The notes under the pieces are model-generated. The model was not told the origin of the DNA and ran no database searches. It saw only the letters and a program-made list of their open reading frames with translations. A DNA stretch of 64,000 nucleotides from Rhizobium sp. CF080 (GTDB lineage: Bacteria > Pseudomonadota > Alphaproteobacteria > Rhizobiales > Rhizobiaceae): positions 310,001 to 374,000 of the forward strand of contig NZ_AKKC02000002.1 of the NCBI RefSeq assembly GCF_000282095.2, given 5' to 3'. Shown here in pieces: positions 1-64,000 of the stretch (position 1 is its first letter; every line of letters starts with the position of its first letter). Made by a program: the position numbers and the translations under genes.

Positions 1-793
1 GCACGTCGGTCGTGTTGAAGGCGTGGTCGATGACAGCACCGTCGCCCACCATGGCGCCGAGGCGCAGATATCCCTTGATCAGCGGCGGCAACAGGGAAAG
101 TGCCTTGCGGGCGTTGACCCCTTCCATCGGCATCAGATCCATTGAGCGATAGAGTTCCGGCAGCGCCGAAACCGCCCAGTCGCCCTTGGTCGAGACCGTA
201 TGATGCAGGAAGGACAGCGCCATGGCGTGCTCTTCAGGCGAAACGCCCGGGAAGGACGCGCAGCCGAACATGGCGTTCATGCCGTGCTTCAGGGAATAGG
301 CCCAATTGCCCTGCCAGAGCAGTTCCACAGTGCGCTTGGTGCGGTAGTCCGGCAGGACGCAGGAGCGGCCGAGTTCCATGAACTGCTTGTCGGGATGACG
401 GGCGAGCAGCGGTTCGATGTCGAATTCCGATGCCGAATAGAAGCCGTTATTGGCAAGCGCCACTTCCTGGCGCAGCAGGCGGTACGTGCCGACGATCTGG
501 TCTTCGATATCGCCTTCGATTGCGTTGTCGACGACCAGAAGATGATCGCAGATCGCGTCAAAGGCATCGACATCGCGGCGGCTGCGCATGGCCTCCGGGC
601 TCAAGGTCGCGTTCATTTCCTCGACGAATACGCGATAGCGGACCGCCTGAGCGGCATCGATCTCGCGCTCGCTGCGGGCAAGCCGCGTTTCGAGCGTGCC
701 AATGCGGCCGAAGACATCGCCGCTTACCGGAGCAGAGGCCGGCGCCTGGGTTGTTTCAGGTATCACTTCACGGTTCAGGAGTTCAATTGCCAA
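1..793 (-). CDS. olsB: Ornithine N-alpha-acyltransferase OlsB (3' end cut by window edge)
   Basis: This gene probably makes lyso-ornithine lipid by moving a 3-hydroxyacyl group from acyl-ACP to the alpha-amino group of ornithine, the first step of phosphorus-free ornithine-lipid synthesis. The 264 visible codons read as an OlsB/hemolysin-type acyltransferase of the GNAT-like fold, with stretches such as AQAVRYRVFVEEM, ELGRSCVLPDYR and LWQGNWAY that are characteristic of rhizobial OlsB. The start is the TTG at 793-791, giving LAIELLNRE, behind a GGGGAGAA ribosome site. No ATG lies near the expected N-terminus. The C-terminus lies outside the window. A Pho-box-like repeat sits about 50 bp upstream, which suits the known PhoB control of olsB in Sinorhizobium. 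The family call is firm; the start is likely but not proven. Confidence 0.88.
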   Translation of the reverse strand, partial: MAIELLNREVIPETTQAPASAPVSGDVFGRIGTLETRLARSEREIDAAQAVRYRVFVEEMNATLSPEAMRSRRDVDAFDAICDHLLVVDNAIEGDIEDQIVGTYRLLRQEVALANNGFYSASEFDIEPLLARHPDKQFMELGRSCVLPDYRTKRTVELLWQGNWAYSLKHGMNAMFGCASFPGVSPEEHAMALSFLHHTVSTKGDWAVSALPELYRSMDLMPMEGVNARKALSLLPPLIKGYLRLGAMVGDGAVIDHAFNTTDV

Positions 794-841
794 GGTGATT
801 CTCCCCGTCCCGGTTTGATCACCGCCTTAAATCACTTCTCT

Positions 842-871
842 GCGACAAGAACGTGACATTCACTGTCACAA
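842..871 (-). promoter_or_regulatory. Pho-box-like PhoB site upstream of olsB
   Basis: On the minus strand three half-sites follow one another: TTGTGAC, five bases, ATGTCAC, four bases, TTGTCGC. The last two are spaced 11 bp start to start, and each matches six of seven positions of the (C/T)TGTCA(T/C) rhizobial Pho half-site. The box ends about 49 bp before the olsB start. The first two half-sites also form an inverted repeat, GTGACA-N5-TGTCAC, so a different dimeric regulator is possible. Confidence 0.55.
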
Positions 872-892
872 TAGGTTCCACGGATGGTCGCG

Positions 893-2674
893 TCAACGCG
901 CCTGTTGGCGCTCGGCGGAGAGAACTCCCAGAATTCGGACTTCCTCCAGCAGCGCCAGCGGATCGGCCGGCTTTGCCAGAACGCGGCTTGCGCCGTTCAG
1001 AAGCGCCTCCCGATGCGTCGCCTCCCGGCTCTCACCCGTCAGCACGATCACCGGGACCAGCGACCGGAGGCCGTTCTGCTCGTCGGCGCGCAGAGCCGCC
1101 AGGAGGCTGAACACATCTCCGCCGGGCATGTGCATGTCGGAAACGATGAGATCGAGCGGCGTGTCCCGGTCGAGCGCAACCTCGATCAATGTGGGGAAAT
1201 CCTCGATCAGGCGAACCCGATGGCCTGCTTTTGTGAGGACCGAGCGGATGATGAGCGCGTTGACGGGATCGTCCTCGCCGAGCAGCACATCAAGCCCTTC
1301 GCCATGCTTTTCGATGACGGGCGGTGGCGGCATGGCCTGGTTGTCGTTCAGCGCGTCGCGCGTGCCGAAGCCACGCAGGCGGCCGCTCAGCACGTCGATC
1401 AGGGACTTTTCCCGAAGCGGCCGGATGAGCCAGGCGTCAAAGAAATCCTGAGGCTGAGAGGCCCGTTCCTCGGGGTTGACGAGCAGGATACGGTGGAGCG
1501 GCGCATGCGCCTTTTCGTTGGCATAGTCGGAGGCAAGCCGGTGATCGACGATCAGGTCGGTATAGGGAGCCGGGCCGGCCTCGGCGCGGTCGATCAGCAT
1601 CTGGGCGTCGGCCGTATTGGCGACATGCCGGCAGCGACCGCCAAGCGTTTCGATCGTCGCCACCGTCGCCTTGGCCGCCGGTCCTTCGGGCGCCAGAAGC
1701 AGAACCCGGGACATGGCGAGCAACTGATTGCGCTCGCCTGCACCCGATTGCGCGGTTTCCGCAAAATGCAGAGGGAAGCGGATCGTGAACGTGCTGCCAG
1801 CCCCCTTCTGACTGGTGACGGAAAGCGACCCGCCGAATTCCGTCAGGATACGGGATGCTATGCCAAGCCCGAGACCCGTGCCGCCGCTGCGTGCCTCGGC
1901 TGAGCCCGCCTGCTCGAACTCCCCGAAAACCCGCGCCATTTCCTGGGGCGCCATGCCGGGGCCTGTATCGACGACGGCGATCGAGACATTGCCTTCTTCA
2001 ACCAGGGCGCGCACCAGCACGCCGCCATGGGCGGTGAACTTCACCGCATTGCCGATGACGTTGAACAGCACCTGCCGGATGCGCCCCGGGTCGAAATCGA
2101 GAAGATCGGGCAGATCGGCAGCCATTGTCGCGGCGATCTCGATGCGCTTTTCATGGGCGCGAGGCGCCAGCATCTCGACGACGTTTTCGATCAGGTGGCG
2201 GAGGTTTTCCGCCCGGTTGTTGAGCCGGAAACGGCCGGCTTCCAGAGTCGAATAATCGAGCAGGTCCTCGACGAGCTGCACCAGCGCATAACCGGACTGG
2301 CGGATCCCGCTCAGATAATTCTGCTGTTCCGCAGTCAGCTTGGTCTGGCCGAGCAGATGGGTCATGCCGAGAATGCCGTTGAGCGGCGTGCGGATCTCAT
2401 GGACGACCGTGGCGATCTGTCGGGATTTGGCGGCGCTCGCTGCCTCGGCGTTCTTCAGGGCATGCTGGAGCCGCGGGACGGTGCGCTGGCGGCGCCATTC
2501 GGAGATCCGGGAAAAGAGCGAGGCAAATGCGCTGCGCGGTGCGCTCCCCTCCTCACCCTGCCGCAATCCTAACGCGGGCACGACCTTTTCCGCCACCGGT
2601 TCGGCCATATCGGCCGCGGCGGAAGAGGCGAACGCCTTGGAGATACGTTCATGTATGTCGGCGATATCTCGCAT
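893..2674 (-). CDS. Soluble hybrid histidine kinase with degenerate and intact receiver domains
   Basis: This 593-residue sensor kinase has no membrane segment. A HisKA domain carries the phospho-acceptor His92 in HEIRTPLNG. A HATPase domain (about 193-303) has the N box NVIGNAVKF, the G1 box DTGPGM and the G2 box GGTGLGLG. A receiver-like segment follows at about 321-430, and a clear C-terminal receiver at about 462-580 has E467/D468/D469, phospho-acceptor Asp513 and Lys568. The middle segment keeps Asp377 (VDHRLA) but has IRPL, with Arg418, where the conserved lysine should be, so it is probably a dead receiver used for docking or regulation. The N-terminal 80 residues contain no recognised sensor fold. 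It lies 54 bp downstream of lspA and 99 bp upstream of olsB on the same strand. Signal and partner are unknown. Confidence 0.88.
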   Translation of the reverse strand: MRDIADIHERISKAFASSAAADMAEPVAEKVVPALGLRQGEEGSAPRSAFASLFSRISEWRRQRTVPRLQHALKNAEAASAAKSRQIATVVHEIRTPLNGILGMTHLLGQTKLTAEQQNYLSGIRQSGYALVQLVEDLLDYSTLEAGRFRLNNRAENLRHLIENVVEMLAPRAHEKRIEIAATMAADLPDLLDFDPGRIRQVLFNVIGNAVKFTAHGGVLVRALVEEGNVSIAVVDTGPGMAPQEMARVFGEFEQAGSAEARSGGTGLGLGIASRILTEFGGSLSVTSQKGAGSTFTIRFPLHFAETAQSGAGERNQLLAMSRVLLLAPEGPAAKATVATIETLGGRCRHVANTADAQMLIDRAEAGPAPYTDLIVDHRLASDYANEKAHAPLHRILLVNPEERASQPQDFFDAWLIRPLREKSLIDVLSGRLRGFGTRDALNDNQAMPPPPVIEKHGEGLDVLLGEDDPVNALIIRSVLTKAGHRVRLIEDFPTLIEVALDRDTPLDLIVSDMHMPGGDVFSLLAALRADEQNGLRSLVPVIVLTGESREATHREALLNGASRVLAKPADPLALLEEVRILGVLSAERQQAR

Positions 2675-2728
2675 TGGGAAAGACTAACGAGGTTTCTTTC
2701 CCAATCCTTAGAGCAATCAGGTAAAATT

Positions 2729-3220
2729 TTACTGATCGACCTTTTTCGGCCCGAACAGCTCGTCGAGGATCACCAGCCCCGCCCCGATTGTGATGAAACT
2801 GTCCGCCAGATTGAAGACGGCAAACGCCCAAGTCTCGGTGTGGAACAGGATGTAGTCGATCACATGGCCATAGGCGAAGCCATCGATCAGATTGCCGATC
2901 GCGCCGGCGATGATCAACGCGAAGCCGCTGTGGGCGAAAGGACGATCCTTCGGCGTGCGGCGCCAGAGCCAGAGCACGAAGGCGACGATCAGCACCCGCA
3001 TGCCGACGATGAATTCCCGCTCCATGCCGGACAGCAGCGAGAAGGCGACGCCGAGGTTATAGGTTCGGTAGAGCGCCAGCACCGGGAGCAGCGGCACCGC
3101 CTCCTGCATCGGAAGATTGTTCTCGACGGCGATCTTCACCACCTGATCGAGGGCGACCGCGATGACGATGACGATCAGCGCCATTAGAGGCCGCGAAAGG
3201 AGGGCTACGCGTCCGGTCAT
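2729..3220 (-). CDS. lspA: Lipoprotein signal peptidase LspA (signal peptidase II)
   Basis: This inner-membrane aspartic protease removes the signal peptide from prolipoproteins after lipid is attached to the lipobox cysteine. At 163 residues it has the usual length and four hydrophobic helices (about 10-26, 66-86, 98-113 and 136-155). Both catalytic aspartates are visible: Asp122 in GHVIDYI and Asp140 in FNLADSFI, with the conserved GNLID just before. The start overlaps the stop of the upstream TrmH-family gene by 4 nt (ATGA), so the two are probably translationally coupled. The lipoprotein pathway depends on it, so it is expected to be essential. Confidence 0.97.
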
Positions 3221-4077
3221 TTCTTGTCGTCCAGGGTCAGCAGATGGCGGCGGGCTTCGAAGAGCATCACGGCAGAGGCGACGGCAAGGTTGAGCGAATC
3301 GGCCCTGCCCTGCTGGGGAATGCGAACCGTACGATCGGCCGCCTTGGCAAGATTGTCCGGCAGGCCGGACTGCTCGTTGCCCATCAGCAGCACGACCGGC
3401 TTCTTCGCATAATCCACGGTGCGGTAGTCGACGGCGCCGGCGAGATGGGTGGCCACGACCTGTGTGCCGGAACGCTTCTGCCAGGTGAGGAACTCCTCAG
3501 CCGAACATTTGACAACCGGCATGGCGAAAACCGAACCCATGGTGGCGCGTACGGTTTCCAGCGAAAAGGGATCGGTGCATTCGCCGACCAGGATGACGCC
3601 GGAAGCGCCGGCCGCATCGGCCGTGCGGATAATTGTGCCGAGATTGCCGGGGTCACGGACGCGGTCGAGCGCCACCAGCGTCTCGTCCCTGCCCGGCCGC
3701 AGATCGTCGAGCCTCTTCCAGCGCTGCTCGAAAATTCCGACGACCATCTGCGGATTGTCGCGGCGGGTGACGGAGGAGAGCACCTTTTCGCTCACCTCCA
3801 GCACCAGCCCGCCATGGGCGACGGTCTTTGCCGCCACCTGCTCGACCAGCGTCTTGCCCTTGGCTGCCTTGGCATAGACGAGTGTGCGGATCGTCCAGCC
3901 GAGTTCGAGCGCATCGATGACGAGCTTCAGGCCTTCGGCCATGAAGGTGCCGCTCTCTTCGCGGTCCTTCTTGTTGGTGAGCGCCTTGATGTCCTTGATG
4001 ATCGGATTGGAAAGCGAGGTGACTTCCTTCACCTGGCCGACCCGTCTTGCTCCGGACTTCTGAAAATCGTCGGTCAT
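3217..4077 (-). CDS. TrmH/SpoU-family RNA 2'-O-methyltransferase
   Basis: This is a SpoU-type knotted methyltransferase that uses S-adenosylmethionine to methylate a ribose 2'-OH of rRNA or tRNA. All three family motifs are present: motif 1 around Asn145-Arg151 (NLGTIIR), motif 2 GNEQSGL at 233-239, and motif 3 SLNLAVASA at 261-269. The N-terminal part (about 20-115) looks like the SpoU substrate-binding domain, as in the RlmB/AviRb group. The exact target nucleotide cannot be read from sequence. The gene overlaps lspA downstream and a second methyltransferase gene upstream, each by 4 nt, forming a tightly coupled three-gene unit. Confidence 0.9.
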
Positions 4078-5183
4078 GCCGGCACCCAGCGACTGAAAAG
4101 GGATGTGGAAAGCGCGCGGCCCGGCGTCTTGCCGTCCAGCCCCGCCTCGCGGATGACGAGTTCGCCCGATTCCACGGCACCGCCGGCGCCACGCATCGTC
4201 TCGCGCATCAACTCATGGATGGAATAGAAGCTGGCCCGGATCGAATAGGCGGTCAGCACCAGGCCGATCGCCTTTGGCGACAGCAGTTCGCGGCAGATGT
4301 CGAGCATCAGCGGCAGGTGATCGAAAAGCTGCCAGACCTCGCCGTTCGGACCGCGGCCGAATTTCGGCGGATCGGTAAGGATGATGTCGTAGCGGTTGCC
4401 GCGACGCTCCTCGCGCAGGATGAACTTCATCGCATCCTCGCAGATCCAGCGGATCGGCGCCTTGTCCAGGCGGGCGAGCGACTGGTTTTCGCGCGCCCAG
4501 CCGATCGCTTTCTTGGAGGCGTCCACATGAGTGACTTCCGCCCCGGCAGCCGCCGCCACCAGCGATGCGACGCCGGTATAACCGAACAGGTTCAGCACCT
4601 TCACCGGGCGTTTCACCTCCTCGATGCGGCTCTTCATCCACTCCCAGTGAACGATCTGCTCCGGGAAGACGCCGACATGGCGGAAGGAGGTGAAGCGGCC
4701 GAGGAAATCAACGCCGAGCAGCGATAGCGGCCAGGTTTCACCGAGCGCCTCGGAGAATCTCCAGCGGCCCATGCCGTCCTCGTCCGTATCACCGGTAAAG
4801 ACGGCGTCCGCCTTTTCCCAGACATGGCCGGCAAGCGATGGCTGCCAGAGCGCCTGCGCTTCCGGCCGGACGATGCGGTAGGGACCGTATTGCTCCAGTT
4901 TCAGCGCGTTGCCACTGTCGATCAGGTGGAAATCACCAGCGCCCGAGGATTCGAGGATAACCGGCACACGCTCGGGTGGTCGCTCGCCGCTGCGGGGCAA
5001 AAGCGCGCGGGTTTCCACCGGCGCTGCCACCGGGGCCGGTTTGGCTGTCTTTTCCTGCAGCCGGGGGGCCTGCTTGACGGGAGCTGATCTCTTGGCGCCG
5101 TCATGCCCGTAAGAGGGGCGATTGCCCCCTTCGCTCCGGGTCTTCTGGACCGGCCGCCTTTCCTTGTTCTTCAATGCGTTCAT
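4074..5183 (-). CDS. Class I SAM-dependent RNA methyltransferase (COG1092-like)
   Basis: This is a Rossmann-fold methyltransferase probably acting on rRNA. Motif I is VLNLFGYTGVAS (196-207), the adenosine-binding acidic residue is Asp221 in HVDASKKA, and motif IV is DPPKFGRG (271-278), the arrangement of the RlmI/RlmK-like group. The canonical RlmI N-terminal PUA domain is not evident. Instead residues 1-75 are a Lys/Arg/Pro/Ala-rich, probably disordered tail. The tail translates without stops and is preceded by a plausible start, but the true start could lie further in. The gene opens the coupled cluster with the TrmH-family gene and lspA. The target base is not known. Confidence 0.82.
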   Translation of the reverse strand: MNALKNKERRPVQKTRSEGGNRPSYGHDGAKRSAPVKQAPRLQEKTAKPAPVAAPVETRALLPRSGERPPERVPVILESSGAGDFHLIDSGNALKLEQYGPYRIVRPEAQALWQPSLAGHVWEKADAVFTGDTDEDGMGRWRFSEALGETWPLSLLGVDFLGRFTSFRHVGVFPEQIVHWEWMKSRIEEVKRPVKVLNLFGYTGVASLVAAAAGAEVTHVDASKKAIGWARENQSLARLDKAPIRWICEDAMKFILREERRGNRYDIILTDPPKFGRGPNGEVWQLFDHLPLMLDICRELLSPKAIGLVLTAYSIRASFYSIHELMRETMRGAGGAVESGELVIREAGLDGKTPGRALSTSLFSRWVPA

Positions 5184-5380
5184 CCGCTTGGTTCTGGTCT
5201 TGGGCAGCAGATAACATCTGGCAGCCGTTCTTCAAAGCGGCTCTTATCGAAGAATCCTGCAAGCCGCCACCTTGTCATACGATACTACATTGCGCATATT
5301 GTCCCTCCCTTTGTCCTACTTGGCAAAGGATCGGGACCTTGCAATAAGGCCTGAGAAACGCACTCTTGGAGGATCATCAC

Positions 5381-5836
5381 ATGGATATGGGCGGCGAAGA
5401 ACGTATTGCGGCACCTCGCGAAGTGGTCTGGGCGGCGTTGAACGACCCGGAAATCCTTCGCCAGTGCATTCCCGGTTGCCAGACCCTCGAACAGAGGTCT
5501 CCGACCGAGCTTGCCGCGACGGTCAAGCTGAAGGTCGGTCCGGTCTCGGCGAGCTTCTCCGGCGAAGTCACCCTCTCCGACATCAACCCGCCGGAAAGCT
5601 ACACGATTTCAGGCGAAGGCAAGGGCGGCATCGCAGGCTTCGCCAAGGGTTCGGCGACCGTTACACTCCTCGAAGACGGCAGCGACACCCTGCTGCGCTA
5701 CTCCACCAAGGCGCAGGTCGGCGGCAAGCTTGCGCAGCTCGGCTCACGGCTGATCGATTCGACCTCGCAGAAGCTCGCCGGCCAGTTCTTCGCGGACTTC
5801 AACAAGGCCGTGGTTGCCAAGGCGGCTCAGGCCTAA
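5381..5836 (+). CDS. CoxG-like SRPBCC protein (carbon monoxide dehydrogenase subunit G family)
   Basis: This 151-residue protein has the START/SRPBCC fold of the CoxG family, which in CO oxidisers anchors CO dehydrogenase to the membrane and elsewhere has unknown roles. The N-terminus (GGEERIAAPREVVWAALNDP), the motif CIPGCQ and the glycine-rich GEGKGGIAGFAKGSA are family hallmarks. The start is the ATG at 5381, placed just after a TTGGAGGATC ribosome site. The in-frame TTG at 5366 falls inside that site and is rejected. No coxL, coxM or coxS genes are nearby, so a link to CO oxidation is not supported. It converges on the LapA-domain gene 16 bp away. Confidence 0.85.
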   Translation: MDMGGEERIAAPREVVWAALNDPEILRQCIPGCQTLEQRSPTELAATVKLKVGPVSASFSGEVTLSDINPPESYTISGEGKGGIAGFAKGSATVTLLEDGSDTLLRYSTKAQVGGKLAQLGSRLIDSTSQKLAGQFFADFNKAVVAKAAQA

Positions 5837-5852
5837 TCTACTTCGCCTGAAT

Positions 5853-6188
5853 TTATTTCGAAGGAAGTTGAGCCGAGGCCGGCCGTCCCGCGACGGCGGC
5901 CTTGTGCTCGTTCTGCCACCGAACCGCTTCGCGCGCTTCGACGCGAGCCTGTTTGCGGTGTTTGCCCTGGCTCCACCAGGTCACGAACGAGCCGATGAAC
6001 ATCCCGATCAGCAAGGCCAGAAACAGGAACAGGAAGAAGGGTGCGCTCACCGCCAGCATGCCGTCTTCCGGCCGGAAGGGATTGAGCGCCAGGGTGACCA
6101 TCTGACGGTTCGCGACGGCGAGCACGATCAGAACGATGCCGAGCGGTACGAAGACCACGAGCGAGACGATCTTTTTGAACTTATCCAT
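5853..6188 (-). CDS. LapA-domain (DUF1049) inner-membrane protein
   Basis: This small membrane protein of 111 residues has two hydrophobic helices (about 7-26 and 47-70), then a basic, probably cytoplasmic tail. It matches the lipopolysaccharide assembly protein A domain pattern: helix 1, a short loop with NRQMVTLALNPF, then helix 2 ending in GMFIGSFVTWW. In E. coli LapA works with LapB in controlling LpxC turnover, but no lapB-like TPR gene is adjacent, so that role is only suggested. Start ATG with GGAGAT upstream. It lies downstream of ihfB on the same strand, as is common in alphaproteobacteria. Confidence 0.82.
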   Translation of the reverse strand: MDKFKKIVSLVVFVPLGIVLIVLAVANRQMVTLALNPFRPEDGMLAVSAPFFLFLFLALLIGMFIGSFVTWWSQGKHRKQARVEAREAVRWQNEHKAAVAGRPASAQLPSK

Positions 6189-6291
6189 GTGAATCTCCGG
6201 CAGCAGACTGTCTGCTGTTTTACCAGCGTCTGTTGCAGAATAGGCGCGCTTTGTGGGGTTTCAAGGGCGGCGGAAAGCCGCGCCGGAGAGA

Positions 6292-6591
6292 TCAATCTTC
6301 TTCGTCATCGAGGCCCGGGTTCAGGCGCTCTCGCAGTTCCTTGCCTGTCTTGAAGAAAGGAACCCATTTCTCCTCGACGAAAACGCTCTCACCGGTGCGC
6401 GGATTGCGACCGGACCGGGAGGGACGGTTCTTCACCGAAAACGCACCGAAGCCACGCAGTTCGACGCGATTTCCGCCTGCCAGGGCATCTGTGATCTCGT
6501 CGAGCACGGCATTGACGATGTTCTCGACGTCGCGGTGGTAGAGATGCGGATTGCGAGCCGCAACGATCTGCACCAGTTCTGACTTGATCAC
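6292..6591 (-). CDS. ihfB: Integration host factor subunit beta
   Basis: This nucleoid-associated protein pairs with IHF-alpha to bend DNA at specific sites and helps sigma-54 promoters, replication and recombination. At 99 residues it has the HU/IHF fold: N-terminal helices ([15 protein letters not shown]), the beta-arm region [12 protein letters not shown], and the arm tip with GRNPRTGE, whose proline intercalates into DNA. The start is GTG at 6591, preceded by GGGGCAACC. A short acidic C-terminal tail (LDDEED) is visible. It follows sppA by 26 bp on the same strand and is probably co-transcribed. The IHF-alpha gene is not in this window. Confidence 0.95.
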
Positions 6592-6617
6592 GGTTGCCCC
6601 CTGAAAAGTTTAGATTT

Positions 6618-7574
6618 TTAACCGCGCCCAACCTGCCAAACGGAGACAAGACCGTCAAGAAACAACTTGTCTGCGCCGAAGGCGCGAAGCGCGTCGGGAG
6701 TGAGCGCCTGGCCGAAACCGGAGAGCTTGAAGAACTCGCTGACAGCGCTCGCGAACCAGAAGGACGAGGAGGATTTGCGTTCTTTCCAATCGACGATCGG
6801 CAGGCCTTTCGAGACGCCGCGGGATTCCAGATAATCGCGGATGTCCTCCTCGCCGCCGAGTTTGTCGACCAGCTTGACGTTGAGCGCCTGGCGACCGGTG
6901 AAGATGGTGCCGTCCGCGAGCTTCAGGACTTCGTCACGCGGCATCTTGCGGCGGTCGGCAACCAGGTCGACGAACCAAGCGTAGCTGTCCATCACCATGT
7001 TGCGGATCATCGTCTTGGCTTCTTCGCTTGCCGGATGGAAGGGCGACGGCTCGGCCTTCAGGGGCGCGGACTTTATCTCCTCGAGCGAGACGCCGATCTT
7101 CTTCATCACTTCGTCGATCTGGGGATACTGGAAGATCACGCCGATCGAGCCGGTGATCGAGCTTTCGCCCGCGACGATCTGGTCACCGGCTGTGGCGATC
7201 ATGTAGCCGGCCGACGCGGCCAGCGTGCGGATGTCGGATACGACCGGCTTCTTTTCGGAAACCTTGCGGATCGCCTTGAAGATGCGCTCGCCGCCATAGG
7301 TGGTTCCGCCCGGCGAGGAGATCGAGACGATCAGCGCCCTAGCCTGGCTGCTTTCAGCGATCCTGTCGAGGCGCACCAGCAATTCCTTGTCGTCGGTGAT
7401 CAAGCCGGAGATTTCGATGCGGGCGACATGGGGCACGGCGGATCCGGCGCTCTCGCCGGCAACGACCCGGTAAAGCGCAAATCCCATGCCAACCAGGAAA
7501 ACAAGTGCGACAACCCGCCAGAAACTCAGCTTGCGGCGCAGGGAACGCCGGTCCGCAATTGCCATTTGATCCAT
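6618..7574 (-). CDS. sppA: Signal peptide peptidase SppA (short 36K type)
   Basis: This membrane-anchored serine protease of family S49 degrades cleaved signal peptides. The 318-residue protein has one N-terminal helix (about 19-37) and a single S49 domain, like the Bacillus SppA rather than the double-domain E. coli enzyme. The nucleophile is Ser121 in LAASAGYM and the likely general base is Lys173 in APLKAEPSPF, about 52 residues later, as in Bacillus SppA. The oxyanion region SSPGGTTYGG (86-95) is intact. It precedes ihfB and is divergent from lptC across about 200 bp. Start ATG at 7574; a second in-frame ATG lies three codons in. Confidence 0.93.
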   Translation of the reverse strand: MDQMAIADRRSLRRKLSFWRVVALVFLVGMGFALYRVVAGESAGSAVPHVARIEISGLITDDKELLVRLDRIAESSQARALIVSISSPGGTTYGGERIFKAIRKVSEKKPVVSDIRTLAASAGYMIATAGDQIVAGESSITGSIGVIFQYPQIDEVMKKIGVSLEEIKSAPLKAEPSPFHPASEEAKTMIRNMVMDSYAWFVDLVADRRKMPRDEVLKLADGTIFTGRQALNVKLVDKLGGEEDIRDYLESRGVSKGLPIVDWKERKSSSSFWFASAVSEFFKLSGFGQALTPDALRAFGADKLFLDGLVSVWQVGRG

Positions 7575-7778
7575 GAAATCACCCTTCGAGATGCGCCGTC
7601 GTTGCTAAATAGGCTCTCTAGCGTGTTTTGCAGCAGCTCACATCACGTTTTTATGTTGTCCGTTATTGTTTGTTGATGAATAAAAACCATATTGGCGGAC
7701 AAAGCAAAGCTCCCACCCGTCTCATCGGTATGACGAGACGAGGACGGAGACGGGCTATTAAGGAACTATCCGGCACTC

Positions 7779-8447
7779 ATGCTGCAGCATATTCGAAAAA
7801 CGGCAGGCTTTGCAGCGGCGCTGGAGCCGCATGCGGATGCCTATCAGGCAGCGCTTGCGCATTCCGCGCTCGTGCACAAGCTCAAGATATTGCTGCCGAT
7901 CCTAGCCGGCGTGATTTCGGCCGCCTTCATCGGGATTTCGATCATCCGTGCCTACCTGCCCGAAAACCTTTCGATCGAAAACGCCCGCATCGAAAACGGC
8001 AAGATCGTCATGGAGCGGCCGGCGATATCGGGCCGCAACAAGGACGGCATCAGCTACTCGATGACCGCCAACCGCGCGCTGCAGGATATCCAGAACTCGA
8101 ACATGATCACGCTCGAGGACGTCAAGGCCGCCGTACCGGTCAATGACGACGTGATCGCGCGGGTGACTGCGACCACCGCGGATTTCGACCGTGGTGCCGA
8201 CATGCTCGATCTCAACTCCCCGTTCGATGTCAATCTGAGCAACGGGATCACCGCCCGGTTCAAGTCCGCCCATCTCGATATCAACGCGGGTGTGATGGAT
8301 TCACCCGAGCACGTCGATATATCCATGAAAGAGGGCTCTATTGTTGCAGAGTCTTTAAAGATAACGGATAAGGGACGAACCATCACCTTCAAGGGCCAGG
8401 TTCGCCTTCATCTCGACCCAGCCACCATCCGCAACCAAGGCAAGTAG
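7779..8447 (+). CDS. lptC: LPS export system periplasmic protein LptC
   Basis: LptC receives lipopolysaccharide from the LptB2FG transporter and passes it to LptA across the periplasm. The 222-residue protein has one transmembrane anchor (about 33-56) and a periplasmic beta-jellyroll domain seen as repeating short beta-rich segments (SIENARIENGKIV, ISYSMTANRAL, ITLEDVKA). It is the first gene of the lptC-lptA-lptB run, with gaps of 12 bp or less, a standard alphaproteobacterial order. Sequence conservation in this family is low, so position in the cluster is part of the evidence. The 200-bp upstream gap shared with sppA should hold both promoters. Confidence 0.9.
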   Translation: MLQHIRKTAGFAAALEPHADAYQAALAHSALVHKLKILLPILAGVISAAFIGISIIRAYLPENLSIENARIENGKIVMERPAISGRNKDGISYSMTANRALQDIQNSNMITLEDVKAAVPVNDDVIARVTATTADFDRGADMLDLNSPFDVNLSNGITARFKSAHLDINAGVMDSPEHVDISMKEGSIVAESLKITDKGRTITFKGQVRLHLDPATIRNQGK

Positions 8448-8459
8448 AGCCCGGCCGTC

Positions 8460-9014
8460 ATGACCCATCGCCGCCTTCTTACACGCAATACCGCAGTTCT
8501 GATCGCGGCAGGATTCGTCTCCTGTCTGGCGGCGACCGCGCAGGCCCAGACGACCACCAGCCAGATGGAAGGCCTCAAGCTTTCCGGCGACCAGCCGATC
8601 CAGATCCAGAGCGACCAGCTTGAGATCAAGGAGCAGGAAAAGAAGGCCTATTTCACCGGCAACGTCCAGGTCGTGCAGGGCACGACCACGATGAAGGCCG
8701 GCAAGATGACGGTCCTCTATACCGGCGAAGGCTCATCGGTTACCTCGGGCAATGCCAATATCGACAAGATCTTCCTCGACGACACGGTGTTCCTGACCTC
8801 GGGCACGCAGCAGGCGACCGCCGAAAAGGGCGAGTTCGACATGGCAGCCCAGACCTTCGTGCTTTCGGGCAAGCAGGTCGTGCTCTCCGAAGGTCCCAAC
8901 GTCTTCAAGGGCTGCAAGCTCACCGTGCTGATGGAAACCGGCCAGGCCAAGCTTGATGCCTGTGGCGGGCGCGTCGAGATTCTGCTCGATCCGAAATCCC
9001 GGCCGAAGCAATAA
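8460..9014 (+). CDS. lptA: LPS export periplasmic bridge protein LptA
   Basis: LptA is the soluble beta-jellyroll protein that forms the periplasmic bridge carrying lipopolysaccharide from LptC to LptD. A cleavable signal peptide is evident at residues 1-29 (basic N-terminus, hydrophobic core, ATAQAQ cleavage site). The mature part carries the OstA-like pattern: PIQIQSDQLEIKEQEKKAYFTGNVQVVQG, continuing in strand-rich segments. At 184 residues the length is typical. It sits 12 bp after lptC and 12 bp before lptB and is presumably co-transcribed with them. Confidence 0.93.
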   Translation: MTHRRLLTRNTAVLIAAGFVSCLAATAQAQTTTSQMEGLKLSGDQPIQIQSDQLEIKEQEKKAYFTGNVQVVQGTTTMKAGKMTVLYTGEGSSVTSGNANIDKIFLDDTVFLTSGTQQATAEKGEFDMAAQTFVLSGKQVVLSEGPNVFKGCKLTVLMETGQAKLDACGGRVEILLDPKSRPKQ

Positions 9015-9026
9015 TAGACATTTGAC

Positions 9027-9833
9027 GTGAAAATACCGTTCCTCTCCAGTCTGTCGGCAAGGAAGCCGTCCGCGCCAGAACCCTTCGTCGTACGCGATAA
9101 AGCGCGCTACGAGGGCACCCTGGTCGCGCACGGGCTTTCGAAGACCTACGATACGCGCCGCGTCGTCAACGGGGTGTCGCTGGTCGTGCGCCGTGGCGAG
9201 GCCGTCGGGCTGCTCGGGCCGAACGGTGCGGGCAAGACGACCTGTTTCTACATGATCACCGGCCTGGTGCCGGTGGACGAAGGCATGATCGCGATCAACG
9301 GCAACGAAGTCACCCATATGCCGATGTATCGCCGTGCGCGCCTCGGCGTCGGCTATCTGCCGCAGGAAGCCTCGATCTTCCGCGGCCTGACCGTCGAGGA
9401 GAATATCCGTGCGGTCCTGGAAGTGCACCAGCCCGACAGGGACAAGCGGGAAAGCAAGCTCGACGAACTGCTGGAAGAGTTCCACATCAGCCAGCTCCGG
9501 AAATCGGCGGCCGTGGCACTTTCCGGCGGCGAGCGCCGGCGTCTTGAAATTGCCCGGGCGCTTGCGACCGACCCGGCCTTCATGCTGCTCGATGAGCCTT
9601 TTGCCGGCGTCGACCCTATTTCGGTCTCCGACATCCAGAATCTCGTACGCCACTTGACGGCGCGCGGGATCGGGGTTCTGATAACGGATCACAACGTCCG
9701 CGAGACGCTGGGCCTGATCGACCGGGCCTATATCATCCATGCGGGCGAAGTGCTGACGCATGGCCGGGCAGACGATATCGTCAACAACCCGGATGTTCGC
9801 CGTCTGTACCTCGGCGACAAATTCAGTCTCTAG
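9027..9833 (+). CDS. lptB: LPS export ABC transporter ATPase LptB
   Basis: LptB is the cytoplasmic ATPase that drives LptFG to extract LPS from the inner membrane. Visible motifs are Walker A GPNGAGKT (64-71), Q loop in YLPQEAS, signature LSGGE (165-169), Walker B LLDEP (187-191) and the H loop in LITDHNV. The start is GTG at 9027 with only a weak ribosome site. The N-terminus is about 25 residues longer than in E. coli LptB, so a later start is possible, but the frame is open and no strong ATG is available. It is directly upstream of rpoN, a linkage conserved across proteobacteria. Confidence 0.95.
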   Translation: MKIPFLSSLSARKPSAPEPFVVRDKARYEGTLVAHGLSKTYDTRRVVNGVSLVVRRGEAVGLLGPNGAGKTTCFYMITGLVPVDEGMIAINGNEVTHMPMYRRARLGVGYLPQEASIFRGLTVEENIRAVLEVHQPDRDKRESKLDELLEEFHISQLRKSAAVALSGGERRRLEIARALATDPAFMLLDEPFAGVDPISVSDIQNLVRHLTARGIGVLITDHNVRETLGLIDRAYIIHAGEVLTHGRADDIVNNPDVRRLYLGDKFSL

Positions 9834-10014
9834 GCGCTGCAACGCGAGCACAGAAATTTACTTTCCCGCACTGCAACGCTTGACCAAATCTCTCAAAAAA
9901 GCAATTCTTGTGCCAGATGCAATTTTGGCCTCGTGGAGGCGCGGCCAGAGGCGCGCTTCCGCCACTCCATGACCGGGTGGCTCAAGGGGATTGCAGGGGA
10001 GTTTCGCGTCCGCC

Positions 10015-11571
10015 ATGGGTTTATCCGCTAATCTTTTCCTACGCCAAACCCAATCGCTGGTGATGACGCCGCAGCTGATGCAATCCATTCAGCTGTTGCA
10101 GATGACGCATTTCGAACTCAACCAGTTCATCGCCCAGGAAGTCGAAAAGAATCCGCTGCTCGAAATTACATCAGCCGAGAGCGAAAACGACGCGGAAACA
10201 GGCTTCGGCGCTGAAGACGACTTTGCCCCGACCGAAGGGCGCGAGACTTCGGCAGCAGCCGAGGTCGACAGCGATTGGTACGAAGGCTCCTCTTCCATCA
10301 GTGCGGAACGGCTCGGCGAAGGGCTCGATACGGGCTTCGAGAACGTCTTTCCCGACGATGGCCCGGCGCGGCGCGCCGATGCGCCGGAGCTGCTCAGCCA
10401 ATGGAAGTCCATGCCGGGCGGAGAGTTCGGCGAAGATTACGACCTGGACGACTTCGTTGCCGGCCAGGTAACGCTGCGCGATCATCTGAACCAGCAGATC
10501 CCCTTCCTGATCGTCGACGCGGCCAGCCGCCTGATTGCGCAACATCTCGTCGATCAGCTCGACGAGGCCGGCTACATGCTGGGCGACATGGGGGAAATAG
10601 CCGCTCGCCTCGGCAGAAGCACCGAGAATGTGGAAGCCATTCTGCGGTCGCTGCAGACGCTCGATCCGCCGGGGGTCTTCGCCCGTTCACTCAGCGAATG
10701 TCTGGCGATCCAGCTTCGGCAGAAGGACCGGCTCGATCCGGCCATGGATGCGCTGATCAAGAACCTGGAGCTACTCGGCAAGCGCGACTTCGCCTCGCTC
10801 CGGAAGATCTGCGGAGTGGACGACGAAGACCTGATCGACATGCTGGCGGAAATTCGTGGGCTCAATCCAAAACCAGGCGCCGGTTTCGAGCGTGGCATGT
10901 CGGAGACGATTTCGCCGGATATCGTCGTGCGGGCCGCCCCGGACGGCAGCTGGATGGTCGAGCTCAATCCGGATACCCTGCCGCGGGTTCTGGTCAACCA
11001 CACCTATTTCCAGACGGTCTCCAAACACTGCCCGAAAAACGGCGAGGATCATAATTTCCTTTCCGAATGCATGCAGAATGCCAACTGGCTGACACGCAGC
11101 CTCGACCAGCGGGCCAAGACGATCATGAAGGTGGCATCCGAAATCGTCCGCCAGCAGGATGCCTTCCTGATGCACGGCGTCGATCATCTGCGGCCGCTCA
11201 ACCTCAAGACCGTCGCGGAAGCGATCAAGATGCATGAATCGACGGTGAGCCGAGTCACCTCCAACAAGTACGTCCTGACGCCGCGAGGACTGTTCGAACT
11301 CAAATATTTCTTCACGGTGTCGATCGGCTCGGCGGAAGAAGGCGGCGACAGCCATTCGGCGGAGGCCGTACGCCACCGGATTCGCCTGCTGATCGCCCAG
11401 GAAACACCGGATGCCGTCCTCTCCGACGACGATATCGTCATCAACCTGAAACGCGGCGGAGTGGAACTCGCGCGCCGGACCGTCGCGAAATACCGAGAGG
11501 CGATGAACATCCCCTCCTCCGTCCAGCGCCGTCGCGAAAAGCGTGCGATCGCCGGTGTCGCGGCGTTCTGA
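10015..11571 (+). CDS. rpoN: RNA polymerase sigma-54 factor RpoN
   Basis: Sigma-54 directs transcription of nitrogen, dicarboxylate and other activator-dependent genes. The ATG at 10015 gives MGLSANLFLRQTQSLVMTPQ, which is the family N-terminus (activator-interacting region I with its Q/L-rich helix). The upstream in-frame TTG at 9991 is rejected because its spacing to the ribosome site is poor. Region II is acidic (about 45-120), followed by the core-binding and helix-turn-helix parts. The RpoN box ARRTVAKYRE lies at 486-495 near the C-terminus. The 181-bp gap before it contains a CTTGAC at 9879-9884 but no good -10, so an internal promoter is uncertain. Followed by hpf and ptsN, the classic rpoN neighbours. 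Confidence 0.97.
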   Translation: MGLSANLFLRQTQSLVMTPQLMQSIQLLQMTHFELNQFIAQEVEKNPLLEITSAESENDAETGFGAEDDFAPTEGRETSAAAEVDSDWYEGSSSISAERLGEGLDTGFENVFPDDGPARRADAPELLSQWKSMPGGEFGEDYDLDDFVAGQVTLRDHLNQQIPFLIVDAASRLIAQHLVDQLDEAGYMLGDMGEIAARLGRSTENVEAILRSLQTLDPPGVFARSLSECLAIQLRQKDRLDPAMDALIKNLELLGKRDFASLRKICGVDDEDLIDMLAEIRGLNPKPGAGFERGMSETISPDIVVRAAPDGSWMVELNPDTLPRVLVNHTYFQTVSKHCPKNGEDHNFLSECMQNANWLTRSLDQRAKTIMKVASEIVRQQDAFLMHGVDHLRPLNLKTVAEAIKMHESTVSRVTSNKYVLTPRGLFELKYFFTVSIGSAEEGGDSHSAEAVRHRIRLLIAQETPDAVLSDDDIVINLKRGGVELARRTVAKYREAMNIPSSVQRRREKRAIAGVAAF

Positions 11572-11632
11572 ATCTCCGGCCGAAACACCCGGTTTCCACA
11601 GGTCTACGTAGAAATCCCGAGGCCCGCTGCCG

Positions 11633-11661
11633 TTGACATTTAAAACATCGGGCGCTAGAAG
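11633..11661 (+). promoter_or_regulatory. Putative sigma-70 promoter for hpf-ptsN
   Basis: TTGACA at 11633-11638, a 17-bp spacer, then TAGAAG at 11656-11661. The -35 matches the consensus exactly and the -10 is moderate. The same TAGAAG hexamer after a 17-bp spacer is also seen before rph. It lies about 160 bp before hpf, so the leader would be long. Confidence 0.45.
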
Positions 11662-11819
11662 CCCGCCGCAACTGCACGGGACATGGCACGAAACGCATCC
11701 CAACATCCAGACAGGCATCGCTTGCAGCATTTTAGCCCAGTCGCATGCGAACGGCTTGGATGAGGGGACGGCTTGGCGTAGACTGAAAAACGCAAGTCAC
11801 GACAAGAAGGAAGAACTCC

Positions 11820-12395
11820 ATGAGTGTGCGTGTATCCGGTAAGCATATGGAAATTGGCGATTCGTTCCGTCAAAGGATCGAGGACCAAATCGGAGAAGCG
11901 GTTACAAAATACTTCGACGGAGGCTATTCAGGCCAAGTCATCGTGGAAAAGGCTGGTTCGCGCTTTTCTGCCGACTGCAAGGTGCATCTCGATACCGGGA
12001 TCGTCCTGCATGCGGCTGGTGAGGCGAATGATCCGCAGATCAGTTTCGACGCCGCAGCACAGCGGATCGAAAAACGTCTGCGCCGCTACAAGCGGCGGCT
12101 CAAGGATCATCATGCCGGCAACCATGTGAATGGTTATGCGGAAGTTGCCTACACTGTTATGGACAGCGTACCGGATGAAGGGGAGGAAGTGCCGGAGGAT
12201 TTCGCGCCGACTATCGTCGCGGAGAGCTCGAAGCAGTTGAAGACGATGACGGTCGCAAGTGCCGTCATGGCACTTGATATGACAGACGAGCCTGTTCTCC
12301 TGTTCCGCAGCCCCGGCAAGGAACATCTGAACATTGTGTACCGCCGCACTGACGGCAATATTGGCTGGATCGATTCCACCAATATCAAGAACTAA
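11820..12395 (+). CDS. hpf: Long-form ribosome hibernation promoting factor
   Basis: This factor binds the 30S decoding centre and pairs ribosomes into inactive 100S dimers in stationary phase. The 191-residue protein is the long form: an N-terminal S30AE/RaiA domain (about 1-100, starting MSVRVSGKHMEIGDSF and ending in the basic EKRLRRYKRRLKDHH), a linker, and a C-terminal dimerisation domain (about 130-191, VVRAKS-type region here read as MALDMTDEPVLLFR...DGNIGWID). It is downstream of rpoN and upstream of ptsN, the position once called ORF95 or ORF3 in rpoN operons. A strong sigma-70-like promoter candidate precedes it. Confidence 0.94.
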   Translation: MSVRVSGKHMEIGDSFRQRIEDQIGEAVTKYFDGGYSGQVIVEKAGSRFSADCKVHLDTGIVLHAAGEANDPQISFDAAAQRIEKRLRRYKRRLKDHHAGNHVNGYAEVAYTVMDSVPDEGEEVPEDFAPTIVAESSKQLKTMTVASAVMALDMTDEPVLLFRSPGKEHLNIVYRRTDGNIGWIDSTNIKN

Positions 12396-12472
12396 AACTT
12401 GGGGAGAGCGTCGGAGACGGCGCTCCCCTTCGCCTAGGGCACAAGCTCTTGCGGCACGAAGGATGACGAGAA

Positions 12473-12937
12473 ATGGCATTGGCAGATTTGCTGCAGCAAG
12501 ATGCGATTATTCCTGCCCTGAAGGTAAATTCCAAAAAGCAGCTATTGCAGGAGCTGGCGGCCAAGGCTTCCAAGCTGACGGGTGTGAGCGAACGAGAAAT
12601 CTTCGACATCATCCTGCAGCGCGAGAGGCTCGGCTCCACCGGCGTCGGCCATGGCATCGCCATTCCGCACGGCAAGCTGAGCAGCATTTCCTCCATCAAG
12701 GGTATTTTCGCGCGCCTTGAAGCACCGGTCGATTTCGAAGCGCTCGATGACGAGCCGGTCGATCTGGTGTTCCTGCTGCTCGCACCCGAAGGGGCCGGCG
12801 CCGACCACCTGAAGGCCCTGTCGCGCATCGCCCGCGTGCTGCGGGACCAGGACCTCGTCGCCAAGCTGCGCAAGACCGATTCCGCTTCGGCGATCTACGC
12901 CTTCCTCAACGAGGAGCAGGCAAACCACGCCGCCTGA
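12473..12937 (+). CDS. ptsN: Nitrogen PTS protein EIIA-Ntr
   Basis: PtsN is the terminal phospho-acceptor of the nitrogen phosphotransferase system, which regulates potassium transport, nitrogen metabolism and, in rhizobia, exported polymers and transport. The 154-residue protein is a single EIIA type-2 domain. The phosphorylated histidine is His66 in GIAIPHGKL, and the preceding GSTGVGHG loop is intact. It follows hpf by 77 bp. A GC-rich, bulged hairpin (about 12405-12433) lies in that gap and might attenuate. A strong intrinsic terminator follows the gene. Confidence 0.96.
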   Translation: MALADLLQQDAIIPALKVNSKKQLLQELAAKASKLTGVSEREIFDIILQRERLGSTGVGHGIAIPHGKLSSISSIKGIFARLEAPVDFEALDDEPVDLVFLLLAPEGAGADHLKALSRIARVLRDQDLVAKLRKTDSASAIYAFLNEEQANHAA

Positions 12938-12966
12938 CGGCACATACATTTCGTGGGGACGAAACG

Positions 12967-13007
12967 AACCGCGCGGCCGCTGACAATGCGCCGCGCGGTT
13001 TTGTTTT
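12967..13007 (+). terminator. Rho-independent terminator after ptsN
   Basis: A perfect 10-bp stem, AACCGCGCGG (12967-12976) pairing with CCGCGCGGTT (12991-13000), with a 14-nt loop that can pair further, is followed by TTGTTTT. It ends the lpt-rpoN-hpf-ptsN transcription unit. Confidence 0.88.
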
Positions 13008-13042
13008 CAGCCGCTGTTTAATGTTTAACATCGGGCGTAAGC

Positions 13043-13068
13043 GAGAAGCGGGTTTACGCCCGCTTCTC
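13043..13068 (-). terminator. Hairpin after grpE, possible terminator
   Basis: Perfect 10-bp arms GAGAAGCGGG and CCCGCTTCTC enclose a 6-nt loop 8 bp past the grpE stop. No T run follows on the minus strand, so it may stabilise mRNA or act with Rho instead of being a classic terminator. Confidence 0.4.
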
Positions 13069-13075
13069 AAAGATC

Positions 13076-13717
13076 TCAGGCGTTCTTCTCGCCGGCAGCT
13101 TCCGCAGAGGCTTCCGACTTCGGGCCGCCCTTGGCGACACCGACCATGGCGGGGCGCAGGACGCGTTCGCCGATCGTGAAGCCGGCCTGGACGACCTGGA
13201 CGACAGTATTGTTCGGGACGGCAGGGTTCGGGATTTCGAACATCGCCTGATGGAAGTTCGGGTCGAACTTCTGACCTTCCGCATCGATCTTCTTCACACC
13301 GTGGCGTTCCAGCGCCGACAGCATGGAGCGTTCGGTCAGCTCGACCCCCTCCAGAAGCGTGGTCAGCGACGCATCGGCTCCGGCGCGCATCTCGGCCGGC
13401 ACCGCGTCCAGCGCCCGGCGCAGGTTGTCAGAAACGGCGAGCATGTCGCGCGCAAAGCCGGCGGCCGCATAGGACTTTGCATCCTTGATTTCGCGTTCAG
13501 TGCGGCGGCGAAGGTTGTCCATCTCGGCGGCAAGCCGCAGGAAACGGTCGCGCAGTTCGTTATTCTCGGCCTTCAGCAATTCCAGCGGATCCGGTTCGGC
13601 GACGGGCGCCTCGGCATTCTTCTGGTTGGCCGCGTCCTCAAGAGCAGATGCAACAGCTTCCGCCGTGTTCTCCGCGGCAGCTGCGTCAGGTCCGTTCTTG
13701 TTGGTTTCGTCGGTCAT
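13076..13717 (-). CDS. grpE: Nucleotide exchange factor GrpE
   Basis: GrpE is the dimeric co-chaperone that releases ADP from DnaK. The 213-residue protein has an acidic, alanine-rich N-terminal tail, a long coiled-coil region (about 45-110, [26 protein letters not shown]) and the C-terminal beta domain with the family signature around [25 protein letters not shown] and the terminal [15 protein letters not shown]. It is downstream of hrcA on the same strand with a 116-bp gap, the usual arrangement in Rhizobiales. dnaK and dnaJ are not in this window. Confidence 0.97.
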
Positions 13718-13833
13718 GACGGTCTCCGGTTATTCGTGGCTTAGATTACGGGCTTTGATTTGTGCCCGATATCGAGGTTAAAGGTGAAAAAATCAAGGCT
13801 TGGTGGGAAACTTGGGGGGCCCTCGTCGCGGAT

Positions 13834-14913
13834 TCAGCGCGACAGCCTTGCAAGGAGCTGGGCCGTGTAGTCCACCATCGGCACGATGCGGGAATAATTG
13901 AGCCGCGTCGGGCCTATGACGCCGACGGCACCGACGATCCGGTCCTCGCCGTCACGATAGGGCGCCACGATGAGCGAGGAACCCGAGAGGGAAAACAGCT
14001 TGTTTTCCGAGCCGATGAAGATCCGCACGCCCGGCCCCTTTTCGGCGAGATCGAGGATCTCGATCAGGCTGTCCTTCTTTTCGAGATCATCGAAAAGCAG
14101 CCGCAGGCGATCGAGATCGGCGACATCCGCCAGACCTTCGAGCAGATTGGCACGGCCGCGGACGATGAGCTGGGTCGGCTTGCCTTCCTCGCTGTCGCCC
14201 GACCAGACCGCAAGACCGCGTTCGACCAGTTCCTGCGAGAGCGCATAAAGCTCGCCCTGTACCTGGTCCTTGAGTGTCTTCAGTTGGCCACGCAGTTCCG
14301 GCAGCGTCTGGCCGCTCAGATGGGCATTGAGGAAATTCGCCGCCTCTGTCAATTGCGACGACGTTACGCCAGCCGGAAGTTCGATGATGCGGTTTTCCAC
14401 CTGGTTATGATCGCCGACCAGCACCGCGAGCGCCTTGGTCGGCTCCAGGCGAATGAACTCGACATGCTTGAGCACCGGGTCGCTCTTGGTGGTGATGACG
14501 ATGCCGGCGCCGCGCGAGACGCCCGACAGCATACGTGTTGCTTCGGCCATCAGGCTCTCGATCGGCTGATCGCGATCTGCAGGCCGGATCTGCCGGTCGA
14601 TACTGGCGCGCTCCTCCGCCGACAGGTCACCGACCTGCATGAAGGCATCCACGAAAAAACGGAGCCCAGACTGGGTCGGCAGGCGACCGGCGCTGATATG
14701 CGGGGAATAGATGAGGCCGAGTTCCTCGAGATCGCTCATCACATTGCGCACGGAAGCCGGCGACAGCGATATGGGCAGCAGGCGGGAAAGATTGCGGGAG
14801 CCGAGCGGCTCGCCGGTTTCCAGATAGCTTTCCACGATGCGGCGGAAAATTTCGCGCGAACGATCATCGAGCACAGAGCCGCTGTCTCTACCCGTCGATG
14901 CGGAAAATCCCAT
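13834..14913 (-). CDS. hrcA: Heat-inducible transcription repressor HrcA
   Basis: HrcA binds CIRCE elements, typically before groESL, and represses them until heat stress. The 359-residue protein has an N-terminal winged helix (about 18-90, including [19 protein letters not shown]), a GAF-like middle and the family C-terminal segment [22 protein letters not shown]. No CIRCE repeat (TTAGCACTC-N9-GAGTGCTAA) was seen here, so its targets are elsewhere. It heads the hrcA-grpE unit, and a sigma-70-like promoter lies directly upstream. Confidence 0.97.
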
Positions 14914-14948
14914 CTAGACCTTCACCGTTCCGTTGATCTTTCGATAAA

Positions 14949-14978
14949 ATATAGTCATTCGCCGCGGCTTCTCCAAAG
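14949..14978 (-). promoter_or_regulatory. Putative sigma-70 promoter of hrcA
   Basis: On the minus strand CTTTGG is followed after 18 bp by CTATAT, close to the rhizobial housekeeping consensus CTTGAC-N17-CTATAT. It ends 36 bp before the hrcA start. Confidence 0.5.
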
Positions 14979-15033
14979 GGAAAATCACAGCAGCCACAAT
15001 CAACCGCCCTAGAAACGCACCGGGCCTTTTTCT

Positions 15034-15062
15034 TTGCAAAAGCCGGGCCGGGGCCGTAGAAG
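15034..15062 (+). promoter_or_regulatory. Putative promoter of rph
   Basis: TTGCAA at 15034-15039, a 17-bp GC-rich spacer and TAGAAG at 15057-15062, 27 bp before the rph start. The -10 hexamer and spacing match the hpf promoter candidate. Confidence 0.4.
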
Positions 15063-15089
15063 GCGGAAACAGAAATCCAGGAGTGAAAC

Positions 15090-15806
15090 ATGCGGCCTTC
15101 AGGCAGACAGTTGAACCAGATGCGCAAGGTCTCATTCGAGCGCAATTTCTCCAAACATGCGGAAGGCTCCTGCCTCGTGAAGTTCGGCGACACGCATGTG
15201 CTGTGCACCGCGAGCCTGGAAGAAAAGACGCCGCCGTGGCTGCGCAACAGCGGCAAGGGTTGGGTGACGGCCGAATACGGCATGCTGCCGCGCGCCACGG
15301 GCGACCGCATGAAGCGCGAAGCCGCTAGCGGCAAGCAGGGCGGCCGCACCCAGGAAATCCAGCGCCTGATCGGCCGATCCCTGCGCGCCGTCATCGATCT
15401 CGAAGCGCTCGGCGAAAAGCAGATCACCATCGACTGCGACGTCATCCAGGCGGACGGTGGCACGCGCACGGCCTCGATCACCGGCGGCTGGATCGCGCTT
15501 TACGACTGCTTGAAGTGGATGGAAGCCCGCTCGATGACGAAGGTCGACAAGGTACTGAAGGACCACGTCGCCGCAATCTCCTGCGGCATCTTTGCCGGCC
15601 AGCCGGTGATCGACATCGACTATATCGAGGATTCGGCTGCCGAGACGGATGCGAATTTCGTGATGACCGGCACCGGCGGCATCGTCGAAGTGCAGGGCAC
15701 GGCCGAGGGCAAGCCGTTCAGCCAGGAAGAGTTCCTGAAGCTGCTGGCTCTTGCTCAGGATGGTACCCAGGAACTGATTGCGATGCAGAAGCAGGCGATT
15801 GCCTGA
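15090..15806 (+). CDS. rph: Ribonuclease PH
   Basis: RNase PH is a phosphorolytic 3'-to-5' exonuclease that trims tRNA 3' ends. The 238-residue protein has the whole hexameric PH fold: N-terminus [20 protein letters not shown], the phosphate-binding arginine region around [14 protein letters not shown], and the acidic motif [18 protein letters not shown]. The start ATG follows CCAGGAG. It is divergent from hrcA, as commonly seen in alphaproteobacteria, and leads a run with a VOC protein, rdgB and hemW with gaps under 20 bp. Confidence 0.97.
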
Positions 15807-15824
15807 TATTGAAAGAGGTGCGGT

Positions 15825-16232
15825 TTGATCGAAGGCATTCTCGAAACCGCACTTTATGCCGATGATCTCGATGCCGCCGAAGCATTTTACGGCGGCATTC
15901 TCAGCCTTGAAAAGGTGCTGCGCGCCGGCAACCGGCATGTATTCTTCCGCTGCGGCCCGGGCATCCTGCTGATCTTCAATCCTGCGGAAACGATAAAGCC
16001 GCCTTCGACCGGCGCCTTGCCCGTACCACCACATGGCGCGACCGGACCCGGACATGTCTGCTTTCGCATGACGGGCGAGGCGATTGACTTGATCAAGGAA
16101 AAGCTCAACAAGGCAGGTATTGCCATCGAAAGCGATTTCTGCTGGCCGAACGGTGCCCGCTCCATCTATTTCCGCGATCCGGCCGGCAACAGCCTGGAAT
16201 GCGCAGAGCCCAGGCTCTGGAATATCGAATAG
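15825..16232 (+). CDS. VOC-family (glyoxalase/dioxygenase-fold) protein
   Basis: This 135-residue member of the vicinal-oxygen-chelate superfamily has two beta-alpha-beta-beta-beta modules: an N-terminal [21 protein letters not shown] and a C-terminal module ending in [17 protein letters not shown]. Candidate metal ligands include the His in HVCFRMTG and Glu188-type residues of the last strand, here Glu in NSLECAE. The start is TTG at 15825 behind GAAAGAGGTG. It sits between rph and rdgB in what looks like one operon. The substrate is not predictable; a glyoxalase or dioxygenase label would go too far. Confidence 0.82.
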
Positions 16233-16240
16233 GAATTGTC

Positions 16241-16885
16241 ATGCGCAAGCTCGAGACCAAGACCATCGTCGTCGCCAGCCACAATGCCGGAAAGATCCGC
16301 GAAATCGCCGAACTGATCGGTCCATTCGGCTTCTCGGCGAAATCCGCCGCGGAGCTGAAATTCGAAGAGCCTGATGAAACCGGCACGACATTCGAAGAAA
16401 ACGCGGCGATCAAGGCTCTCGCCTCTGCCAAAGCCTCCGGTCTTCCTGCCCTGTCGGACGATTCCGGCATCGTTATCGACGCGCTCGATGGTGCACCGGG
16501 CGTCTACACTGCCAACTGGGCGGAGCGCGAGGATGGTAGCCGCGACTTTCAGATGGCGATGGAAAAGGTCGAGAAGGCGTTGGAAGAGCGCGGTGCGACG
16601 AAGCCGGAACAGCGCAGCTGCCGCTTTGTGAGCGTGCTCTGCCTCGGCTGGCCGGACGGACACACGGAAATGTTCCGCGGCGAGGTGGAAGGCACGGTGG
16701 TGTGGCCGCCGCGCGGCACCCAGGGTTTTGGTTATGACCCGGTCTTCCAACCGGAAGGTTATGAGACTACGTTCGGTGAAATGAGCAGTGATCAGAAACA
16801 TGGCTGGAAACCCGGCGAACCGGAAGCGCTGTCGCATCGCGCCCGTGCCTTCAAGCGTTTCGTCGAAACCTGCCTGGAGGCTTGA
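16241..16885 (+). CDS. rdgB: XTP/dITP diphosphatase RdgB (HAM1 family)
   Basis: This enzyme hydrolyses deaminated purine nucleotides (XTP, ITP, dITP) to monophosphates and so keeps them out of DNA and RNA. The N-terminus [14 protein letters not shown], the catalytic [21 protein letters not shown] segment and the C-terminal [16 protein letters not shown] are all family signatures. The start is the ATG at 16241 after TAGGAATT. An upstream in-frame ATG at 16199 lies inside the preceding gene and is rejected. The 214-residue length is typical. It lies 6 bp before hemW, and the rph-rdgB-hemW order is conserved in Rhizobiales. Confidence 0.96.
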
Positions 16886-16891
16886 GGCGCT

Positions 16892-18085
16892 TTGAATTCA
16901 GCCGCTCCTCTTCTGCGCGATACGCTTCTGCCTGATACAGGCGAGCCGGGCTTTGGCGTCTATGTGCATTGGCCATTCTGCGCGGCCAAATGCCCTTATT
17001 GCGACTTCAACAGCCATGTGCGCCACCAGCCGGTGGACCAGCCGCGCTTCACCGCCGCCTTCCTCAAGGAAATGGAAGTGATGCGGCGCATGAGCGGGCC
17101 AAAGACCGTGACCAGCGTCTTCCTCGGCGGCGGTACGCCGTCGCTGATGGACCCTGCGACGGTTTCGGCGATCCTCGACGGCATCGCCAAGCACTGGCAT
17201 GTGCCTGACGGTATCGAGATCACCATGGAGGCCAATCCGTCCAGCGTCGAGGCGACACGCTTCCGCGGCTATCGCGACGCGGGCGTCAACCGCGTCTCGC
17301 TAGGCGTGCAGGCGCTCAACGACCCGGACCTCAAGTTCCTCGGCCGGCTGCATGACGTTGCCGACGCCCTGAAGGCGATCAGACTGGCGCGGGACATCTT
17401 TCCGCGCATGTCCTTCGATCTCATCTATGCCCGGCCGAAACAGACGGTCGAGGCCTGGGAAGCGGAACTGAAGGAAGCGATTTCCTACGCGGTCGACCAT
17501 CTGTCCCTCTACCAGCTCACCATCGAGGAAGGCACGCCCTTCTATGGCCTGCACAAGGCCGGCAAGCTGATCGTGCCGGACGACGACCAGTCGGCGGCAC
17601 TCTACGAGGCGACACAGGAGATTACCGAGCGGTTCGGCATGCCGGCCTACGAGGTTTCCAATCACGCCCGGCCCGGCGCGGAAAGCCGCCACAACCTGAC
17701 CTATTGGCGCTACGGCGACTATGCCGGCATTGGCCCCGGCGCCCATGGCCGCCTGATGCGCGGCAGGAACAAGATCGCCACCTCCACCGAGCGGCGCCCG
17801 GAAGCCTGGCTGGAACAGGTGGAACGCATCGGCCATGGCATGCTGGACGAGGAAATCCTCGGCTACGACGAACAGGCCGACGAATTGTTGCTGATGGGCC
17901 TGCGTCTGCGAGAAGGCGTCGACCTCGCCCGCTGGCAGCAGCTTTCCGGCCGCGATCCGGACCCGATCCGCGAAGAACGGCTGCTGGAATACGGCTTCAT
18001 CGAGCGGCTCGGCAATTCGCGGCTACGCTGCACGCCGTCCGGCATGCTGATCCTTGACGCCGTGGTGGCCGATCTCGCCTGCTGA
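16892..18085 (+). CDS. hemW: Radical SAM heme chaperone HemW
   Basis: HemW resembles coproporphyrinogen III dehydrogenase but acts as a heme chaperone. The radical-SAM cluster motif is Cys30-x3-Cys34-x2-Cys37 (FCAAKCPYC). The extra N-terminal cysteine that marks true HemN (CxxxCxxC followed by one more Cys) is absent, since the motif ends in CDF, the HemW pattern. The C-terminal HemN-C domain is present (about 310-390). The start is TTG at 16892, with GGAGGCTTGAGG upstream overlapping the rdgB stop. At 397 residues it is the usual size. Confidence 0.92.
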   Translation: MNSAAPLLRDTLLPDTGEPGFGVYVHWPFCAAKCPYCDFNSHVRHQPVDQPRFTAAFLKEMEVMRRMSGPKTVTSVFLGGGTPSLMDPATVSAILDGIAKHWHVPDGIEITMEANPSSVEATRFRGYRDAGVNRVSLGVQALNDPDLKFLGRLHDVADALKAIRLARDIFPRMSFDLIYARPKQTVEAWEAELKEAISYAVDHLSLYQLTIEEGTPFYGLHKAGKLIVPDDDQSAALYEATQEITERFGMPAYEVSNHARPGAESRHNLTYWRYGDYAGIGPGAHGRLMRGRNKIATSTERRPEAWLEQVERIGHGMLDEEILGYDEQADELLLMGLRLREGVDLARWQQLSGRDPDPIREERLLEYGFIERLGNSRLRCTPSGMLILDAVVADLAC

Positions 18086-18096
18086 AAGTCCGGCGC

Positions 18097-18690
18097 TTAA
18101 GCTTTTACCGCCAGGACATGCAGCCAGTCGGTCGGCTTCTTGTCGTAGCCGCTGCCTTGCACCTCATCGATATCGACAGAGGCCCAGGCGAAAGTCTCAT
18201 AAGCCGCACTTAGCCATGCCTTGGACGGGTAGTTGTAGTAACGTCCGAGGCCGTCATGGCCTTCCGCTTCTCCTGCCTTGAAGCTCGCATAGAAGACACC
18301 GCCCGGACGCAGGGCCTGGTGGATACGGCCGAAGATGCCGCCGAGCTCCACCCGCGGCGCATGCAGCAGGCAGGCGTTCGCCCAGATGCCATCGAAAGCC
18401 GAGACCGCATCGATATCCCCAAAACGCAGCACGCTGACCGGCCTGCCCAGATGTTTGGCGGCCTGCTCCGCCATTTCGGGCGTGCCATCCGTCGGCGTGA
18501 CGTCAAAGCCCCGCTCGATCATCACCGCGCTATCCCGGCCGCTACCACAGCCGAGTTCCAGGATCACAGCGCCGGGCGCAAGTTTTGACAGGAAGACATC
18601 GAGGCGGCGTGTACTCGGCGCAGAATTGGCCGCGTAGGTCACCGCGTTTTCGCTATAAAAGCTGGCCGTCGGATCCTTCTCGGTGGCCAT
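18097..18690 (-). CDS. Class I SAM-dependent methyltransferase, substrate unknown
   Basis: This is a small-molecule type methyltransferase of about 197 residues. The SAM-binding motif I is VILELGCGSGRDS, the acidic residue after strand 2 is in VTPTDGTPEM, and the motif IV region is FDGIWANACLLHAP. This layout suits the Methyltransf_25/11 families. The ATG at 18690 is preferred because a GAGGA ribosome site lies 6 nt before it; the TTG two codons earlier is less well placed. It lies 9 bp after the LysE-type gene and converges on hemW. The substrate is not inferable. Confidence 0.85.
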   Translation of the reverse strand: MATEKDPTASFYSENAVTYAANSAPSTRRLDVFLSKLAPGAVILELGCGSGRDSAVMIERGFDVTPTDGTPEMAEQAAKHLGRPVSVLRFGDIDAVSAFDGIWANACLLHAPRVELGGIFGRIHQALRPGGVFYASFKAGEAEGHDGLGRYYNYPSKAWLSAAYETFAWASVDIDEVQGSGYDKKPTDWLHVLAVKA

Positions 18691-18699
18691 TCGCAATCC

Positions 18700-19317
18700 T
18701 CAGCGCTGCGACATCAGCAGTTTGGTACCGAAACCGACAAAGACCATGCCGACGCCGAGATCGATCTTTTTCTTCGCCTTCAGATAGGCTGCTGCCACCG
18801 TGCGATGTGTGATCAGCGCGACCAGGAAGGTATAGTAGATCGTCGAGACGGTGACCATGACCGCAATCGCCGCCAGGCCGTACAGGAAAGGCGTGCCGAC
18901 CGGCATGGTGGCGGCAAAAAGACTGGCCACGAACAGCGCCGATTTCGGATTGGCGAGATTGGTCGCCAGCCCCATGCGGTAGGCAGTCTTGAGCGGAACC
19001 TCGATCCGTGCCGTCACGATATCAGCCGACTGGCGCGTTTTTCGTGCGTCGAGGAATATCTTCAATCCGAGCCAGACGAGATAAAGCCCGCCGATAATCT
19101 TGAGCGCCACATAGGCAAAGGGAGCGGCCTGGAAGAGCGCGTTGATCCCCAGCCAGCCGGCAAATCCCCAGCAGAGCGTGCCGGTGATTGTCCCCATCGC
19201 CGCCAGGATCGGCACGCGTCGCGGAGCGGTCAGCGCATAGCGCATGACCAAAAGCGTATTGGGCCCTGGCGTTATGCACGCCACGGCCCAGATTGTTGCG
19301 ACAGAAAGTAGAAACAT
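18700..19317 (-). CDS. LysE-family amino-acid exporter
   Basis: This inner-membrane translocator of the LysE/RhtB family exports amino acids or derivatives. The 205-residue protein has about six hydrophobic segments and the family N-terminal motif ITPGPNTLLVMRYAL, then GWLGINALF and KIIGGLYLVWLGLK, and NLANPKSALFVASLF in the middle. The start lies only 5 bp after the dnaA stop on the same strand, so read-through from dnaA is likely. Substrate cannot be told from sequence. The link to dnaA is probably positional. Confidence 0.88.
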   Translation of the reverse strand: MFLLSVATIWAVACITPGPNTLLVMRYALTAPRRVPILAAMGTITGTLCWGFAGWLGINALFQAAPFAYVALKIIGGLYLVWLGLKIFLDARKTRQSADIVTARIEVPLKTAYRMGLATNLANPKSALFVASLFAATMPVGTPFLYGLAAIAVMVTVSTIYYTFLVALITHRTVAAAYLKAKKKIDLGVGMVFVGFGTKLLMSQR

Positions 19318-19322
19318 ATATT

Positions 19323-20888
19323 TTAAGCGTTGTTCTCGTTGATCAGCCGTTTCAAGAGTTCTACCTCGTGGCTGAGCTTCGTGTCACCCGAAATCAGTTC
19401 CTCGATCTTGCGGACCGCATGCAGGACGGTCGTGTGATCCCTGCCGCCAAAACGGCGGCCGATCTCCGGGAAGGACCGCGGTGTCAACGTCTTCGACAGA
19501 TACATGGCGATCTGGCGCGGCTTGACGATGACGCGGGTGCGGCGGTTCGAGACCAGTTCCTGGCGCGACACATTATAATGGCGGGCGACGATGCGCTGGA
19601 TGTCCTCGATACGGACCCGCTTGGCTTCGCCGGCACCGACCAGATGCGCGAGCAGTTCATCGACGCGCTCGATCGAGAGCGAAGGCTCGAAGGAACGGCG
19701 GAACAGCAGCTGGTTGAACGCGCCTTCCAGCTCGCGACCGCTGGCGGTCACATTCCGAGCCACGTGGCTCAGGATTTCCGCAGGGATATCGAGCGACGGG
19801 TCGTCCTGACGGGCAGTCGCAAGACGGCCCTTGATCATCTCGAGACGCATTTCATAGTCCGGCGCCTCGACTTCGATCGCCACCCCACCCTGCAAGCGCG
19901 AGCGGACGCGCGGATCGAGCGATTCCAGCTCCCAGGGCGCACGGTCGGCGGCAACCACCACCTGTTTGGCGCTGTCGAGCAGCATGTTCAGAAGATGGCA
20001 GAACTCGTTCTGGATCATCTTGCCCTGCAGGAACTGCATGTCGTCGATGATCAGCAGGTCGATATTGCGCAGCGAGTCCTTCAGCGTCAGCGCGTCATTG
20101 TCGCGGATCGCGGTTGCAAAACGCCACATGAAATATTCCGCCGTGAGATAGACGACCCGCGGCATGCGCTCGCTGCCGACCGCCGCATTGGCAATCGCCT
20201 GCAGAAGATGCGTCTTGCCGAGGCCGACACCCGAATGGATGAAGAGCGGATTGAAACGAACCGCGCTGGCGCCGGCTTCAGCGATCGTCTTGGCTGCCGC
20301 AAGTGCTACCCGGTTCGACGGGCCTTCCACGAAGGTATCGAAGGTGAAGCGGCTGTCGAGCGGTGAGCCGAACAGCGGGCCTGGAACATTGGCCGAACGC
20401 GCAGGAGAAGCTGACGGCAGCGGGAAAGCGGCAATCTTGCCGATCTCGCGGGGACCCTGAGTGCGTGGGAAGGATGCAGCAACTGCCGGCTCCGGCACAA
20501 GACTGCGCTCTTCTCCTGCTACAGGTGCCTTGGTGCTGCGGCTCGCGCTGCGGACCAGGATTTCCACCTTCAGGATCTCCGCGTCTTCCGCCTGGAATAT
20601 GGTGGTGATGAGATCGAGGTAACGGTTGTTGATCCAGGACTTCAGAAACGTCGTCGGCACTGTGAGCCGAACAACACTCTTTGAGACGGAATGCAGCTTC
20701 AAACGTCCGAACCAGCTTGCATAAACATCCTGGCCGACCTGTGCCTTCAGACGCGCGCTAAACCGCTCAAAAAGAGCATCATGCTTCATTTCCGTCGTTT
20801 CCCCTGCCGCCTGGGAGCAACTTGGATCAAATGCCTGCCGCGCGTGGTCCCCATTACCTGCACGGGCTGAGATAGTATTCATATGCAT
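19323..20888 (-). CDS. dnaA: Chromosomal replication initiator DnaA
   Basis: DnaA is the AAA+ initiator that melts the chromosomal origin and also regulates transcription. From the ATG at 20888 it has 521 residues: domain I (about 34-110, [18 protein letters not shown]), a proline-rich linker, the AAA+ domain with Walker A GVGLGKTH (220-227) and Walker B IIDDMQFL, and a C-terminal DNA-binding domain with the signature [13 protein letters not shown]. The start was chosen for its GGAAGG ribosome site. The alternative ATG at 20789 (MKHDALF) would remove a poorly conserved 33-residue leader. The frame stays open for another 79 codons upstream, but that part lacks family similarity. The upstream gap is rich in GANTC sites, suggesting CcrM control. 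Confidence 0.96.
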
Positions 20889-21689
20889 AATTCGCCGCCT
20901 TCCAAAATCTCGTCGCCTGGCGGTTCTCGTTAACGCCGCCAGAACAAACTTCGTTTCAAGGCATAGCAAACCATTCCCAATCATTGAGAACCGTCGCCGC
21001 CCGTCCCCTTTTAAAAACTCTCTCTCGTCCTCGCAGCCGATCAAAAGTCCCGCCCAGCCCGCCTCGTAAACGGTCTGCGCTTGCAGGAGCCACCCCGCAT
21101 AAACGAACGCCCTCATCCTCATCATGAGCCGTCCGAACCTCTTCCACCTCCTTCATCCGGATACCGGACCGGATCGCATTGACAAAAACCGACCGTTTCC
21201 GGAAATGCCAATTTCCGGACCGCAACCGATGGTTATCAGGAAAACGGGCGAGTTGATCCCGTTGCAAAGGGCAAAAGTCTACCAGCCGTCGTACACATGA
21301 CGGTTATCGGCAGCCCTTTGAAGTAATCCCCGCGCCCCTTGCTGAAGGCCATTTAGGCAGGATCAAATGCCAAGATCAATGATGAATTTTACGCAAAATT
21401 AAGAGCCGGGCGTTGACTCCGCGAGCGTGATTTGAATGTCACAGAGCCATTCATGGAGAATCGCTGTTGAATCAATGGGATTCAAAAAGGACATACATTC
21501 TGAACGTTTGTTCACAGAAAAAATAAAAATGTTCTTGACTCGACCTGGGGGCTTTTAGCCATCACCAAAGTCACCCACAGACTCACAGACCTCCCACAAC
21601 GCACTGATTTCACTGACTATTTTCTGTCACGCAGGTGACACGAAATTGTTAATGAGCCGGATAAATATAAGGAGGCCTGAGAGAATCAC
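20889..21689. other. Long non-coding gap between dnaA and rpsT with GANTC cluster
   Basis: No convincing gene was found in this gap. Seven GANTC sites fall within 273 bp, starting at 21415, 21458, 21469, 21479, 21537, 21580 and 21683, whereas the part of the gap nearer dnaA has none that I can see. About one per 256 bp is expected by chance. The segment 21481-21535 is AT-rich. One near-match to a DnaA box, TTGTTCACA, is at 21508-21516. This is probably the dnaA promoter and leader region, under cell-cycle methylation control. I see no array of DnaA boxes that would mark an origin. Confidence 0.6.
21467..21485. repeat. Inverted repeat built from two GANTC sites
   Basis: TTGAATC and GATTCAA form perfect 7-bp arms around a 5-bp spacer. 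Each arm contains one GANTC methylation site. The symmetry suggests an operator whose binding could depend on CcrM methylation. Confidence 0.55.
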
Positions 21690-21716
21690 AAAAAGCCCGG
21701 TCGAAAGGACCAGGCT
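21690..21716 (-). terminator. Rho-independent terminator after rpsT
   Basis: On the minus strand AGCCTGGTC pairs with GACCGGGCT (9 bp, one T-G pair) around a 5-nt loop and is followed by four T residues. It lies 27 bp past the rpsT stop and separates rpsT transcription from dnaA. Confidence 0.85.
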
Positions 21717-21743
21717 TCATTATGATACAGTTTGTGAAATTAA

Positions 21744-22010
21744 TTAGGCCGAAAGGGCCTTCACACGTGCAGCAAGACGGGACACCTTGCGGGATGCCGT
21801 GTTGCTGTGAAGCACGCCCTTGGAAGCGGCGCGCTGGATCTCCGGCTGGGCAGCCTTGAGCGCTTCGGCAGCGACGGCCACATCGCCCGTAGCGATAGCT
21901 TCCTCGACCTTGCGGATGAAGCCGCGAACGCGCGAGCGGCGGGACTTGTTGACTGCGGTACGGCGTGCGATCTTGCGGGTCGCCTTTTTCGCCGAAGTTG
22001 TATTGGCCAT
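21744..22010 (-). CDS. rpsT: 30S ribosomal protein S20
   Basis: S20 is a primary binding protein of the 16S rRNA 5' and 3' minor domains. The ATG at 22010 gives an 88-residue, strongly basic helical protein starting [17 protein letters not shown], which is the family form. The longer open frame upstream is not coding. A GAGAGG ribosome site precedes the start. It is transcribed toward dnaA, and the rpsT-dnaA adjacency is conserved in alphaproteobacteria. An intrinsic terminator follows. Confidence 0.97.
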
Positions 22011-22127
22011 TTCATGCCTCTCTACGAATTCGAACCAAACTCCGCCGTTGCCGCGCCGGTCCTTGCGACCATCAATCCAGCAATTCGGGAGCAATAGAGG
22101 AAGCCGTGATCAGGCTTTCCCAACTGT

Positions 22128-22156
22128 GGGCGGGCATATAACCGGAATACCCGCCC
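22128..22156 (-). terminator. GC-rich hairpin after the enoyl-CoA hydratase gene
   Basis: GGGCGGG at 22128-22134 pairs with CCCGCCC at 22150-22156, extendable to about 10 bp with one T-G pair. There is no T run after it, so termination is only possible. Confidence 0.35.
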
Positions 22157-22199
22157 CAGTCAACGCGCATTTTGGCGGATGGCCAACCCCTTTTGCGAT

Positions 22200-22973
22200 C
22201 TAGCGGTTCGAGAACTGTGCTTTGCGCTTTTCCACGAAGGCCGCCATGCCTTCCTTCTGGTCGGCGGTCGCAAACAGCGAATGGAAGAGCCGGCGTTCGA
22301 AACGCAGACCTTCGGCAAGTGTCGCCTCGAAAGAACGGTTGACGGCCTCCTTGGCCATCAGCACCGCGGCGCGCGGAAAGGAAGCGATCTTCGCGGCCGC
22401 CTCGACCGCCTCGTCGATCAGCCGCTCCGGCGAAACGATGCGCGACACGAGCCCTGCCCGCTCCGCTTCCGCCACATCCATCATCCGACCAGTCATGACC
22501 ATATCCATCGCCTTCGCTTTGCCGACGGCGCGGGTCAGCCGCTGCGAACCGCCCATGCCCGGAATGACGCCGAGCGTGATCTCCGGCTGGCCGAACTTTG
22601 CGGTTTCCGAGGCGATGATGAAATCGCACATCATGGCGAGTTCGCAGCCGCCGCCGAGCGCAAAGCCGGAGACCGCGGCGATCATCGGCTTGCGGGTGGC
22701 GGCAATCGCCTCCCAGCCGGAAATAAAGTCGTTCACATAGGCTTCGACGAAATCGATGCCCTGCATTTCCTTGATGTCGGCGCCGGCGGCAAAGGCCTTT
22801 TCCGAGCCGGTGAGCACGATCGCACCGATCGCCTCATCCTTGCCGAATGCGGCAAGCACTTGCGTCAGCTCGGCCATGACAGTCGAATTGAGCGCGTTCA
22901 GCGCCTTCGGGCGATTGAGAGTGATGAGCGCGACGGCGCCCCGAGTTTCGGTCAGCAGGGTTTCGTAGCTCAT
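22200..22973 (-). CDS. Enoyl-CoA hydratase (crotonase family)
   Basis: This enzyme hydrates trans-2-enoyl-CoA in fatty-acid beta-oxidation. The 257-residue protein is a single crotonase domain. The oxyanion-hole loop [10 protein letters not shown] (about 62-71) and the second loop [20 protein letters not shown] are intact. The two catalytic glutamates correspond to the Glu in GGGCELAMM and the one in [15 protein letters not shown]. Start ATG at 22973 after AGAGGAGA. It is probably co-transcribed with mutM, whose stop lies 50 bp upstream, as in other rhizobia. Confidence 0.93.
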
Positions 22974-22994
22974 CTGGTGTCTCCTCTTTATGCT

Positions 22995-23035
22995 TCTGGC
23001 AGCGGTTATTTCTGGCAGCAGGTTATTTCTGGCAG
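22995..23035. repeat. 2.5-copy microduplication over the mutM stop codon
   Basis: Units TCTGGCAGCGGTTATT (22995-23010), TCTGGCAGCAGGTTATT (23011-23027) and the partial TCTGGCAG (23028-23035) lie in tandem. On the coding strand the last mutM codons and its TAA are copied just past the stop. Confidence 0.75.
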
Positions 23036-23901
23036 GTGGGGCAATAGAAGGTGGAGCGGCCTGCCTGGGTGATGCGCGCGACGGTACCGCCGCAGCCGGG
23101 CGTGCGGCAAGCCTCGTCTTCCCGGTCGTAAACGGAGAAGGAGTGCTGGAAATACCCGAGCGAGCCATCCGTCTGGATATGGTCTCGGAGCGATGACCCG
23201 CCGGCGGCGATCGCATCGGCGATCACCTCGCGGATCGACTGATTGAGCAGGATCAGTTCCTTGTTCGGTCTGCCGGTCTTGGTCACGACGCTCCCCGAAG
23301 CCCGGGTCGGGAGCAGATGCGAACGCCACAGCGCCTCGCAGACATAGATATTACCGAGACCGGCGATCACCGTCTGGTCGAGGAGCGCCCCCTTGAGCGG
23401 CTGGCTCTTGCCCGCCAGCCTGCCCGCCAGGTAATCGGCATCGAGCGCATTGCCGGTCGGCTCCGGTCCGAGTTCGGCGAAAGCCGGGTAAAGATCGAGC
23501 TCGCTGCGCTTCCACAGCTGCATGAAGCCGAACCGGCGCGGGTCATTATAGATGACGCGCAGCCGCCCTTCATTGCGCTTCAGATGAAAGGCCACGTGAT
23601 CGTGCTTCTGATCCTTCGAACGCGGATGATGGAATTCGCCGGGGATTTCGTTCTCTATCCGAAACGATCCCGACATGCCGAGGTGGCTGATCACGGTCAG
23701 ATCGTCCTCCAGGTCGATCAGCAGGTATTTGGCGCGTCGGCCGAGCGAGATGATGCGGCGCTCCTCCACCGCTTCGGCAAAATTCTCCGGCAACGGAAAG
23801 CGCAGGTCCGGACGATTGAGTTCCAGCCTTGCGATCACGGCGCCTTCCATTGCCGGGGCGAGACCGCGCCGGACGGTTTCCACCTCTGGCAATTCGGGCA
23901 T
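23023..23901 (-). CDS. mutM: Formamidopyrimidine-DNA glycosylase MutM (Fpg)
   Basis: MutM removes 8-oxoguanine and other oxidised purines from DNA and nicks the backbone. The catalytic N-terminal proline is in [14 protein letters not shown] (Pro2, Glu3). The beta-sandwich, H2TH region ([21 protein letters not shown]) and C-terminal four-cysteine zinc finger (CRTPGCGG...FYCPTCQK) are complete in 292 residues. The stop lies inside a small tandem duplication. It is divergent from ubiE over 152 bp, a conserved arrangement in rhizobia. Confidence 0.97.
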
Positions 23902-24053
23902 GATTGACTAACTTCCTGTTTCAACGATATCGCGCCTGGTCTATAGACCGGACCGGATGTCGCACCCATCTTATGAATACGCGCCACAGATAGCGCGGGA
24001 TGCGCGACTTCGCTATGGTCGCCGACCAGAAGAGAGACGTTAGGAGTTCGCCG

Positions 24054-24830
24054 ATGACCGAAGCCCGTACCAGCGCCGACGGCGGGATGGAAACATCCTA
24101 TGGCTTCCGCAAGGTCGCGGATGGCGAGAAGCAGGGCCTCGTCAACGACGTCTTCCACAAGGTCGCCAAGCGTTACGACGTGATGAACGACGTGATGTCG
24201 GCCGGCATGCACCGCGTCTGGAAGGATGCGTTGATCGCTTCGCTCAATCCGAGAAAGGATGCCGGCTACAAAACCCTGGACGTGGCCGGCGGCACCGGTG
24301 ACGTCGCCTTCCGGATCGTCGAGGCTTCCGACCGTAAGGCGCACGTGACCGTGCTCGACATCAACGGCTCGATGCTGGCGGTCGGCGCCGAGCGGGCCGA
24401 AAAGAAGCATCTCTCGGAAAACTTGAGCTTCGTCGAGGCCAATGCCGAGTCGCTTCCCTTCGAGGCCAATTCCTTCGACGCCTATACGATCGCCTTCGGG
24501 ATCCGCAACGTGCCGCATATCGATGTGGCGCTGCAGGAGGCCTATCGCGTGCTGAAGCGCGGCGGGCGGCTGCTGGTGCTGGAATTCTCCGAGGTCGAGA
24601 TGCCGCTTCTCGAGCGCTTCTACGAGGAATGGTCGTTCAAGGCGATCCCGCGCTTCGGCAAGATGATCACAGGCGATGCCGAACCCTATCAATATCTGGT
24701 GGAATCGATCCGCAAATTCCCGAACCAGGAGAATTTCGCGGCGATGATCCGCAATGCGGGTTTTTCGCGCGTCACCTACACGAATTATACCGGCGGCATC
24801 GCAGCGCTGCATTCCGGCTGGAAACTCTGA
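24054..24830 (+). CDS. ubiE: Ubiquinone/menaquinone C-methyltransferase UbiE
   Basis: UbiE methylates the benzoquinol ring carbon in ubiquinone synthesis. The ATG at 24054, after TTAGGAG, gives 258 residues; the earlier in-frame ATG at 24000 adds an unrelated extension. Family signatures are [19 protein letters not shown] at the start, SAM motif [12 protein letters not shown] (75-86), [13 protein letters not shown], and the C-terminal [16 protein letters not shown]. It is 4 bp upstream of ubiB, forming a ubiquinone pair. Confidence 0.97.
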
Positions 24831-24834
24831 ACGC

Positions 24835-26397
24835 ATGAGCACGATCGGCGCTTATTTCCGGCTTGCCCGCGTCGGCTGGGTCCTGGTGCGCGAGGGTGTG
24901 GTGTCGGCTCTGCCGACCCAGGACATGCCGCCTTCCGTCGGCCTCGTCAAAGCGCTGCTTGAGCCCTTGGCGCGGTTTCGCTCCAAGACGCAGGCGCGCA
25001 GCGAACGCCTGACCCGTGCCGTCGATCGGCTGGGGCCTTCCTATGTCAAGATCGGCCAGTTCCTTGCGACCCGCCCGGATGTGGTCGGCGTCGACTGGGC
25101 CGTCGATCTCGCCATGCTGCAGGACCAGATGGCCTTCTTCCCGACCGAGACCGCGAAATCAGCGGTCGAGGCATCGCTCGGCCGGACGATCGGCGCCCTC
25201 TATTCCTCCTTCGGCGAGCCGATTGCGGCCGCCTCGATCGCCCAGGTCCATCCTGGCGTCGTCAATGACAGGAAAGTGGCGATCAAGGTGGTGCGCCCGG
25301 GCGTGCGACAGCGCTTCGCGCATGACATCGAGAGCATGTATCTGTTGTCGCGCATGCAGGAACGCTTCATGCGCTCCAGCCGCCGGCTGCGACCGGTCGA
25401 GGTGACGCGGACGCTCGAACAGACCACCAAGGTGGAGATGGACCTGCGCCTGGAAGCGGCAGCGCTGTCCGAGATCGCCGAAAATACCAAGGACGATCCG
25501 GGCTTCAGAGTGCCGCTGGTCGATTGGGAACGCACCGGCCGCGACGTGATCACCATGGAGTGGATCGACGGCGTCAAGATGTCGGACCTGGCGGGGCTTC
25601 GCGCCGCCGGCCACCATCTCGAAAAGCTCGCCGAAGTGCTGATCCAGTCCTTCCTGCGCCATACGCTGCGGGACGGCTTCTTCCATGCGGACATGCATCC
25701 CGGCAATCTGTTCGTCGATTCCGCCGGCACGATCGTCGCGGTCGACATGGGCATCGTCGGGCGGCTCGGCAAGAAGGAGCGCCGTTTCCTCGCCGAAATC
25801 CTCTACGGCTTCATCACCCGCGACTACATGCGCGTCGCGGAAGTGCATTTCGAGGCGGGTTACGTGCCGGCCCATCACGACGTGGCGAGCTTCGCCCAGG
25901 CGATCCGCGCGATCGGCGAGCCGATCCACGGCCAGCCGGCCGAAACGATCTCCATGGCGCGGCTCTTGGCACTTCTCTTCGAGGTTACCGACCTGTTCGA
26001 GATGCAGACCCGTACGGAGTTGATCCTGCTGCAGAAGACCATGGTCGTGGTCGAAGGCGTGTCGCGCATGCTCGATCCGCGCTTCAACATGTGGAAAGCG
26101 TCCGAACCGGTCGTCGGTCAGTGGATCCGCGACAATCTCGGGCCGAAACGCATCGTCTCGGATCTGCGCGACGGCGTCAAAGCGGCCCTCAAACTTGCCG
26201 AAGCCCTGCCCGAGATTGCCGCCAAGACGGAGAAACTGCACCAGGAACTCGTGCATATGAGCGAGCACGGCCTGCGCTTCGATCCGGAGACGACGGAGGC
26301 GATCGGCAAGTCGGAAGCGCGCCACAACCGCTCCGGGCGCGTCGCACTCTGGATCATCGCGCTGTCGCTGCTTTATCTCGCCTTCACTCTCGGTTGA
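24835..26397 (+). CDS. ubiB: Ubiquinone biosynthesis kinase-like protein UbiB
   Basis: UbiB is an atypical ABC1/ADCK kinase-fold ATPase required for ubiquinone assembly, perhaps for moving lipid intermediates. From the ATG at 24835 it has 520 residues. The KxGQ motif is Lys72-Ile-Gly74-Gln75 (YVKIGQFLATRPD), the catalytic region reads FFHADMHPGNLFV, and the metal site AVDMGIVGRL. A C-terminal transmembrane helix (about 502-519) is visible, whereas E. coli UbiB has two. Overlapping starts just after the ubiE stop imply one transcript. Confidence 0.95.
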   Translation: MSTIGAYFRLARVGWVLVREGVVSALPTQDMPPSVGLVKALLEPLARFRSKTQARSERLTRAVDRLGPSYVKIGQFLATRPDVVGVDWAVDLAMLQDQMAFFPTETAKSAVEASLGRTIGALYSSFGEPIAAASIAQVHPGVVNDRKVAIKVVRPGVRQRFAHDIESMYLLSRMQERFMRSSRRLRPVEVTRTLEQTTKVEMDLRLEAAALSEIAENTKDDPGFRVPLVDWERTGRDVITMEWIDGVKMSDLAGLRAAGHHLEKLAEVLIQSFLRHTLRDGFFHADMHPGNLFVDSAGTIVAVDMGIVGRLGKKERRFLAEILYGFITRDYMRVAEVHFEAGYVPAHHDVASFAQAIRAIGEPIHGQPAETISMARLLALLFEVTDLFEMQTRTELILLQKTMVVVEGVSRMLDPRFNMWKASEPVVGQWIRDNLGPKRIVSDLRDGVKAALKLAEALPEIAAKTEKLHQELVHMSEHGLRFDPETTEAIGKSEARHNRSGRVALWIIALSLLYLAFTLG

Positions 26398-26510
26398 GCC
26401 GAGCGCGCCTTCGTCTAGCTCGTTGATGATGGAAACCCCTGCTTCACAGGGCTTTCCCCATATTGCAACTCTAAATCGGCCTTTATTCCGCCGAGTTCTC
26501 ATTCTCTGTT

Positions 26511-26526
26511 AAGGAATACATTCCTT
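26511..26526 (+). promoter_or_regulatory. Inverted repeat and direct repeats before the membrane/protease module
   Basis: AAGGAAT and ATTCCTT are perfect 7-bp arms around two bases. They are followed by two copies of CCTTTTGG (26523-26530 and 26537-26544), 14 bp apart, ending 24 bp before the start codon. This could be an operator; as RNA it could form a 6-bp hairpin with a TACA loop, so a weak ubiB terminator is the alternative. Confidence 0.4.
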
Positions 26527-26568
26527 TTGGGCTTGGCCTTTTGGAATTTCGCCTAACGGAGACAGTTC

Positions 26569-27942
26569 ATGGCGCTAGGCGCAACTCAACGCTTGCATGA
26601 CGGTGTCGCTGCCGTCGAGACGATGACTCGTTTCGCGCTCGCCGTGCTGGCGCTTGCTTCCGGCGTCTACACCTATCTCGGCGCACGCAGCATTCTCGAC
26701 GGGTCGCCGACAGCCGTATTCTTTGCGGCGGTCATCTACTCGGCCTCGGTCTCGGTCGGCATCTATGCCTTCTGGTCCTATATGGCGCGGTTCTATCCGC
26801 ATGTGACGACCCGTGCCGGTCGCACGGCCATGCTCGGCGTCATGGCGATCGGCGCGGCGATGATCCTTGCGATGTCGAGCTGGCTGAATGCGGCAGCACT
26901 TGCCGGCTCCGCGGCCGTCGAGCAGCATCTTTCCGAGACGGTCGAGGACTACACGGCCGATCTCGACCGCGCCCACCAGAATGCGCTCGCGGCGCAAAGC
27001 CTGCTGCCGGATATCCAGCGCGCATCCGAACGTTTCTCCCAGCTTGCAGGCGTGGAACGGCAGTCCGGCTCGCTGACCGGCACGACCGGTTCGGGCAGCG
27101 TCGTGCAGCTTCTCAGCCAGATGTCGGCGCAGATGAAGTCGCTCGCAACCGGCATCAACGCCTCGCGCGAGCAGGTGAACGACCTTTTTGCTCAAGGCCA
27201 GAAGCGGCTGGAGACGATGCGCTCTCTGGTTTCCGCACCGGGTACGATCGAGCCCCGCGCCGACCAGTTCTCCACGGAAGCCGTGGCCCTGACCGGTGTC
27301 ATCACCTCGCTGGCGCAGACTTCGATCGCGCCCTCGATCCGCCGCGCGGCGGACGACCTGTCGGTCGGGTTCATCGCGCCGGTCCCGGATGGAGGTGCTG
27401 CCGATCTCGTCAACCGCCAGAACCAGGTGATGGACACCGTCCGTACCTCGGTCACCGCACAATCCAAGGCGCTTGCCAAGGCCGCAGACGAGATCCTCGC
27501 CCGTCCGCCGGTTCAGGAACGCCGCTTCGTGCCGCTCTCGTCCGCTGAAGCCGTGCTGCATTATGCGCAGGACTTCATTCCCGCCTGGGCCGGGGCGATT
27601 TCCATCGACCTCCTGCCCGGCGTGATGGTGTTCATCCTGGCCACCGTCCATGGCGCGATCCGCCGCCAGGAGGAAGATCTGCCGTTCGCCGAACGGATCA
27701 CCGCGGCCGAACTTCTGCGGGCGCTGGACGTACACCGCGCCGTCACCGCCAGCGGCATGAACATCGAACAGGCCGTCGCCAAGACGGAACCCGGAAGCGA
27801 AATGCCGGCACCAAGGACGGGCGTGGCGGCGGAGGCGGAGACAGAGCCTGGGCCTGGTTCAGAGCCCACCCCCGAGCCGAACAACATCACCGCCATCGAC
27901 CTCAAATCACGCAGCCGGGACCGGACGCATGAGGATCGGTGA
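26569..27942 (+). CDS. Four-TM protein with a large helical extracytoplasmic domain, function unknown
   Basis: I do not recognise a named family. The 457-residue protein has three N-terminal hydrophobic helices (about 22-42, 48-72 and 86-112), a roughly 220-residue helical region (113-336) with heptad-like patterns, a fourth hydrophobic segment (about 337-360), and a charged Pro/Glu-rich tail (about 400-457). By charge bias (RxxRR after TM4 and basic residues around TM2-TM3) the helical domain most likely faces the periplasm. Start ATG with an ACGGAG ribosome site. It overlaps the next gene, a ClpP-fold protease, by 14 nt, implying coupled translation and a shared complex. Similar loop plans occur in sensor or scaffold proteins, but no signalling domain is visible. 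Confidence 0.75.
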   Translation: MALGATQRLHDGVAAVETMTRFALAVLALASGVYTYLGARSILDGSPTAVFFAAVIYSASVSVGIYAFWSYMARFYPHVTTRAGRTAMLGVMAIGAAMILAMSSWLNAAALAGSAAVEQHLSETVEDYTADLDRAHQNALAAQSLLPDIQRASERFSQLAGVERQSGSLTGTTGSGSVVQLLSQMSAQMKSLATGINASREQVNDLFAQGQKRLETMRSLVSAPGTIEPRADQFSTEAVALTGVITSLAQTSIAPSIRRAADDLSVGFIAPVPDGGAADLVNRQNQVMDTVRTSVTAQSKALAKAADEILARPPVQERRFVPLSSAEAVLHYAQDFIPAWAGAISIDLLPGVMVFILATVHGAIRRQEEDLPFAERITAAELLRALDVHRAVTASGMNIEQAVAKTEPGSEMPAPRTGVAAEAETEPGPGSEPTPEPNNITAIDLKSRSRDRTHEDR

Positions 27943-28705
27943 GGCGATCAGGAGGCTCGATGAGGGCGTGCTGATGCGCGGCGCCTTCTACATCCTGCTC
28001 TCGGCCGCCGCGGTTTTCCTCGTCGTCGATATTCGCGACATGACGGCGATGAACGCGGCCCTGCCCGGCTTCGATCCGATGCACGAAGACCAGCCGGTGC
28101 TGCCGCCGGCCTTGACCGAGGGCGTGCCGGCAGCACCTCCGGTACAGCCCGCCAGCCCCAGGGAAGTCCTGCGCAAGCCAATGACTTTCGAGCTCACCAC
28201 AGGTGGCGTGCTGCTCGCCGAAGGGACGATCGATCCCGGCGCTACCGGCCGCTTCGCCAAGGAGATCGAGGCCCGCGGCGAATATGTGAAGACGGTAACG
28301 CTCAATTCGCCCGGCGGCTCGGTGGACGATGCGCTCGCCATGTCGAAGCTGATCCGCGACAGGAAGCTCGACACCAAGGTCGCGTCGAAAGCGCTCTGCG
28401 CCTCATCCTGCCCGGTCGTATTTGCCGGCGGCATCAGCCGTCTGGCGGAAAAGGATGCGGTGATCGGCGTGCACCAGGTGTTCAACGGAGCCAAGGACAG
28501 GCCTTCGGCAGAACAGGCTATGTCCGCCGCCCAGGCGACCACCGCGAAGGTCGCCCGGCATCTCGATCAGATGGGCATCGCCGCTGGGCTCTGGATCCAT
28601 GCGCTCGAAACACCGCCGGACCGGCTTTACTATCTGACGCCGAAGGAAATGACGGATTTCAGGCTGACGACCGAGCTGCTCGCGACGGCGAAGAAGAAAA
28701 TCTAG
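27929..28705 (+). CDS. Membrane-anchored ClpP-fold serine protease-like protein (COG3904-like)
   Basis: This 258-residue protein has one N-terminal transmembrane helix (about 16-36), a Pro-rich linker (about 52-80) and a ClpP/crotonase-type domain. The segment TLNSPGGSVDDALAMSKLI (124-142) matches the ClpP oxyanion loop. Aligning ALCASSCPVVFAGG with the ClpP active site places the nucleophile at Ser159. VIGVHQVF gives the catalytic His182, and PPDRLYYLTPKEM offers Asp231 as the third member. Cys157 and Cys161 flank the serine and could form a disulfide in the periplasm. The start overlaps the upstream membrane-protein gene by 14 nt. The stop overlaps that of the convergent MFS gene in a CTAG. 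Substrate unknown. Confidence 0.8.
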   Translation: MRIGEAIRRLDEGVLMRGAFYILLSAAAVFLVVDIRDMTAMNAALPGFDPMHEDQPVLPPALTEGVPAAPPVQPASPREVLRKPMTFELTTGGVLLAEGTIDPGATGRFAKEIEARGEYVKTVTLNSPGGSVDDALAMSKLIRDRKLDTKVASKALCASSCPVVFAGGISRLAEKDAVIGVHQVFNGAKDRPSAEQAMSAAQATTAKVARHLDQMGIAAGLWIHALETPPDRLYYLTPKEMTDFRLTTELLATAKKKI

Positions 28706-29973
28706 CGTCTCACCGCGATCCGTTTCGCCTGCAATGCGGCGAACAGCGAGAGGAGCAACATGACGCCAGTGAAGGCCGCGACCGCCCACCAGCCGTCAGC
28801 GCTCCAGAAATGACCGCCGAGCGAGCCCGCGACGCTGGAGCCTAGATAATAGCCCAACAGGTAGAGCGACGAGGCATGGCCTTTCGTGCCGCGCGCCAGC
28901 TTGCCGACCAAGGCACTCGCCACCGAGTGGGCCATGAAGAAGCCCGAGGTCAGAAGCACGATGCCGAGGATGATCAGCCAGAGTGGCGAGGCGAGCGTGA
29001 TACCGACACCGGCAACCGCAACGAGCATGCCGAGCGGCATGACCAGGAAATGGCCGAAGCGATCGCCCAGATGACCGGCTGCCCATGAAGCGACAATGCC
29101 GAACAGGTAGACCGTGAAGATCAGGCCGAGTTCGGTCTGGTTGAGATTGTAGGGTGCTGCGACCAGCCGGAAGCCAGCGTAGTTGTAGATGGTCACGAAG
29201 GCGCCCATCATCAGGAAGGCGATCGCGAACAGAAGTGCGAGCGTCGGGTTCTTTAGGTGTCCGAGCCAGGCCTGGACATGGTAGCGCGTATCGGACTTGC
29301 GGGGCACGAAGTTGCGCGAGGGCGGCAGCAGGATCAGGAAACCGATCGCGGCAGCGATGCCGAGCACGCCCATGCCGGCGAGCGCCGGACGCCAGGAGAG
29401 ATATTCCGCGAGCATGCCGGTGACGACACGGCCTGCCATGCCGCCGAAGGCATTGCCGGCGATATAGAGGCCCATCGAGGCGCCAAGCCCCTTCGGGTCG
29501 ATCTCTTCCGACAGATAGGCCATGGCGACCGCCGGCACGCCGCCCAGCAGGAAACCTTCCAGCGCCCGGATGAACAGCAGCATGTACCAATCCGGCATGG
29601 CGGCACAGGCGATCGTACAGAGCGAGGCGCCGAGCAGCGAGACGAACATCAGGCTGCGGCGGCCGAAACGCTCGGACACGGCCGCTGCGCAGAAGATCGC
29701 CACGGCGAGAAAGCCGGTGGAGAGCGACAGGGACAGCGAACTGGACGCCGGGCTTACCCCGAATTCCTGCGAAAAGATCGGCATCAGCGGCTGCACGCAA
29801 TAGAGCAGCGCGAAGGTCGAGAAACCCGAAAGGAAGAAGGCGAGGCTGGCCCGGCGATAGGCCGGCGTGCCGCGCACCAGAAACTGCTTTTCTCTTTCGT
29901 TCACAACGGAGTTTGCGAGATGGACATCGGGGGACGCAGGTGCGTCAACCCGGAGGTCGGCGGTGCTCGGCAT
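28702..29973 (-). CDS. MFS transporter, YnfM-like
   Basis: This 423-residue major-facilitator protein has about 12 hydrophobic helices. Helix 1 ends in LLYCVQPLMPIFSQEFG, and the loop 2-3 motif is SERFGRRSLMF, then GVPAVAMAYLSEE, and GHLGDRFGHFLVMP in the second half. It looks like the YnfM/CynX-like exporter group; the substrate cannot be read. The ATG at 29973 with AAAGG upstream was chosen; an upstream in-frame ATG at 30060 would run into the divergent regulator's promoter. A LysR-type gene starts 89 bp away on the other strand, so it is a likely regulator of this transporter. Confidence 0.88.
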   Translation of the reverse strand: MPSTADLRVDAPASPDVHLANSVVNEREKQFLVRGTPAYRRASLAFFLSGFSTFALLYCVQPLMPIFSQEFGVSPASSSLSLSLSTGFLAVAIFCAAAVSERFGRRSLMFVSLLGASLCTIACAAMPDWYMLLFIRALEGFLLGGVPAVAMAYLSEEIDPKGLGASMGLYIAGNAFGGMAGRVVTGMLAEYLSWRPALAGMGVLGIAAAIGFLILLPPSRNFVPRKSDTRYHVQAWLGHLKNPTLALLFAIAFLMMGAFVTIYNYAGFRLVAAPYNLNQTELGLIFTVYLFGIVASWAAGHLGDRFGHFLVMPLGMLVAVAGVGITLASPLWLIILGIVLLTSGFFMAHSVASALVGKLARGTKGHASSLYLLGYYLGSSVAGSLGGHFWSADGWWAVAAFTGVMLLLSLFAALQAKRIAVRR

Positions 29974-30023
29974 GATGAGAAAACCTTTCGATAGACAAAA
30001 GGTAGCCAGCGGGTTTTGATTTG

Positions 30024-30036
30024 TCCAATATATGGA
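30024..30036. promoter_or_regulatory. Candidate LysR operator (T-N11-A dyad)
   Basis: TCCA and TGGA arms enclose five bases, giving the T-N11-A pattern typical of LysR binding. It lies within the 89-bp divergent promoter between the MFS gene and its LysR-type neighbour. Confidence 0.4.
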
Positions 30037-30062
30037 AAAGGCAATCTTGATAGGTTTCACAT

Positions 30063-30935
30063 ATGGAGCTCCGGCATATCCGATATTTCCTAGCCGTCGC
30101 CGAGGAAGGCAATTTCACCCGTGCGGCTGCCAAACTCGGTATCGCTCAACCGCCGCTCAGCCAGCAGATCCGTATCCTTGAAATCGAGGTTGGCGCCGTC
30201 CTGTTCCATCGCGTGCCGCATGGCGCGGAATTGACGGCGGCGGGCATCGCCTTTCTCGTCGAAGCCAAGGCCTCATTAGCCGCGGCCGACAATGCCATAC
30301 TCGCGGCCAAGCGCGCGGCACGCGGCGAAACCGGCCGTCTGGCGCTTGGCTTTACGGCATCCGCGGCATTCAATCCCCTGGTCACCGGGGTCATCCGACG
30401 CTTCCGCAGCCAATGGCCTGACGTGGCACTGGCACTCAGCGAAATGAACAGCAACCTGCTGATGGAAAAACTGATCCGTGGTGAAATCGATGCCGCTTTC
30501 ATCCGTCCCGGGCTTGAGGACCCAAAGGAAGTACGGCTGAAACGACTGCCGGACGAACCAATGCTGATCGCGTTGCCGGCGCACCATCTGCTGGCCAGAG
30601 ATGCTCGCGTGCCGCTTCTGGCACTGGCCGGCGAACCCTTCATTCTCTTCCCCCGCACCGTCGGCCTCAGCCTCTACGACGATATCGTGCGCGGCTGCCG
30701 GGAGGCGGGCTTCGAGCTCAAGGTGACGCAGGAAGCGCCGCAGATCCCTTCGGTGGTCAACCTGGTGGCCGCCGATCTCGGCGTGTCGATCGTGCCTGCC
30801 TCGATCGCGAAACTGGCGATCGAGGGCGTCGTCTACCGGCCGATCGATGGCCCGCCGCTGATCGCGCGGCTGGGGCTCGCCGTGCTCAAGGCACAGCGCT
30901 CCCCGATCGCGCTCAATATGCTGGGCCTTGTCTGA
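30063..30935 (+). CDS. LysR-family regulator, BenM/CatM-like
   Basis: This 290-residue transcription regulator has an N-terminal winged helix (MELRHIRYFLAVAEEGNFTRAAAKLGIAQPPLSQQIRILE) and an effector-binding periplasmic-binding-type domain from about 90. The wording of the helix-turn-helix (AQPPLSQQI) is that of the BenM/CatM/TsaR branch, which often answers to aromatic compounds. It is divergent from an MFS transporter, a typical regulator-target pair, with a T-N11-A dyad between them. It converges on a glyoxalase-like gene 12 bp away. Effector unknown. Confidence 0.9.
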   Translation: MELRHIRYFLAVAEEGNFTRAAAKLGIAQPPLSQQIRILEIEVGAVLFHRVPHGAELTAAGIAFLVEAKASLAAADNAILAAKRAARGETGRLALGFTASAAFNPLVTGVIRRFRSQWPDVALALSEMNSNLLMEKLIRGEIDAAFIRPGLEDPKEVRLKRLPDEPMLIALPAHHLLARDARVPLLALAGEPFILFPRTVGLSLYDDIVRGCREAGFELKVTQEAPQIPSVVNLVAADLGVSIVPASIAKLAIEGVVYRPIDGPPLIARLGLAVLKAQRSPIALNMLGLV

Positions 30936-30947
30936 TCAAGCTCCAAG

Positions 30948-31508
30948 TCATGCCTGGGGCTTGATCTCCCGCTCGCAGAAGGTGATGCGGTTGCTGAACG
31001 GGTCGATGACCGTCACCTCCAGACCCCATTCCGCCTGTTCCAGCCCTGGCTTCATGTAGGGGTAGTTCTTGCCGATCAGTTCCTGCTGGAAAGCGCGCGC
31101 CCCCGTCATCGGCACGAAGACTCTCGCCCCAGGAGAGGCATCGCCCGAATGTTCGGACAGATGCATCAGCATGCCGCCGCGGGAAATCTGGCAATAGAGC
31201 GGGAATTTCTCCCCGAAGCGATACTCCCAATCCACAGTGAAGCCCAGGAAATCGCGATAGAATTCCATCGCCTTGTCGACGGAGAAGATCCGGAAGATCG
31301 GAATTGCCGGCTGGATCGAAACCGCATCCGGCTTTCTTTGCTGCGGCTCTGCTGCGTCGATCTTTGCAGCAAGAATATTCCAGTTGTCGTAGCCGAACTG
31401 GGTCGCAACCAGCTCCAAGACCTGGCTATGCTTCAGCTCTACCTTACGTTCGGCAAGCGCCTCTCGCAGGCTTTTCGCCATCAGTTTTGCATCGCGGAAA
31501 TCGCGCAT
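30948..31508 (-). CDS. Glyoxalase-superfamily protein with N-terminal helical domain
   Basis: The 186-residue protein joins an N-terminal helical segment (about 1-50: FRDAKLMAKSLREALAER, LELVATQFGYDNWNIL) to a C-terminal VOC-type domain (about 65-183) that ends SNRITFCEREIKP. This pairing is seen in proteins annotated as bleomycin-resistance or glyoxalase-related. The VOC half resembles the binding type of bleomycin resistance proteins in having PIFRIFSVDKAMEFYRDFLGF. Drug binding is not proven. It converges on the LysR gene and is preceded by a 222-bp gap in which I see only a weak GC-rich hairpin. Confidence 0.78.
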   Translation of the reverse strand: MRDFRDAKLMAKSLREALAERKVELKHSQVLELVATQFGYDNWNILAAKIDAAEPQQRKPDAVSIQPAIPIFRIFSVDKAMEFYRDFLGFTVDWEYRFGEKFPLYCQISRGGMLMHLSEHSGDASPGARVFVPMTGARAFQQELIGKNYPYMKPGLEQAEWGLEVTVIDPFSNRITFCEREIKPQA

Positions 31509-31730
31509 CTCGTCATCCTCTCAACAGACGAACAAAGACCGTCAGGTCCCATCAATCAGCGCCCGCGTTACTGATCCGTTCGTCATCGCTGGCCGGATTG
31601 GCAAAGGATGAGAGGCGGTGGGATGCGTTCACCTTGACGCCTGAGCGCCGCGGGCGGCTGGCCGCATCCGGCCGCAAACAGGACTAGCGCAGTCTAGAAT
31701 TCAGCGCAAGATGTCGAGATTGCCTTCGCG

Positions 31731-32090
31731 TCAGTGCGTGACCGGTTCCGGGAAAATGCGACCCTCCTTCGCCTTGGCACTTGCCTTGAAGAGCGGGCGT
31801 GTCGGACTGGTGACGATGTCCGCAGCTGCGGCGGTCGCGCTCTCGATCGCCTCGCTGGCGACGCCCGCGGCAAGCGCGCGTTTGCGGCCTTTCGTCTTGC
31901 TGGGCTTACGGATGTCGGCGCGGTCATCGGTCAGGACCGCGGCCGCGGCATTGGCGCCGGCGACGAGCGCCTTGGCGAGCATCTGCCGGCCGGTGCGGCT
32001 CGCCAGCATGTTGCGCAGCAGCGAGGACTGGCGCACCGACTTCGGCACCTTGAACCCGGCGACCTTCTTCGGAACGATCTTCTTTTTCAT
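31731..32090 (-). CDS. Basic Ala/Lys-rich hypothetical protein
   Basis: No family is recognised. The ATG at 32090 sits behind a strong AAAGGAG ribosome site and gives 119 residues, rich in Lys, Arg and Ala. It starts MKKKIVPKKVAGFKVPKSVR, followed by a helix-prone stretch (about 20-50) and a second Ala-rich helix (about 70-90) with a low-complexity basic linker between. It has no signal peptide or membrane segment. Nucleic-acid or envelope association is conceivable from composition only. It is divergent from coaBC over 127 bp. The ribosome site and full-length open frame make a real gene likely. Confidence 0.65.
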   Translation of the reverse strand: MKKKIVPKKVAGFKVPKSVRQSSLLRNMLASRTGRQMLAKALVAGANAAAAVLTDDRADIRKPSKTKGRKRALAAGVASEAIESATAAAADIVTSPTRPLFKASAKAKEGRIFPEPVTH

Positions 32091-32217
32091 GACGGCTCTC
32101 CTTTGCCGCCGAACTCCCATCCATGCCAACTGTTCCGCCGAACCCCCGATGCGGAAGGCAATTGCAACTCGGCGGCCAAAGGCTTAGTTTCCGGCCATTC
32201 TGGTATCGGGTACAGGC

Positions 32218-33423
32218 ATGGAACTTTCTGGCAAGCGCATCCTTCTGATCATCTCCGGCGGCATAGCGGCCTATAAGAGCCTCGATCTCATTCGCCGGCT
32301 TCGCGAGCGGGGAGCCTCCGTCCGGCCGGTAATGACTAGGGCAGCCCAGGAATTCATCACGCCGCTCGCGGTCGGCGCGCTTTCCGCCAGCCATGTCTAT
32401 ATCGATCTGTTTTCCCGCGAGGACGAGCAGGATGTCGGCCATATCAGGCTTGCCCGCGACAACGACCTCGTCATCGTCGCGCCCGCCAGTGCCGACCTGA
32501 TGGCCAAGATGGCGCATGGGCTGGCGGACGATCTTGCGAGCGCCGTGCTGCTCGCCACCGACCGGCCGGTTCTGGTCGCGCCGGCCATGAACCCGAAAAT
32601 GTGGACGGCACCCGCGACCAAGCGCAATGTCGAAACGCTGAAGGCTGACGGCATCCATTTGATCGGCCCGAAGGCGGGCGAGATGGCCGAAAGCAACGAG
32701 GCCGGCACAGGCCGGATGGCGGAGCCGCTGGAGATTGTCGCGGCAGCGGTCAGACTACTGGACGGCGCGCCAAAGCCGCTTGCCGGCAAAAAGGTGATTG
32801 TTACATCCGGTCCGACCCACGAGCCGATCGATCCGGTGCGGTACATTGCCAACCGCTCCTCCGGGCGGCAGGGCCACGCGATTGCCGCGGCACTTGCAAA
32901 GCTCGGCGCGCATGTGACGCTGGTCTCCGGACCCGTGACCATTCCCGACCCGGCCGGCGTCGAGACCGTGCATGTGGAACGCGCCGAGGAGATGCTGGAA
33001 GCAGTGATCTCGCGCCTGCCGGCCGATATCGCGGTGATGGTGGCAGCCGTTGCCGACTGGCGCATCGCCTCGTCCGCCGGCCAGAAGATCAAGAAGCAGC
33101 CGGGTGAAGCCCCGCCTCCGCTGTTGCTGACCGAAAACCCGGACATCCTCAAGACTGTCGGCCATCACGAAAAGCGGCCGAAGCTGGTGGTCGGCTTTGC
33201 CGCCGAGACCCAGGATGTCGAGAAGAACGGCCGTTCGAAACGGGAACGCAAGGGCGCCGACATGATCGTCGCCAATGACGTGTCACCGGAAACCGGAATC
33301 ATGGGCGGCTCTCGCAACCGGGTGAAGATCATCAGCGCCAATGGCGTCGAAGAATGGCCGGACCTCGGCAAGGACGAGGTGGCGGAACGCCTAGCAGCGC
33401 TGATCGCCTCAAAACTCGGATAG
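32218..33423 (+). CDS. coaBC: Bifunctional phosphopantothenoylcysteine decarboxylase/synthase CoaBC
   Basis: CoaBC joins cysteine to 4'-phosphopantothenate and decarboxylates the product, two steps of coenzyme A synthesis. The N-terminal flavoprotein CoaC half (1-190) shows GGIAAYKSLDLIRRL, the active-site histidine region EQDVGHIRLAR, the PXMNXXMW-type motif APAMNPKMW, and the catalytic-cysteine-loop equivalent GEMAESNEAGTGRM. The C-terminal CoaB half has the SGPTHEPIDPVRYIANRSSGRQG nucleotide motif. At 401 residues it is complete. It converges on the amidotransferase gene 3 bp away. In many alphaproteobacteria it is next to ubiB and dut, but here other genes intervene on both sides. Confidence 0.96.
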   Translation: MELSGKRILLIISGGIAAYKSLDLIRRLRERGASVRPVMTRAAQEFITPLAVGALSASHVYIDLFSREDEQDVGHIRLARDNDLVIVAPASADLMAKMAHGLADDLASAVLLATDRPVLVAPAMNPKMWTAPATKRNVETLKADGIHLIGPKAGEMAESNEAGTGRMAEPLEIVAAAVRLLDGAPKPLAGKKVIVTSGPTHEPIDPVRYIANRSSGRQGHAIAAALAKLGAHVTLVSGPVTIPDPAGVETVHVERAEEMLEAVISRLPADIAVMVAAVADWRIASSAGQKIKKQPGEAPPPLLLTENPDILKTVGHHEKRPKLVVGFAAETQDVEKNGRSKRERKGADMIVANDVSPETGIMGGSRNRVKIISANGVEEWPDLGKDEVAERLAALIASKLG

Positions 33424-33426
33424 ATC

Positions 33427-34221
33427 TCAGGCCGCTTCGGAGAGCGTCTTCGGCCGGAAGAGCGAGGCCTGCATGCCGTCGGTGCCAACCACGACGGCGC
33501 TGCCGTCCGGGATTTCCACCCAGGTATCGACGTCATCGTTCAGCGGCTCGGAAACAAGGCAATAGCCCGTCTTGCCGCCCATTGGCGCCGCATAGAGCGT
33601 CGGCGGCTTGTGGTCGGTGGCGTAACGCACGGCATAGAGTTCGCGGCCGTTGGAATAGGCGGCGGTGAAACGCACCAGCGCCTCGCCGGATTTTTCGAGC
33701 GACAGGTCCTCGACGGTGGCGATCGCTTTCTCCATGGCGCTGAAGGGGTCGGCATCGAGGCCGAATTCGAGGGCCAGAAGAAACAGCAGCTCGGAATCCG
33801 TCGTGCCGGTGCGGGCTTCGAACAGCGCATCGGAGAGCATGCCTTCCATGGATCGGCGGATGCGCTCAAAGCCGGAGATCTGGCCGTTATGCATGAACGA
33901 CCAGTGGCCATGAACGAAAGGATGGCAATTGTCGCGGCGCGTTCCGCCATTGGTCGCTGCCCGCACATGGGCGAGGAAAAGCGGCGAACGGATCTGCCGT
34001 GCGAGACTCTTCAGATTGCAATCGGACCAGGCGGGCAGGATATCGCGGTAACGACCGGGCTCCGGCCTGTCGCCATACCAGGCGATGCCGAAACCATCGC
34101 CATTGGTCGCCGTCTTGGCGCGGGTTGCGCAATGGGACTGTTCGATCAGGGAATGGGCCGGCGAGGATACGAGTTCTTCGAGATAAAGAGGTTCGCCGCG
34201 ATAGGCTGCCCAACGACACAT
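33427..34221 (-). CDS. Class II glutamine amidotransferase-like protein (YafJ type)
   Basis: This 264-residue protein is an N-terminal-nucleophile glutaminase domain without an attached synthase. The nucleophile is Cys2 (MCRWAAYRG) once the initiator methionine is removed. The motifs NGDGFGIAWYG, AHVRAATNGG, HPFVHGHWSFMHNGQI and TDSELLF match the YafJ/GATase_4 group. It may be a stand-alone hydrolase acting on gamma-glutamyl compounds. The related EgtC acts in ergothioneine synthesis, but no egt genes are near. It converges on coaBC. Confidence 0.88.
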   Translation of the reverse strand: MCRWAAYRGEPLYLEELVSSPAHSLIEQSHCATRAKTATNGDGFGIAWYGDRPEPGRYRDILPAWSDCNLKSLARQIRSPLFLAHVRAATNGGTRRDNCHPFVHGHWSFMHNGQISGFERIRRSMEGMLSDALFEARTGTTDSELLFLLALEFGLDADPFSAMEKAIATVEDLSLEKSGEALVRFTAAYSNGRELYAVRYATDHKPPTLYAAPMGGKTGYCLVSEPLNDDVDTWVEIPDGSAVVVGTDGMQASLFRPKTLSEAA

Positions 34222-34415
34222 GGGTCTTTCTGCTCCGCCATTGCCGCCCGTCCGCGGCCTTAAAATCCAAGAAGTTCAGCGTCTCGACAAATGCTTAACG
34301 AAACATGAATTCGATAGCTTCATGACAGTTTTTTGGCAAAGGGCGTATCACTTTTTGCGACAGGGTGTGTTCTTTCGAGGTTGCCGCGGCGGTTTGGCGG
34401 CCTAGATAGCTGCAC

Positions 34416-35231
34416 ATGTCGCGTGAAGAACAGTCGAGCCCAGCCACAGCAGAAATGCTCCCGTCGGGCGATCCCATTCTCGCAAGGCTCATGCTCGAAC
34501 CGGAGCGATGGGCTCTGTTTCTCGATATCGACGGCACGCTGATCGACCTTGCAGAGACCCCGGACGGGATCATCGTACCGCCGGACCTGCCGGGAAACCT
34601 GCATCGTCTTTCCATGAAGCTCGGCGGTGCGCTGGCGCTCGTCACGGGCCGGGCGCTTCCCTATGCCGACCAGCTTTTCACCCCGTATAGATTCCCGATC
34701 GCAGGCCTGCATGGCTCCGAGCGCCGCGATCCCTCCGGCGCGATCAGCCGGATCGAAGTCGGGGCCGCGTTCGAGGATCTGAAGGCGGCGCTTGTCCGCG
34801 AAGCCAGCCAATGGCCGGGCGTTCTGGTGGAGGACAAGGGTGCCGCGGTCGCCGCCCACTACCGCCGGGCGCCGGAGCAGCGCGAGGCGGTCGAAGCGGC
34901 TATGCCGCGTTACCTCGATATGGCAGGCCCAGACTTCACGCTCCAGCACGGCAAGATGGTGATGGAGATCCGGCCCGCCCGGGCGAGCAAGAGCCACGCA
35001 TTGCAGGCCTTTCTCGATCAACCGCCGTTCAAGGGCCGCAAGCCGATCGCCATCGGCGACGACCTGACCGACGAGGCGATGTTCCGCGCCGCCAACGCGC
35101 TTGGCGGCCACTCCATCCGCATTGCGGAAACGGAGACGGAAACGCTGGCAAAATTCACCCTCCCCTCGGCTGCGGCTCTGCGCGCAGCAATCACTGCCCT
35201 GGCGAGCGACACAAGACCCGTCTCCGCCTGA
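34416..35231 (+). CDS. otsB: Trehalose-6-phosphate phosphatase
   Basis: OtsB removes phosphate from trehalose-6-phosphate to give the osmoprotectant trehalose. The HAD motif I is DIDGTLIDL with Asp37 as nucleophile and Asp39 as acid/base. HAD motif II is in LALVTGRAL and the terminal motif IV in IAIGDDLTDEAMF. The 271-residue length is standard. It is 17 bp upstream of otsA and likely co-transcribed. The start ATG at 34416 lacks a strong ribosome site. Confidence 0.95.
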   Translation: MSREEQSSPATAEMLPSGDPILARLMLEPERWALFLDIDGTLIDLAETPDGIIVPPDLPGNLHRLSMKLGGALALVTGRALPYADQLFTPYRFPIAGLHGSERRDPSGAISRIEVGAAFEDLKAALVREASQWPGVLVEDKGAAVAAHYRRAPEQREAVEAAMPRYLDMAGPDFTLQHGKMVMEIRPARASKSHALQAFLDQPPFKGRKPIAIGDDLTDEAMFRAANALGGHSIRIAETETETLAKFTLPSAAALRAAITALASDTRPVSA

Positions 35232-35248
35232 GTTGAAAGGACTATATC

Positions 35249-36625
35249 TTGAGCCGACTTGTCGTCGTTTCGAACCGTGTCTCCCTTCCGCAAAAGAGCG
35301 GTGATGCCCCCGCCGGTGGCCTGGCCGTCGCGCTACAGGCCGCCCTGGAGGAGCACGGCGGCATCTGGATGGGATGGTCCGGCAAATCCAGCGGCGCGAA
35401 GGAGCCGGCGCCGCTCGACATGCAGCAGCACGGCAACATCACCTATGCGCTCACCGATCTCACCAAGACGGATGTCGAGGAATATTATCACGGATTTGCC
35501 AACCGGGTGCTCTGGCCGATCTGTCATTACCGGATGGATCTGGCGGAATACGGGCGCAAGGAAATGGCGGGGTACTTCCGCGTCAACCGCTTCTTCGCCC
35601 ACAAGCTGGCGCCGCTCATCCAGGAAGACGACGTCATCTGGATACACGACTATCACCTGATCCCGCTCGCCGCGGAACTGCGCCAGATGGGCCTCAAGAA
35701 CAAGATCGGTTTCTTCCTGCATATTCCCTGGCCGCCGGCCGACGTGCTCTTCACCATGCCCGTCCACGAGGAGATCATGAAGGGGCTGTCGTATTACGAT
35801 CTGGTCGGTTTCCAGACAGACCACGACCTCGCCAATTTCGTCGGCGGGCTCGTGCGTGAAGGCATCGGCGACGCGCTGGAAGGGGGGAAGCTGAGTTCCT
35901 ACGGGCGGACCTTCAAGGGCGGCTTTTATCCCATCAGCATCGAGACAGCGATGTTTGCGGAATATGCGAAGAAGGCCGCGAGCAATGTCATCGTTCGCAA
36001 GGCCAAGCAGAGCGTCGAGGGCCGCGACCTGATCATCGGCGTCGATCGGCTCGATTATTCCAAGGGCATCACCCAGCGGATCGATGCTTTCGAGCACTTC
36101 GTCAAATCCAATCCCGCCCATCATAACCGCGTCACCTACCTGCAGATCACGCCGAAATCCCGCTCGGAAGTGCCGGAATACGAGCAGATGCAGCGCATGG
36201 TGGCCGAGCAGGCAGGCCGCGTGAACGGTGCCATCGGCACGGTCGACTGGGTGCCGATCCGCTATATCAACCGCTCGATCGGCAGGCCTGTTCTGGCAGG
36301 GCTTTATCGGCTCGCCACGATCGGGCTCGTCACCCCACTGCGCGACGGCATGAACCTGGTCGCCAAGGAATATGTCGCGGCACAGGATCCGGAAAACCCG
36401 GGCGTCCTGGTGCTGTCGCGTTTCGCGGGTGCAGCGCGGGAACTGCGAGGGGCGCTGCTGGTCAATCCCTATGACATTGAAGGTACCGCGAACGCGATCG
36501 CGCGCGGCATCAACATGCCGATCGAGGAGCGCAAGGAGCGATGGGGCCGGATGGTGGAACATCTTCTCGAACACGACGTCACCCGCTGGTGCGACGACTT
36601 CCTCAAGGACCTCACCGCTGAGTGA
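35249..36625 (+). CDS. otsA: Trehalose-6-phosphate synthase
   Basis: OtsA couples UDP-glucose and glucose-6-phosphate into trehalose-6-phosphate (GT20 family). The 458-residue sequence contains the family signatures SRLVVVSNRV at the start, GGLAVALQAAL, VIWIHDYHLIPLA, IGFFLHIPWPP, and the nucleotide-sugar loop with DGMNLVAKEYVAAQD. The start is TTG at 35249, well placed after GAAAGGACTATATC; no upstream ATG is available. With otsB it forms a two-gene trehalose operon, consistent with osmotic or desiccation tolerance. Confidence 0.96.
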   Translation: MSRLVVVSNRVSLPQKSGDAPAGGLAVALQAALEEHGGIWMGWSGKSSGAKEPAPLDMQQHGNITYALTDLTKTDVEEYYHGFANRVLWPICHYRMDLAEYGRKEMAGYFRVNRFFAHKLAPLIQEDDVIWIHDYHLIPLAAELRQMGLKNKIGFFLHIPWPPADVLFTMPVHEEIMKGLSYYDLVGFQTDHDLANFVGGLVREGIGDALEGGKLSSYGRTFKGGFYPISIETAMFAEYAKKAASNVIVRKAKQSVEGRDLIIGVDRLDYSKGITQRIDAFEHFVKSNPAHHNRVTYLQITPKSRSEVPEYEQMQRMVAEQAGRVNGAIGTVDWVPIRYINRSIGRPVLAGLYRLATIGLVTPLRDGMNLVAKEYVAAQDPENPGVLVLSRFAGAARELRGALLVNPYDIEGTANAIARGINMPIEERKERWGRMVEHLLEHDVTRWCDDFLKDLTAE

Positions 36626-36721
36626 TGCGATCGATGTCGTGAAGGCCACCACCACCGCGCATGCGCCAGTGATATTGGCAATGGGGGCGTGGTCACATCT
36701 TCGAACACTCTCGCTGCCGAT

Positions 36722-37429
36722 TTACGCCGCCTGCTTCAGAGATCCGAGCGCTTCCTCGAGGCTCACATGGCCGAGGAACTGGCCGGTGGTCTGCACCTCC
36801 TCCTGATGCTCGATGGCCCAGGCGAACCGTACCGCCGGGTCCTGCTGCAGACGCTCATAAAGCGCGTTGAGCGACGGAAACTGCTGCCGGTCGACGACCT
36901 GGTGGAAATCGTTCCAGCGGGCAATGCCGACGAAATAGGCGTCCGCAAGACTCTTCTCGTCGCCGAGCAGCCAGTCGCGGCCGGCGAGAAGTTTTTCGAG
37001 ATGCGCGTGCGCCTTTTCCACCTTGGCGATGCCGTAAGCACGAAGCGCTTGCTTGGCCTGCGGCTCCAACTCATGCTCGACCGTGTGCCAGAGCGGGCCG
37101 AAGGCATTGAAGAAACCGGTGTTCAGGAAAGCCAGCATCTGATTCAGCCGGTCGAACTTCTCCGATTTCGGATCGAAGCCCCAGCCTTTGTTCACGGTGC
37201 GCGCGGCGATGTGGTTGAGGATCGCCATGCTCTCGCTCATCACCCGGCCATCCGGCAGCATCAGCGACGGTGTTTCACCGATCGGATTGACCGGTCGGTA
37301 GACATCGCTCGAAACCACGGACGGCATTTCGATACGGCACAGCCGATAGGGTGCGCCGGTCCATTCGAGCGCGACGATCGAGCCGAACGAACATCCTTCC
37401 GGCACGCCGTAAAACAGGATCGGTGTCAT
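36722..37429 (-). CDS. Glutathione S-transferase family protein
   Basis: This 235-residue protein has an N-terminal thioredoxin-like domain (FYGVPEGCSFGSIVALEW; Cys13-Ser14 are candidate active-site residues) with the cis-proline/SNAIL-type motif NPIGETPSLMLPDGRVMSESMAIL, then an all-helical domain with DKSLADAYFVGI-type segment. It looks like a bacterial GST of the conjugating or peroxidase kind; substrate unknown. The ATG at 37429 is preceded by GGGAGTAAT. It is divergent from a LysR-type gene, so the two may be a regulated pair. Convergent with otsA. Confidence 0.85.
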   Translation of the reverse strand: MTPILFYGVPEGCSFGSIVALEWTGAPYRLCRIEMPSVVSSDVYRPVNPIGETPSLMLPDGRVMSESMAILNHIAARTVNKGWGFDPKSEKFDRLNQMLAFLNTGFFNAFGPLWHTVEHELEPQAKQALRAYGIAKVEKAHAHLEKLLAGRDWLLGDEKSLADAYFVGIARWNDFHQVVDRQQFPSLNALYERLQQDPAVRFAWAIEHQEEVQTTGQFLGHVSLEEALGSLKQAA

Positions 37430-37540
37430 TTTATTACTCCCTGGATTGAAACTTTGAGACGCCGCCAATATGATTTCATGGACGCTGGCGCGGTAGACAT
37501 CTATTTCTCGTCTTTAAGTCCACATATCTGGAAGCTGAAA

Positions 37541-38434
37541 ATGGTTTCACCCAACCTCAACGATCTCTATTTCTTCGTTCAGGCGGTGGAGCATGGCGGC
37601 TTTTCCGCGGCCGGGCGCCGGCTCGGGGTGCCGAAGTCCACCGTCAGCAAGCGCGTGGCGGAACTCGAGGACCGGCTCGGCGTGCGGCTGATCCAGCGGA
37701 CATCCCGCAGTTTCTCGCTGACCGATCTTGGCCGCGATTTCTTCCGGCACGCGCAGGCATCGGTGATCGAGGCGGAGATGGCGGAGACCATTGTGCGCAC
37801 CCATCTCGGCGAACCGAGCGGCATCGTGCGGATGACGGCCGCGGTGCCGACCGCGCAATTCGTGCTCGCCGATCATCTCGCCGAACTTTCGATGCGTTAC
37901 CCCAAGCTGCATCTGTCGCTGCATGTCAGCGACCGGTTCGTCGACATCGTGCAGGAGGGTTTCGACATCGCGGTGCGAAGCCACCAGGCGCCGTTGCCGG
38001 ATTCGACGCTTCTGCAGAAGAAGCTCGCGACGCATCCTTTCTTCGTCGTCGCCTCGCCGGACTATGTTCGCACCCATGGCGAGCCGTTGCGGCCGGAGGA
38101 TCTGGCTGGGCACAGGGCCGTGACGGCCGGCCAGGCGGACAATAGCTGGCGGCTCACGTCCGACAGCGGCGAGGAGGTGTCGGCGAGCCCGAAACCGATC
38201 TTTTCCGCCGACGAGCCGATGGTGATGATGAAGGCAGCGCTGGCCGGGCTTGGCCTCACCTGCCTGCCCACATCGGTCTGCCGCGGGGCGTTGGCTGAAG
38301 GCAGGCTCGTGCGCCTTCTGCCGGACTGGACCGCCGGCAGCATCACCACGACGATCCTGATGCCGCATCGGCGGGGGCAGCTTCCCGCGGTGCGCGCCGT
38401 GGTCGATTTCTTGAGCGAACGGATAGGCACCTGA
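37541..38434 (+). CDS. LysR-family regulator next to GST
   Basis: This 297-residue transcription factor has the N-terminal helix-turn-helix (LYFFVQAVEHGGFSAAGRRLGVPKSTVSKRVAELEDRLG) and a type-2 periplasmic-binding effector domain (about 90-297). Wording such as LGVPKSTVSKRV is of the DsdC/AaeR-like CrgA branch. The real start is the ATG at 37541 after CTGGAAGC; the long open frame upstream is antisense to the GST gene and not coding. A TCCA-N6-TGGA dyad (37519-37532) overlaps the ribosome site and could allow autorepression. Divergent from a GST gene, a likely target. Confidence 0.88.
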   Translation: MVSPNLNDLYFFVQAVEHGGFSAAGRRLGVPKSTVSKRVAELEDRLGVRLIQRTSRSFSLTDLGRDFFRHAQASVIEAEMAETIVRTHLGEPSGIVRMTAAVPTAQFVLADHLAELSMRYPKLHLSLHVSDRFVDIVQEGFDIAVRSHQAPLPDSTLLQKKLATHPFFVVASPDYVRTHGEPLRPEDLAGHRAVTAGQADNSWRLTSDSGEEVSASPKPIFSADEPMVMMKAALAGLGLTCLPTSVCRGALAEGRLVRLLPDWTAGSITTTILMPHRRGQLPAVRAVVDFLSERIGT

Positions 38435-38496
38435 AGGGTCTTTCATTTCGGCGGTTTGGCGGCTACCCATGGCCGTCCCATTCCCAAGAGGCCATC

Positions 38497-39441
38497 ATGT
38501 CGATCGAAAACACCGTCACGCCCGAACGTATCGCGGAGACCGAGAAGCTCATCCGCCCGCACATCCGCCGCACGCCGGTCATGCGCGTCGATATGCAGGA
38601 CTTCGGCGGGGCACCGTTGCCGATCGACCTGAAGCTCGAACTGCTGCAGCATTCCGGCTCGTTTAAGGCCCGCGGCGCCTTCACCAATCTGTTGACGCGC
38701 AACGTCCCGCCGGCGGGTGTCGTCGCGGCATCCGGCGGCAATCACGGGGCGGCGGTCGCCTATGCGGCGATGCGGCTCGGCGTGCCGGCGCATATCTTCG
38801 TGCCGAGCGTGGCATCGCAGGCGAAGATCGATCTCATCCGCTCCTATGGCGCGGAACTGGTGGTCGGTGGCGATCGCTACAACGATGCGCTGGCCGCCAG
38901 CCAGACCTATGTGGCGACGAGCGGCGCAATCGCCGCCCATGCCTATGACCAGGTGGAAACCCTGCTCGGCCAGGGCACGCTCGGCAAGGAGATCGAGGAC
39001 GACCTGCCCGAGATGACGACGCTGCTGGTGGCGGTCGGCGGCGGCGGATTGATCGGCGGCATCGCCTCCTGGTTCCGCGGCAGGGTCAAGATCGTCGCGG
39101 TGGAATCCGACGGCGCGCCGACGCTTTACGAAGCCTTCAAGGCCGGCCACCCGGTGGATGCACCGGCCGGCGGCATCGCTGCGGATTCGCTTGCGCCGAA
39201 ACAGGTGGGTGAACTGATGTTCCCCGTCGCGCAGAAATACGTGCAGCCGCCGGTACTGGTAACAGACGACGAAATCCTCGGCGCTCAGAAAGCGCTCTGG
39301 GCCGGCGCACGGATCGTGGCCGAACCCGGCGGGGCCGCGGCTTTCGCCGCCCTGCTATCGGGCAAATATGTCCCGGGTCCGGATGAGCGCGTCTGCGTGC
39401 TCGTCTGCGGTTCCAACACCACGGCCGTCAAGTTCGGCTAA
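38497..39441 (+). CDS. PLP-dependent serine/threonine dehydratase-like enzyme
   Basis: This 314-residue fold-type II PLP enzyme resembles catabolic threonine dehydratase or serine racemase. The Schiff-base lysine is Lys57 in SGSFKARGAF. The carboxylate loop is SGGNHG (79-84) and the phosphate-binding glycine loop is GGGGLIGG (181-188). There is no C-terminal ACT regulatory domain, so it is not the biosynthetic IlvA. Substrate (serine, threonine or 3-hydroxyaspartate) cannot be settled. It follows the LysR gene by 62 bp and converges on prfC. Start ATG with AAGAGG upstream. Confidence 0.88.
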   Translation: MSIENTVTPERIAETEKLIRPHIRRTPVMRVDMQDFGGAPLPIDLKLELLQHSGSFKARGAFTNLLTRNVPPAGVVAASGGNHGAAVAYAAMRLGVPAHIFVPSVASQAKIDLIRSYGAELVVGGDRYNDALAASQTYVATSGAIAAHAYDQVETLLGQGTLGKEIEDDLPEMTTLLVAVGGGGLIGGIASWFRGRVKIVAVESDGAPTLYEAFKAGHPVDAPAGGIAADSLAPKQVGELMFPVAQKYVQPPVLVTDDEILGAQKALWAGARIVAEPGGAAAFAALLSGKYVPGPDERVCVLVCGSNTTAVKFG

Positions 39442-39455
39442 GACATCGCGATGTG

Positions 39456-41039
39456 TCAGGCCGCCTTGGCGACCTGATATTCCTTGATCGCGACCATCTT
39501 GATCGCCGGGAAGCGCTCTGACTCGTAACGCAGCGAAAAGCTGTCCTGCGCCAGGAAAACCGGATCGCCGTCAAGGTCGCGGGCGATATCGCCGCGTTTT
39601 ACCGTCAGGAATTTTTCGAGATCGGCGGGCTGGTCCGCCGAAATCCAGCGGCAGATCGAGAAGCGCGACATTTCGAAAGAAACCGGCAGGCCGTATTCGC
39701 CCTGCAACCGCTCCTTCAACACGTCAAGCTGCAGGGCGCCGACGACGCCGACGATGGCCGGCGAGCCGTCTTCCGGGGAGAAGAGTTGAACGACACCCTC
39801 TTCCGCCATCTGCTGCAGGGCTTCCTTCAACTTCTTCGCCTTCATGGCATCCTCCAGCCGCACGCGGCGAAGAATTTCCGGCGAGAAGTTCGGCACGCCC
39901 TGGAAGACGAGTTGTTCGCCTTCAGTCAGCGTATCGCCGATGCGCAGCGTACCGTGGTTCGGGATGCCGACCACATCGCCCGCATAGGCGGTGTCGGCGA
40001 GCTGGCGTTGCGAGGCGAAGAAGAACTGCGGTGCCGTCAGCCCGAGCTGTTTGCCGGTGCGCGACAGCCGTGCCTTCATGCCGCGCTCCAGCTTGCCGGA
40101 GCAGATGCGCGCAAACGCGATACGGTCGCGGTGGTTCGGATCCATGTTCGCCTGAATCTTGAAAACGAAGGCTGTCATCTTCTCGTCGGTCGCATGCACG
40201 GTGCGGATGTCCGCCACCTGGTCGCGCGGCGGCGGAGCGAAGTCACCCAGAGCATCGATGAGATCGCGCACGCCAAAATTCCGCAGCGCCGAGCCGAAGA
40301 AGACCGGGGTCATGTGGCCTTCGAGAAAAGCCTGGCGGTCGAACGGACGGCAGGCCTCGATCGCCAGCTCGGTCTCCTCGACGAAGGCGGCGCGTTCGTT
40401 TTCCGGAAGACGGTCGGCAACGCTCTGAGGCCCGTTGACCGGGATCGCCTTGACGTCCGTATCCGAACCGCGGACGGTGTTGTCAGCGAGATTGTAGGAG
40501 CCGCAGAAGGTCTTTGAACGGCCGATCGGCCAAGTGACCGGAGCGGTATCAAGCGCCAGCTTTTCCTCGACCTCATCGAGAATCTCGAAGGGATCGCGGC
40601 TTTCGCGGTCCATCTTGTTGATGAAGGTGATGATCGGGATATCGCGCATGCGGCACACTTCGAACAGCTTCAGCGTCCGCGGTTCGATGCCTTTTGCGGC
40701 GTCGATGACCATGACCGCGGCATCCACCGCCGTCAGCGTGCGGTAGGTGTCGTCGGCGAAGTCTTCGTGGCCGGGCGTATCGAGGATGTTGAAGACGTTG
40801 CCGTCATATTCGAAGGTCATCACCGAGGTAACGACCGAGATGCCGCGTTCGCGCTCGATCTTCATCCAGTCGGACCGCGTCTGGATGCGATCCTTCTTCG
40901 CCTTGACTTCGCCGGCGAGCTGGATCGCGCCGCCGAACAGCAGCAGTTTTTCAGTCAGCGTCGTCTTGCCCGCATCCGGGTGGGCAATAATTGCGAATGT
41001 GCGACGGCGGGAAACCGCCTCGGCAATCGTTTCGGGCAT
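39456..41039 (-). CDS. prfC: Peptide chain release factor 3
   Basis: RF3 is a GTPase that recycles RF1 and RF2 after peptide release. The 527-residue protein has G1 AHPDAGKTT (19-27), the switch ERERGISV, G3 DTPGHEDF, G4 NKMDR, and a G5 region, then the RF3 domain II-III. The closing segment [16 protein letters not shown] matches family members. Length matches E. coli RF3 (529). Not all alphaproteobacteria keep prfC, so its presence is worth noting. Start ATG, stop 15 bp from the convergent dehydratase gene. Confidence 0.96.
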
Positions 41040-41134
41040 TTTTTCTAGATCCTTTACGTTGCCGCGTATCTAACGTCTCCGTGGATAACTTTCAATTCGT
41101 GTTTGACCGGAGCGACACCGAGTCGGCAAATGAC

Positions 41135-41608
41135 ATGATGAACATCCACTCCCCCTCCTCGCCGAAGCTGAACCTCATCCGTCTCGCGCATGGTTCCGGC
41201 CTCGACCTGCCGGCCTATGAAACCGCAGGCGCCGCCGGCATGGACCTGCGCGCCGCCGTCGAAGACGGCATGACGCTGACGATCGCGCCCGGTAAACGGG
41301 GGCTGGTGCCGACCGGCTTCATCTTCGAGATTCCGGAGGGTTTCGAGGCGCAGATACGGCCACGCTCCGGCCTTGCCTTCAAGAACGGCATCACCTGCCT
41401 CAACACGCCGGGCACGATCGACAGCGATTACCGCGGCGAGGTGAAGGTGCTGCTCATCAACCTCGGCGACGAGGATTTCGTGATTACTCGCGGCATGCGC
41501 ATTGCCCAGATGGTGATCGCTCCCGTCACCCAGGTTCGGGTTGCCGAGATTTCCGAGGCGACCGCGACCGCTCGCGGCGCAGGTGGCTTCGGCTCGACCG
41601 GCCTCTGA
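41135..41608 (+). CDS. dut: Deoxyuridine triphosphatase
   Basis: The dUTPase keeps uracil out of DNA and supplies dUMP for thymidylate. All five motifs can be found, including [28 protein letters not shown] and the C-terminal glycine-rich GAGGFGSTG. From the ATG at 41135 (MMNIHSP) the length is 157, as usual for trimeric dUTPases. The ribosome site is weak, and the start could be the next codon. In most gammaproteobacteria and many rhizobia dut follows coaBC directly, but here it lies 7.7 kb downstream. Confidence 0.95.
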
Positions 41609-41738
41609 ACGAAACGGCGTTTTCGTTCCCGACGACTTCCGGGAACAAAATTTCCATTTCGCTTGCCGTCGGGTTCCGCCTTGCTGGCTTTCGCCGGGAA
41701 CACGCCCTACGTTCTCTCCAAACCTCAGGGAGAGCACC

Positions 41739-42707
<969 letters not shown>

Positions 42708-42722
42708 CTGCACTTCTTCAGG

Positions 42723-42833
42723 TCGTCATCCTCGGGCTTGACCCGAGGATCCACGGCCAAGCCCACCAGGGTTGACTACGTTAGGGCGCGTCGCCAGGCG
42801 GATGGATCCTCGGGTCAAGCCCGAGGATGACGA
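42723..42833. repeat. Perfect 31-bp inverted repeat, each arm itself palindromic
   Basis: The arm at 42723-42753 is the exact reverse complement of the arm at 42803-42833, with 49 bp between. Each arm contains CCTCGGG and CCCGAGG separated by five bases, so it can fold alone. It lies in the convergent gap between cysK and yifB. The core resembles palindromic intergenic repeats widespread in alphaproteobacteria. It was seen once in this window. Confidence 0.85.
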
Positions 42834-42968
42834 CGGAAGGGTATGCCGGGTATGCCTAAGCGGCGGTCCGCCTCAATGGAGCTTGGTCATCGGTGACGAC
42901 CTGCCTGGCCGCAGAGCAAATTCATCGCTACCTCCCGGCCCTCGCAACCCCATCCCTAACCGTCTGCC

Positions 42969-44504
42969 TCACGCCGCGGCCGTCGCCAGCCGTTCGCCGG
43001 CCATGCGGTAGGAAATCGCCTCGGCGAGATGGATGCGGCCGACGATATCCTTGCCGTCGAGATCGGCGAGCGTGCGGGCCACCTTCAAGATGCGGTGGTA
43101 TCCGCGCGCCGAGAACTTGAGTTTTTCCGCTGCATCCCTGAGCAATTGAAGACCGCCGGGATCGGGTTCAGCGATCTTCTCGATCAGTGCCGTCGAGCAG
43201 CGGGCATTGGTAAGCACCCGTGGGAAACCGGCATGTTCGAAACGTTCCCGCTGCCTTTCGCGCGCAGCCGCCACGCGCTTGGCGACTTCGGCGCTCCTTT
43301 CCGCCGGCATCGGGCGAATGAGATCGGCAGCGGACACAGCGGGCACATCGATGCGGATATCGATCCGATCCATCAGCGGCCCTGAAATGCGGCCCTGATA
43401 GTCCGACATGCATTTTGGCCCACGCGCGCAGGTATGGCCCGGTTCGCCCGCCATGCCGCAGCGGCACGGGTTCATGGCCGCGACGAGCTGGATGCTGGCG
43501 GGATAGGAGACCCGGTGATTGGCGCGGGCGATGATACATTCGCCGGTCTCCAAGGGCTGGCGGAGCGCATCCAATGCCTGGGGCGAGAATTCCGGAAACT
43601 CGTCGAGGAACAGCACGCCGTGGTGGGCGAGCGACGCTTCTCCGGGCCTGGCGCGCAGGCCGCCGCCGACGAGCGCTGCCATGGTGGCCGAATGATGCGG
43701 CGTGCGGTAAGGCCGGCGGTCGGAAAGCTTGCCGCCGGAAAGCTGGCTGGCGATCGAATGGATCATCGACACTTCCAGCAGCTCGGCGGCCGAAAGCGGC
43801 GGCAGGATGGAGGGCAGTCGCGCCGCCAGCATGGATTTGCCGGACCCGGGAGGGCCGACCATCAGAAGGTTGTGCCCGCCGGCGGCCGCGACCTCCAGCG
43901 CCCGCTTGGCGCTTTCCTGACCCTTGATGTCGACGAGATCCGGCAAGTTGGCAGGCAAGGCGCGGATGGCCGCCTGTGGCCGCGAGATGACCTGGGTGCC
44001 GCGGAAATGGTTGGCGAGCGCGATCAGGCTGCGCGGTGCGACGATATCGATATCCGCGCCGGCCCAGGCGGCTTCCGCGCCGCTGTCAGCCGGGCAGATC
44101 AGGCCTTTGCCCAAGGCGTTGGCCGCGATCGCCGCCGGAAGGGCGCCGGCGACCGGCGCAAGCGTACCGTCGAGGTTCAGCTCGCCGATCACCACGTAGC
44201 CGGTGAGCGCATCTCCGGGGACAGCGCCAAGGGCTGCCATCAGCGCCAGCGCGATCGGCAGGTCGAAATGCGAACCCTCTTTCGGTAGGTCGGCCGGCGC
44301 CAGATTGACGGTGATCTTCTTCGGCGGCATGGCGAGGCCGGAGGCGTGCAACGCGGCCTGCACCCGCTCTCGGCTCTCGGCCACCGCCTTGTCCGGCAGG
44401 CCGACGATATGCATGTTGATCTTGCCGGGTCCGATCATGACCTGCACATCGACCGGAACGCCTTCTATGCCCTGGAATGCCACTGTGCTGACGCGCGCAA
44501 CCAT
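42969..44504 (-). CDS. YifB/ComM-family Mg-chelatase-like AAA+ ATPase
   Basis: ComM-type helicases extend branch migration during natural transformation; the role in most rhizobia is unstudied. The 511-residue protein has an N-terminal Lon-like domain (about 1-170), then the AAA+ domain with Walker A GPPGSGKS (217-224) and Walker B VLFLDEFPEF, a cysteine cluster in NPCRCGMAGEPGHTC, and a C-terminal Mg-chelatase-type domain with SARGYHRILKVARTLADL. Complete and single-copy in the window. Transcribed away from gshB over a 194-bp gap with no other gene. Confidence 0.94.
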   Translation of the reverse strand: MVARVSTVAFQGIEGVPVDVQVMIGPGKINMHIVGLPDKAVAESRERVQAALHASGLAMPPKKITVNLAPADLPKEGSHFDLPIALALMAALGAVPGDALTGYVVIGELNLDGTLAPVAGALPAAIAANALGKGLICPADSGAEAAWAGADIDIVAPRSLIALANHFRGTQVISRPQAAIRALPANLPDLVDIKGQESAKRALEVAAAGGHNLLMVGPPGSGKSMLAARLPSILPPLSAAELLEVSMIHSIASQLSGGKLSDRRPYRTPHHSATMAALVGGGLRARPGEASLAHHGVLFLDEFPEFSPQALDALRQPLETGECIIARANHRVSYPASIQLVAAMNPCRCGMAGEPGHTCARGPKCMSDYQGRISGPLMDRIDIRIDVPAVSAADLIRPMPAERSAEVAKRVAAARERQRERFEHAGFPRVLTNARCSTALIEKIAEPDPGGLQLLRDAAEKLKFSARGYHRILKVARTLADLDGKDIVGRIHLAEAISYRMAGERLATAAA

Positions 44505-44698
44505 ATCCGCCCCACCCCTAACATCATGTCCGGGACGTCAGCGATACACGCTTTCCGAGCCAGCAATTGCAATCTGGCATAGAAACCGGAATGAAACAAG
44601 AACATTAACTGAACAATTTCACGTCTACGCTGCGTTCAGGTTGTGCTCGGTTGCAGCGGCAGAACAAAGGCGATCCGTATCCGAAACGCTGGACCCCA

Positions 44699-45649
44699 TC
44701 AGGGTCGCTTGGCCTCGATTGCATCCCAGAGGAGGCTTGCGACGTCGGCGCCCCCGAACTTCTTGACCTCGCGAATACCCGTCGGGGATGTGACGTTGAT
44801 CTCGGTCATATAATCGCCGATGACGTCGATGCCGACGAACAGGAAGCCGCGTTCGCGCAATGCGGGTCCGATCCGGCTGCAGATTTCCTTTTCACGCGGC
44901 GTGATTTCGGTCGCCTCTGCACGGCCGCCGACATGCATGTTGGAACGGCTGTCATGCTCGGCAGGCACCCGGTTGATCGCACCGACCGGCTCGCCATCCA
45001 CCAGAAGGATGCGCTTGTCGCCCTTGCGTACTGCCGGCAGATAGGCCTGGGCGATATAGGGTTCGCCGCGATACATCTGGCCGAACATTTCGAGCAGCGA
45101 CGTGAAATTGCGGTCGTCACGGGCGGAATGGAAAACCCCAGCGCCGCCATTGCCATAAAGCGGCTTCAGGATGATATCGCCCATCTCCTCACGGAAACGG
45201 GCGATTTCGCTCGCATCGCGGCTGATCAGCGTTGCCGGCATGAGGTCGGCGAATTCGGTGACAAAAATCTTCTCCGGCGAATTGCGCACCCAGGCCGGGT
45301 CGTTGACGACAAGCGTCTTCGGGTGGATACGCTCGAGCAGATGGGTCGAGGTGATGTAACCCATGTCGAAGGGCGGATCCTGGCGGAGATGCACGACATC
45401 CATCTCCGAGAGGTCGATGCGTTCCTTGTCGCCGAGCGTGAAATGATCGCCTTTGATATCGCGCACCTGCAACGGCTCGACGGCTGCAAAGATATTGCCG
45501 TCGCGCATGGTCAGGCGGTCGGGAGTGTAATGAAACAGCTCGAAGCCACGTGCCTGCGCCTCTAGCGCCATGGCAAAGGTGGAATCGCCGGCAATATTGA
45601 TGCCGGAGATGTGGTCCATCTGGAACGCGACCTTGCGGATTTTCGACAT
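44699..45649 (-). CDS. gshB: Glutathione synthetase
   Basis: GshB joins gamma-glutamylcysteine and glycine using ATP. The 316-residue ATP-grasp enzyme starts [26 protein letters not shown]; the ATP-grasp glycine loop is [12 protein letters not shown] and the metal-binding end is [20 protein letters not shown]. In many proteobacteria gshB is close to rsmI-yraN; here those two genes are 5 kb away with the cupin and ugp genes between. Confidence 0.97.
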
Positions 45650-45724
45650 GACTTCAGCCCCCTAGGATTGGCCCGCCTGATGTAGGATGGCGAGCCTCCA
45701 AAGGCAACCGCAATCAGGCCAATA

Positions 45725-46228
45725 TCACGCGGCGATGCCGACCTGCGTCTTTGCCCGCAACATGTTGCGCAGACGGAAGAGCATGGCGATCGGCTTCGGG
45801 AAAGGCCTGCGGATGAAGGCGACCTTCTTCAGATAACTGTCGATGCGCCAGGTGGCCCAGGTCCGGCCCTTGAAGTAGGCGACGTCGCCTGCCGTCAGGG
45901 TGCGCCGCGTGCCATCTTCGGCAGTCACGTGCACTTCGCCTTCGAGGATCACCACCGTCTCATCCCAGTGGAAATACCAGCGGAATTCGCCCGCGGTGCA
46001 TTCCCACACACCGGTGGTGGCGCAATCGTCTTCTGCTGTGGAATGGGACCCGGCACGCGCCTGCGGATCGCCGGCGAGCACCCAAGTGGGCTCGATCGGC
46101 ATTGGCTTCATTTCCAGAGAATGCGGGCAGGCGCCGATGAACGGCTTCACCTTCGGCTTCTCAGGTGCGTAGGATTTGGACCGAAATGCAATTGCCGCTG
46201 CGGTCGCGGCGAGGACGTGCCAACTCAT
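45725..46228 (-). CDS. Cupin-domain protein, function unknown
   Basis: The ATG at 46228, with GGGGGAAAG upstream, gives 167 residues. An N-terminal part (about 1-60) carries a hydrophobic segment MSWHVLAATAAAIAFRS that may be a weak anchor. A single cupin barrel of the EutQ/DUF861 sort follows (about 75-150): EFRWYFHWDETVVILEGEVHVT and GDVAYFKGRTWATW. The single glutamate and few histidines suggest a degenerate metal site. It lies 110 bp downstream of ugpC and 75 bp upstream of gshB. Role unknown. Confidence 0.78.
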   Translation of the reverse strand: MSWHVLAATAAAIAFRSKSYAPEKPKVKPFIGACPHSLEMKPMPIEPTWVLAGDPQARAGSHSTAEDDCATTGVWECTAGEFRWYFHWDETVVILEGEVHVTAEDGTRRTLTAGDVAYFKGRTWATWRIDSYLKKVAFIRRPFPKPIAMLFRLRNMLRAKTQVGIAA

Positions 46229-46337
46229 CTTTCCCCCGGAAGCTGTTAACTCCGGGGATGGTAACGGCAAAGAGTAAGCCGGTCGTTCAGGCCGATGTTA
46301 GAGTTTTAACGATCGGCCCGAATTTCCGAAACCTGCC

Positions 46338-47438
46338 TCAGAGGACCGGTTCGACCGGTGCGAACTTTGCCTCGGCCGGAACGTGGCCCGGCAGGCGCTT
46401 GCCCGTATCGATCGAAAAGAAGTGCAGGCGCTTGGCATCGACGGCGATGCGCATTTCCGGGGAAAGTGCAATTTCCGGCGAAACGGCCGCGGTGATCTGC
46501 TGATCGCCGACGGTGCCATGGATCAGGCGCTGGGCGCCCAGTTCCTCGGTATATTCGAGCCGGAAGGGCAGAGCCTCCTCGTCGTCGCGAGCGATGCGCA
46601 GATCCTCGGCGCGGACGCCGACGGTAACGGCGCCCGAAGTCGGTGCGAAACCGTTGAGGCCGATCATCGCCGGGCCGATCGCCAGCTTGTCGCCATGCAG
46701 TTCACCCTTGACGAGGTTCATGGCCGGCGAGCCGATGAAGCTTGCAACGAAGGTGGAGGCCGGTGCGTGGTAGACTTCCAGCGGTGCACCGATCTGCTCG
46801 ATCTGGCCGCCGTTCAGGACAACGAGGCGGTCGGCCAGTGTCATGGCTTCGAGCTGGTCGTGGGTCACGTAGATCGACGTGGTGCCGAGACGGCGCTGCA
46901 GGCGCTTGATCTCGCCGCGCATGGAAACGCGCAGTTTCGCATCGAGATTGGAGAGCGGCTCGTCGAACAGGAAGGCGGCCGGCTTGCGGACGATGGCGCG
47001 GCCCATGGCGACCCGCTGGCGCTGGCCACCGGACAGCGCGCGGGGCTTGCGTTCCAGATACTGGGTGATCTCCAGCATGCGGGCGGCTTCCGCGACACGG
47101 GCGTCGATCTCGGCCTTCGGCGTGCCGCGGTTCTTCAGACCGTAGGCGAGGTTGTTATAGACCGTCATATGCGGATAGAGCGCATAGTTCTGGAACACCA
47201 TCGCGATGTCGCGATCGGCCGGTTCGACATTGTTGACGACCCGGCTGCCGATCTTCACTTCGCCTTCGGAAATGGTCTCCAGCCCGGCGACCATGCGCAG
47301 GAGCGTGGACTTGCCGCAGCCCGACGGGCCGACCAGCACGATGAACTCGCCATCGGCGATGTTCAGCTTGATATCGGTGACCGCGCGTACACCGCCGGAA
47401 TAAACCTTGCCGACGTTTTCGACATCGATGGAAGCCAT
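46338..47438 (-). CDS. ugpC: sn-Glycerol-3-phosphate import ATP-binding protein UgpC
   Basis: UgpC is the cytoplasmic ATPase of the Pho-induced glycerol-3-phosphate importer. The 366-residue subunit has Walker [10 protein letters not shown] (37-45), Q loop [11 protein letters not shown], signature LSGGQRQR, Walker [12 protein letters not shown] and H loop VTHDQ, followed by the MalK-type regulatory TOBE domain (about 235-350). It is the last gene of ugpBAEC, 2 bp after ugpE. MalK-family ATPases look alike, so the name rests on the operon context. Confidence 0.93.
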
Positions 47439-47440
47439 TG

Positions 47441-48289
47441 TTATTTCTCCGTTTCAACCAGGCCTTTGACGAATAGGCGCTGCATGAAGATGATGACGAG
47501 GACGGGCGGCAGGCCCGCCAGGATGACGCCGGCCATCACCAGGTTCCACTGATTGTCGCCATCCAGCACGCTGGCGAGGCGCTTGATGCCCATGACGACC
47601 GTGTAATAGTGCGGTTCGGTGGTGATCAGCATCGGCCAGAGGTACTGGTTCCAGCCGTAGATGAACATGATGATGAAGAGTGCCGCGATATTGGTGCGCG
47701 ACAGTGGCAGAAGGATATCGCGGAAGAACTTCAGCGGCCCGGCGCCATCGACGCGGGCCGCCTCCATCATTTCCTCCGGCACCGTCAGGAAGAATTGGCG
47801 GAACAGGAAGGTGGCGGTCGCCGACGCGATGACGGGGATGACGAGGCCGGAATAGGAGTTCAGCATGCCGAGATCGGCGACCACCTTGTAGGTCGGCAGG
47901 ATGCGCACTTCCACCGGCAGCATCAGCGTCATGAAGATCAGCCAGAAGGCCGGCACCCGCAGCGGAAAGCGGAAATAGACGATCGCGAAGGCGGAGATGA
48001 TGGAGATGGCGATCTTGCCGACGGCGATCATGATCGCCATCACCAGGCTGTTTGCCAGCATCAGCAGGAAGGGCGGTGCGCCGGCGGTCGATTCACCGGT
48101 GCCGAGCAGATAGCCATAATTCGCCGAAAACCGATCGCCGGGCAGCAGCGGAACGATACCGCTCATGAAGTCGGTCGGACCGTGGGTCGAAGCGATGAAG
48201 GCGAGATAGACGGGGAAGACCACCATCAGCACGCCGAGAATGAGGACCAGGTGGGTCAGGAAATTCAGGAAGGGGCGGTTCTCGACCAT
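47441..48289 (-). CDS. ugpE: Glycerol-3-phosphate ABC permease UgpE
   Basis: This inner-membrane permease of 282 residues has six helices and the EAA loop region [28 protein letters not shown], where it docks with UgpC. Openings such as [28 protein letters not shown] match UgpE. It lies between ugpA (9 bp) and ugpC (2 bp), so translation is coupled. With UgpA it makes the channel for sn-glycerol-3-phosphate and glycerophosphodiesters. Confidence 0.94.
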
Positions 48290-48298
48290 CAGTAAACC

Positions 48299-49183
48299 TC
48301 AATACTGCACTTTGCGCTCGATCCAGCGGAACTGGACGACGGTGAGGACAACCACGATCAGCATCAGGATGACCGACTGCGCGGCGGAGGGCCCGAGGTT
48401 CAGGCCGATGAAGCCATCCGCATAGACCTTGTAGACCAGGATGTTGGTGGACTGGGACGGCCCGCCCGAGGTGGTCGCATCGACGATGCCGAACGTGTCG
48501 AACATCGCGTAGGTGATGTTGATGACCGCCAGGAAGAAGGTCGTCGGCGACAGCAGCGGGAAGACCACGGTCCAGAAACGCTTGAACGGACCGGCGCCGT
48601 CGATGGCCGCGGCTTCGGTCAGGGATTGCGGCACGGACTGGAGGCCCGCCACGAAGAAGAGGAAATTGTAGGAGATCTGCTTCCATGCGGCGGCAATGAT
48701 GATCAGCACTATGGCATCGCCGGTATGAAGACGATGGTTCCATTCGTATCCGAGGAAGCTCAGGAGATAGGGAATGATGCCGACGCTGGGGTTGAACATG
48801 AACCACCAGAGCAGGCCGGCAGCGGCCGGCGCCACCGCATAAGGCCAGACCAGCAGCGTCGTGTAGAACCGACCCGAGCGCAGCAGGCGGTTCACGGCGA
48901 CGGCAAACATCAAAGACAGTCCCATCGACAGAACCGTCACGCCGACGGAGAAGACGAAGGTCGCTCCGAGCGCATTGAGATAGTCGGGATCGTCCAGCAA
49001 ACGCGTATAATTCGCAAACCAGACGAACGTCACCTTCAGGCCGAATGGGTCCTGGCGCAGAAACGACTGCCAGATCGCCTGGGCGGCGGGCCATACGAAG
49101 AAGATGAGCGTGATGATCAGCTGCGGCGCGAGCAGGAAATACGGCAGGATGCGACTGTGAAAAACGGTGCGCTTGGTTTGCAT
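48299..49183 (-). CDS. ugpA: Glycerol-3-phosphate ABC permease UgpA
   Basis: This 294-residue permease has six predicted helices and the EAA loop PQSLTEAAAIDGAGPFKRFWTVVFPLLSP. The N-terminus FHSRILPYFLLAPQLIITLIFFVWPAAQAIWQSF is the UgpA form. It is the second gene of the operon, 66 bp after ugpB, and that space contains a hairpin that may lower its expression relative to the binding protein. Confidence 0.94.
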   Translation of the reverse strand: MQTKRTVFHSRILPYFLLAPQLIITLIFFVWPAAQAIWQSFLRQDPFGLKVTFVWFANYTRLLDDPDYLNALGATFVFSVGVTVLSMGLSLMFAVAVNRLLRSGRFYTTLLVWPYAVAPAAAGLLWWFMFNPSVGIIPYLLSFLGYEWNHRLHTGDAIVLIIIAAAWKQISYNFLFFVAGLQSVPQSLTEAAAIDGAGPFKRFWTVVFPLLSPTTFFLAVINITYAMFDTFGIVDATTSGGPSQSTNILVYKVYADGFIGLNLGPSAAQSVILMLIVVVLTVVQFRWIERKVQY

Positions 49184-49205
49184 GGCGAGGCGTGCCCAAG
49201 GAAAT

Positions 49206-49230
49206 GCCCTCCCCGGGGATCGGGAAGGGC
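49206..49230 (-). other. Intercistronic hairpin between ugpB and ugpA
   Basis: On the minus strand GCCCTTCCC pairs with GGGGAGGGC (9 bp, one T-G pair) around a 7-nt loop. Such hairpins after binding-protein genes often shield the upstream mRNA from exonucleases. There is no T run, so it is not a simple terminator. Confidence 0.5.
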
Positions 49231-49249
49231 TTGAAGGTTAAGGCGAGGC

Positions 49250-50578
49250 TCAGTTCGAATTCGAAGCTTCGAATTCGCGCAGGATGGCGTTGCCAGCCTT
49301 GGCAGCATCGTCGAGAGCCTGCTGGCCGGTCTTCTTGCCGGACAGGACGGTTTCGAACTGCTGGTCGATCAAATCGCGGATCTGCGTCAGGTTGCCGAAG
49401 CGAAGGCCCCTGGAGTTGTCGGTCGGCGTGCCGCGGGTGATCTGCTTGATGGCAATGTCGGAACCCGGGGTCTTTTCATAATAGCCCTGCTTCTGACCAA
49501 GCTCGTAAGCAGCGTTGGTGATCGGCAGGTAACCCGTGAACTGGTGCCAATCGGCCTGAACTTCCGGCTTGGAGAGGTAGGTGAAGAACTTGGCAACGCC
49601 CTTGTAGACGTCGGGGTTCTTCTGACCGTTCAGGGTCCAGAGCGTGGCGCCGCCGATGATCGAGTTCTTCGGATCCTTGGTGACGGTGTCGTCGTAAGGC
49701 ATCGGTGCGAAGCCGACCTTGAAGCCCTTGGCGTTGTTGATGACGCCGGCGCGCGAAGCGGAAGAGCCCATGTAGATGGCGCACTGTTGCGCGTAGAACA
49801 TCGGAGCGGTTTCAGCACCGCCGCCCGGGCCGCCGTATTTGAAGACCTTGGCGTCCTGCTGCTTCTTCAGGTTATCCCAGAATGCAGCCTGTTCCTTGCC
49901 GTTGAACTTGAACTCGGTCTTCAGGCCACCAAAGCCGTTCTGAAGCGTGCCGTAGGGCAGGTTCTGGATGGCGGAGTAGTTTTCGAGACCAACCCAGGTC
50001 GCAGCGTAGGACAGGGTGAAGCCGCAGGCAGCAGCGCCGGAATCGACGATCTTCTTGCCCATGGTGGCCAGTTCGGCCCAGGTCTTCGGGGCAACTTCCG
50101 GATCAAGGCCGGCCTTCTGGAAGACGTCCTTGTTGTAGTACATGATCGGGGTGGAGGAGTTGAAGGGCATCGACAGGATGTTGCCCTGTGCGTCCGAATA
50201 ATAACCTACGACCGGTGCGAGGAAGCCCTTAGGATCCCACGGCTCCTTGTTGTCGGCCATCAGCTTGTAGACCGGATAAACGGCGCCCTTGGCGGCCATC
50301 ATCGTGCCGGTGCCGACTTCGAAGACCTGAACGATTGCCGGCTGCTGGCCAGCGCGGAAGGCGGCGATAGCGGCGGTCAGGGTTTCCGGATAGGTGCCCT
50401 TGAAGACCGGAACGACCTTGTAGTCGCTCTGGCTGTCGTTGAACTTCTGAGCGATTTCTTCGAGCTTCTTGCCGAGCTCGCCGCCCATGGCATGCCACCA
50501 GGTGACTTCGGTTGCAGCAAGCGACGAAGTCGCGGACAGAGCGACCGCGACCGCGGCCATCGAGAGCTTTTTGAACAT
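49250..50578 (-). CDS. ugpB: Periplasmic glycerol-3-phosphate-binding protein UgpB
   Basis: UgpB captures sn-glycerol-3-phosphate and glycerophosphocholine for uptake as a phosphorus source. The 442-residue family 1 solute-binding protein has a signal peptide (about 1-22, cleavage near SLAATE), then TEVTWWHAMGGELGKKL. The ligand-site wording NSSTPIMYYNKDVFQKAGLDP and GSSASRAGV is the UgpB type. It heads ugpBAEC, with a strong Pho-box upstream. Its codon use looks biased (frequent AAG, GGC), as expected of a highly expressed gene. Confidence 0.96.
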   Translation of the reverse strand: MFKKLSMAAVAVALSATSSLAATEVTWWHAMGGELGKKLEEIAQKFNDSQSDYKVVPVFKGTYPETLTAAIAAFRAGQQPAIVQVFEVGTGTMMAAKGAVYPVYKLMADNKEPWDPKGFLAPVVGYYSDAQGNILSMPFNSSTPIMYYNKDVFQKAGLDPEVAPKTWAELATMGKKIVDSGAAACGFTLSYAATWVGLENYSAIQNLPYGTLQNGFGGLKTEFKFNGKEQAAFWDNLKKQQDAKVFKYGGPGGGAETAPMFYAQQCAIYMGSSASRAGVINNAKGFKVGFAPMPYDDTVTKDPKNSIIGGATLWTLNGQKNPDVYKGVAKFFTYLSKPEVQADWHQFTGYLPITNAAYELGQKQGYYEKTPGSDIAIKQITRGTPTDNSRGLRFGNLTQIRDLIDQQFETVLSGKKTGQQALDDAAKAGNAILREFEASNSN

Positions 50579-50630
50579 TTGAACGTCCTCTCCACCTTTG
50601 TTGGGATGAGGATCGCAATAGGGCTCGGCT

Positions 50631-50659
50631 GTGACAGGCCCTTAACAGTTTTATGTCAG
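50631..50659 (-). promoter_or_regulatory. Triple Pho box upstream of ugpB
   Basis: On the minus strand CTGACAT, CTGTTAA and CTGTCAC follow one another with exactly 4 bp between each (11-bp period). This is the PhoB direct-repeat pattern. It ends 53 bp before the ugpB start, like the box before olsB. Confidence 0.8.
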
Positions 50660-50668
50660 AAACATTAC

Positions 50669-50686
50669 ATTGCACAGCCATGCAAT
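50669..50686. promoter_or_regulatory. Inverted repeat upstream of the ugpB Pho box
   Basis: ATTGCA and TGCAAT arms enclose six bases. It sits 9 bp upstream of the Pho box, in the gap between yraN and ugpB, and could be a second operator. Confidence 0.4.
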
Positions 50687-50701
50687 AATTTCACATCAGC
50701 G

Positions 50702-51085
50702 TCAGAAAGCATTCGCAAAATGCCGCGGCAGACGACCTGGAAGTACGGCGACCACGTCGTAACGTTGTGACAGTCTTGCGGCATCTTTCCGCTTCGAAAG
50801 CCAGAGATCGCTTGCGGCCCGAATGCGCTTCTGCGTCGTGAAACCGACTGCGTCGATCGCCTCCTGTTCCCCGAGCCGCGCCTTGACCTCGACGAAGGCC
50901 ACCAGATCACCCTTGCGGACGATGAGATCGATCTCACCGAGCCTGGTGCGGTAGCGGATCGCCAGAACCTTGTAGCCTTTGGCCAATAGATAAAGGGCGG
51001 CGAGATATTCCGAGAGATGACCCCATCGCTGAGCCTTCTGCCGCTCGGCTTTGCCGCGTTTCAGGCCTGGGTCACTCTCCGCCAC
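50702..51085 (-). CDS. UPF0102 (YraN) nuclease-fold protein
   Basis: This 127-residue protein belongs to the YraN family, which has a restriction-endonuclease-like fold. The nuclease-type residues are in GYKVLAIRYRTRLGEIDLIVRKGDLVAFVEVKAR, with the E-x-K motif VEVKAR. Start GTG at 51085 behind GAGGCAG. It overlaps the end of rsmI by 14 nt, a conserved rsmI-yraN coupling. Biological role is unclear. The next gene downstream, ugpB, has its own Pho promoter. Confidence 0.9.
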   Translation of the reverse strand: MAESDPGLKRGKAERQKAQRWGHLSEYLAALYLLAKGYKVLAIRYRTRLGEIDLIVRKGDLVAFVEVKARLGEQEAIDAVGFTTQKRIRAASDLWLSKRKDAARLSQRYDVVAVLPGRLPRHFANAF

Positions 51086-51989
51086 CTGCCTCGCCTTTCA
51101 GGTCCAGAAGCCGCTGATAGAGGTCCTTGCGCGGAAGTCCCGTCACGCGGGCAGCTTCGGCGGCGGCCTTGGCGGCCGGCATGGCAGACGCCAACTGGCG
51201 CAATAGCGCGTCCACCTCGATCTCCCCGGGAGGCTCCTCGGCCTCCGGCGGCGCCACGAGCAGCACGATCTCCCCCTTCACGACGCGATCGTCATTGTAG
51301 TAGGCGGCGAGCTCCTCCAGCGTGCCGCGGCGGAACTCCTCGAACGTCTTCGTCAATTCCCGGCAGACCGCAGCACGCCGGCCGGTCCCGAGCACTTCGG
51401 CGGCGGCGGCAAGCGTTGCGCCGATGCGATGTGGCGATTCGAAGAAGATCAATGTTGCCGGCACCTTGGAAAGCTCGGCCAATCGGTCCCGCCGGCCCTT
51501 GTCCTTGACCGGCAGGAAACCGGCGAACAGGAACGCGTCGGACGGCATGCCGGAACCGACGAGGGCCGCGAGCGGCGCCGAGGCACCGGGAATCGGTACG
51601 ACCTTGTAGCCGGCCTCGATCGCCATCTGGCCGAGCCGGTAGCCGGGATCGGAGACCAAAGGGGTGCCGGCATCGGAGACCAGCGCCACGGACTTCCCCT
51701 CTTCCAGCGCCGCGATGAGCTTCGGTCCGACTTCGTCGGAATTGTGCTCGTGATAGGCGTAGGGCCGGTTGACGATGCCGTAGCGGTCGAGCAGCACGCG
51801 GGTCACCCGGGTGTCCTCGCAGGCCAGCACATCGGAGCCGGACAGCGTTTCGAGCGCACGCAGCGTGATGTCGCCGAGATTGCCGATGGGGGTTGCGACC
51901 AGATAAAGCGCCGGCTCCAGCGGTCGCGCGGGAACGAAAGTGTTGGCGACGCGATAGCCGCGCTGGCTGCTCTTCAGGTCATCGGTCAA
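51072..51989 (-). CDS. rsmI: 16S rRNA (cytidine1402-2'-O)-methyltransferase RsmI
   Basis: RsmI methylates the ribose of C1402 in the 16S decoding centre. The 305-residue protein has the tetrapyrrole-methylase fold: LYLVATPIGNLGDITLRAL, CEDTRVTRVLL, HEHNSDE, VSDAGTPLVSDPGY, and the ESPHRIGATL segment. The start is taken as TTG at 51989, with a poor ribosome site; a short leader of about 25 residues before the core motif is therefore uncertain. Divergent from dnaN across 269 bp that holds no gene and no DnaA-box array. Confidence 0.94.
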   Translation of the reverse strand: MTDDLKSSQRGYRVANTFVPARPLEPALYLVATPIGNLGDITLRALETLSGSDVLACEDTRVTRVLLDRYGIVNRPYAYHEHNSDEVGPKLIAALEEGKSVALVSDAGTPLVSDPGYRLGQMAIEAGYKVVPIPGASAPLAALVGSGMPSDAFLFAGFLPVKDKGRRDRLAELSKVPATLIFFESPHRIGATLAAAAEVLGTGRRAAVCRELTKTFEEFRRGTLEELAAYYNDDRVVKGEIVLLVAPPEAEEPPGEIEVDALLRQLASAMPAAKAAAEAARVTGLPRKDLYQRLLDLKGEAGGGE

Positions 51990-52258
51990 GGAATGTCACG
52001 CGCAAAAGGATGGTCATGTGCCTTTATGGGCAAGCCGGCGGGCTTCGGCAAGTAAAGCGCAAGCTGTTGAGAACGCATATTTTCTGTGTGCAGCACGTAG
52101 GACAGATGTGAAATGACTTGCTAACGCCTTGTTCACCTCTTGCTTTTCGAAGGCGTTGTCTGCCATTTTGCCGGTCCACATCATCCGGCTGGCCCAAAGC
52201 CGGCAGAAAATCAGGGTCCGGCCCTGCCGGATCGTCACGGTCGAAAGCGATTGCGTCC

Positions 52259-53377
52259 ATGCGTATTACTCTTGAGCGGTCCAACCTTCTGAAGTCGCTG
52301 AACCACGTGCATCGCGTGGTGGAGCGTCGGAACACGATCCCGATTCTCTCCAACGTGCTGATGCGCGCGTCCGGCGCCGGTCTCGACCTGAAGGCGACCG
52401 ACCTCGATCTCGAAATCACCGAGGCCCTGCCGGCCATGGTGGAGACTGCCGGCGCCACGACGGTTCCCGCACACCTGCTTTACGAAATCGTCCGCAAGCT
52501 GCCGGACGGTTCCGAAGTGCTGCTTGCCACCAATCCGGATGGCGGCTCGATGACGGTGCAATCCGGCCGTTCGAAGTTCTCGCTGCAGTGCCTGCCGGAA
52601 TCGGACTTCCCGGATCTCACCGCCGGCAGCTTCACGCATACGTTCAAGCTGAAGGCGACCGATCTGAAAATGCTGATCGACCGCACCCAGTTCGCGATCT
52701 CCACCGAGGAGACCCGCTATTACCTGAACGGCATCTTCTTCCACACGATCGAAGCCGACGGGGACCTGAAGCTTCGCGCGGTCGCCACCGACGGTCACCG
52801 TCTGGCCCGCGCCGATGTGCAGGCGCCGTCCGGTTCGGAAGGAATGCCGGGCATCATCATTCCCCGCAAGACAGTCGGCGAGCTCCAGAAACTGGTCGAT
52901 GATCCGGAAGCGGTCGTCACGGTCGAGGTTTCGGATGCCAAGATCCGCGTCACAATCGGCTCGGTCGTGATGACCTCGAAGCTGATCGACGGCACTTTCC
53001 CGGATTACCAGCGGGTCATCCCGACGGGCAACGACAAGGAAATGCGCGTCGATTGCCAGAGCTTTACCAGGGCCGTCGACCGCGTTTCGACCATTTCCTC
53101 CGAAAGGGGCCGCGCTGTGAAACTGTCGCTGACCGACGGCCAGCTGATGCTGACGGTCAACAACCCGGATTCGGGAAGTGCTACGGAAGAAGTTGCGGTC
53201 GGTTACGACAATGATCCGATGGAAATCGGCTTCAATGCCAAATACCTGCTCGACATCACCGCCCAGCTTTCGGGCGAGGATGCGATCTTCATGCTGGCGG
53301 ATGCCGGTTCTCCGACATTGGTACGCGACACGGCGGGCGACGATGCGCTCTATGTGTTGATGCCGATGCGCGTTTAA
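52259..53377 (+). CDS. dnaN: DNA polymerase III sliding clamp
   Basis: The beta clamp encircles DNA and gives processivity to the replicase. The ATG at 52259 gives 372 residues (MRITLERSNLLKSLNHVHRVVERRNTIPILSNVL), the conserved three-domain form ending YVLMPMRV. An in-frame upstream extension (from 52118) is not coding. Unlike many bacteria, dnaN is not beside dnaA; about 31 kb separates them, as is usual in alphaproteobacteria. A textbook terminator follows. Confidence 0.98.
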   Translation: MRITLERSNLLKSLNHVHRVVERRNTIPILSNVLMRASGAGLDLKATDLDLEITEALPAMVETAGATTVPAHLLYEIVRKLPDGSEVLLATNPDGGSMTVQSGRSKFSLQCLPESDFPDLTAGSFTHTFKLKATDLKMLIDRTQFAISTEETRYYLNGIFFHTIEADGDLKLRAVATDGHRLARADVQAPSGSEGMPGIIIPRKTVGELQKLVDDPEAVVTVEVSDAKIRVTIGSVVMTSKLIDGTFPDYQRVIPTGNDKEMRVDCQSFTRAVDRVSTISSERGRAVKLSLTDGQLMLTVNNPDSGSATEEVAVGYDNDPMEIGFNAKYLLDITAQLSGEDAIFMLADAGSPTLVRDTAGDDALYVLMPMRV

Positions 53378-53384
53378 ATCATCC

Positions 53385-53414
53385 AGGCGGCTGGAAAACT
53401 CCAGCCGCCTTTTT
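53385..53414 (+). terminator. Rho-independent terminator after dnaN
   Basis: A perfect 10-bp stem, AGGCGGCTGG and CCAGCCGCCT, encloses AAAACT and runs directly into TTTT, 8 bp past the dnaN stop. Confidence 0.93.
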
Positions 53415-53496
53415 CATGCGGTTTTCCCGGTGCGACATTTTTCCTTGCTTTTGCGGCATGATGGTCCACATGGGGCAAAAGGGAGAGGATAAAAAA

Positions 53497-54090
53497 ATGG
53501 AATTGCGCCTGAAGGAGCGGCTTGGCCGCAAGTTCGACGACGAGATCCGGTTCTTCAAAGGCTGGATCGACGGCCCGAAACGGGTTGGCGCGATCTGCCC
53601 CACCTCCTCCGTCACCGCCAAACGTATGGCCAGCGTCATCGACACGGCCTCGGGCCTGCCCGTCCTCGAGCTCGGACCCGGCACCGGCATCATCACCAAG
53701 GCGATCCTGAAGCACGGGATCTCGCCTGAGAAACTCGTCTCCGTCGAATATTCGACCGATTTCTTCCAGCATCTCGTCCGCACCTATCCGGGTGTGAACT
53801 TCATCAACGGCGACGCCTTCGACCTGAAGCGCACGCTCGGTGCCTGGAAGGACAAGACCTTCGACAGCGTCGTTTCGGCGATCCCGCTTTTGAGCTTCCC
53901 GATGGAGCGCCGCATCGCGATGCTCGAAGACCTGCTCGACCGCATCCCTGCCGGCCGGCCCGTGATGCAGATCACCTACGGCCCCGTCTCGCCGATCATC
54001 GCCCAGCCCGACCGCTACCGGATCAAGCATTACGACTTCGTGGTCCGCAATATTCCCCCGGCTCAGCTCTGGACCTATAGCCGCGGCTGA
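53497..54090 (+). CDS. pmtA: Phosphatidylethanolamine N-methyltransferase PmtA
   Basis: PmtA methylates phosphatidylethanolamine three times to phosphatidylcholine, a major membrane lipid of rhizobia. The ATG at 53497 follows GGGAGAGGAT and gives 197 residues. The SAM motif is VLELGPGTGIITK (56-68), preceded by FFKGWIDGPKRVGAICPTSS, which is the Sinorhizobium-type PmtA wording, with YSTDFFQHLVR and ITYGPVSPI later. An earlier in-frame ATG at 53470 is possible but less well placed. It lies 2 bp from the next gene. With OlsB it marks a rhizobial lipid repertoire. Confidence 0.93.
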   Translation: MELRLKERLGRKFDDEIRFFKGWIDGPKRVGAICPTSSVTAKRMASVIDTASGLPVLELGPGTGIITKAILKHGISPEKLVSVEYSTDFFQHLVRTYPGVNFINGDAFDLKRTLGAWKDKTFDSVVSAIPLLSFPMERRIAMLEDLLDRIPAGRPVMQITYGPVSPIIAQPDRYRIKHYDFVVRNIPPAQLWTYSRG

Positions 54091-54092
54091 TC

Positions 54093-54686
54093 ATGACATT
54101 CGGTCTCTACATCACCCATCCGCAGGTCCGTATCGATCCGGACGTTCCGGTGCCTCAATGGGGGCTTTCGGATGTCGGCGCCGCCCGCGCCCGTGAGGCT
54201 GCACAGTCCGACTGGGCAAAAAAGCTCGGCCGGATCATCTCCAGCGACGAGGTGAAAGCGATAGAGACCGCCGGAATCATCGCCGCCGCCTCGGGGATTT
54301 CGATCGAGATCGCGCACGACACCCATGAGAACGACCGCTCGGCGACCGGTTTCCTGCCGCCGCCGCTGTTCGAGGACGCGGCGAACTGGTTTTTTGCCCA
54401 CCCGGAGGAAAGCTTCAAAGGCTGGGAGCGCGCCGTGGATGCGCAGAAACGCATCGTTTCCGCCGTGACGAGAATTCTCGCCGACCATGATCCCAGCATG
54501 CCGATCGCCTTCGTCGGCCATGGCGGAGTGGGCACGCTTTTGAAATGCCATCTTACCGGCTCGCCGATCGCCCGCGATCGGGACCAGCCGGGCGGCGGCG
54601 GAAATCTCTTCTGCTTCACTCTTGCGGATCGAACTGTCTCATGCGACTGGACGCCCATCGAAAAATGGGAAGGGTTTCAGGCATGA
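54093..54686 (+). CDS. Histidine phosphatase-fold protein with altered first motif
   Basis: The 197-residue protein has the phosphoglycerate-mutase/histidine-phosphatase fold. The usual RHG motif reads YITHPQV: His9 is kept, but Thr8 replaces the phosphate-binding arginine. The second core arginine, usually in SSxLxRAxxTA, is lysine (Lys55 in [11 protein letters not shown]). The second histidine, His143 in FVGHGGVG, is kept. Activity may be reduced or retargeted. It overlaps pyrF by 4 nt and follows pmtA by 2 bp. The substrate is unknown. Confidence 0.82.
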
Positions 54687-55375
54687 ACGCACGTGATCGC
54701 CTCATCGTAGGTCTCGATATCCCGACGATCGGTGAAGCCGAAAAGATGGTCTCCACACTCGGCGACACCGTTTCCTTCTACAAGATCGGCTACCAGCTCG
54801 TGTTTGCCGGCGGCCTCGAATTCGCCCGCGACCTCGTGAAAGACGGCAAACAGGTCTTTCTCGACATGAAACTGCTCGACATCGATAACACGGTGGCGAA
54901 GGGCGTCGAGAACATCGTCAAGATGGGCGTGACCATGCTCACCCTGCATGCCTATCCGAAGGCGATGCGCGCCGCCGTCGAGGCTGCGAAGGGTTCCGAG
55001 CTCTGCCTGCTCGCGGTCACCGTGCTGACCTCCATGGACGAGACGGACCTCGTCGATGCCGGTTACGAATACGACCCGCACACCTTGGTTCTGCGCCGCT
55101 CGGAACAGGCTCTGGCGGCGGGCATGGGCGGTATCGTCTGCTCGGCCGAGGAATCGGCTGCGGTGCGCAAGATCGTCGGTCCCGACATGGCGATCGTCAC
55201 GCCCGGCATCCGCCCGGCGGGCTCGGACGCAGGCGACCAGAAGCGGGTGATGACGCCGGCCGATGCGCTGCGCGCCGGATCGAGCCATCTCGTCGTCGCC
55301 CGTCCGATCGTCAAGGCACAGGATCCGAAGGCCTCGGCGCAAGCGATCCTTGCCGAAATGCAGGGCGTGCTCTGA
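54683..55375 (+). CDS. pyrF: Orotidine-5'-phosphate decarboxylase
   Basis: PyrF makes UMP, the last step of de novo pyrimidine synthesis. The ATG at 54683 gives 230 residues. The catalytic cluster is [13 protein letters not shown] (Asp61, Lys63, Asp66), and the phosphate-gripper segment is [18 protein letters not shown], with [14 protein letters not shown] at the end. It overlaps the preceding gene by 4 nt. In other rhizobia this gene also follows phosphatase-like neighbours and precedes a DUF1330 gene. Confidence 0.96.
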
Positions 55376-55378
55376 CGG

Positions 55379-56434
55379 CTAATCGTTGCCGGAGACGATA
55401 TTCTCCCGGTCGTGGTCCAGGATGAGTTCCGGTGCGCCGCCGGCCAGGTGATTGCCGGTCACGGTGTTGTGCCGCGCAAAATCGAGCGGGCTGAGGCTGC
55501 TGCCGAATGGATGGCCGGGGCTCGAGAAGCAGTAGGACCTTGCGCCCTGCCGGCTCCCAAGCCAAACCGCCGGCCTCGCCCCCCAGAAATTCCGATAGCG
55601 AAACGTGTTTCCGGTGATGAGATTACGCTCCGGAGCCTGATGGCGGATGGTGCCGCCTTCTCCGCAGTTCCGATAGAGAAAGATGCCACCCGTCACCGGA
55701 TTGTCGAAGACGTTGTTCTCTATGCGGTTGTCCGCCGAGCCGTCCACCGCGATCATTTCCCGCTTCGCCGTGCTTATGGTGAACGTGTTGCCGATGATGC
55801 GGTTGCCCGCCGATTCCGCATCGAGATAGATGGCCGTTGACGCGCTCGTTCCGGTGATGCGGGAATTCTCGATTGTCATGCCGGTCACGCCGGGTGCCGC
55901 GTAAAGCGGGATCCTGCCGTTCGCCTCCAGGGTGATGTTGCTCAGCGTGATGCCGCTCGGGGCCGCGGCCTGGGCTCGCTGCGTATGCCCGGCCTCCAGA
56001 GACGACCGCCGTACATTTTCTGCCTCGCCATTGGCACCGAGACCCCGGATACGGATGCCGCCCCTGATCGTGCAATTCCGGATATGGGTACCGCGCGGCA
56101 CGTCCCAGCTTCCGTCTGGCCTCTCAACCGACTGGATCAGCAGGACGTCTCTCTTCGCAGCCGTGCCGTCGAGCGTCCCGCCGTTGCAATCGAGCGTGAC
56201 GCCGGAAGCCCTGCTGCCGGAAAAGACAATGGGCGCGGTGATCACATCATTTTTCGCAAGCGACAGATCGCAACCGAGCGCTACCGGCGCTGTTCCAGCC
56301 GCAGCCGGGGCGCGGATCCCTGCATAGACATCCGCCGTGCAAGCTGCCGCTTCAGCACGCCCGGACACCAGCCCGACCGGCAGCAACAGGGCGAGAAGGG
56401 CGCCTGGCGCCAGATATGGGACAAAGCTCATCAT
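55379..56434 (-). CDS. Secreted parallel beta-helix (NosD-like) protein
   Basis: The ATG pair at 56434/56431 gives about 351 residues with a signal peptide (about 1-29, ending GRAEAAACT). The rest is a run of short turns rich in Asn, Gly and Ile: TLDCNGGTLDG, THIRNCTIRGGIRIRG, ITLSNITLEANG, MTIENSRITGTSAS, NRIIGNTFTIST, NRIENNVFDNPVTGG. This is the pattern of a right-handed beta-helix with about ten coils, as in pectate-lyase and NosD-type proteins. No lyase active site was identified. Four cysteines flank the fold. It is convergent with pyrF, 3 bp apart, and divergent from the DUF1330 gene. Function unknown. Confidence 0.8.
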   Translation of the reverse strand: MMSFVPYLAPGALLALLLPVGLVSGRAEAAACTADVYAGIRAPAAAGTAPVALGCDLSLAKNDVITAPIVFSGSRASGVTLDCNGGTLDGTAAKRDVLLIQSVERPDGSWDVPRGTHIRNCTIRGGIRIRGLGANGEAENVRRSSLEAGHTQRAQAAAPSGITLSNITLEANGRIPLYAAPGVTGMTIENSRITGTSASTAIYLDAESAGNRIIGNTFTISTAKREMIAVDGSADNRIENNVFDNPVTGGIFLYRNCGEGGTIRHQAPERNLITGNTFRYRNFWGARPAVWLGSRQGARSYCFSSPGHPFGSSLSPLDFARHNTVTGNHLAGGAPELILDHDRENIVSGND

Positions 56435-56496
56435 ATTGACTCGCCCGGGAATTTGCCTGAAGTCATCCGAACCGAAAACACATTGGAGGAGATACC

Positions 56497-56784
56497 ATGG
56501 CCAAGGGATATTGGGTCGCTCGCGTCGATGTCCGCGACCCGGAACGCTACAAGGACTATATCGCAGCGGCCACGCCCGCCTTCGAAAAATACGGCGCCAA
56601 CTTCCTCGCCCGTGGTGGCGCAATGGCGGCAATGGAGGGCAAGTCCCGCACCCGCAACGTGATCATCGAGTTTCCCTCGATGCAGGCCGCCATCGACTGC
56701 TACAATTCGCCGGAATACGCGATTGCCATCAAGATCCGCCAGGAAGTGGCGGACGGCGAAATCGTCGTCCTCGACGGCCTTTAA
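56497..56784 (+). CDS. DUF1330-domain protein
   Basis: This 95-residue protein is a complete DUF1330 domain with the ferredoxin-like dimeric alpha/beta-barrel look: YWVARVDVRDPERYKDYIAAATPAF, RGGAM, RTRNVIIEFPSMQAAIDCYNSPEY. Its function is not established in this family. The start ATG follows GGAGGAG. It lies 102 bp before the NDUFA9-like gene, in which gap I see nothing clear. Confidence 0.9.
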   Translation: MAKGYWVARVDVRDPERYKDYIAAATPAFEKYGANFLARGGAMAAMEGKSRTRNVIIEFPSMQAAIDCYNSPEYAIAIKIRQEVADGEIVVLDGL

Positions 56785-56886
56785 GAACCAGTTATCACGG
56801 GCGGTGCGGCAGTGGAGACACTTCCACCCGTGCCGCGATTCGGTTAAACAGCACTCATCTCGTCCCACAGGCTCCCGGAGCACGCC

Positions 56887-57867
56887 ATGACCATCAACAA
56901 CCTTCCGCCGCTCGTCACCGTTTTCGGAGGATCGGGCTTTGTCGGCAGGCATGTGGTGCGCGCGCTCGTGAAGCGCGGTTATCGCGTCCGGGTTGCCGTC
57001 CGCCGGCCGGATCTCGCCGGCTTCCTGCTGCCGGCCGGTTATGTCGGCCAGGTCTCGCTGATCCAGGCAAACCTGCGCTACCGTCAGTCGGTTCTGCGGG
57101 CCGTCGAAGGCGCTTCGCATGTCGTCAACTGCGTCGGCATCCTGTTCGAAAGCGGCCGCAACACGTTCGACGCGGTCCAGGATTTTGGCGCCCGCGCGGT
57201 CGTTGATGCGGCGCGTGCGGCCGGTGCCAAGCTCACCCATATTTCGGCCATCGGCGCAGATGCCAATTCGGAATCTTCCTATGCCCAGAGCAAGGGCCGC
57301 GCCGAGGCGACGATCCTCTCGACGCTGCCGGATGCCATCATCCTGCGGCCTTCGATCGTGTTCGGCCCGGAAGACAGCTTCTTCAACAAGTTCGCGTCCA
57401 TGGCCCGCACCTTCCCTGCCCTGCCGCTGATCGGCGGCGGCAAGACGAAGTTCCAGCCGGTCTATGTCGAGGACGTCGCCGAGACCGTCGCCCGTTCCGT
57501 CGATGGCACGATCGCGTCCGGCAAGATCTATGAGCTCGGCGGCGGCGAAGTGATGACCTTCCGCCAGTGTCTGGAGACGGTGCTGCGCGTCACCAACCGC
57601 AGCAACGCGCTCGTCTCGCTGCCCTTCGGCATCGCTTCGCTGATCGGCAGCATCGCGTCGCTCATCCCGTTCGTCCAGCCGCCGATCACCAGCGATCAGG
57701 TAAAGCTGCTGAAGGTCGATAATGTCGTCTCTGACGCCGCCGCCGCGGAAGGCCGCACCCTGCAGGGGATAGGCATCCGCCCGACGCTCGCGTCCTCTAT
57801 CCTGCCATCCTACCTTGTGCAGTATCGCCCGCAGGGCCAGTACACCGGCTCCGGCCGCGCGGCCTGA
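56887..57867 (+). CDS. NDUFA9-like NAD(P)-binding epimerase-family protein
   Basis: This 326-residue extended short-chain dehydrogenase resembles the complex I subunit NDUFA9, which in alphaproteobacteria is an accessory subunit or quinone-linked protein. The Rossmann glycine motif is VFGGSGFVGRHV. The downstream segments VVNCVGILFESG, YAQSKGRAEATIL, ILRPSIVFGPEDSFFNKFA and FQPVYVEDVAE fit the group. The usual SDR catalytic Tyr-x3-Lys is present as YAQSK. A role with complex I is inferred from family only; nuo genes are not in this window. Confidence 0.88.
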   Translation: MTINNLPPLVTVFGGSGFVGRHVVRALVKRGYRVRVAVRRPDLAGFLLPAGYVGQVSLIQANLRYRQSVLRAVEGASHVVNCVGILFESGRNTFDAVQDFGARAVVDAARAAGAKLTHISAIGADANSESSYAQSKGRAEATILSTLPDAIILRPSIVFGPEDSFFNKFASMARTFPALPLIGGGKTKFQPVYVEDVAETVARSVDGTIASGKIYELGGGEVMTFRQCLETVLRVTNRSNALVSLPFGIASLIGSIASLIPFVQPPITSDQVKLLKVDNVVSDAAAAEGRTLQGIGIRPTLASSILPSYLVQYRPQGQYTGSGRAA

Positions 57868-57914
57868 TATCATTAACCACATCCAGCGATTTGTTTCGCT
57901 CCGATACACCGGTC

Positions 57915-57937
57915 GTGCCCGCTGAAAAATCGGGCAC
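57915..57937 (+). terminator. Hairpin after the NDUFA9-like gene
   Basis: GTGCCCG and CGGGCAC form a 7-bp stem with a 9-nt loop, 47 bp past the stop. No T run follows, so termination is only possible. Confidence 0.4.
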
Positions 57938-58126
57938 CCCGTTGTTGTCGCTCATGTTTCGGGCAAGGATAGTGGCACAAAGGTCGCAGTGGCCGAAGCA
58001 GTCGCGTTAATAGCCGGTTCAGCAAAATCCTTTATTGAATTCCTCTAATCCAACCCATAAATCCACCCTCACACAACAAGCGGCGCAACCGTGACGATAA
58101 AATCATCCATCGAAAGGCATTCCTCC

Positions 58127-58279
58127 ATGGGCAAGCCCATCGCCCTCTTTTTTGCGTGTGCAGCACTGATCATCCTCGCGGGCTCCTTCATGGCCCCGAC
58201 GACGGGTGCCGCCGGCAAGAGCGAATGCACGCCCGCATACGGCGTCGATCCGTGCAGCACGGCATCCATCCATCACTAA
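58127..58279 (+). CDS. 50-residue secreted or membrane peptide
   Basis: The ATG at 58127 with AAAGG about 9 nt upstream gives a 50-residue protein: MGKPIALFFACAALIILAGSF is a hydrophobic helix like a signal peptide or anchor. The following part has two cysteines (ECTPAYGVDPCST) that could form a disulfide in the periplasm. No family is recognised. The ending STASIHH and a strong terminator right after the stop argue for a real gene. A longer in-frame start at 58091 adds nothing recognisable. The gap before it (57868-58126) has no other gene. Confidence 0.5.
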   Translation: MGKPIALFFACAALIILAGSFMAPTTGAAGKSECTPAYGVDPCSTASIHH

Positions 58280-58296
58280 GAAAACGATTTGAGAGT

Positions 58297-58324
58297 CGGC
58301 GGCCTTTCGAGCCGCCTTCTTCTT
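58297..58324 (+). terminator. Rho-independent terminator after the 50-residue gene
   Basis: GGCGGC and GCCGCC form a 6-bp stem with loop CTTTCGA, followed by TTCTTCTT. It overlaps the last codons of the convergent uppP gene. Confidence 0.7.
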
Positions 58325-59129
58325 ATGCTCCCAGCAGCAGCGCGATCAGGCCCAGGGCGCCGACGACGATTCGCCAGTAGGCGAACGGCGCATAACCGCG
58401 GCTCGACACGAAATCGAGCAGCGAGCGCACCACCAAGATGGCGGTGACGAAGGCGGCGATAAACCCGACCGCAATCAGCGCGCCGTCGTCGAAACTCAAC
58501 GCATTGCGGTTCTTGTAAAGATCCAGCACGAAGGCGCCGAGCATGGTCGGCATGGCGAGGAAGAACGAGAATTCGGCCGCCGAGCGCTTGTCAGCGCCGA
58601 GCAGCAATGCGCCGACGATGGTCGCGCCGGAACGCGAGGTGCCGGGGATCATCGCAACGCATTGGCAAAGCCCGATCTTGAAGGCGAGCGAAGGCGGATA
58701 GTCCATCACGTCGTGATATTTCGGCTGAAATTTCATCCTGTCGACGGCAAGCAGCACGAAGCCGCCGAGGATCAGCATGATACAGATCAGCATCGGCGTC
58801 TCGAACAGCACGGCCTTGATGAAGTCATGTGCCAGAGCGCCGATCACCGCCGCGGGCAGGAATGCGATCAGCACCGTCGCGACGAAACGACGCGCCTTGG
58901 GGCTGGTCGGCAGGTCGGCCGCGATCTGCAGCAGCTTGCGGGCATAAACGAGCAGGATGGCCAGGATGGCGCCCAACTGGATCAGCACCGCGAAGGTGTT
59001 GCCAGGCGACTGGAAACCGAGGAAATGGCCGGCCAGCAGAACGTGGGCGGTCGAGGAAACGGGAAGAAATTCAGTGAGACCCTCGATCAAACCGAGGACG
59101 AGCGCACTGATGATGGACTGATCCGCCAT
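58323..59129 (-). CDS. uppP: Undecaprenyl-diphosphatase UppP (BacA)
   Basis: UppP recycles the lipid carrier of peptidoglycan and O-antigen synthesis; extra copies give bacitracin resistance. The 268-residue membrane protein has about eight helices and both family motifs: [19 protein letters not shown] near the start, with its catalytic Glu and Ser, and [17 protein letters not shown] in the middle. Complete, starting with ATG at 59129. The gap to the divergent GST gene is 156 bp. Confidence 0.96.
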
Positions 59130-59285
59130 TCTTAATCCTTTATTGAGCAGATAAGGGCAGTTTTAAGCAGTTTATGAGCCGTTGCTTGTCTTGGGCCTAC
59201 CAAATCCATATAGCTGCCATATGTCAGGCGGGCGCGCGAGGCGCCCCCACCCCTCCTATACGAAATTCGTGAAGTTCAAATATCC

Positions 59286-59978
59286 ATGCCCACGCTCTAT
59301 CATCATTCCATGTCTTCGGCCTCGCGGTTCGTCCGGCTGATTCTCGCCGAATACGGCTTCCAGGCGGATCTGGTGGAAGAGCAGCCCTGGGAAAAACGGC
59401 GGGAATTCCTGACGCTCAATCCTGCGGGCACTCTCCCGGTCTATGTCGACGACAGCATGAGAGTGCTTTGTGGCCCTTCCGTGCTCCTGGAATTCCTCGA
59501 CGAAACGCATGGCGTGCTGAAGCGCGACCGCCGGCTGCTGGCCGAAGACCCGTGGCAACGCGCCGAAATCCGCCGTCTGACGGAATGGTTCCTGCAGAAG
59601 ATGGAGCAAGATGTCACCCGGCCGCTGACCCGGGAGCGGGTCTTCAAGCTGCAGATGACGACGGCTCAAGGCGGAGGCGCCCCGGATTCGAAGGTGCTGC
59701 GCACATCCCGCGCAAATATCCGCCAGCATATGAAATATCTCTCCTGGCTTGCCGGTTCACGGCCCTGGCTCGCGGGCGACCGGCTGAGCTATGCCGACCT
59801 TGCCGCCGCCGCCTCGATTTCTATCCTCGACTATCTTGGAGAAATCGACTGGTCGGAGACGCCGGTCGCCAAGGACTGGTATCAGCGGCTGAAATCCCGC
59901 CCCTCCTTCCGGCCGATGCTCTCCGAACGCATCCGCGGCCTCACCCCGGTATCCCATTATGCGGACCTTGATTTCTGA
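59286..59978 (+). CDS. Glutathione S-transferase family protein
   Basis: The 230-residue protein has the thioredoxin-like half ([30 protein letters not shown], with Ser-Ser in the active-site spot), the cis-Pro/SNAIL-type segment [27 protein letters not shown] and the helical half with [21 protein letters not shown]. It resembles a rhizobial GST often found before queG. Its stop lies 20 nt past the queG start, so the two overlap and are translationally coupled. Substrate unknown. Confidence 0.87.
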
Positions 59979-61134
59979 CGCAGCCGCGCGGGAGGAAGAC
60001 AGGGCGCTTCGACGGCGGGAGAAGCTGACCGCCTTCATTCGCGAGGAAGCGGCGGCCCAGGGTTTCGATCTTTGCCGAATCACGGGGCCCGACAGCATTC
60101 CGCAGGCGCCGGAACGGCTGGAGATCTTTCTGGCCGACGGCCACCACGGCAGCATGGACTGGATGGCGGAGACGCGCGCGAGACGCGCCGACCCAAAGGT
60201 TCTGTGGGACCAAGTCCGCTCGATCGTCATGTTCGGGCTGAACTATGGGCCGGACGAAGACCCGCGCGGCATTCTCGACAAACCGGACAAGGCGGCAATC
60301 TCGGTCTATGCGCGCAATCGCGATTATCATGACGTCATCAAGGGCCGGCTGAAGGAGATCGCCACGCGCTTTGCGGCGCGCGCCGGCGAGGACGTCAAGG
60401 TCTTTGTCGATACTGCACCGGTGATGGAAAAGCCGCTCGCGGAAGCGGCCGGGCTTGGCTGGCAGGGCAAGCACACCAATCTTGTCAGCCGCACCCATGG
60501 CTCCTGGCTGTTCCTCGGCAGCCTGTTCACCACGGCGGACCTTATTGTCAATGAGGCTGAAACAGACCATTGCGGTTCCTGCCGCGCCTGTCTCGACGCC
60601 TGTCCGACGGCTGCCTTTCCGGCGCCCTATCGGCTCGATGCCCGCCGCTGCATTTCATATCTGACGATCGAACACAAAGGCCCGATCGATCCGGAATTCC
60701 GGCCATTGATCGGCAACCGCATCTATGGCTGCGACGACTGTCTTGCGGCCTGTCCCTGGAACAAGTTCGCGGCAAGCGCCTCCGAAATGAAGCTGCAGGC
60801 GCGCGAAGACCTGAAGGAACCGTCGATCGCGTATCTGCTGACTCTGGACGATGCGACCTTTCGAACCTTTTTCAGCGGCTCGCCGGTCAAGCGCATCGGG
60901 CGGGACCGTTTCATCCGCAATGTGCTGATCGCTGCCGGCAATTCCGGTGATGCCAGGCTCGTTGGGCAATGTCTCGAACTTGCGGGCGACCCCTCGCCCG
61001 CGGTACGCGGCATGGCTATATGGGCTCTGAAGCGGCTGATGGCGGAGGACGATTTTGCGCGGTTTGCCGAGGCACGCGGCGCGGAAGACGATCCGGACGT
61101 GCTGGAAGAATGGCGATTGGCGGGAGCGGCATGA
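59959..61134 (+). CDS. queG: Epoxyqueuosine reductase QueG
   Basis: QueG reduces epoxyqueuosine in tRNA to queuosine, using cobalamin and two [4Fe-4S] clusters. The 391-residue protein has the family N-terminal domain ([31 protein letters not shown]), the cobalamin region [15 protein letters not shown], the clusters [16 protein letters not shown] and CISYL with [12 protein letters not shown], and a C-terminal HEAT-like tail. The start ATG at 59959 lies in the end of the GST gene. It overlaps the next gene by 4 nt. Confidence 0.96.
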
Positions 61135-62006
61135 TGAGTGTGATGATCTTCGGATGCGGCTACTCGGGCCAGGCGATCGCCGAAACCTTCAAATCCGAAG
61201 GCCATCCGGTCTCCGGCACGGTCAGGACGGTCGACAAGGCGCTGGAGCTTGCGGCGCGAGACATTGAGGCCTTCGTGTTCGACGGCAGCCCATTCAGCGA
61301 CGAGCTGCTGGCCAAATTGTCCGAGATCACGCATCTCGTGCAGTCGATCCCACCCGGCAGGGAAGGCGATCCGCTGCTGAAGCTCGTCTCCGGGCGACTG
61401 CGGGAGCTTTGCCCGAGGCTCGAATGGATCGGCTATCTCTCTACCGTCGGCGTCTACGGGGATCACGGCGGCGGGTGGGTCACCGAGGAGACGCCGGGCA
61501 GTCCGATCCAGGGCCGGTCGATCGAGCGGGTCGATACGGAAGAGGCCTGGACTGCATTGGCGCGGGCCGCCGGCCTGCCCGTGGCGAGCCTTCGCCTCTC
61601 CGGCATCTACGGGCCTGGCCGCAACGCGTTCGTCAACCTTGCCCGTGGCACTGCGCGACGCATTATAAAGAGAGACCAGGTCTTCAACCGGATCCGCGTC
61701 GAAGACATAGGCGGTGCGGCGCTCTTCCTCGCGAAGGGCAATCTCGGCGGCATATATAATGTCACGGACGACGAGCCCGGTCCGCCGCAGGATGTCATCG
61801 TCGAAGCGGCACGGCTGATGGGCATCGAGCCGCCACCGGAACAGGATTTCGACACCGCCGAGATGACGCCAATGGCGCGCTCCTTCTATAGCGCCAACAA
61901 GCGCGTTTCGAACGCCAAGATCCGCGCGGCCGGGTTTGAATTCCGCTTCCCGCACTACCGGATGTCGCTCGCCGAAATGTGGATCTCGGGCCGCTGGCGA
62001 GGTTGA
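61131..62006 (+). CDS. SDR-family NAD(P)-dependent oxidoreductase
   Basis: This 291-residue extended SDR protein has the N-terminal Rossmann motif [14 protein letters not shown], a fingerprint with [13 protein letters not shown], and a C-terminal half with [14 protein letters not shown] and [15 protein letters not shown]. It resembles YeeZ-like sugar-nucleotide or unknown-substrate epimerases. The usual Tyr-x3-Lys catalytic motif is not evident, so activity is uncertain. The ATG at 61131 overlaps the queG stop. It ends the GST-queG-SDR operon. Confidence 0.85.
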
Positions 62007-62388
62007 AATTCCCATTTTGAAACGGTTGAAATTTTCATCCCTATCGGCTGATCTAGTTATTATTTCTTAATCCTTACGGCTGAGCGCCACAAAATTTGCC
62101 CAAATGAGGCAATAGACCTCGCATCACGACAAATTTTTTTCTGCAATTTTCGTGATCGCAGACTCTTTGCGAGTCTCGCTGAAACTACATTCCGCTTTCT
62201 GACTGTTTTTAAAGGTTTTCTTCCGGAGAAAGTTAGCTGGCTTCTTAAAAAGATCCGCGTAAATCTAATCACAAATATTACAGACTGTAACGTTCCGTGA
62301 TCGCGAGCCCCACTTTTTCGCCACTTTTCGCCCCGCTTAGCCGTTTTGCACGCAACGTGCAGGGACAAAACGAACGGGGACGACCGAC
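62007..62388. other. AT-rich non-coding gap before the rlpA-like gene
   Basis: No gene was found in these 382 bp. The sequence is far more AT-rich than the genes around it. AGACTC and GAGTCT (62160-62176) form a 6-bp hairpin whose two arms each hold a GANTC site. TGCACG-CAA-CGTGCA, shortly before the rlpA-like start, is a second small dyad. It probably holds the promoter and leader of that gene. Confidence 0.55.
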
Positions 62389-62799
62389 TTGACAACAATT
62401 CGACGCTCGACTTTCGCCGCGGCCTCCATTGCTGCTTTTGCAACTCTCGGCGCCGCGCAGGCCAATGCTGCGCCCGGGTGCGGTCACGCATCCTGGTATG
62501 CCCTCGGATCCAAGACGGCATCCGGGGAACGAATGAACGCCTCTCTCATGACGGCCGCCCACCGGACGCTGCCCTTCGGCACCAAGGTGATGGTGACGAA
62601 CAAGCGCAACGGCAAAAGCGTCGTCGTACGCATCAACGACCGCGGCCCGTTCATCCGCGGCCGGGTGATCGACGTGTCCAAGGCCGCGGCCAAGAACATC
62701 GGCATGATCAGCTCCGGTACCGCCCAGGTCTGTTACCAGATCGTCGATGCCGGCAACCAGAAAGTCTCGGGCAAGGGCCTGAAAGCGATCGACGGCTGA
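62389..62799 (+). CDS. RlpA-like septal ring lytic transglycosylase-family protein (short form)
   Basis: The 136-residue secreted protein is a double-psi beta-barrel domain. A signal peptide ends near AQANAAPG (about 27). The catalytic-type residues are His58 in AAHRTLPFGTKV and Asp84 in RINDRGPF, with HASWYALGSKTASGERMN before them. It lacks the C-terminal SPOR domain of full RlpA, so septal targeting is unexplained. The start is TTG at 62389, after a GGGGA ribosome site. In Pseudomonas RlpA cuts denuded glycan at the septum. Confidence 0.87.
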   Translation: MTTIRRSTFAAASIAAFATLGAAQANAAPGCGHASWYALGSKTASGERMNASLMTAAHRTLPFGTKVMVTNKRNGKSVVVRINDRGPFIRGRVIDVSKAAAKNIGMISSGTAQVCYQIVDAGNQKVSGKGLKAIDG

Positions 62800-62896
62800 G
62801 GCTGTCCGAAGAGATGGTTGAGGCCGACCTCTTGCCCTATCGCGCAATCGCGGTTACGACCCGTGCCATACGGGTGCAACCGACACGGAGTGTGAC

Positions 62897-64000
62897 ATGC
62901 GATTGGGCGGACGAATTGCCGGTGCCATAGAGGTGCTGGCGGACATCGAGACGCGCAAGCGTCCTGTCGCCGACGCCCTCAAGGATTGGGGTCTCGCCCA
63001 TCGTTTCGCCGGTTCCGGCGATCGTGCCGCAATCGGCAATATCGTCTACGACGCACTGCGCATGCGTCTTTCGCATGCCTGGCTGATGGACGACGAGAGC
63101 CCGACTGCCCTCGCCTACGCGGTTCTCATCCGGCAATGGGGTTTCACCCCCGAGGCGCTCCAGGCCGAGTTCACGGACGACCGCTTCGCACCGCCGGCTC
63201 CGACGGAGGCGAACCTCTCTTCACTCGCCTCCCGCAATCTCGGTGATGCGCCTCTCCATGTTCAGGGGGACATCCCGGACTGGATCCAGCCATCCTTCGA
63301 AGCCAATTTCGGCGAGGACTGGCTGATCGAGGCCAAGGCATTGGCCGGCCGCCCGACCCTCGATCTGCGCGCCAACACGTTGAAGGCGTCACGCGAGAAG
63401 GTCGTCAAGGCACTGGAACGCTCGAACGCCAAGGCTTCGCGCATCGCCCGCAACGGCATCCGGATTGCCGCGGGCGAAGGAGCATCCCGCCTGCCCAACG
63501 TCACTGCCGAGCTTTCGTTCCAGAAAGGCTGGTTCGAAGTTCAGGACGAAGGCTCGCAGATCGTCGCCGACCTGGTCCAGCCGGGCGAACATCATCAGGT
63601 CCTCGACTATTGCGCCGGCGGCGGCGGCAAGACGCTCGCCATGGCCGCCGCCATGCACAACAAGGGCCAGATCCACGCCTATGACGCCGACCGCAAGCGG
63701 CTGGCACCGATCATCGAACGGCTGCGCCGCGCCGGCACCCGCAATGTCCAGGTCCATGACGACGCTCGACAGCTGAGTGGCCTGCAGGGCAAGCTCGATG
63801 CGGTCCTGGTCGATGCGCCCTGCACCGGCACCGGCACCTGGCGCCGCCGTCCGGACACCAAATGGCGGCTGACCCCGAAGAACCTCGACGAGCGCATTGC
63901 CCAGCAGCAGGAGGCGCTTTCCGAAGCCGCCGTCTTCGTGAAGCCGGGCGGCGCACTTGTCTATGTCACCTGTTCGATCCTGCCGGAGGAGAACGACGCC
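62897..64000 (+). CDS. RsmB/NOP-family rRNA m5C methyltransferase (3' end cut by window edge)
   Basis: This gene runs off the right edge; 368 codons are visible. The protein is a 16S rRNA m5C methyltransferase of the RsmB/Fmu kind: N-terminal helical domain (about 1-130), then motif I DYCAGGGGKTLAMAA, motif IV VDAPCTGTGTWRRRPD, with the catalytic-type Cys, and the second cysteine in YVTCSILPEE. The start is the ATG at 62897 after CGGAG. The gap from the rlpA-like stop is 97 bp. The precise target is not determinable. Confidence 0.9.
   Translation, partial: MRLGGRIAGAIEVLADIETRKRPVADALKDWGLAHRFAGSGDRAAIGNIVYDALRMRLSHAWLMDDESPTALAYAVLIRQWGFTPEALQAEFTDDRFAPPAPTEANLSSLASRNLGDAPLHVQGDIPDWIQPSFEANFGEDWLIEAKALAGRPTLDLRANTLKASREKVVKALERSNAKASRIARNGIRIAAGEGASRLPNVTAELSFQKGWFEVQDEGSQIVADLVQPGEHHQVLDYCAGGGGKTLAMAAAMHNKGQIHAYDADRKRLAPIIERLRRAGTRNVQVHDDARQLSGLQGKLDAVLVDAPCTGTGTWRRRPDTKWRLTPKNLDERIAQQQEALSEAAVFVKPGGALVYVTCSILPEENDA

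Follow-up and report, generated by a model that had tools for sequence, protein, structure and literature searches.

Two overlapping genes were recognized on the forward strand of the window, the whole stretch of 64,000 nucleotides analysed from Rhizobium sp. CF080. Gene 1 (26,569–27,942) encodes a four-TM protein of 457 aa, designated here as protein 1, and gene 2 (27,929–28,705) encodes a membrane-anchored protein of 258 aa with a predicted ClpP fold, designated as protein 2. The ribosome-binding site GGAGA of gene 1 can be read directly at 26,558–26,562 (+), with the ATG 6 nt further on. The two ORFs and their overlap of 14 nt (27,929–27,942, +) agree with a preliminary description of this part of the window. 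Among 79 named loci, with gene starts picked by script, the overlap is 14 nt in 22 and 4 nt in 35 (either length in 57). A 687-aa ORF spanning both proteins in Rhizobium sp. G21 (L182) was considered as a gene fusion and rejected, because the reading frame is shifted before the junction; the end of gene 2 is altered there as well.

Protein 1 shows four hydropathy peaks, at residues 12–30, 50–68, 88–106, and 342–360, which correspond to the four membrane segments described previously. The helical domain claimed between TM3 and TM4 (about residues 109–335; 26,893–27,573, +) is also seen in the AlphaFold2 model, where this stretch is predicted to be all-helical. The pLDDT of ten-residue blocks is 65–96 across residues 121–320, with dips at residues 171–180 and 271–280. 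The predicted topology is N-in/C-in with the helical domain in the periplasm. The charges modestly favour the periplasm for this domain and for the ClpP domain of protein 2; however, the region after TM4 contains 3 K/R against 4 D/E, and this charge, which is not clearly positive, counts against the proposed topology and complex. Neither Pfam, NCBIfam, nor PADLOC gave a family for protein 1 that passed the cut-off, and its model gave no Foldseek match at an E-value of 0.001 or better. A single weak match, of unknown function, was found in PHROGs (E-value 0.012). The VIA matches are generic helical bundles, the best (Z 13.4) being to designed proteins; bundles, BAR domains, and McpS are candidates for kinship.

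Protein 2 has one hydropathy peak, at residues 14–32, followed by a ClpP-fold domain at residues 88–253 (28,190–28,687, +). The fold was assigned from a predicted model, not a solved structure; in VIA-align the model matches Staphylococcus aureus ClpP with Z 15.6 over 157 aligned residues (rmsd 3.1), and the best E-value with Foldseek was 7.9 × 10−8. The single anchor and the ClpP-type domain of the preliminary description are thus reproduced, and by the model protein 2 does not fold differently from ClpP. The match to Pfam PF00574 is marginal (21.0 bits against the gathering score of 20.2), and the same family was detected at E-values up to 0.01 in 45 of 70 protein 2 homologues. The score for the ClpP equivalog TIGR00493 in NCBIfam was 20.9 bits against the cut-off of 308.6, and no match was found in the PADLOC defence library. 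Residue conservation was counted in two homologue sets, A1 (n = 23) and A3 (n = 70). In the anchor, R17 and D34 are kept in 23/23 and 70/70, which exceeds the needs of a plain anchor and therefore suggests a specific TM contact. Whereas ClpP is a soluble cytosolic tetradecamer that works with an AAA+ unfoldase, the N-terminal TM segment and the charges of protein 2 speak for anchoring and for a periplasmic location, and the ClpP-fold domain probably faces the periplasm.

The two genes are strongly linked. In an order set of 297 genomes, strong matches to both proteins were found in the same 58 genomes. Gene 2 was placed at 59 sites, and 57 of them follow gene 1 at a distance of up to 324 nt; one exception lies 1.8 kb downstream with an inserted gene between, and the other is on another contig. 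In 79 of the 80 named loci the genes are direct neighbours, and the remaining locus stops at a contig edge, so they are not usually found apart. When neighbouring families were counted in 91 loci, the pair was present in 88, while the biggest other family was present in 17 and the rest of the neighbourhood varies. The pair is kept in many Rhizobiaceae and some Rhodobacterales, and it is found outside symbionts in Hoeflea, Pseudorhizobium, Phaeobacter, and Paracoccus. Records of Phaeobacter already name gene 2 “ATP-dependent Clp protease proteolytic subunit”. Across 78 loci, the distances among protein 1 sequences track those among protein 2 sequences (Spearman 0.77 between the matrices), but this is expected for any co-inherited gene pair and is therefore no proof of contact. 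Conservation across many genera shows that neither the pair nor the block upstream of it is a chance arrangement. The earlier view of a two-gene module, with a membrane partner and a ClpP-fold protein that probably faces the periplasm, is supported; a regulated protease for envelope quality control, as proposed there, would be a candidate role. The pair would constitute one inner-membrane complex of a periplasmic Ser-His hydrolase and a four-TM scaffold or regulator, similar to SppA-SppI, a reading to which an even chance is given.

Upstream of the pair lies the conserved element 1, GCCTTTATTCCGCC (26,479–26,492, +). Its relaxed form, written by eye from the same sequences, is present upstream in 60 of 71 sequences (the window and 70 named relatives), while the remaining 1.77 million positions of these loci contain it 6 times. 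Within the CF080 genome, four sites match GCCTTNATTYCGCC exactly, element 1 included, and 55 match with at most one mismatch, compared with 17 for the reversed pattern used as a control; neither a box nor a palindrome was found behind the three other exact sites. A degenerate CtrA-like box, CTCA-N7-TTAA, lies at 26,498–26,512 (+) and is the best match in the 95 nt upstream, with 6 of 8 positions of the CtrA consensus TTAA-N7-TTAA as given in PMC11264516. The consensus is exact in this interval in 31 of the 70 relatives and matches at least 7 of 8 positions in 62, the latter score being reached by 4 of 1395 windows drawn at random from these loci and by 44 of 1400 AT-matched windows (none exact). 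The window’s own score of 6 of 8 is also reached by 129 of the 1400 AT-matched windows. A 16-bp inverted repeat, AAGGAATACATTCCTT, with 7-bp arms and a 2-nt centre, lies at 26,511–26,526, as described previously. AAGGAATNNATTCCTT has no further exact match in the 7.05-Mb genome and one match with a single mismatch, and AAGGAATACATTCCT and AAGGAATNCATTCCT were found upstream of the pair in 27 and 30 of the 71 sequences, respectively. Two copies of CCTTTTGG are also present ahead of the pair, as reported; among the 70 relatives two copies were found in none and one copy in two. They look incidental because the doubled copy is absent from all 70 relatives, and they were rejected as regulatory sites.

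The CtrA-like box ends 21–30 nt before the ATG in 59 of the 71 sequences, which is nearer than expected for an activating −35 site. The TTAA-N7-TTAA could instead belong to a basal promoter or be recognized by another regulator that reads the palindrome, and this explanation falls only a little short of an even chance. It fits the arrangement, since the box adjoins element 1 and is overlapped by the palindrome, and it fits the genome count, in which exact TTAA-N7-TTAA is no commoner than the control (35 against 38). However, all 31 exact matches in the 70 named loci are at the promoter of the pair and none are elsewhere. A regulon was looked for in the CF080 genome, and the same arrangement was found at no other gene in the 11 loci inspected, out of the 35 to which the matches of two pattern searches could be assigned.

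Seven distant relatives of protein 1 (E-values from 1 × 10−20 to 1 × 10−64) are without gene 2. In four of them (L201, L202, L203, and L212), the next gene encodes a protein with a single TM segment and no likeness to ClpP. The overlap with this gene is 4 nt in L201 and L203; the gene starts, and hence the overlaps, are uncertain in L202 and L212. The next gene of L212 encodes an HExxH motif and shows a sub-threshold match to Peptidase_M48 (17.7 against 20.3 bits). A T4SS coupling-protein gene is found near L201 (92.1 bits) and, by eye, near L202. These four loci are consistent with protein 1 as a general membrane platform with varied single-anchor periplasmic partners, among which the ClpP-like protein would be one version and the partner would set the function. 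This is possible, though on the unlikely side, as the rule holds in four of the seven relatives examined: the next gene of L213 encodes a multi-TM protein, L210 showed no partner of this type, and in L211 the contig breaks off.

The active site of protein 2 is, judged from the alignments, different from the standard ClpP one. Ser159 in the C-A-S-S-C motif (28,397–28,411, +) aligns with ClpP Ser98, and His182 (28,472–28,474, +) aligns with ClpP His123. Ser159, His182, Cys157, and Cys161 are invariant in 23/23 and 70/70 homologues, and Gly129 and Gly130 are likewise invariant in the homologues aligned. The two cysteines noticed earlier near the serine are thus Cys157 (−2) and Cys161 (+2). The preliminary description placed Ser159, His182, and Asp231 as in ClpP; this stands for Ser and His, but Asp231 is off by two residues. 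In the sequence and profile alignments of Asp231-Arg232-Leu233 (28,619–28,627, +), Asp231 aligns with S. aureus ClpP residue 170, two before the catalytic Asp172, whose place is taken by Leu233; the limits of the structural match are consistent with this. Position 233 is acidic in 0/23 and 0/70; it is Leu in 22/23 (one Ile) and 69/70 (one X). Asp231 is retained in 21/23 of A1 and 57/70 of A3, being missing in 13/70. Ser and His are therefore conserved, while the Asp is variable and not at the catalytic position, and Asp231 was rejected as the catalytic residue. Glu227 was rejected as a substitute acid; it is E/D in 70/70 of A3 but in 21/23 of A1, and therefore an acid at 227 is not universal.

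Without the catalytic Asp, protein 2 may be inactive. It would then be a non-hydrolytic ClpP-fold module for binding or assembly, and the pair a structural or sensory membrane complex. Besides the Leu at the Asp position, there is no acid at 231–233 in 13/70 and 2/23, and the wider CxSxC relatives aligned also vary at 231 and are hydrophobic at 233. Such a pseudo-protease is nevertheless unlikely, as the invariance of Ser159, His182, and the GG motif in all pair homologues aligned would be unexpected without catalysis. Listeria ClpP1, in which the third residue of a ClpP-type subunit is altered, also counts against it. An entry “ClpP1 N165D mutant” is present in the structural comparison results of protein 2.

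SMb20360 of Sinorhizobium meliloti 1021 is almost certainly the orthologue of protein 2, because a Met19 start in the 261-aa pSymB orthologue gives exactly the reported 243 aa, the gene order fits SMb20362 and SMb20363, and PMC3462710 calls the product ClpP-like. According to this paper, SMb20360 is nodule-expressed and was mutated in 2012; its reporter was active in 8/13 and 13/16 nodules and silent in free-living cells, and its disruptions, including a Pobigaylo 2006 result cited there, showed normal nodulation and no symbiotic defect. The pair was earlier regarded as undescribed, which is too strong, as the probable orthologue of gene 2 was already described as ClpP-like and mutated and Phaeobacter records already carry a Clp protease label. 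The available text of PMC3462710 treats SMb20360 as a single nodule-expressed ORF and mentions neither the partner gene, the anchor, the missing Asp, nor the promoter. Among the open-licence papers listed in the searches, neither a described pair of this kind in Gram-negatives nor any mention of SMb20359 was found, SMb20360 occurs in one, and SMb203 does not occur in the main text of PMC4433202. A role of the pair in symbiosis or in bacteroids, with CtrA holding it off in free-living cells until the CtrA level drops in the nodule, would fit the SMb20360 reporter, the CtrA-like box, and the very low CtrA in mature bacteroids (PMC4433202), but is very unlikely, as the disruption mutants nodulate normally (PMC3462710), the pair also occurs in the non-symbionts named above, and CtrA is mainly an activator (PMC4433202).

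The preferred reading remains that of one inner-membrane complex. Protein 2 would be a single-pass periplasm-facing hydrolase using a Ser159-His182 dyad with Leu at the Asp place, and Cys157 and Cys161 around the Ser could form a disulfide. Protein 1 would be a dedicated scaffold or regulator, which holds and gates protein 2 through TM contacts and the periplasmic bundle, perhaps in response to a signal from the envelope; the two would work as SppI and SppA do. The overlapping genes would keep the ratio of the two proteins fixed, and the conserved promoter block, which may include a CtrA site, would tie expression to the cell cycle or bacteroid differentiation. Besides the missing Asp and the charge after TM4, points against this reading are that protein 1 resembles no recognizable fold or family, that the CtrA-like box is degenerate in the window and close to the ATG, and that disruption of the S. 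meliloti gene caused no symbiotic defect. A wider proposal, distinctly unlikely, would make protein 1 the founder of a family of four-TM platforms, with translational coupling of each to an exchangeable single-anchor enzyme in the periplasm. In the chromosomal or large-plasmid form this would be a ClpP-fold Ser-His hydrolase with flanking Cys; in forms close to conjugation or resolvase genes it would be a putative HExxH metalloprotease or another small anchored protein. One form would be under the CtrA cell-cycle circuit and freed from it in nodule bacteroids. If true, Alphaproteobacteria would have a modular system of periplasmic enzymes. Few systems of controlled proteolysis facing the periplasm are understood, and the pair plausibly forms an enzyme complex of the envelope that has hardly been studied. 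It offers a tractable S. meliloti orthologue and predicts a Ser-His site without Asp, a possible Cys157-Cys161 redox switch, and a four-TM regulator, and its promoter may answer to a cell-cycle master regulator nearly absent from bacteroids.

Several known systems resemble the pair in part. The best NCBIfam match of protein 2 is the phage head maturation protease family NF045542 (E-value 9.4 × 10−8), but at 32.2 bits against the cut-off of 120, and in PHROGs protein 2 matched ClpP-like and head-maturation protease families (best E-value 1.9 × 10−11). Unlike the phage proteases, gene 2 is chromosomal, its product is anchored, and no capsid genes are adjacent in the window. NfeD1b and stomatin-associated proteases are ClpP-like-fold membrane serine proteases with a membrane partner. 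The NfeD1b_N match of protein 2, however, was 15.0 bits against the cut-off of 40, and no stomatin family was among the Pfam and NCBIfam matches of protein 1. With ClpP (S14), protein 2 shares the fold, the Ser and His positions, and the SPGG motif; it differs in being anchored and probably periplasm-facing, in the replacement of the catalytic Asp by Leu, and in the Cys on either side of the Ser. An AAA+ partner in the periplasm is improbable. SppA is of the ClpP/crotonase type and belongs to S49 with a Ser-Lys dyad, whereas protein 2 matches PF00574; no S49 family was among its Pfam matches at E-values up to 5, where HMMER filters drop weak ones. The partner gene stands first in the pair, unlike in SppA-SppI. 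As given in PMC7568657, SppA and SppI are encoded by an operon in Bacillus subtilis, and the membrane protein SppI complexes with and inhibits the SppA protease; the likeness to the present pair would lie in the two-gene operon of an anchored protease and a membrane partner.

In the window, gene 1 (26569-27942) encodes protein 1 (457 aa), which has a helical domain between its third and fourth membrane segments (TM3 and TM4), and gene 2 (27929-28705) encodes the single-anchor ClpP-fold protein 2 (258 aa). The genes share 14 nt, and the pair is flanked by genes which, from their translations, we take to be ubiB-like and MFS-like. Among 40 relatives, gene 1 is present in 23, and gene 2 was found in the same 23 with e-values of 6.5e-41 or lower; four further genomes contain distant ClpP-like matches only. 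The pair is adjacent in all 23 carriers, including G039, where the bulk of gene 1 is on a separate contig and its end adjoins gene 2. No gene-1 match was found in five of the 23 other genomes of the same genus (G005, G011, G016, G020, and G023), and thus gene 1 seems dispensable.

A survey of 297 genomes of the order revealed strong matches to protein 1 and protein 2 in an identical set of 58, with a gene-2 cut-off of 149 bits and the next match at 96. Gene 2 lies at most 324 nt downstream of gene 1 in 57 of 59 places; it is 1.8 kb downstream in G227, with an opposite-strand gene inserted, and on a different contig in G234. The insert in G227 (L205 3030-6850) is a transporter-like gene. Weaker gene-2-like matches are frequent (156/297 genomes at an e-value of 0.001), and four more genomes show weak gene-1 matches only. 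In the class survey of 289 genomes, gene 1 was matched at 0.001 in eight; the pair is adjacent in three genomes outside the order (G334, G564, and G472), and in four genomes gene 1 is represented by distant relatives alone and gene 2 is missing.

Among named genomes, of which Neorhizobium are the closest relatives of the window, gene 2 adjoins gene 1 in 79 of 80 loci, these being the best 80 of 563 confirmed relatives; the exception is L189, whose contig ends ~160 nt past gene 1. The two genes overlap by 14 nt in 22 of the 79 loci and by 4 nt in 35; the remainder have gaps of up to 182 nt, except L182, which is frameshifted. This frameshift is an assembly artefact that makes the two genes look fused (L182 6001-8061). 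Gene 1 was also found in 139 plasmid records (69 Sinorhizobium, 58 Phaeobacter, 6 Ensifer, and 6 others), and all five plasmid loci examined (two Sinorhizobium, two Phaeobacter, one Paracoccus) contain the pair. The gene neighbourhood outside the pair differs between loci: the pair cluster is present in 88 of 91, and the next-largest neighbour family in 17. On the Phaeobacter plasmids (L227, L228), the pair adjoins a lytic murein transglycosylase gene, near STAS/ATP-binding regulators.

Modelled with AlphaFold2 (mean pLDDT 81.4, pTM 0.69), protein 2 shows the ClpP fold, with a best Foldseek e-value of 7.9e-8 and, against Staphylococcus aureus ClpP, a VIA-align Z of 15.6 over 157 residues at 3.1 Å. 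Sequence-level matches are weak: PF00574 scores 21.0 bits versus a cut-off of 20.2, and the best NCBIfam match, a ClpP-related head maturation family, is under its cut-off. The preliminary description placed Ser159, His182, and Asp231 as in ClpP. In phmmer and profile alignments, Ser159 aligns with the ClpP Ser and His182 with the ClpP His. Asp231 falls two residues ahead of the catalytic Asp; it corresponds to position 170 of S. aureus ClpP, and Leu233 to position 172. Asp170 of that ClpP has a role in oligomerisation. Conservation was analyzed in two alignments overlapping in species, A1 (23 sequences: the window and 22 genomes) and A3 (70 sequences: the window and 69 of 79 named gene-2 sequences, excluding L182 and nine near-identical ones). 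C157, S159, S160, C161, and H182 are invariant in both (23/23 and 70/70), as are G129, G130, Q183, and W222. Position 231 is D in 21/23 and 57/70 sequences, and position 233 is never acidic in either set. Among 53 aligned rows including remote non-pair relatives, the His is kept in all, C-x-S-x-C in 52 (L027 is the exception), and residue 231 is highly variable. Thus, the ClpP-like triad does not hold, while a putative Ser-His site with flanking cysteines stands and is strongly kept. In L028 and L029 (genomes G013 and G006), ClpP-like genes with C-x-S-x-C stand alone, as two adjoining copies in each, and no protein-1 match was found on these contigs.

Distant relatives of protein 1 (hmmsearch e-values from 1e-20 to 1e-64) were found without gene 2 in seven loci (L201, L202, L203, and L210-L213). 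In L201 (5275-7025), L203 (1414-3050), L202 (3756-6084), and L212 (1029-3381), the following gene codes for a product with one TM segment. L201 and L203 show a 4-nt overlap between the two genes; the start of the following gene is uncertain in L202 and L212. An HExxH motif is present in the L212 product, along with a sub-threshold M48 match. The next gene of L213 is multi-TM, no single-TM partner was seen next to the relative in L210, and the L211 relative sits at a contig edge. A T4SS coupling-protein gene is near the relative in L201 and, by eye, a similar one in L202; resolvase-like genes were recognized by eye in L201 and L212.

On pSymB of S. meliloti 1021, a record without a gene table, the pair lies from 369491 onward. 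In the annotated strain Ak57 (record titled pSymA), gene 1 and gene 2 are followed by genes for a potassium channel, an inositol monophosphatase, and an ABC ATP-binding protein, in this order. PMC3272708 and PMC12542648 give SMb20362 as an inositol-phosphate phosphatase and SMb20363 as FbpC1, and gene 2 therefore most likely corresponds to SMb20360 and gene 1 to SMb20359. SMb20360 is listed as ClpP-like with 243 aa in PMC3462710; a start at Met19 of the 261-aa pSymB orthologue gives 243 aa. In this orthologue (L225 6283-7065), the listed start is apparently 18 codons late; from the conserved start, the protein has 261 aa and retains the N-terminal tail of the anchor. The same paper reports SMb20360 expression in 8/13 and 13/16 nodules (moderate according to its abstract, strong according to its main text) and none in free-living cells; disruption mutants were symbiotically normal. 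A tagged mutant that it cites was highly competitive in salt and detergent stress. That screen sought ORFs missing from non-fixing alphaproteobacteria, and the distribution of the pair is wider than this.

In Rhizobiaceae-type loci, ~50 nt ahead of gene 1 are conserved between diverging flanks, in the order GCCTTcATTtCGCC, a short spacer, and TTCTTaA-N7-TTAAG; the palindrome AAGGAATACATTCCTT follows this box in a subset. The CtrA consensus is TTAA-N7-TTAA (PMC11264516). Of the 70 named loci L114-L183, 31 have it exactly upstream and 62 match it at 7/8 or better; the loci are related, so that the 31 are not independent events. Matches of at least 7/8 were found in 4/1395 random windows and 44/1400 AT-matched windows (none exact), and no exact motif elsewhere in 884 kb of the same loci. 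The count stops short of L184-L193, the ten named loci most remote from the window; by eye, neither these nor the Rhodobacterales plasmid loci show such a box. The window's own box is 6/8, and its genome shows no enrichment of the exact motif (35 versus 38 for the control). In 59/71 sequences, 21-30 nt separate the end of the box from the ATG, with the ribosome-binding site between; this would suit a near -10 position and hence a candidate box for repression rather than classical activation. According to PMC4433202, CtrA is mainly an activator and is very low in mature bacteroids. Together with the nodule expression, this allows the idea of a putative de-repression of the pair when CtrA declines.

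Hydropathy peaks number four in protein 1 and one in protein 2. In protein 1, the TM2-TM3 loop has 3 K/R and no D/E, residues 107-125 and 325-341 bordering the helical domain have no K/R, and the region past TM4 has 3 K/R and 4 D/E. These charges modestly favour an N-in, C-in topology, which would place the helical domain, like the ClpP domain of protein 2, on the periplasmic side. The lone anchor of protein 2 is bounded by two invariant residues, R17 and D34; with the gene overlap and near-strict co-occurrence, they support a putative physical complex. On the most likely reading, the two proteins would form a complex in the membrane, with protein 1 as scaffold and gate of the anchored putative Ser-His hydrolase. 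The closest functional precedent for such a pair is SppA-SppI, in which, as PMC7568657 describes, the partner inhibits the protease.
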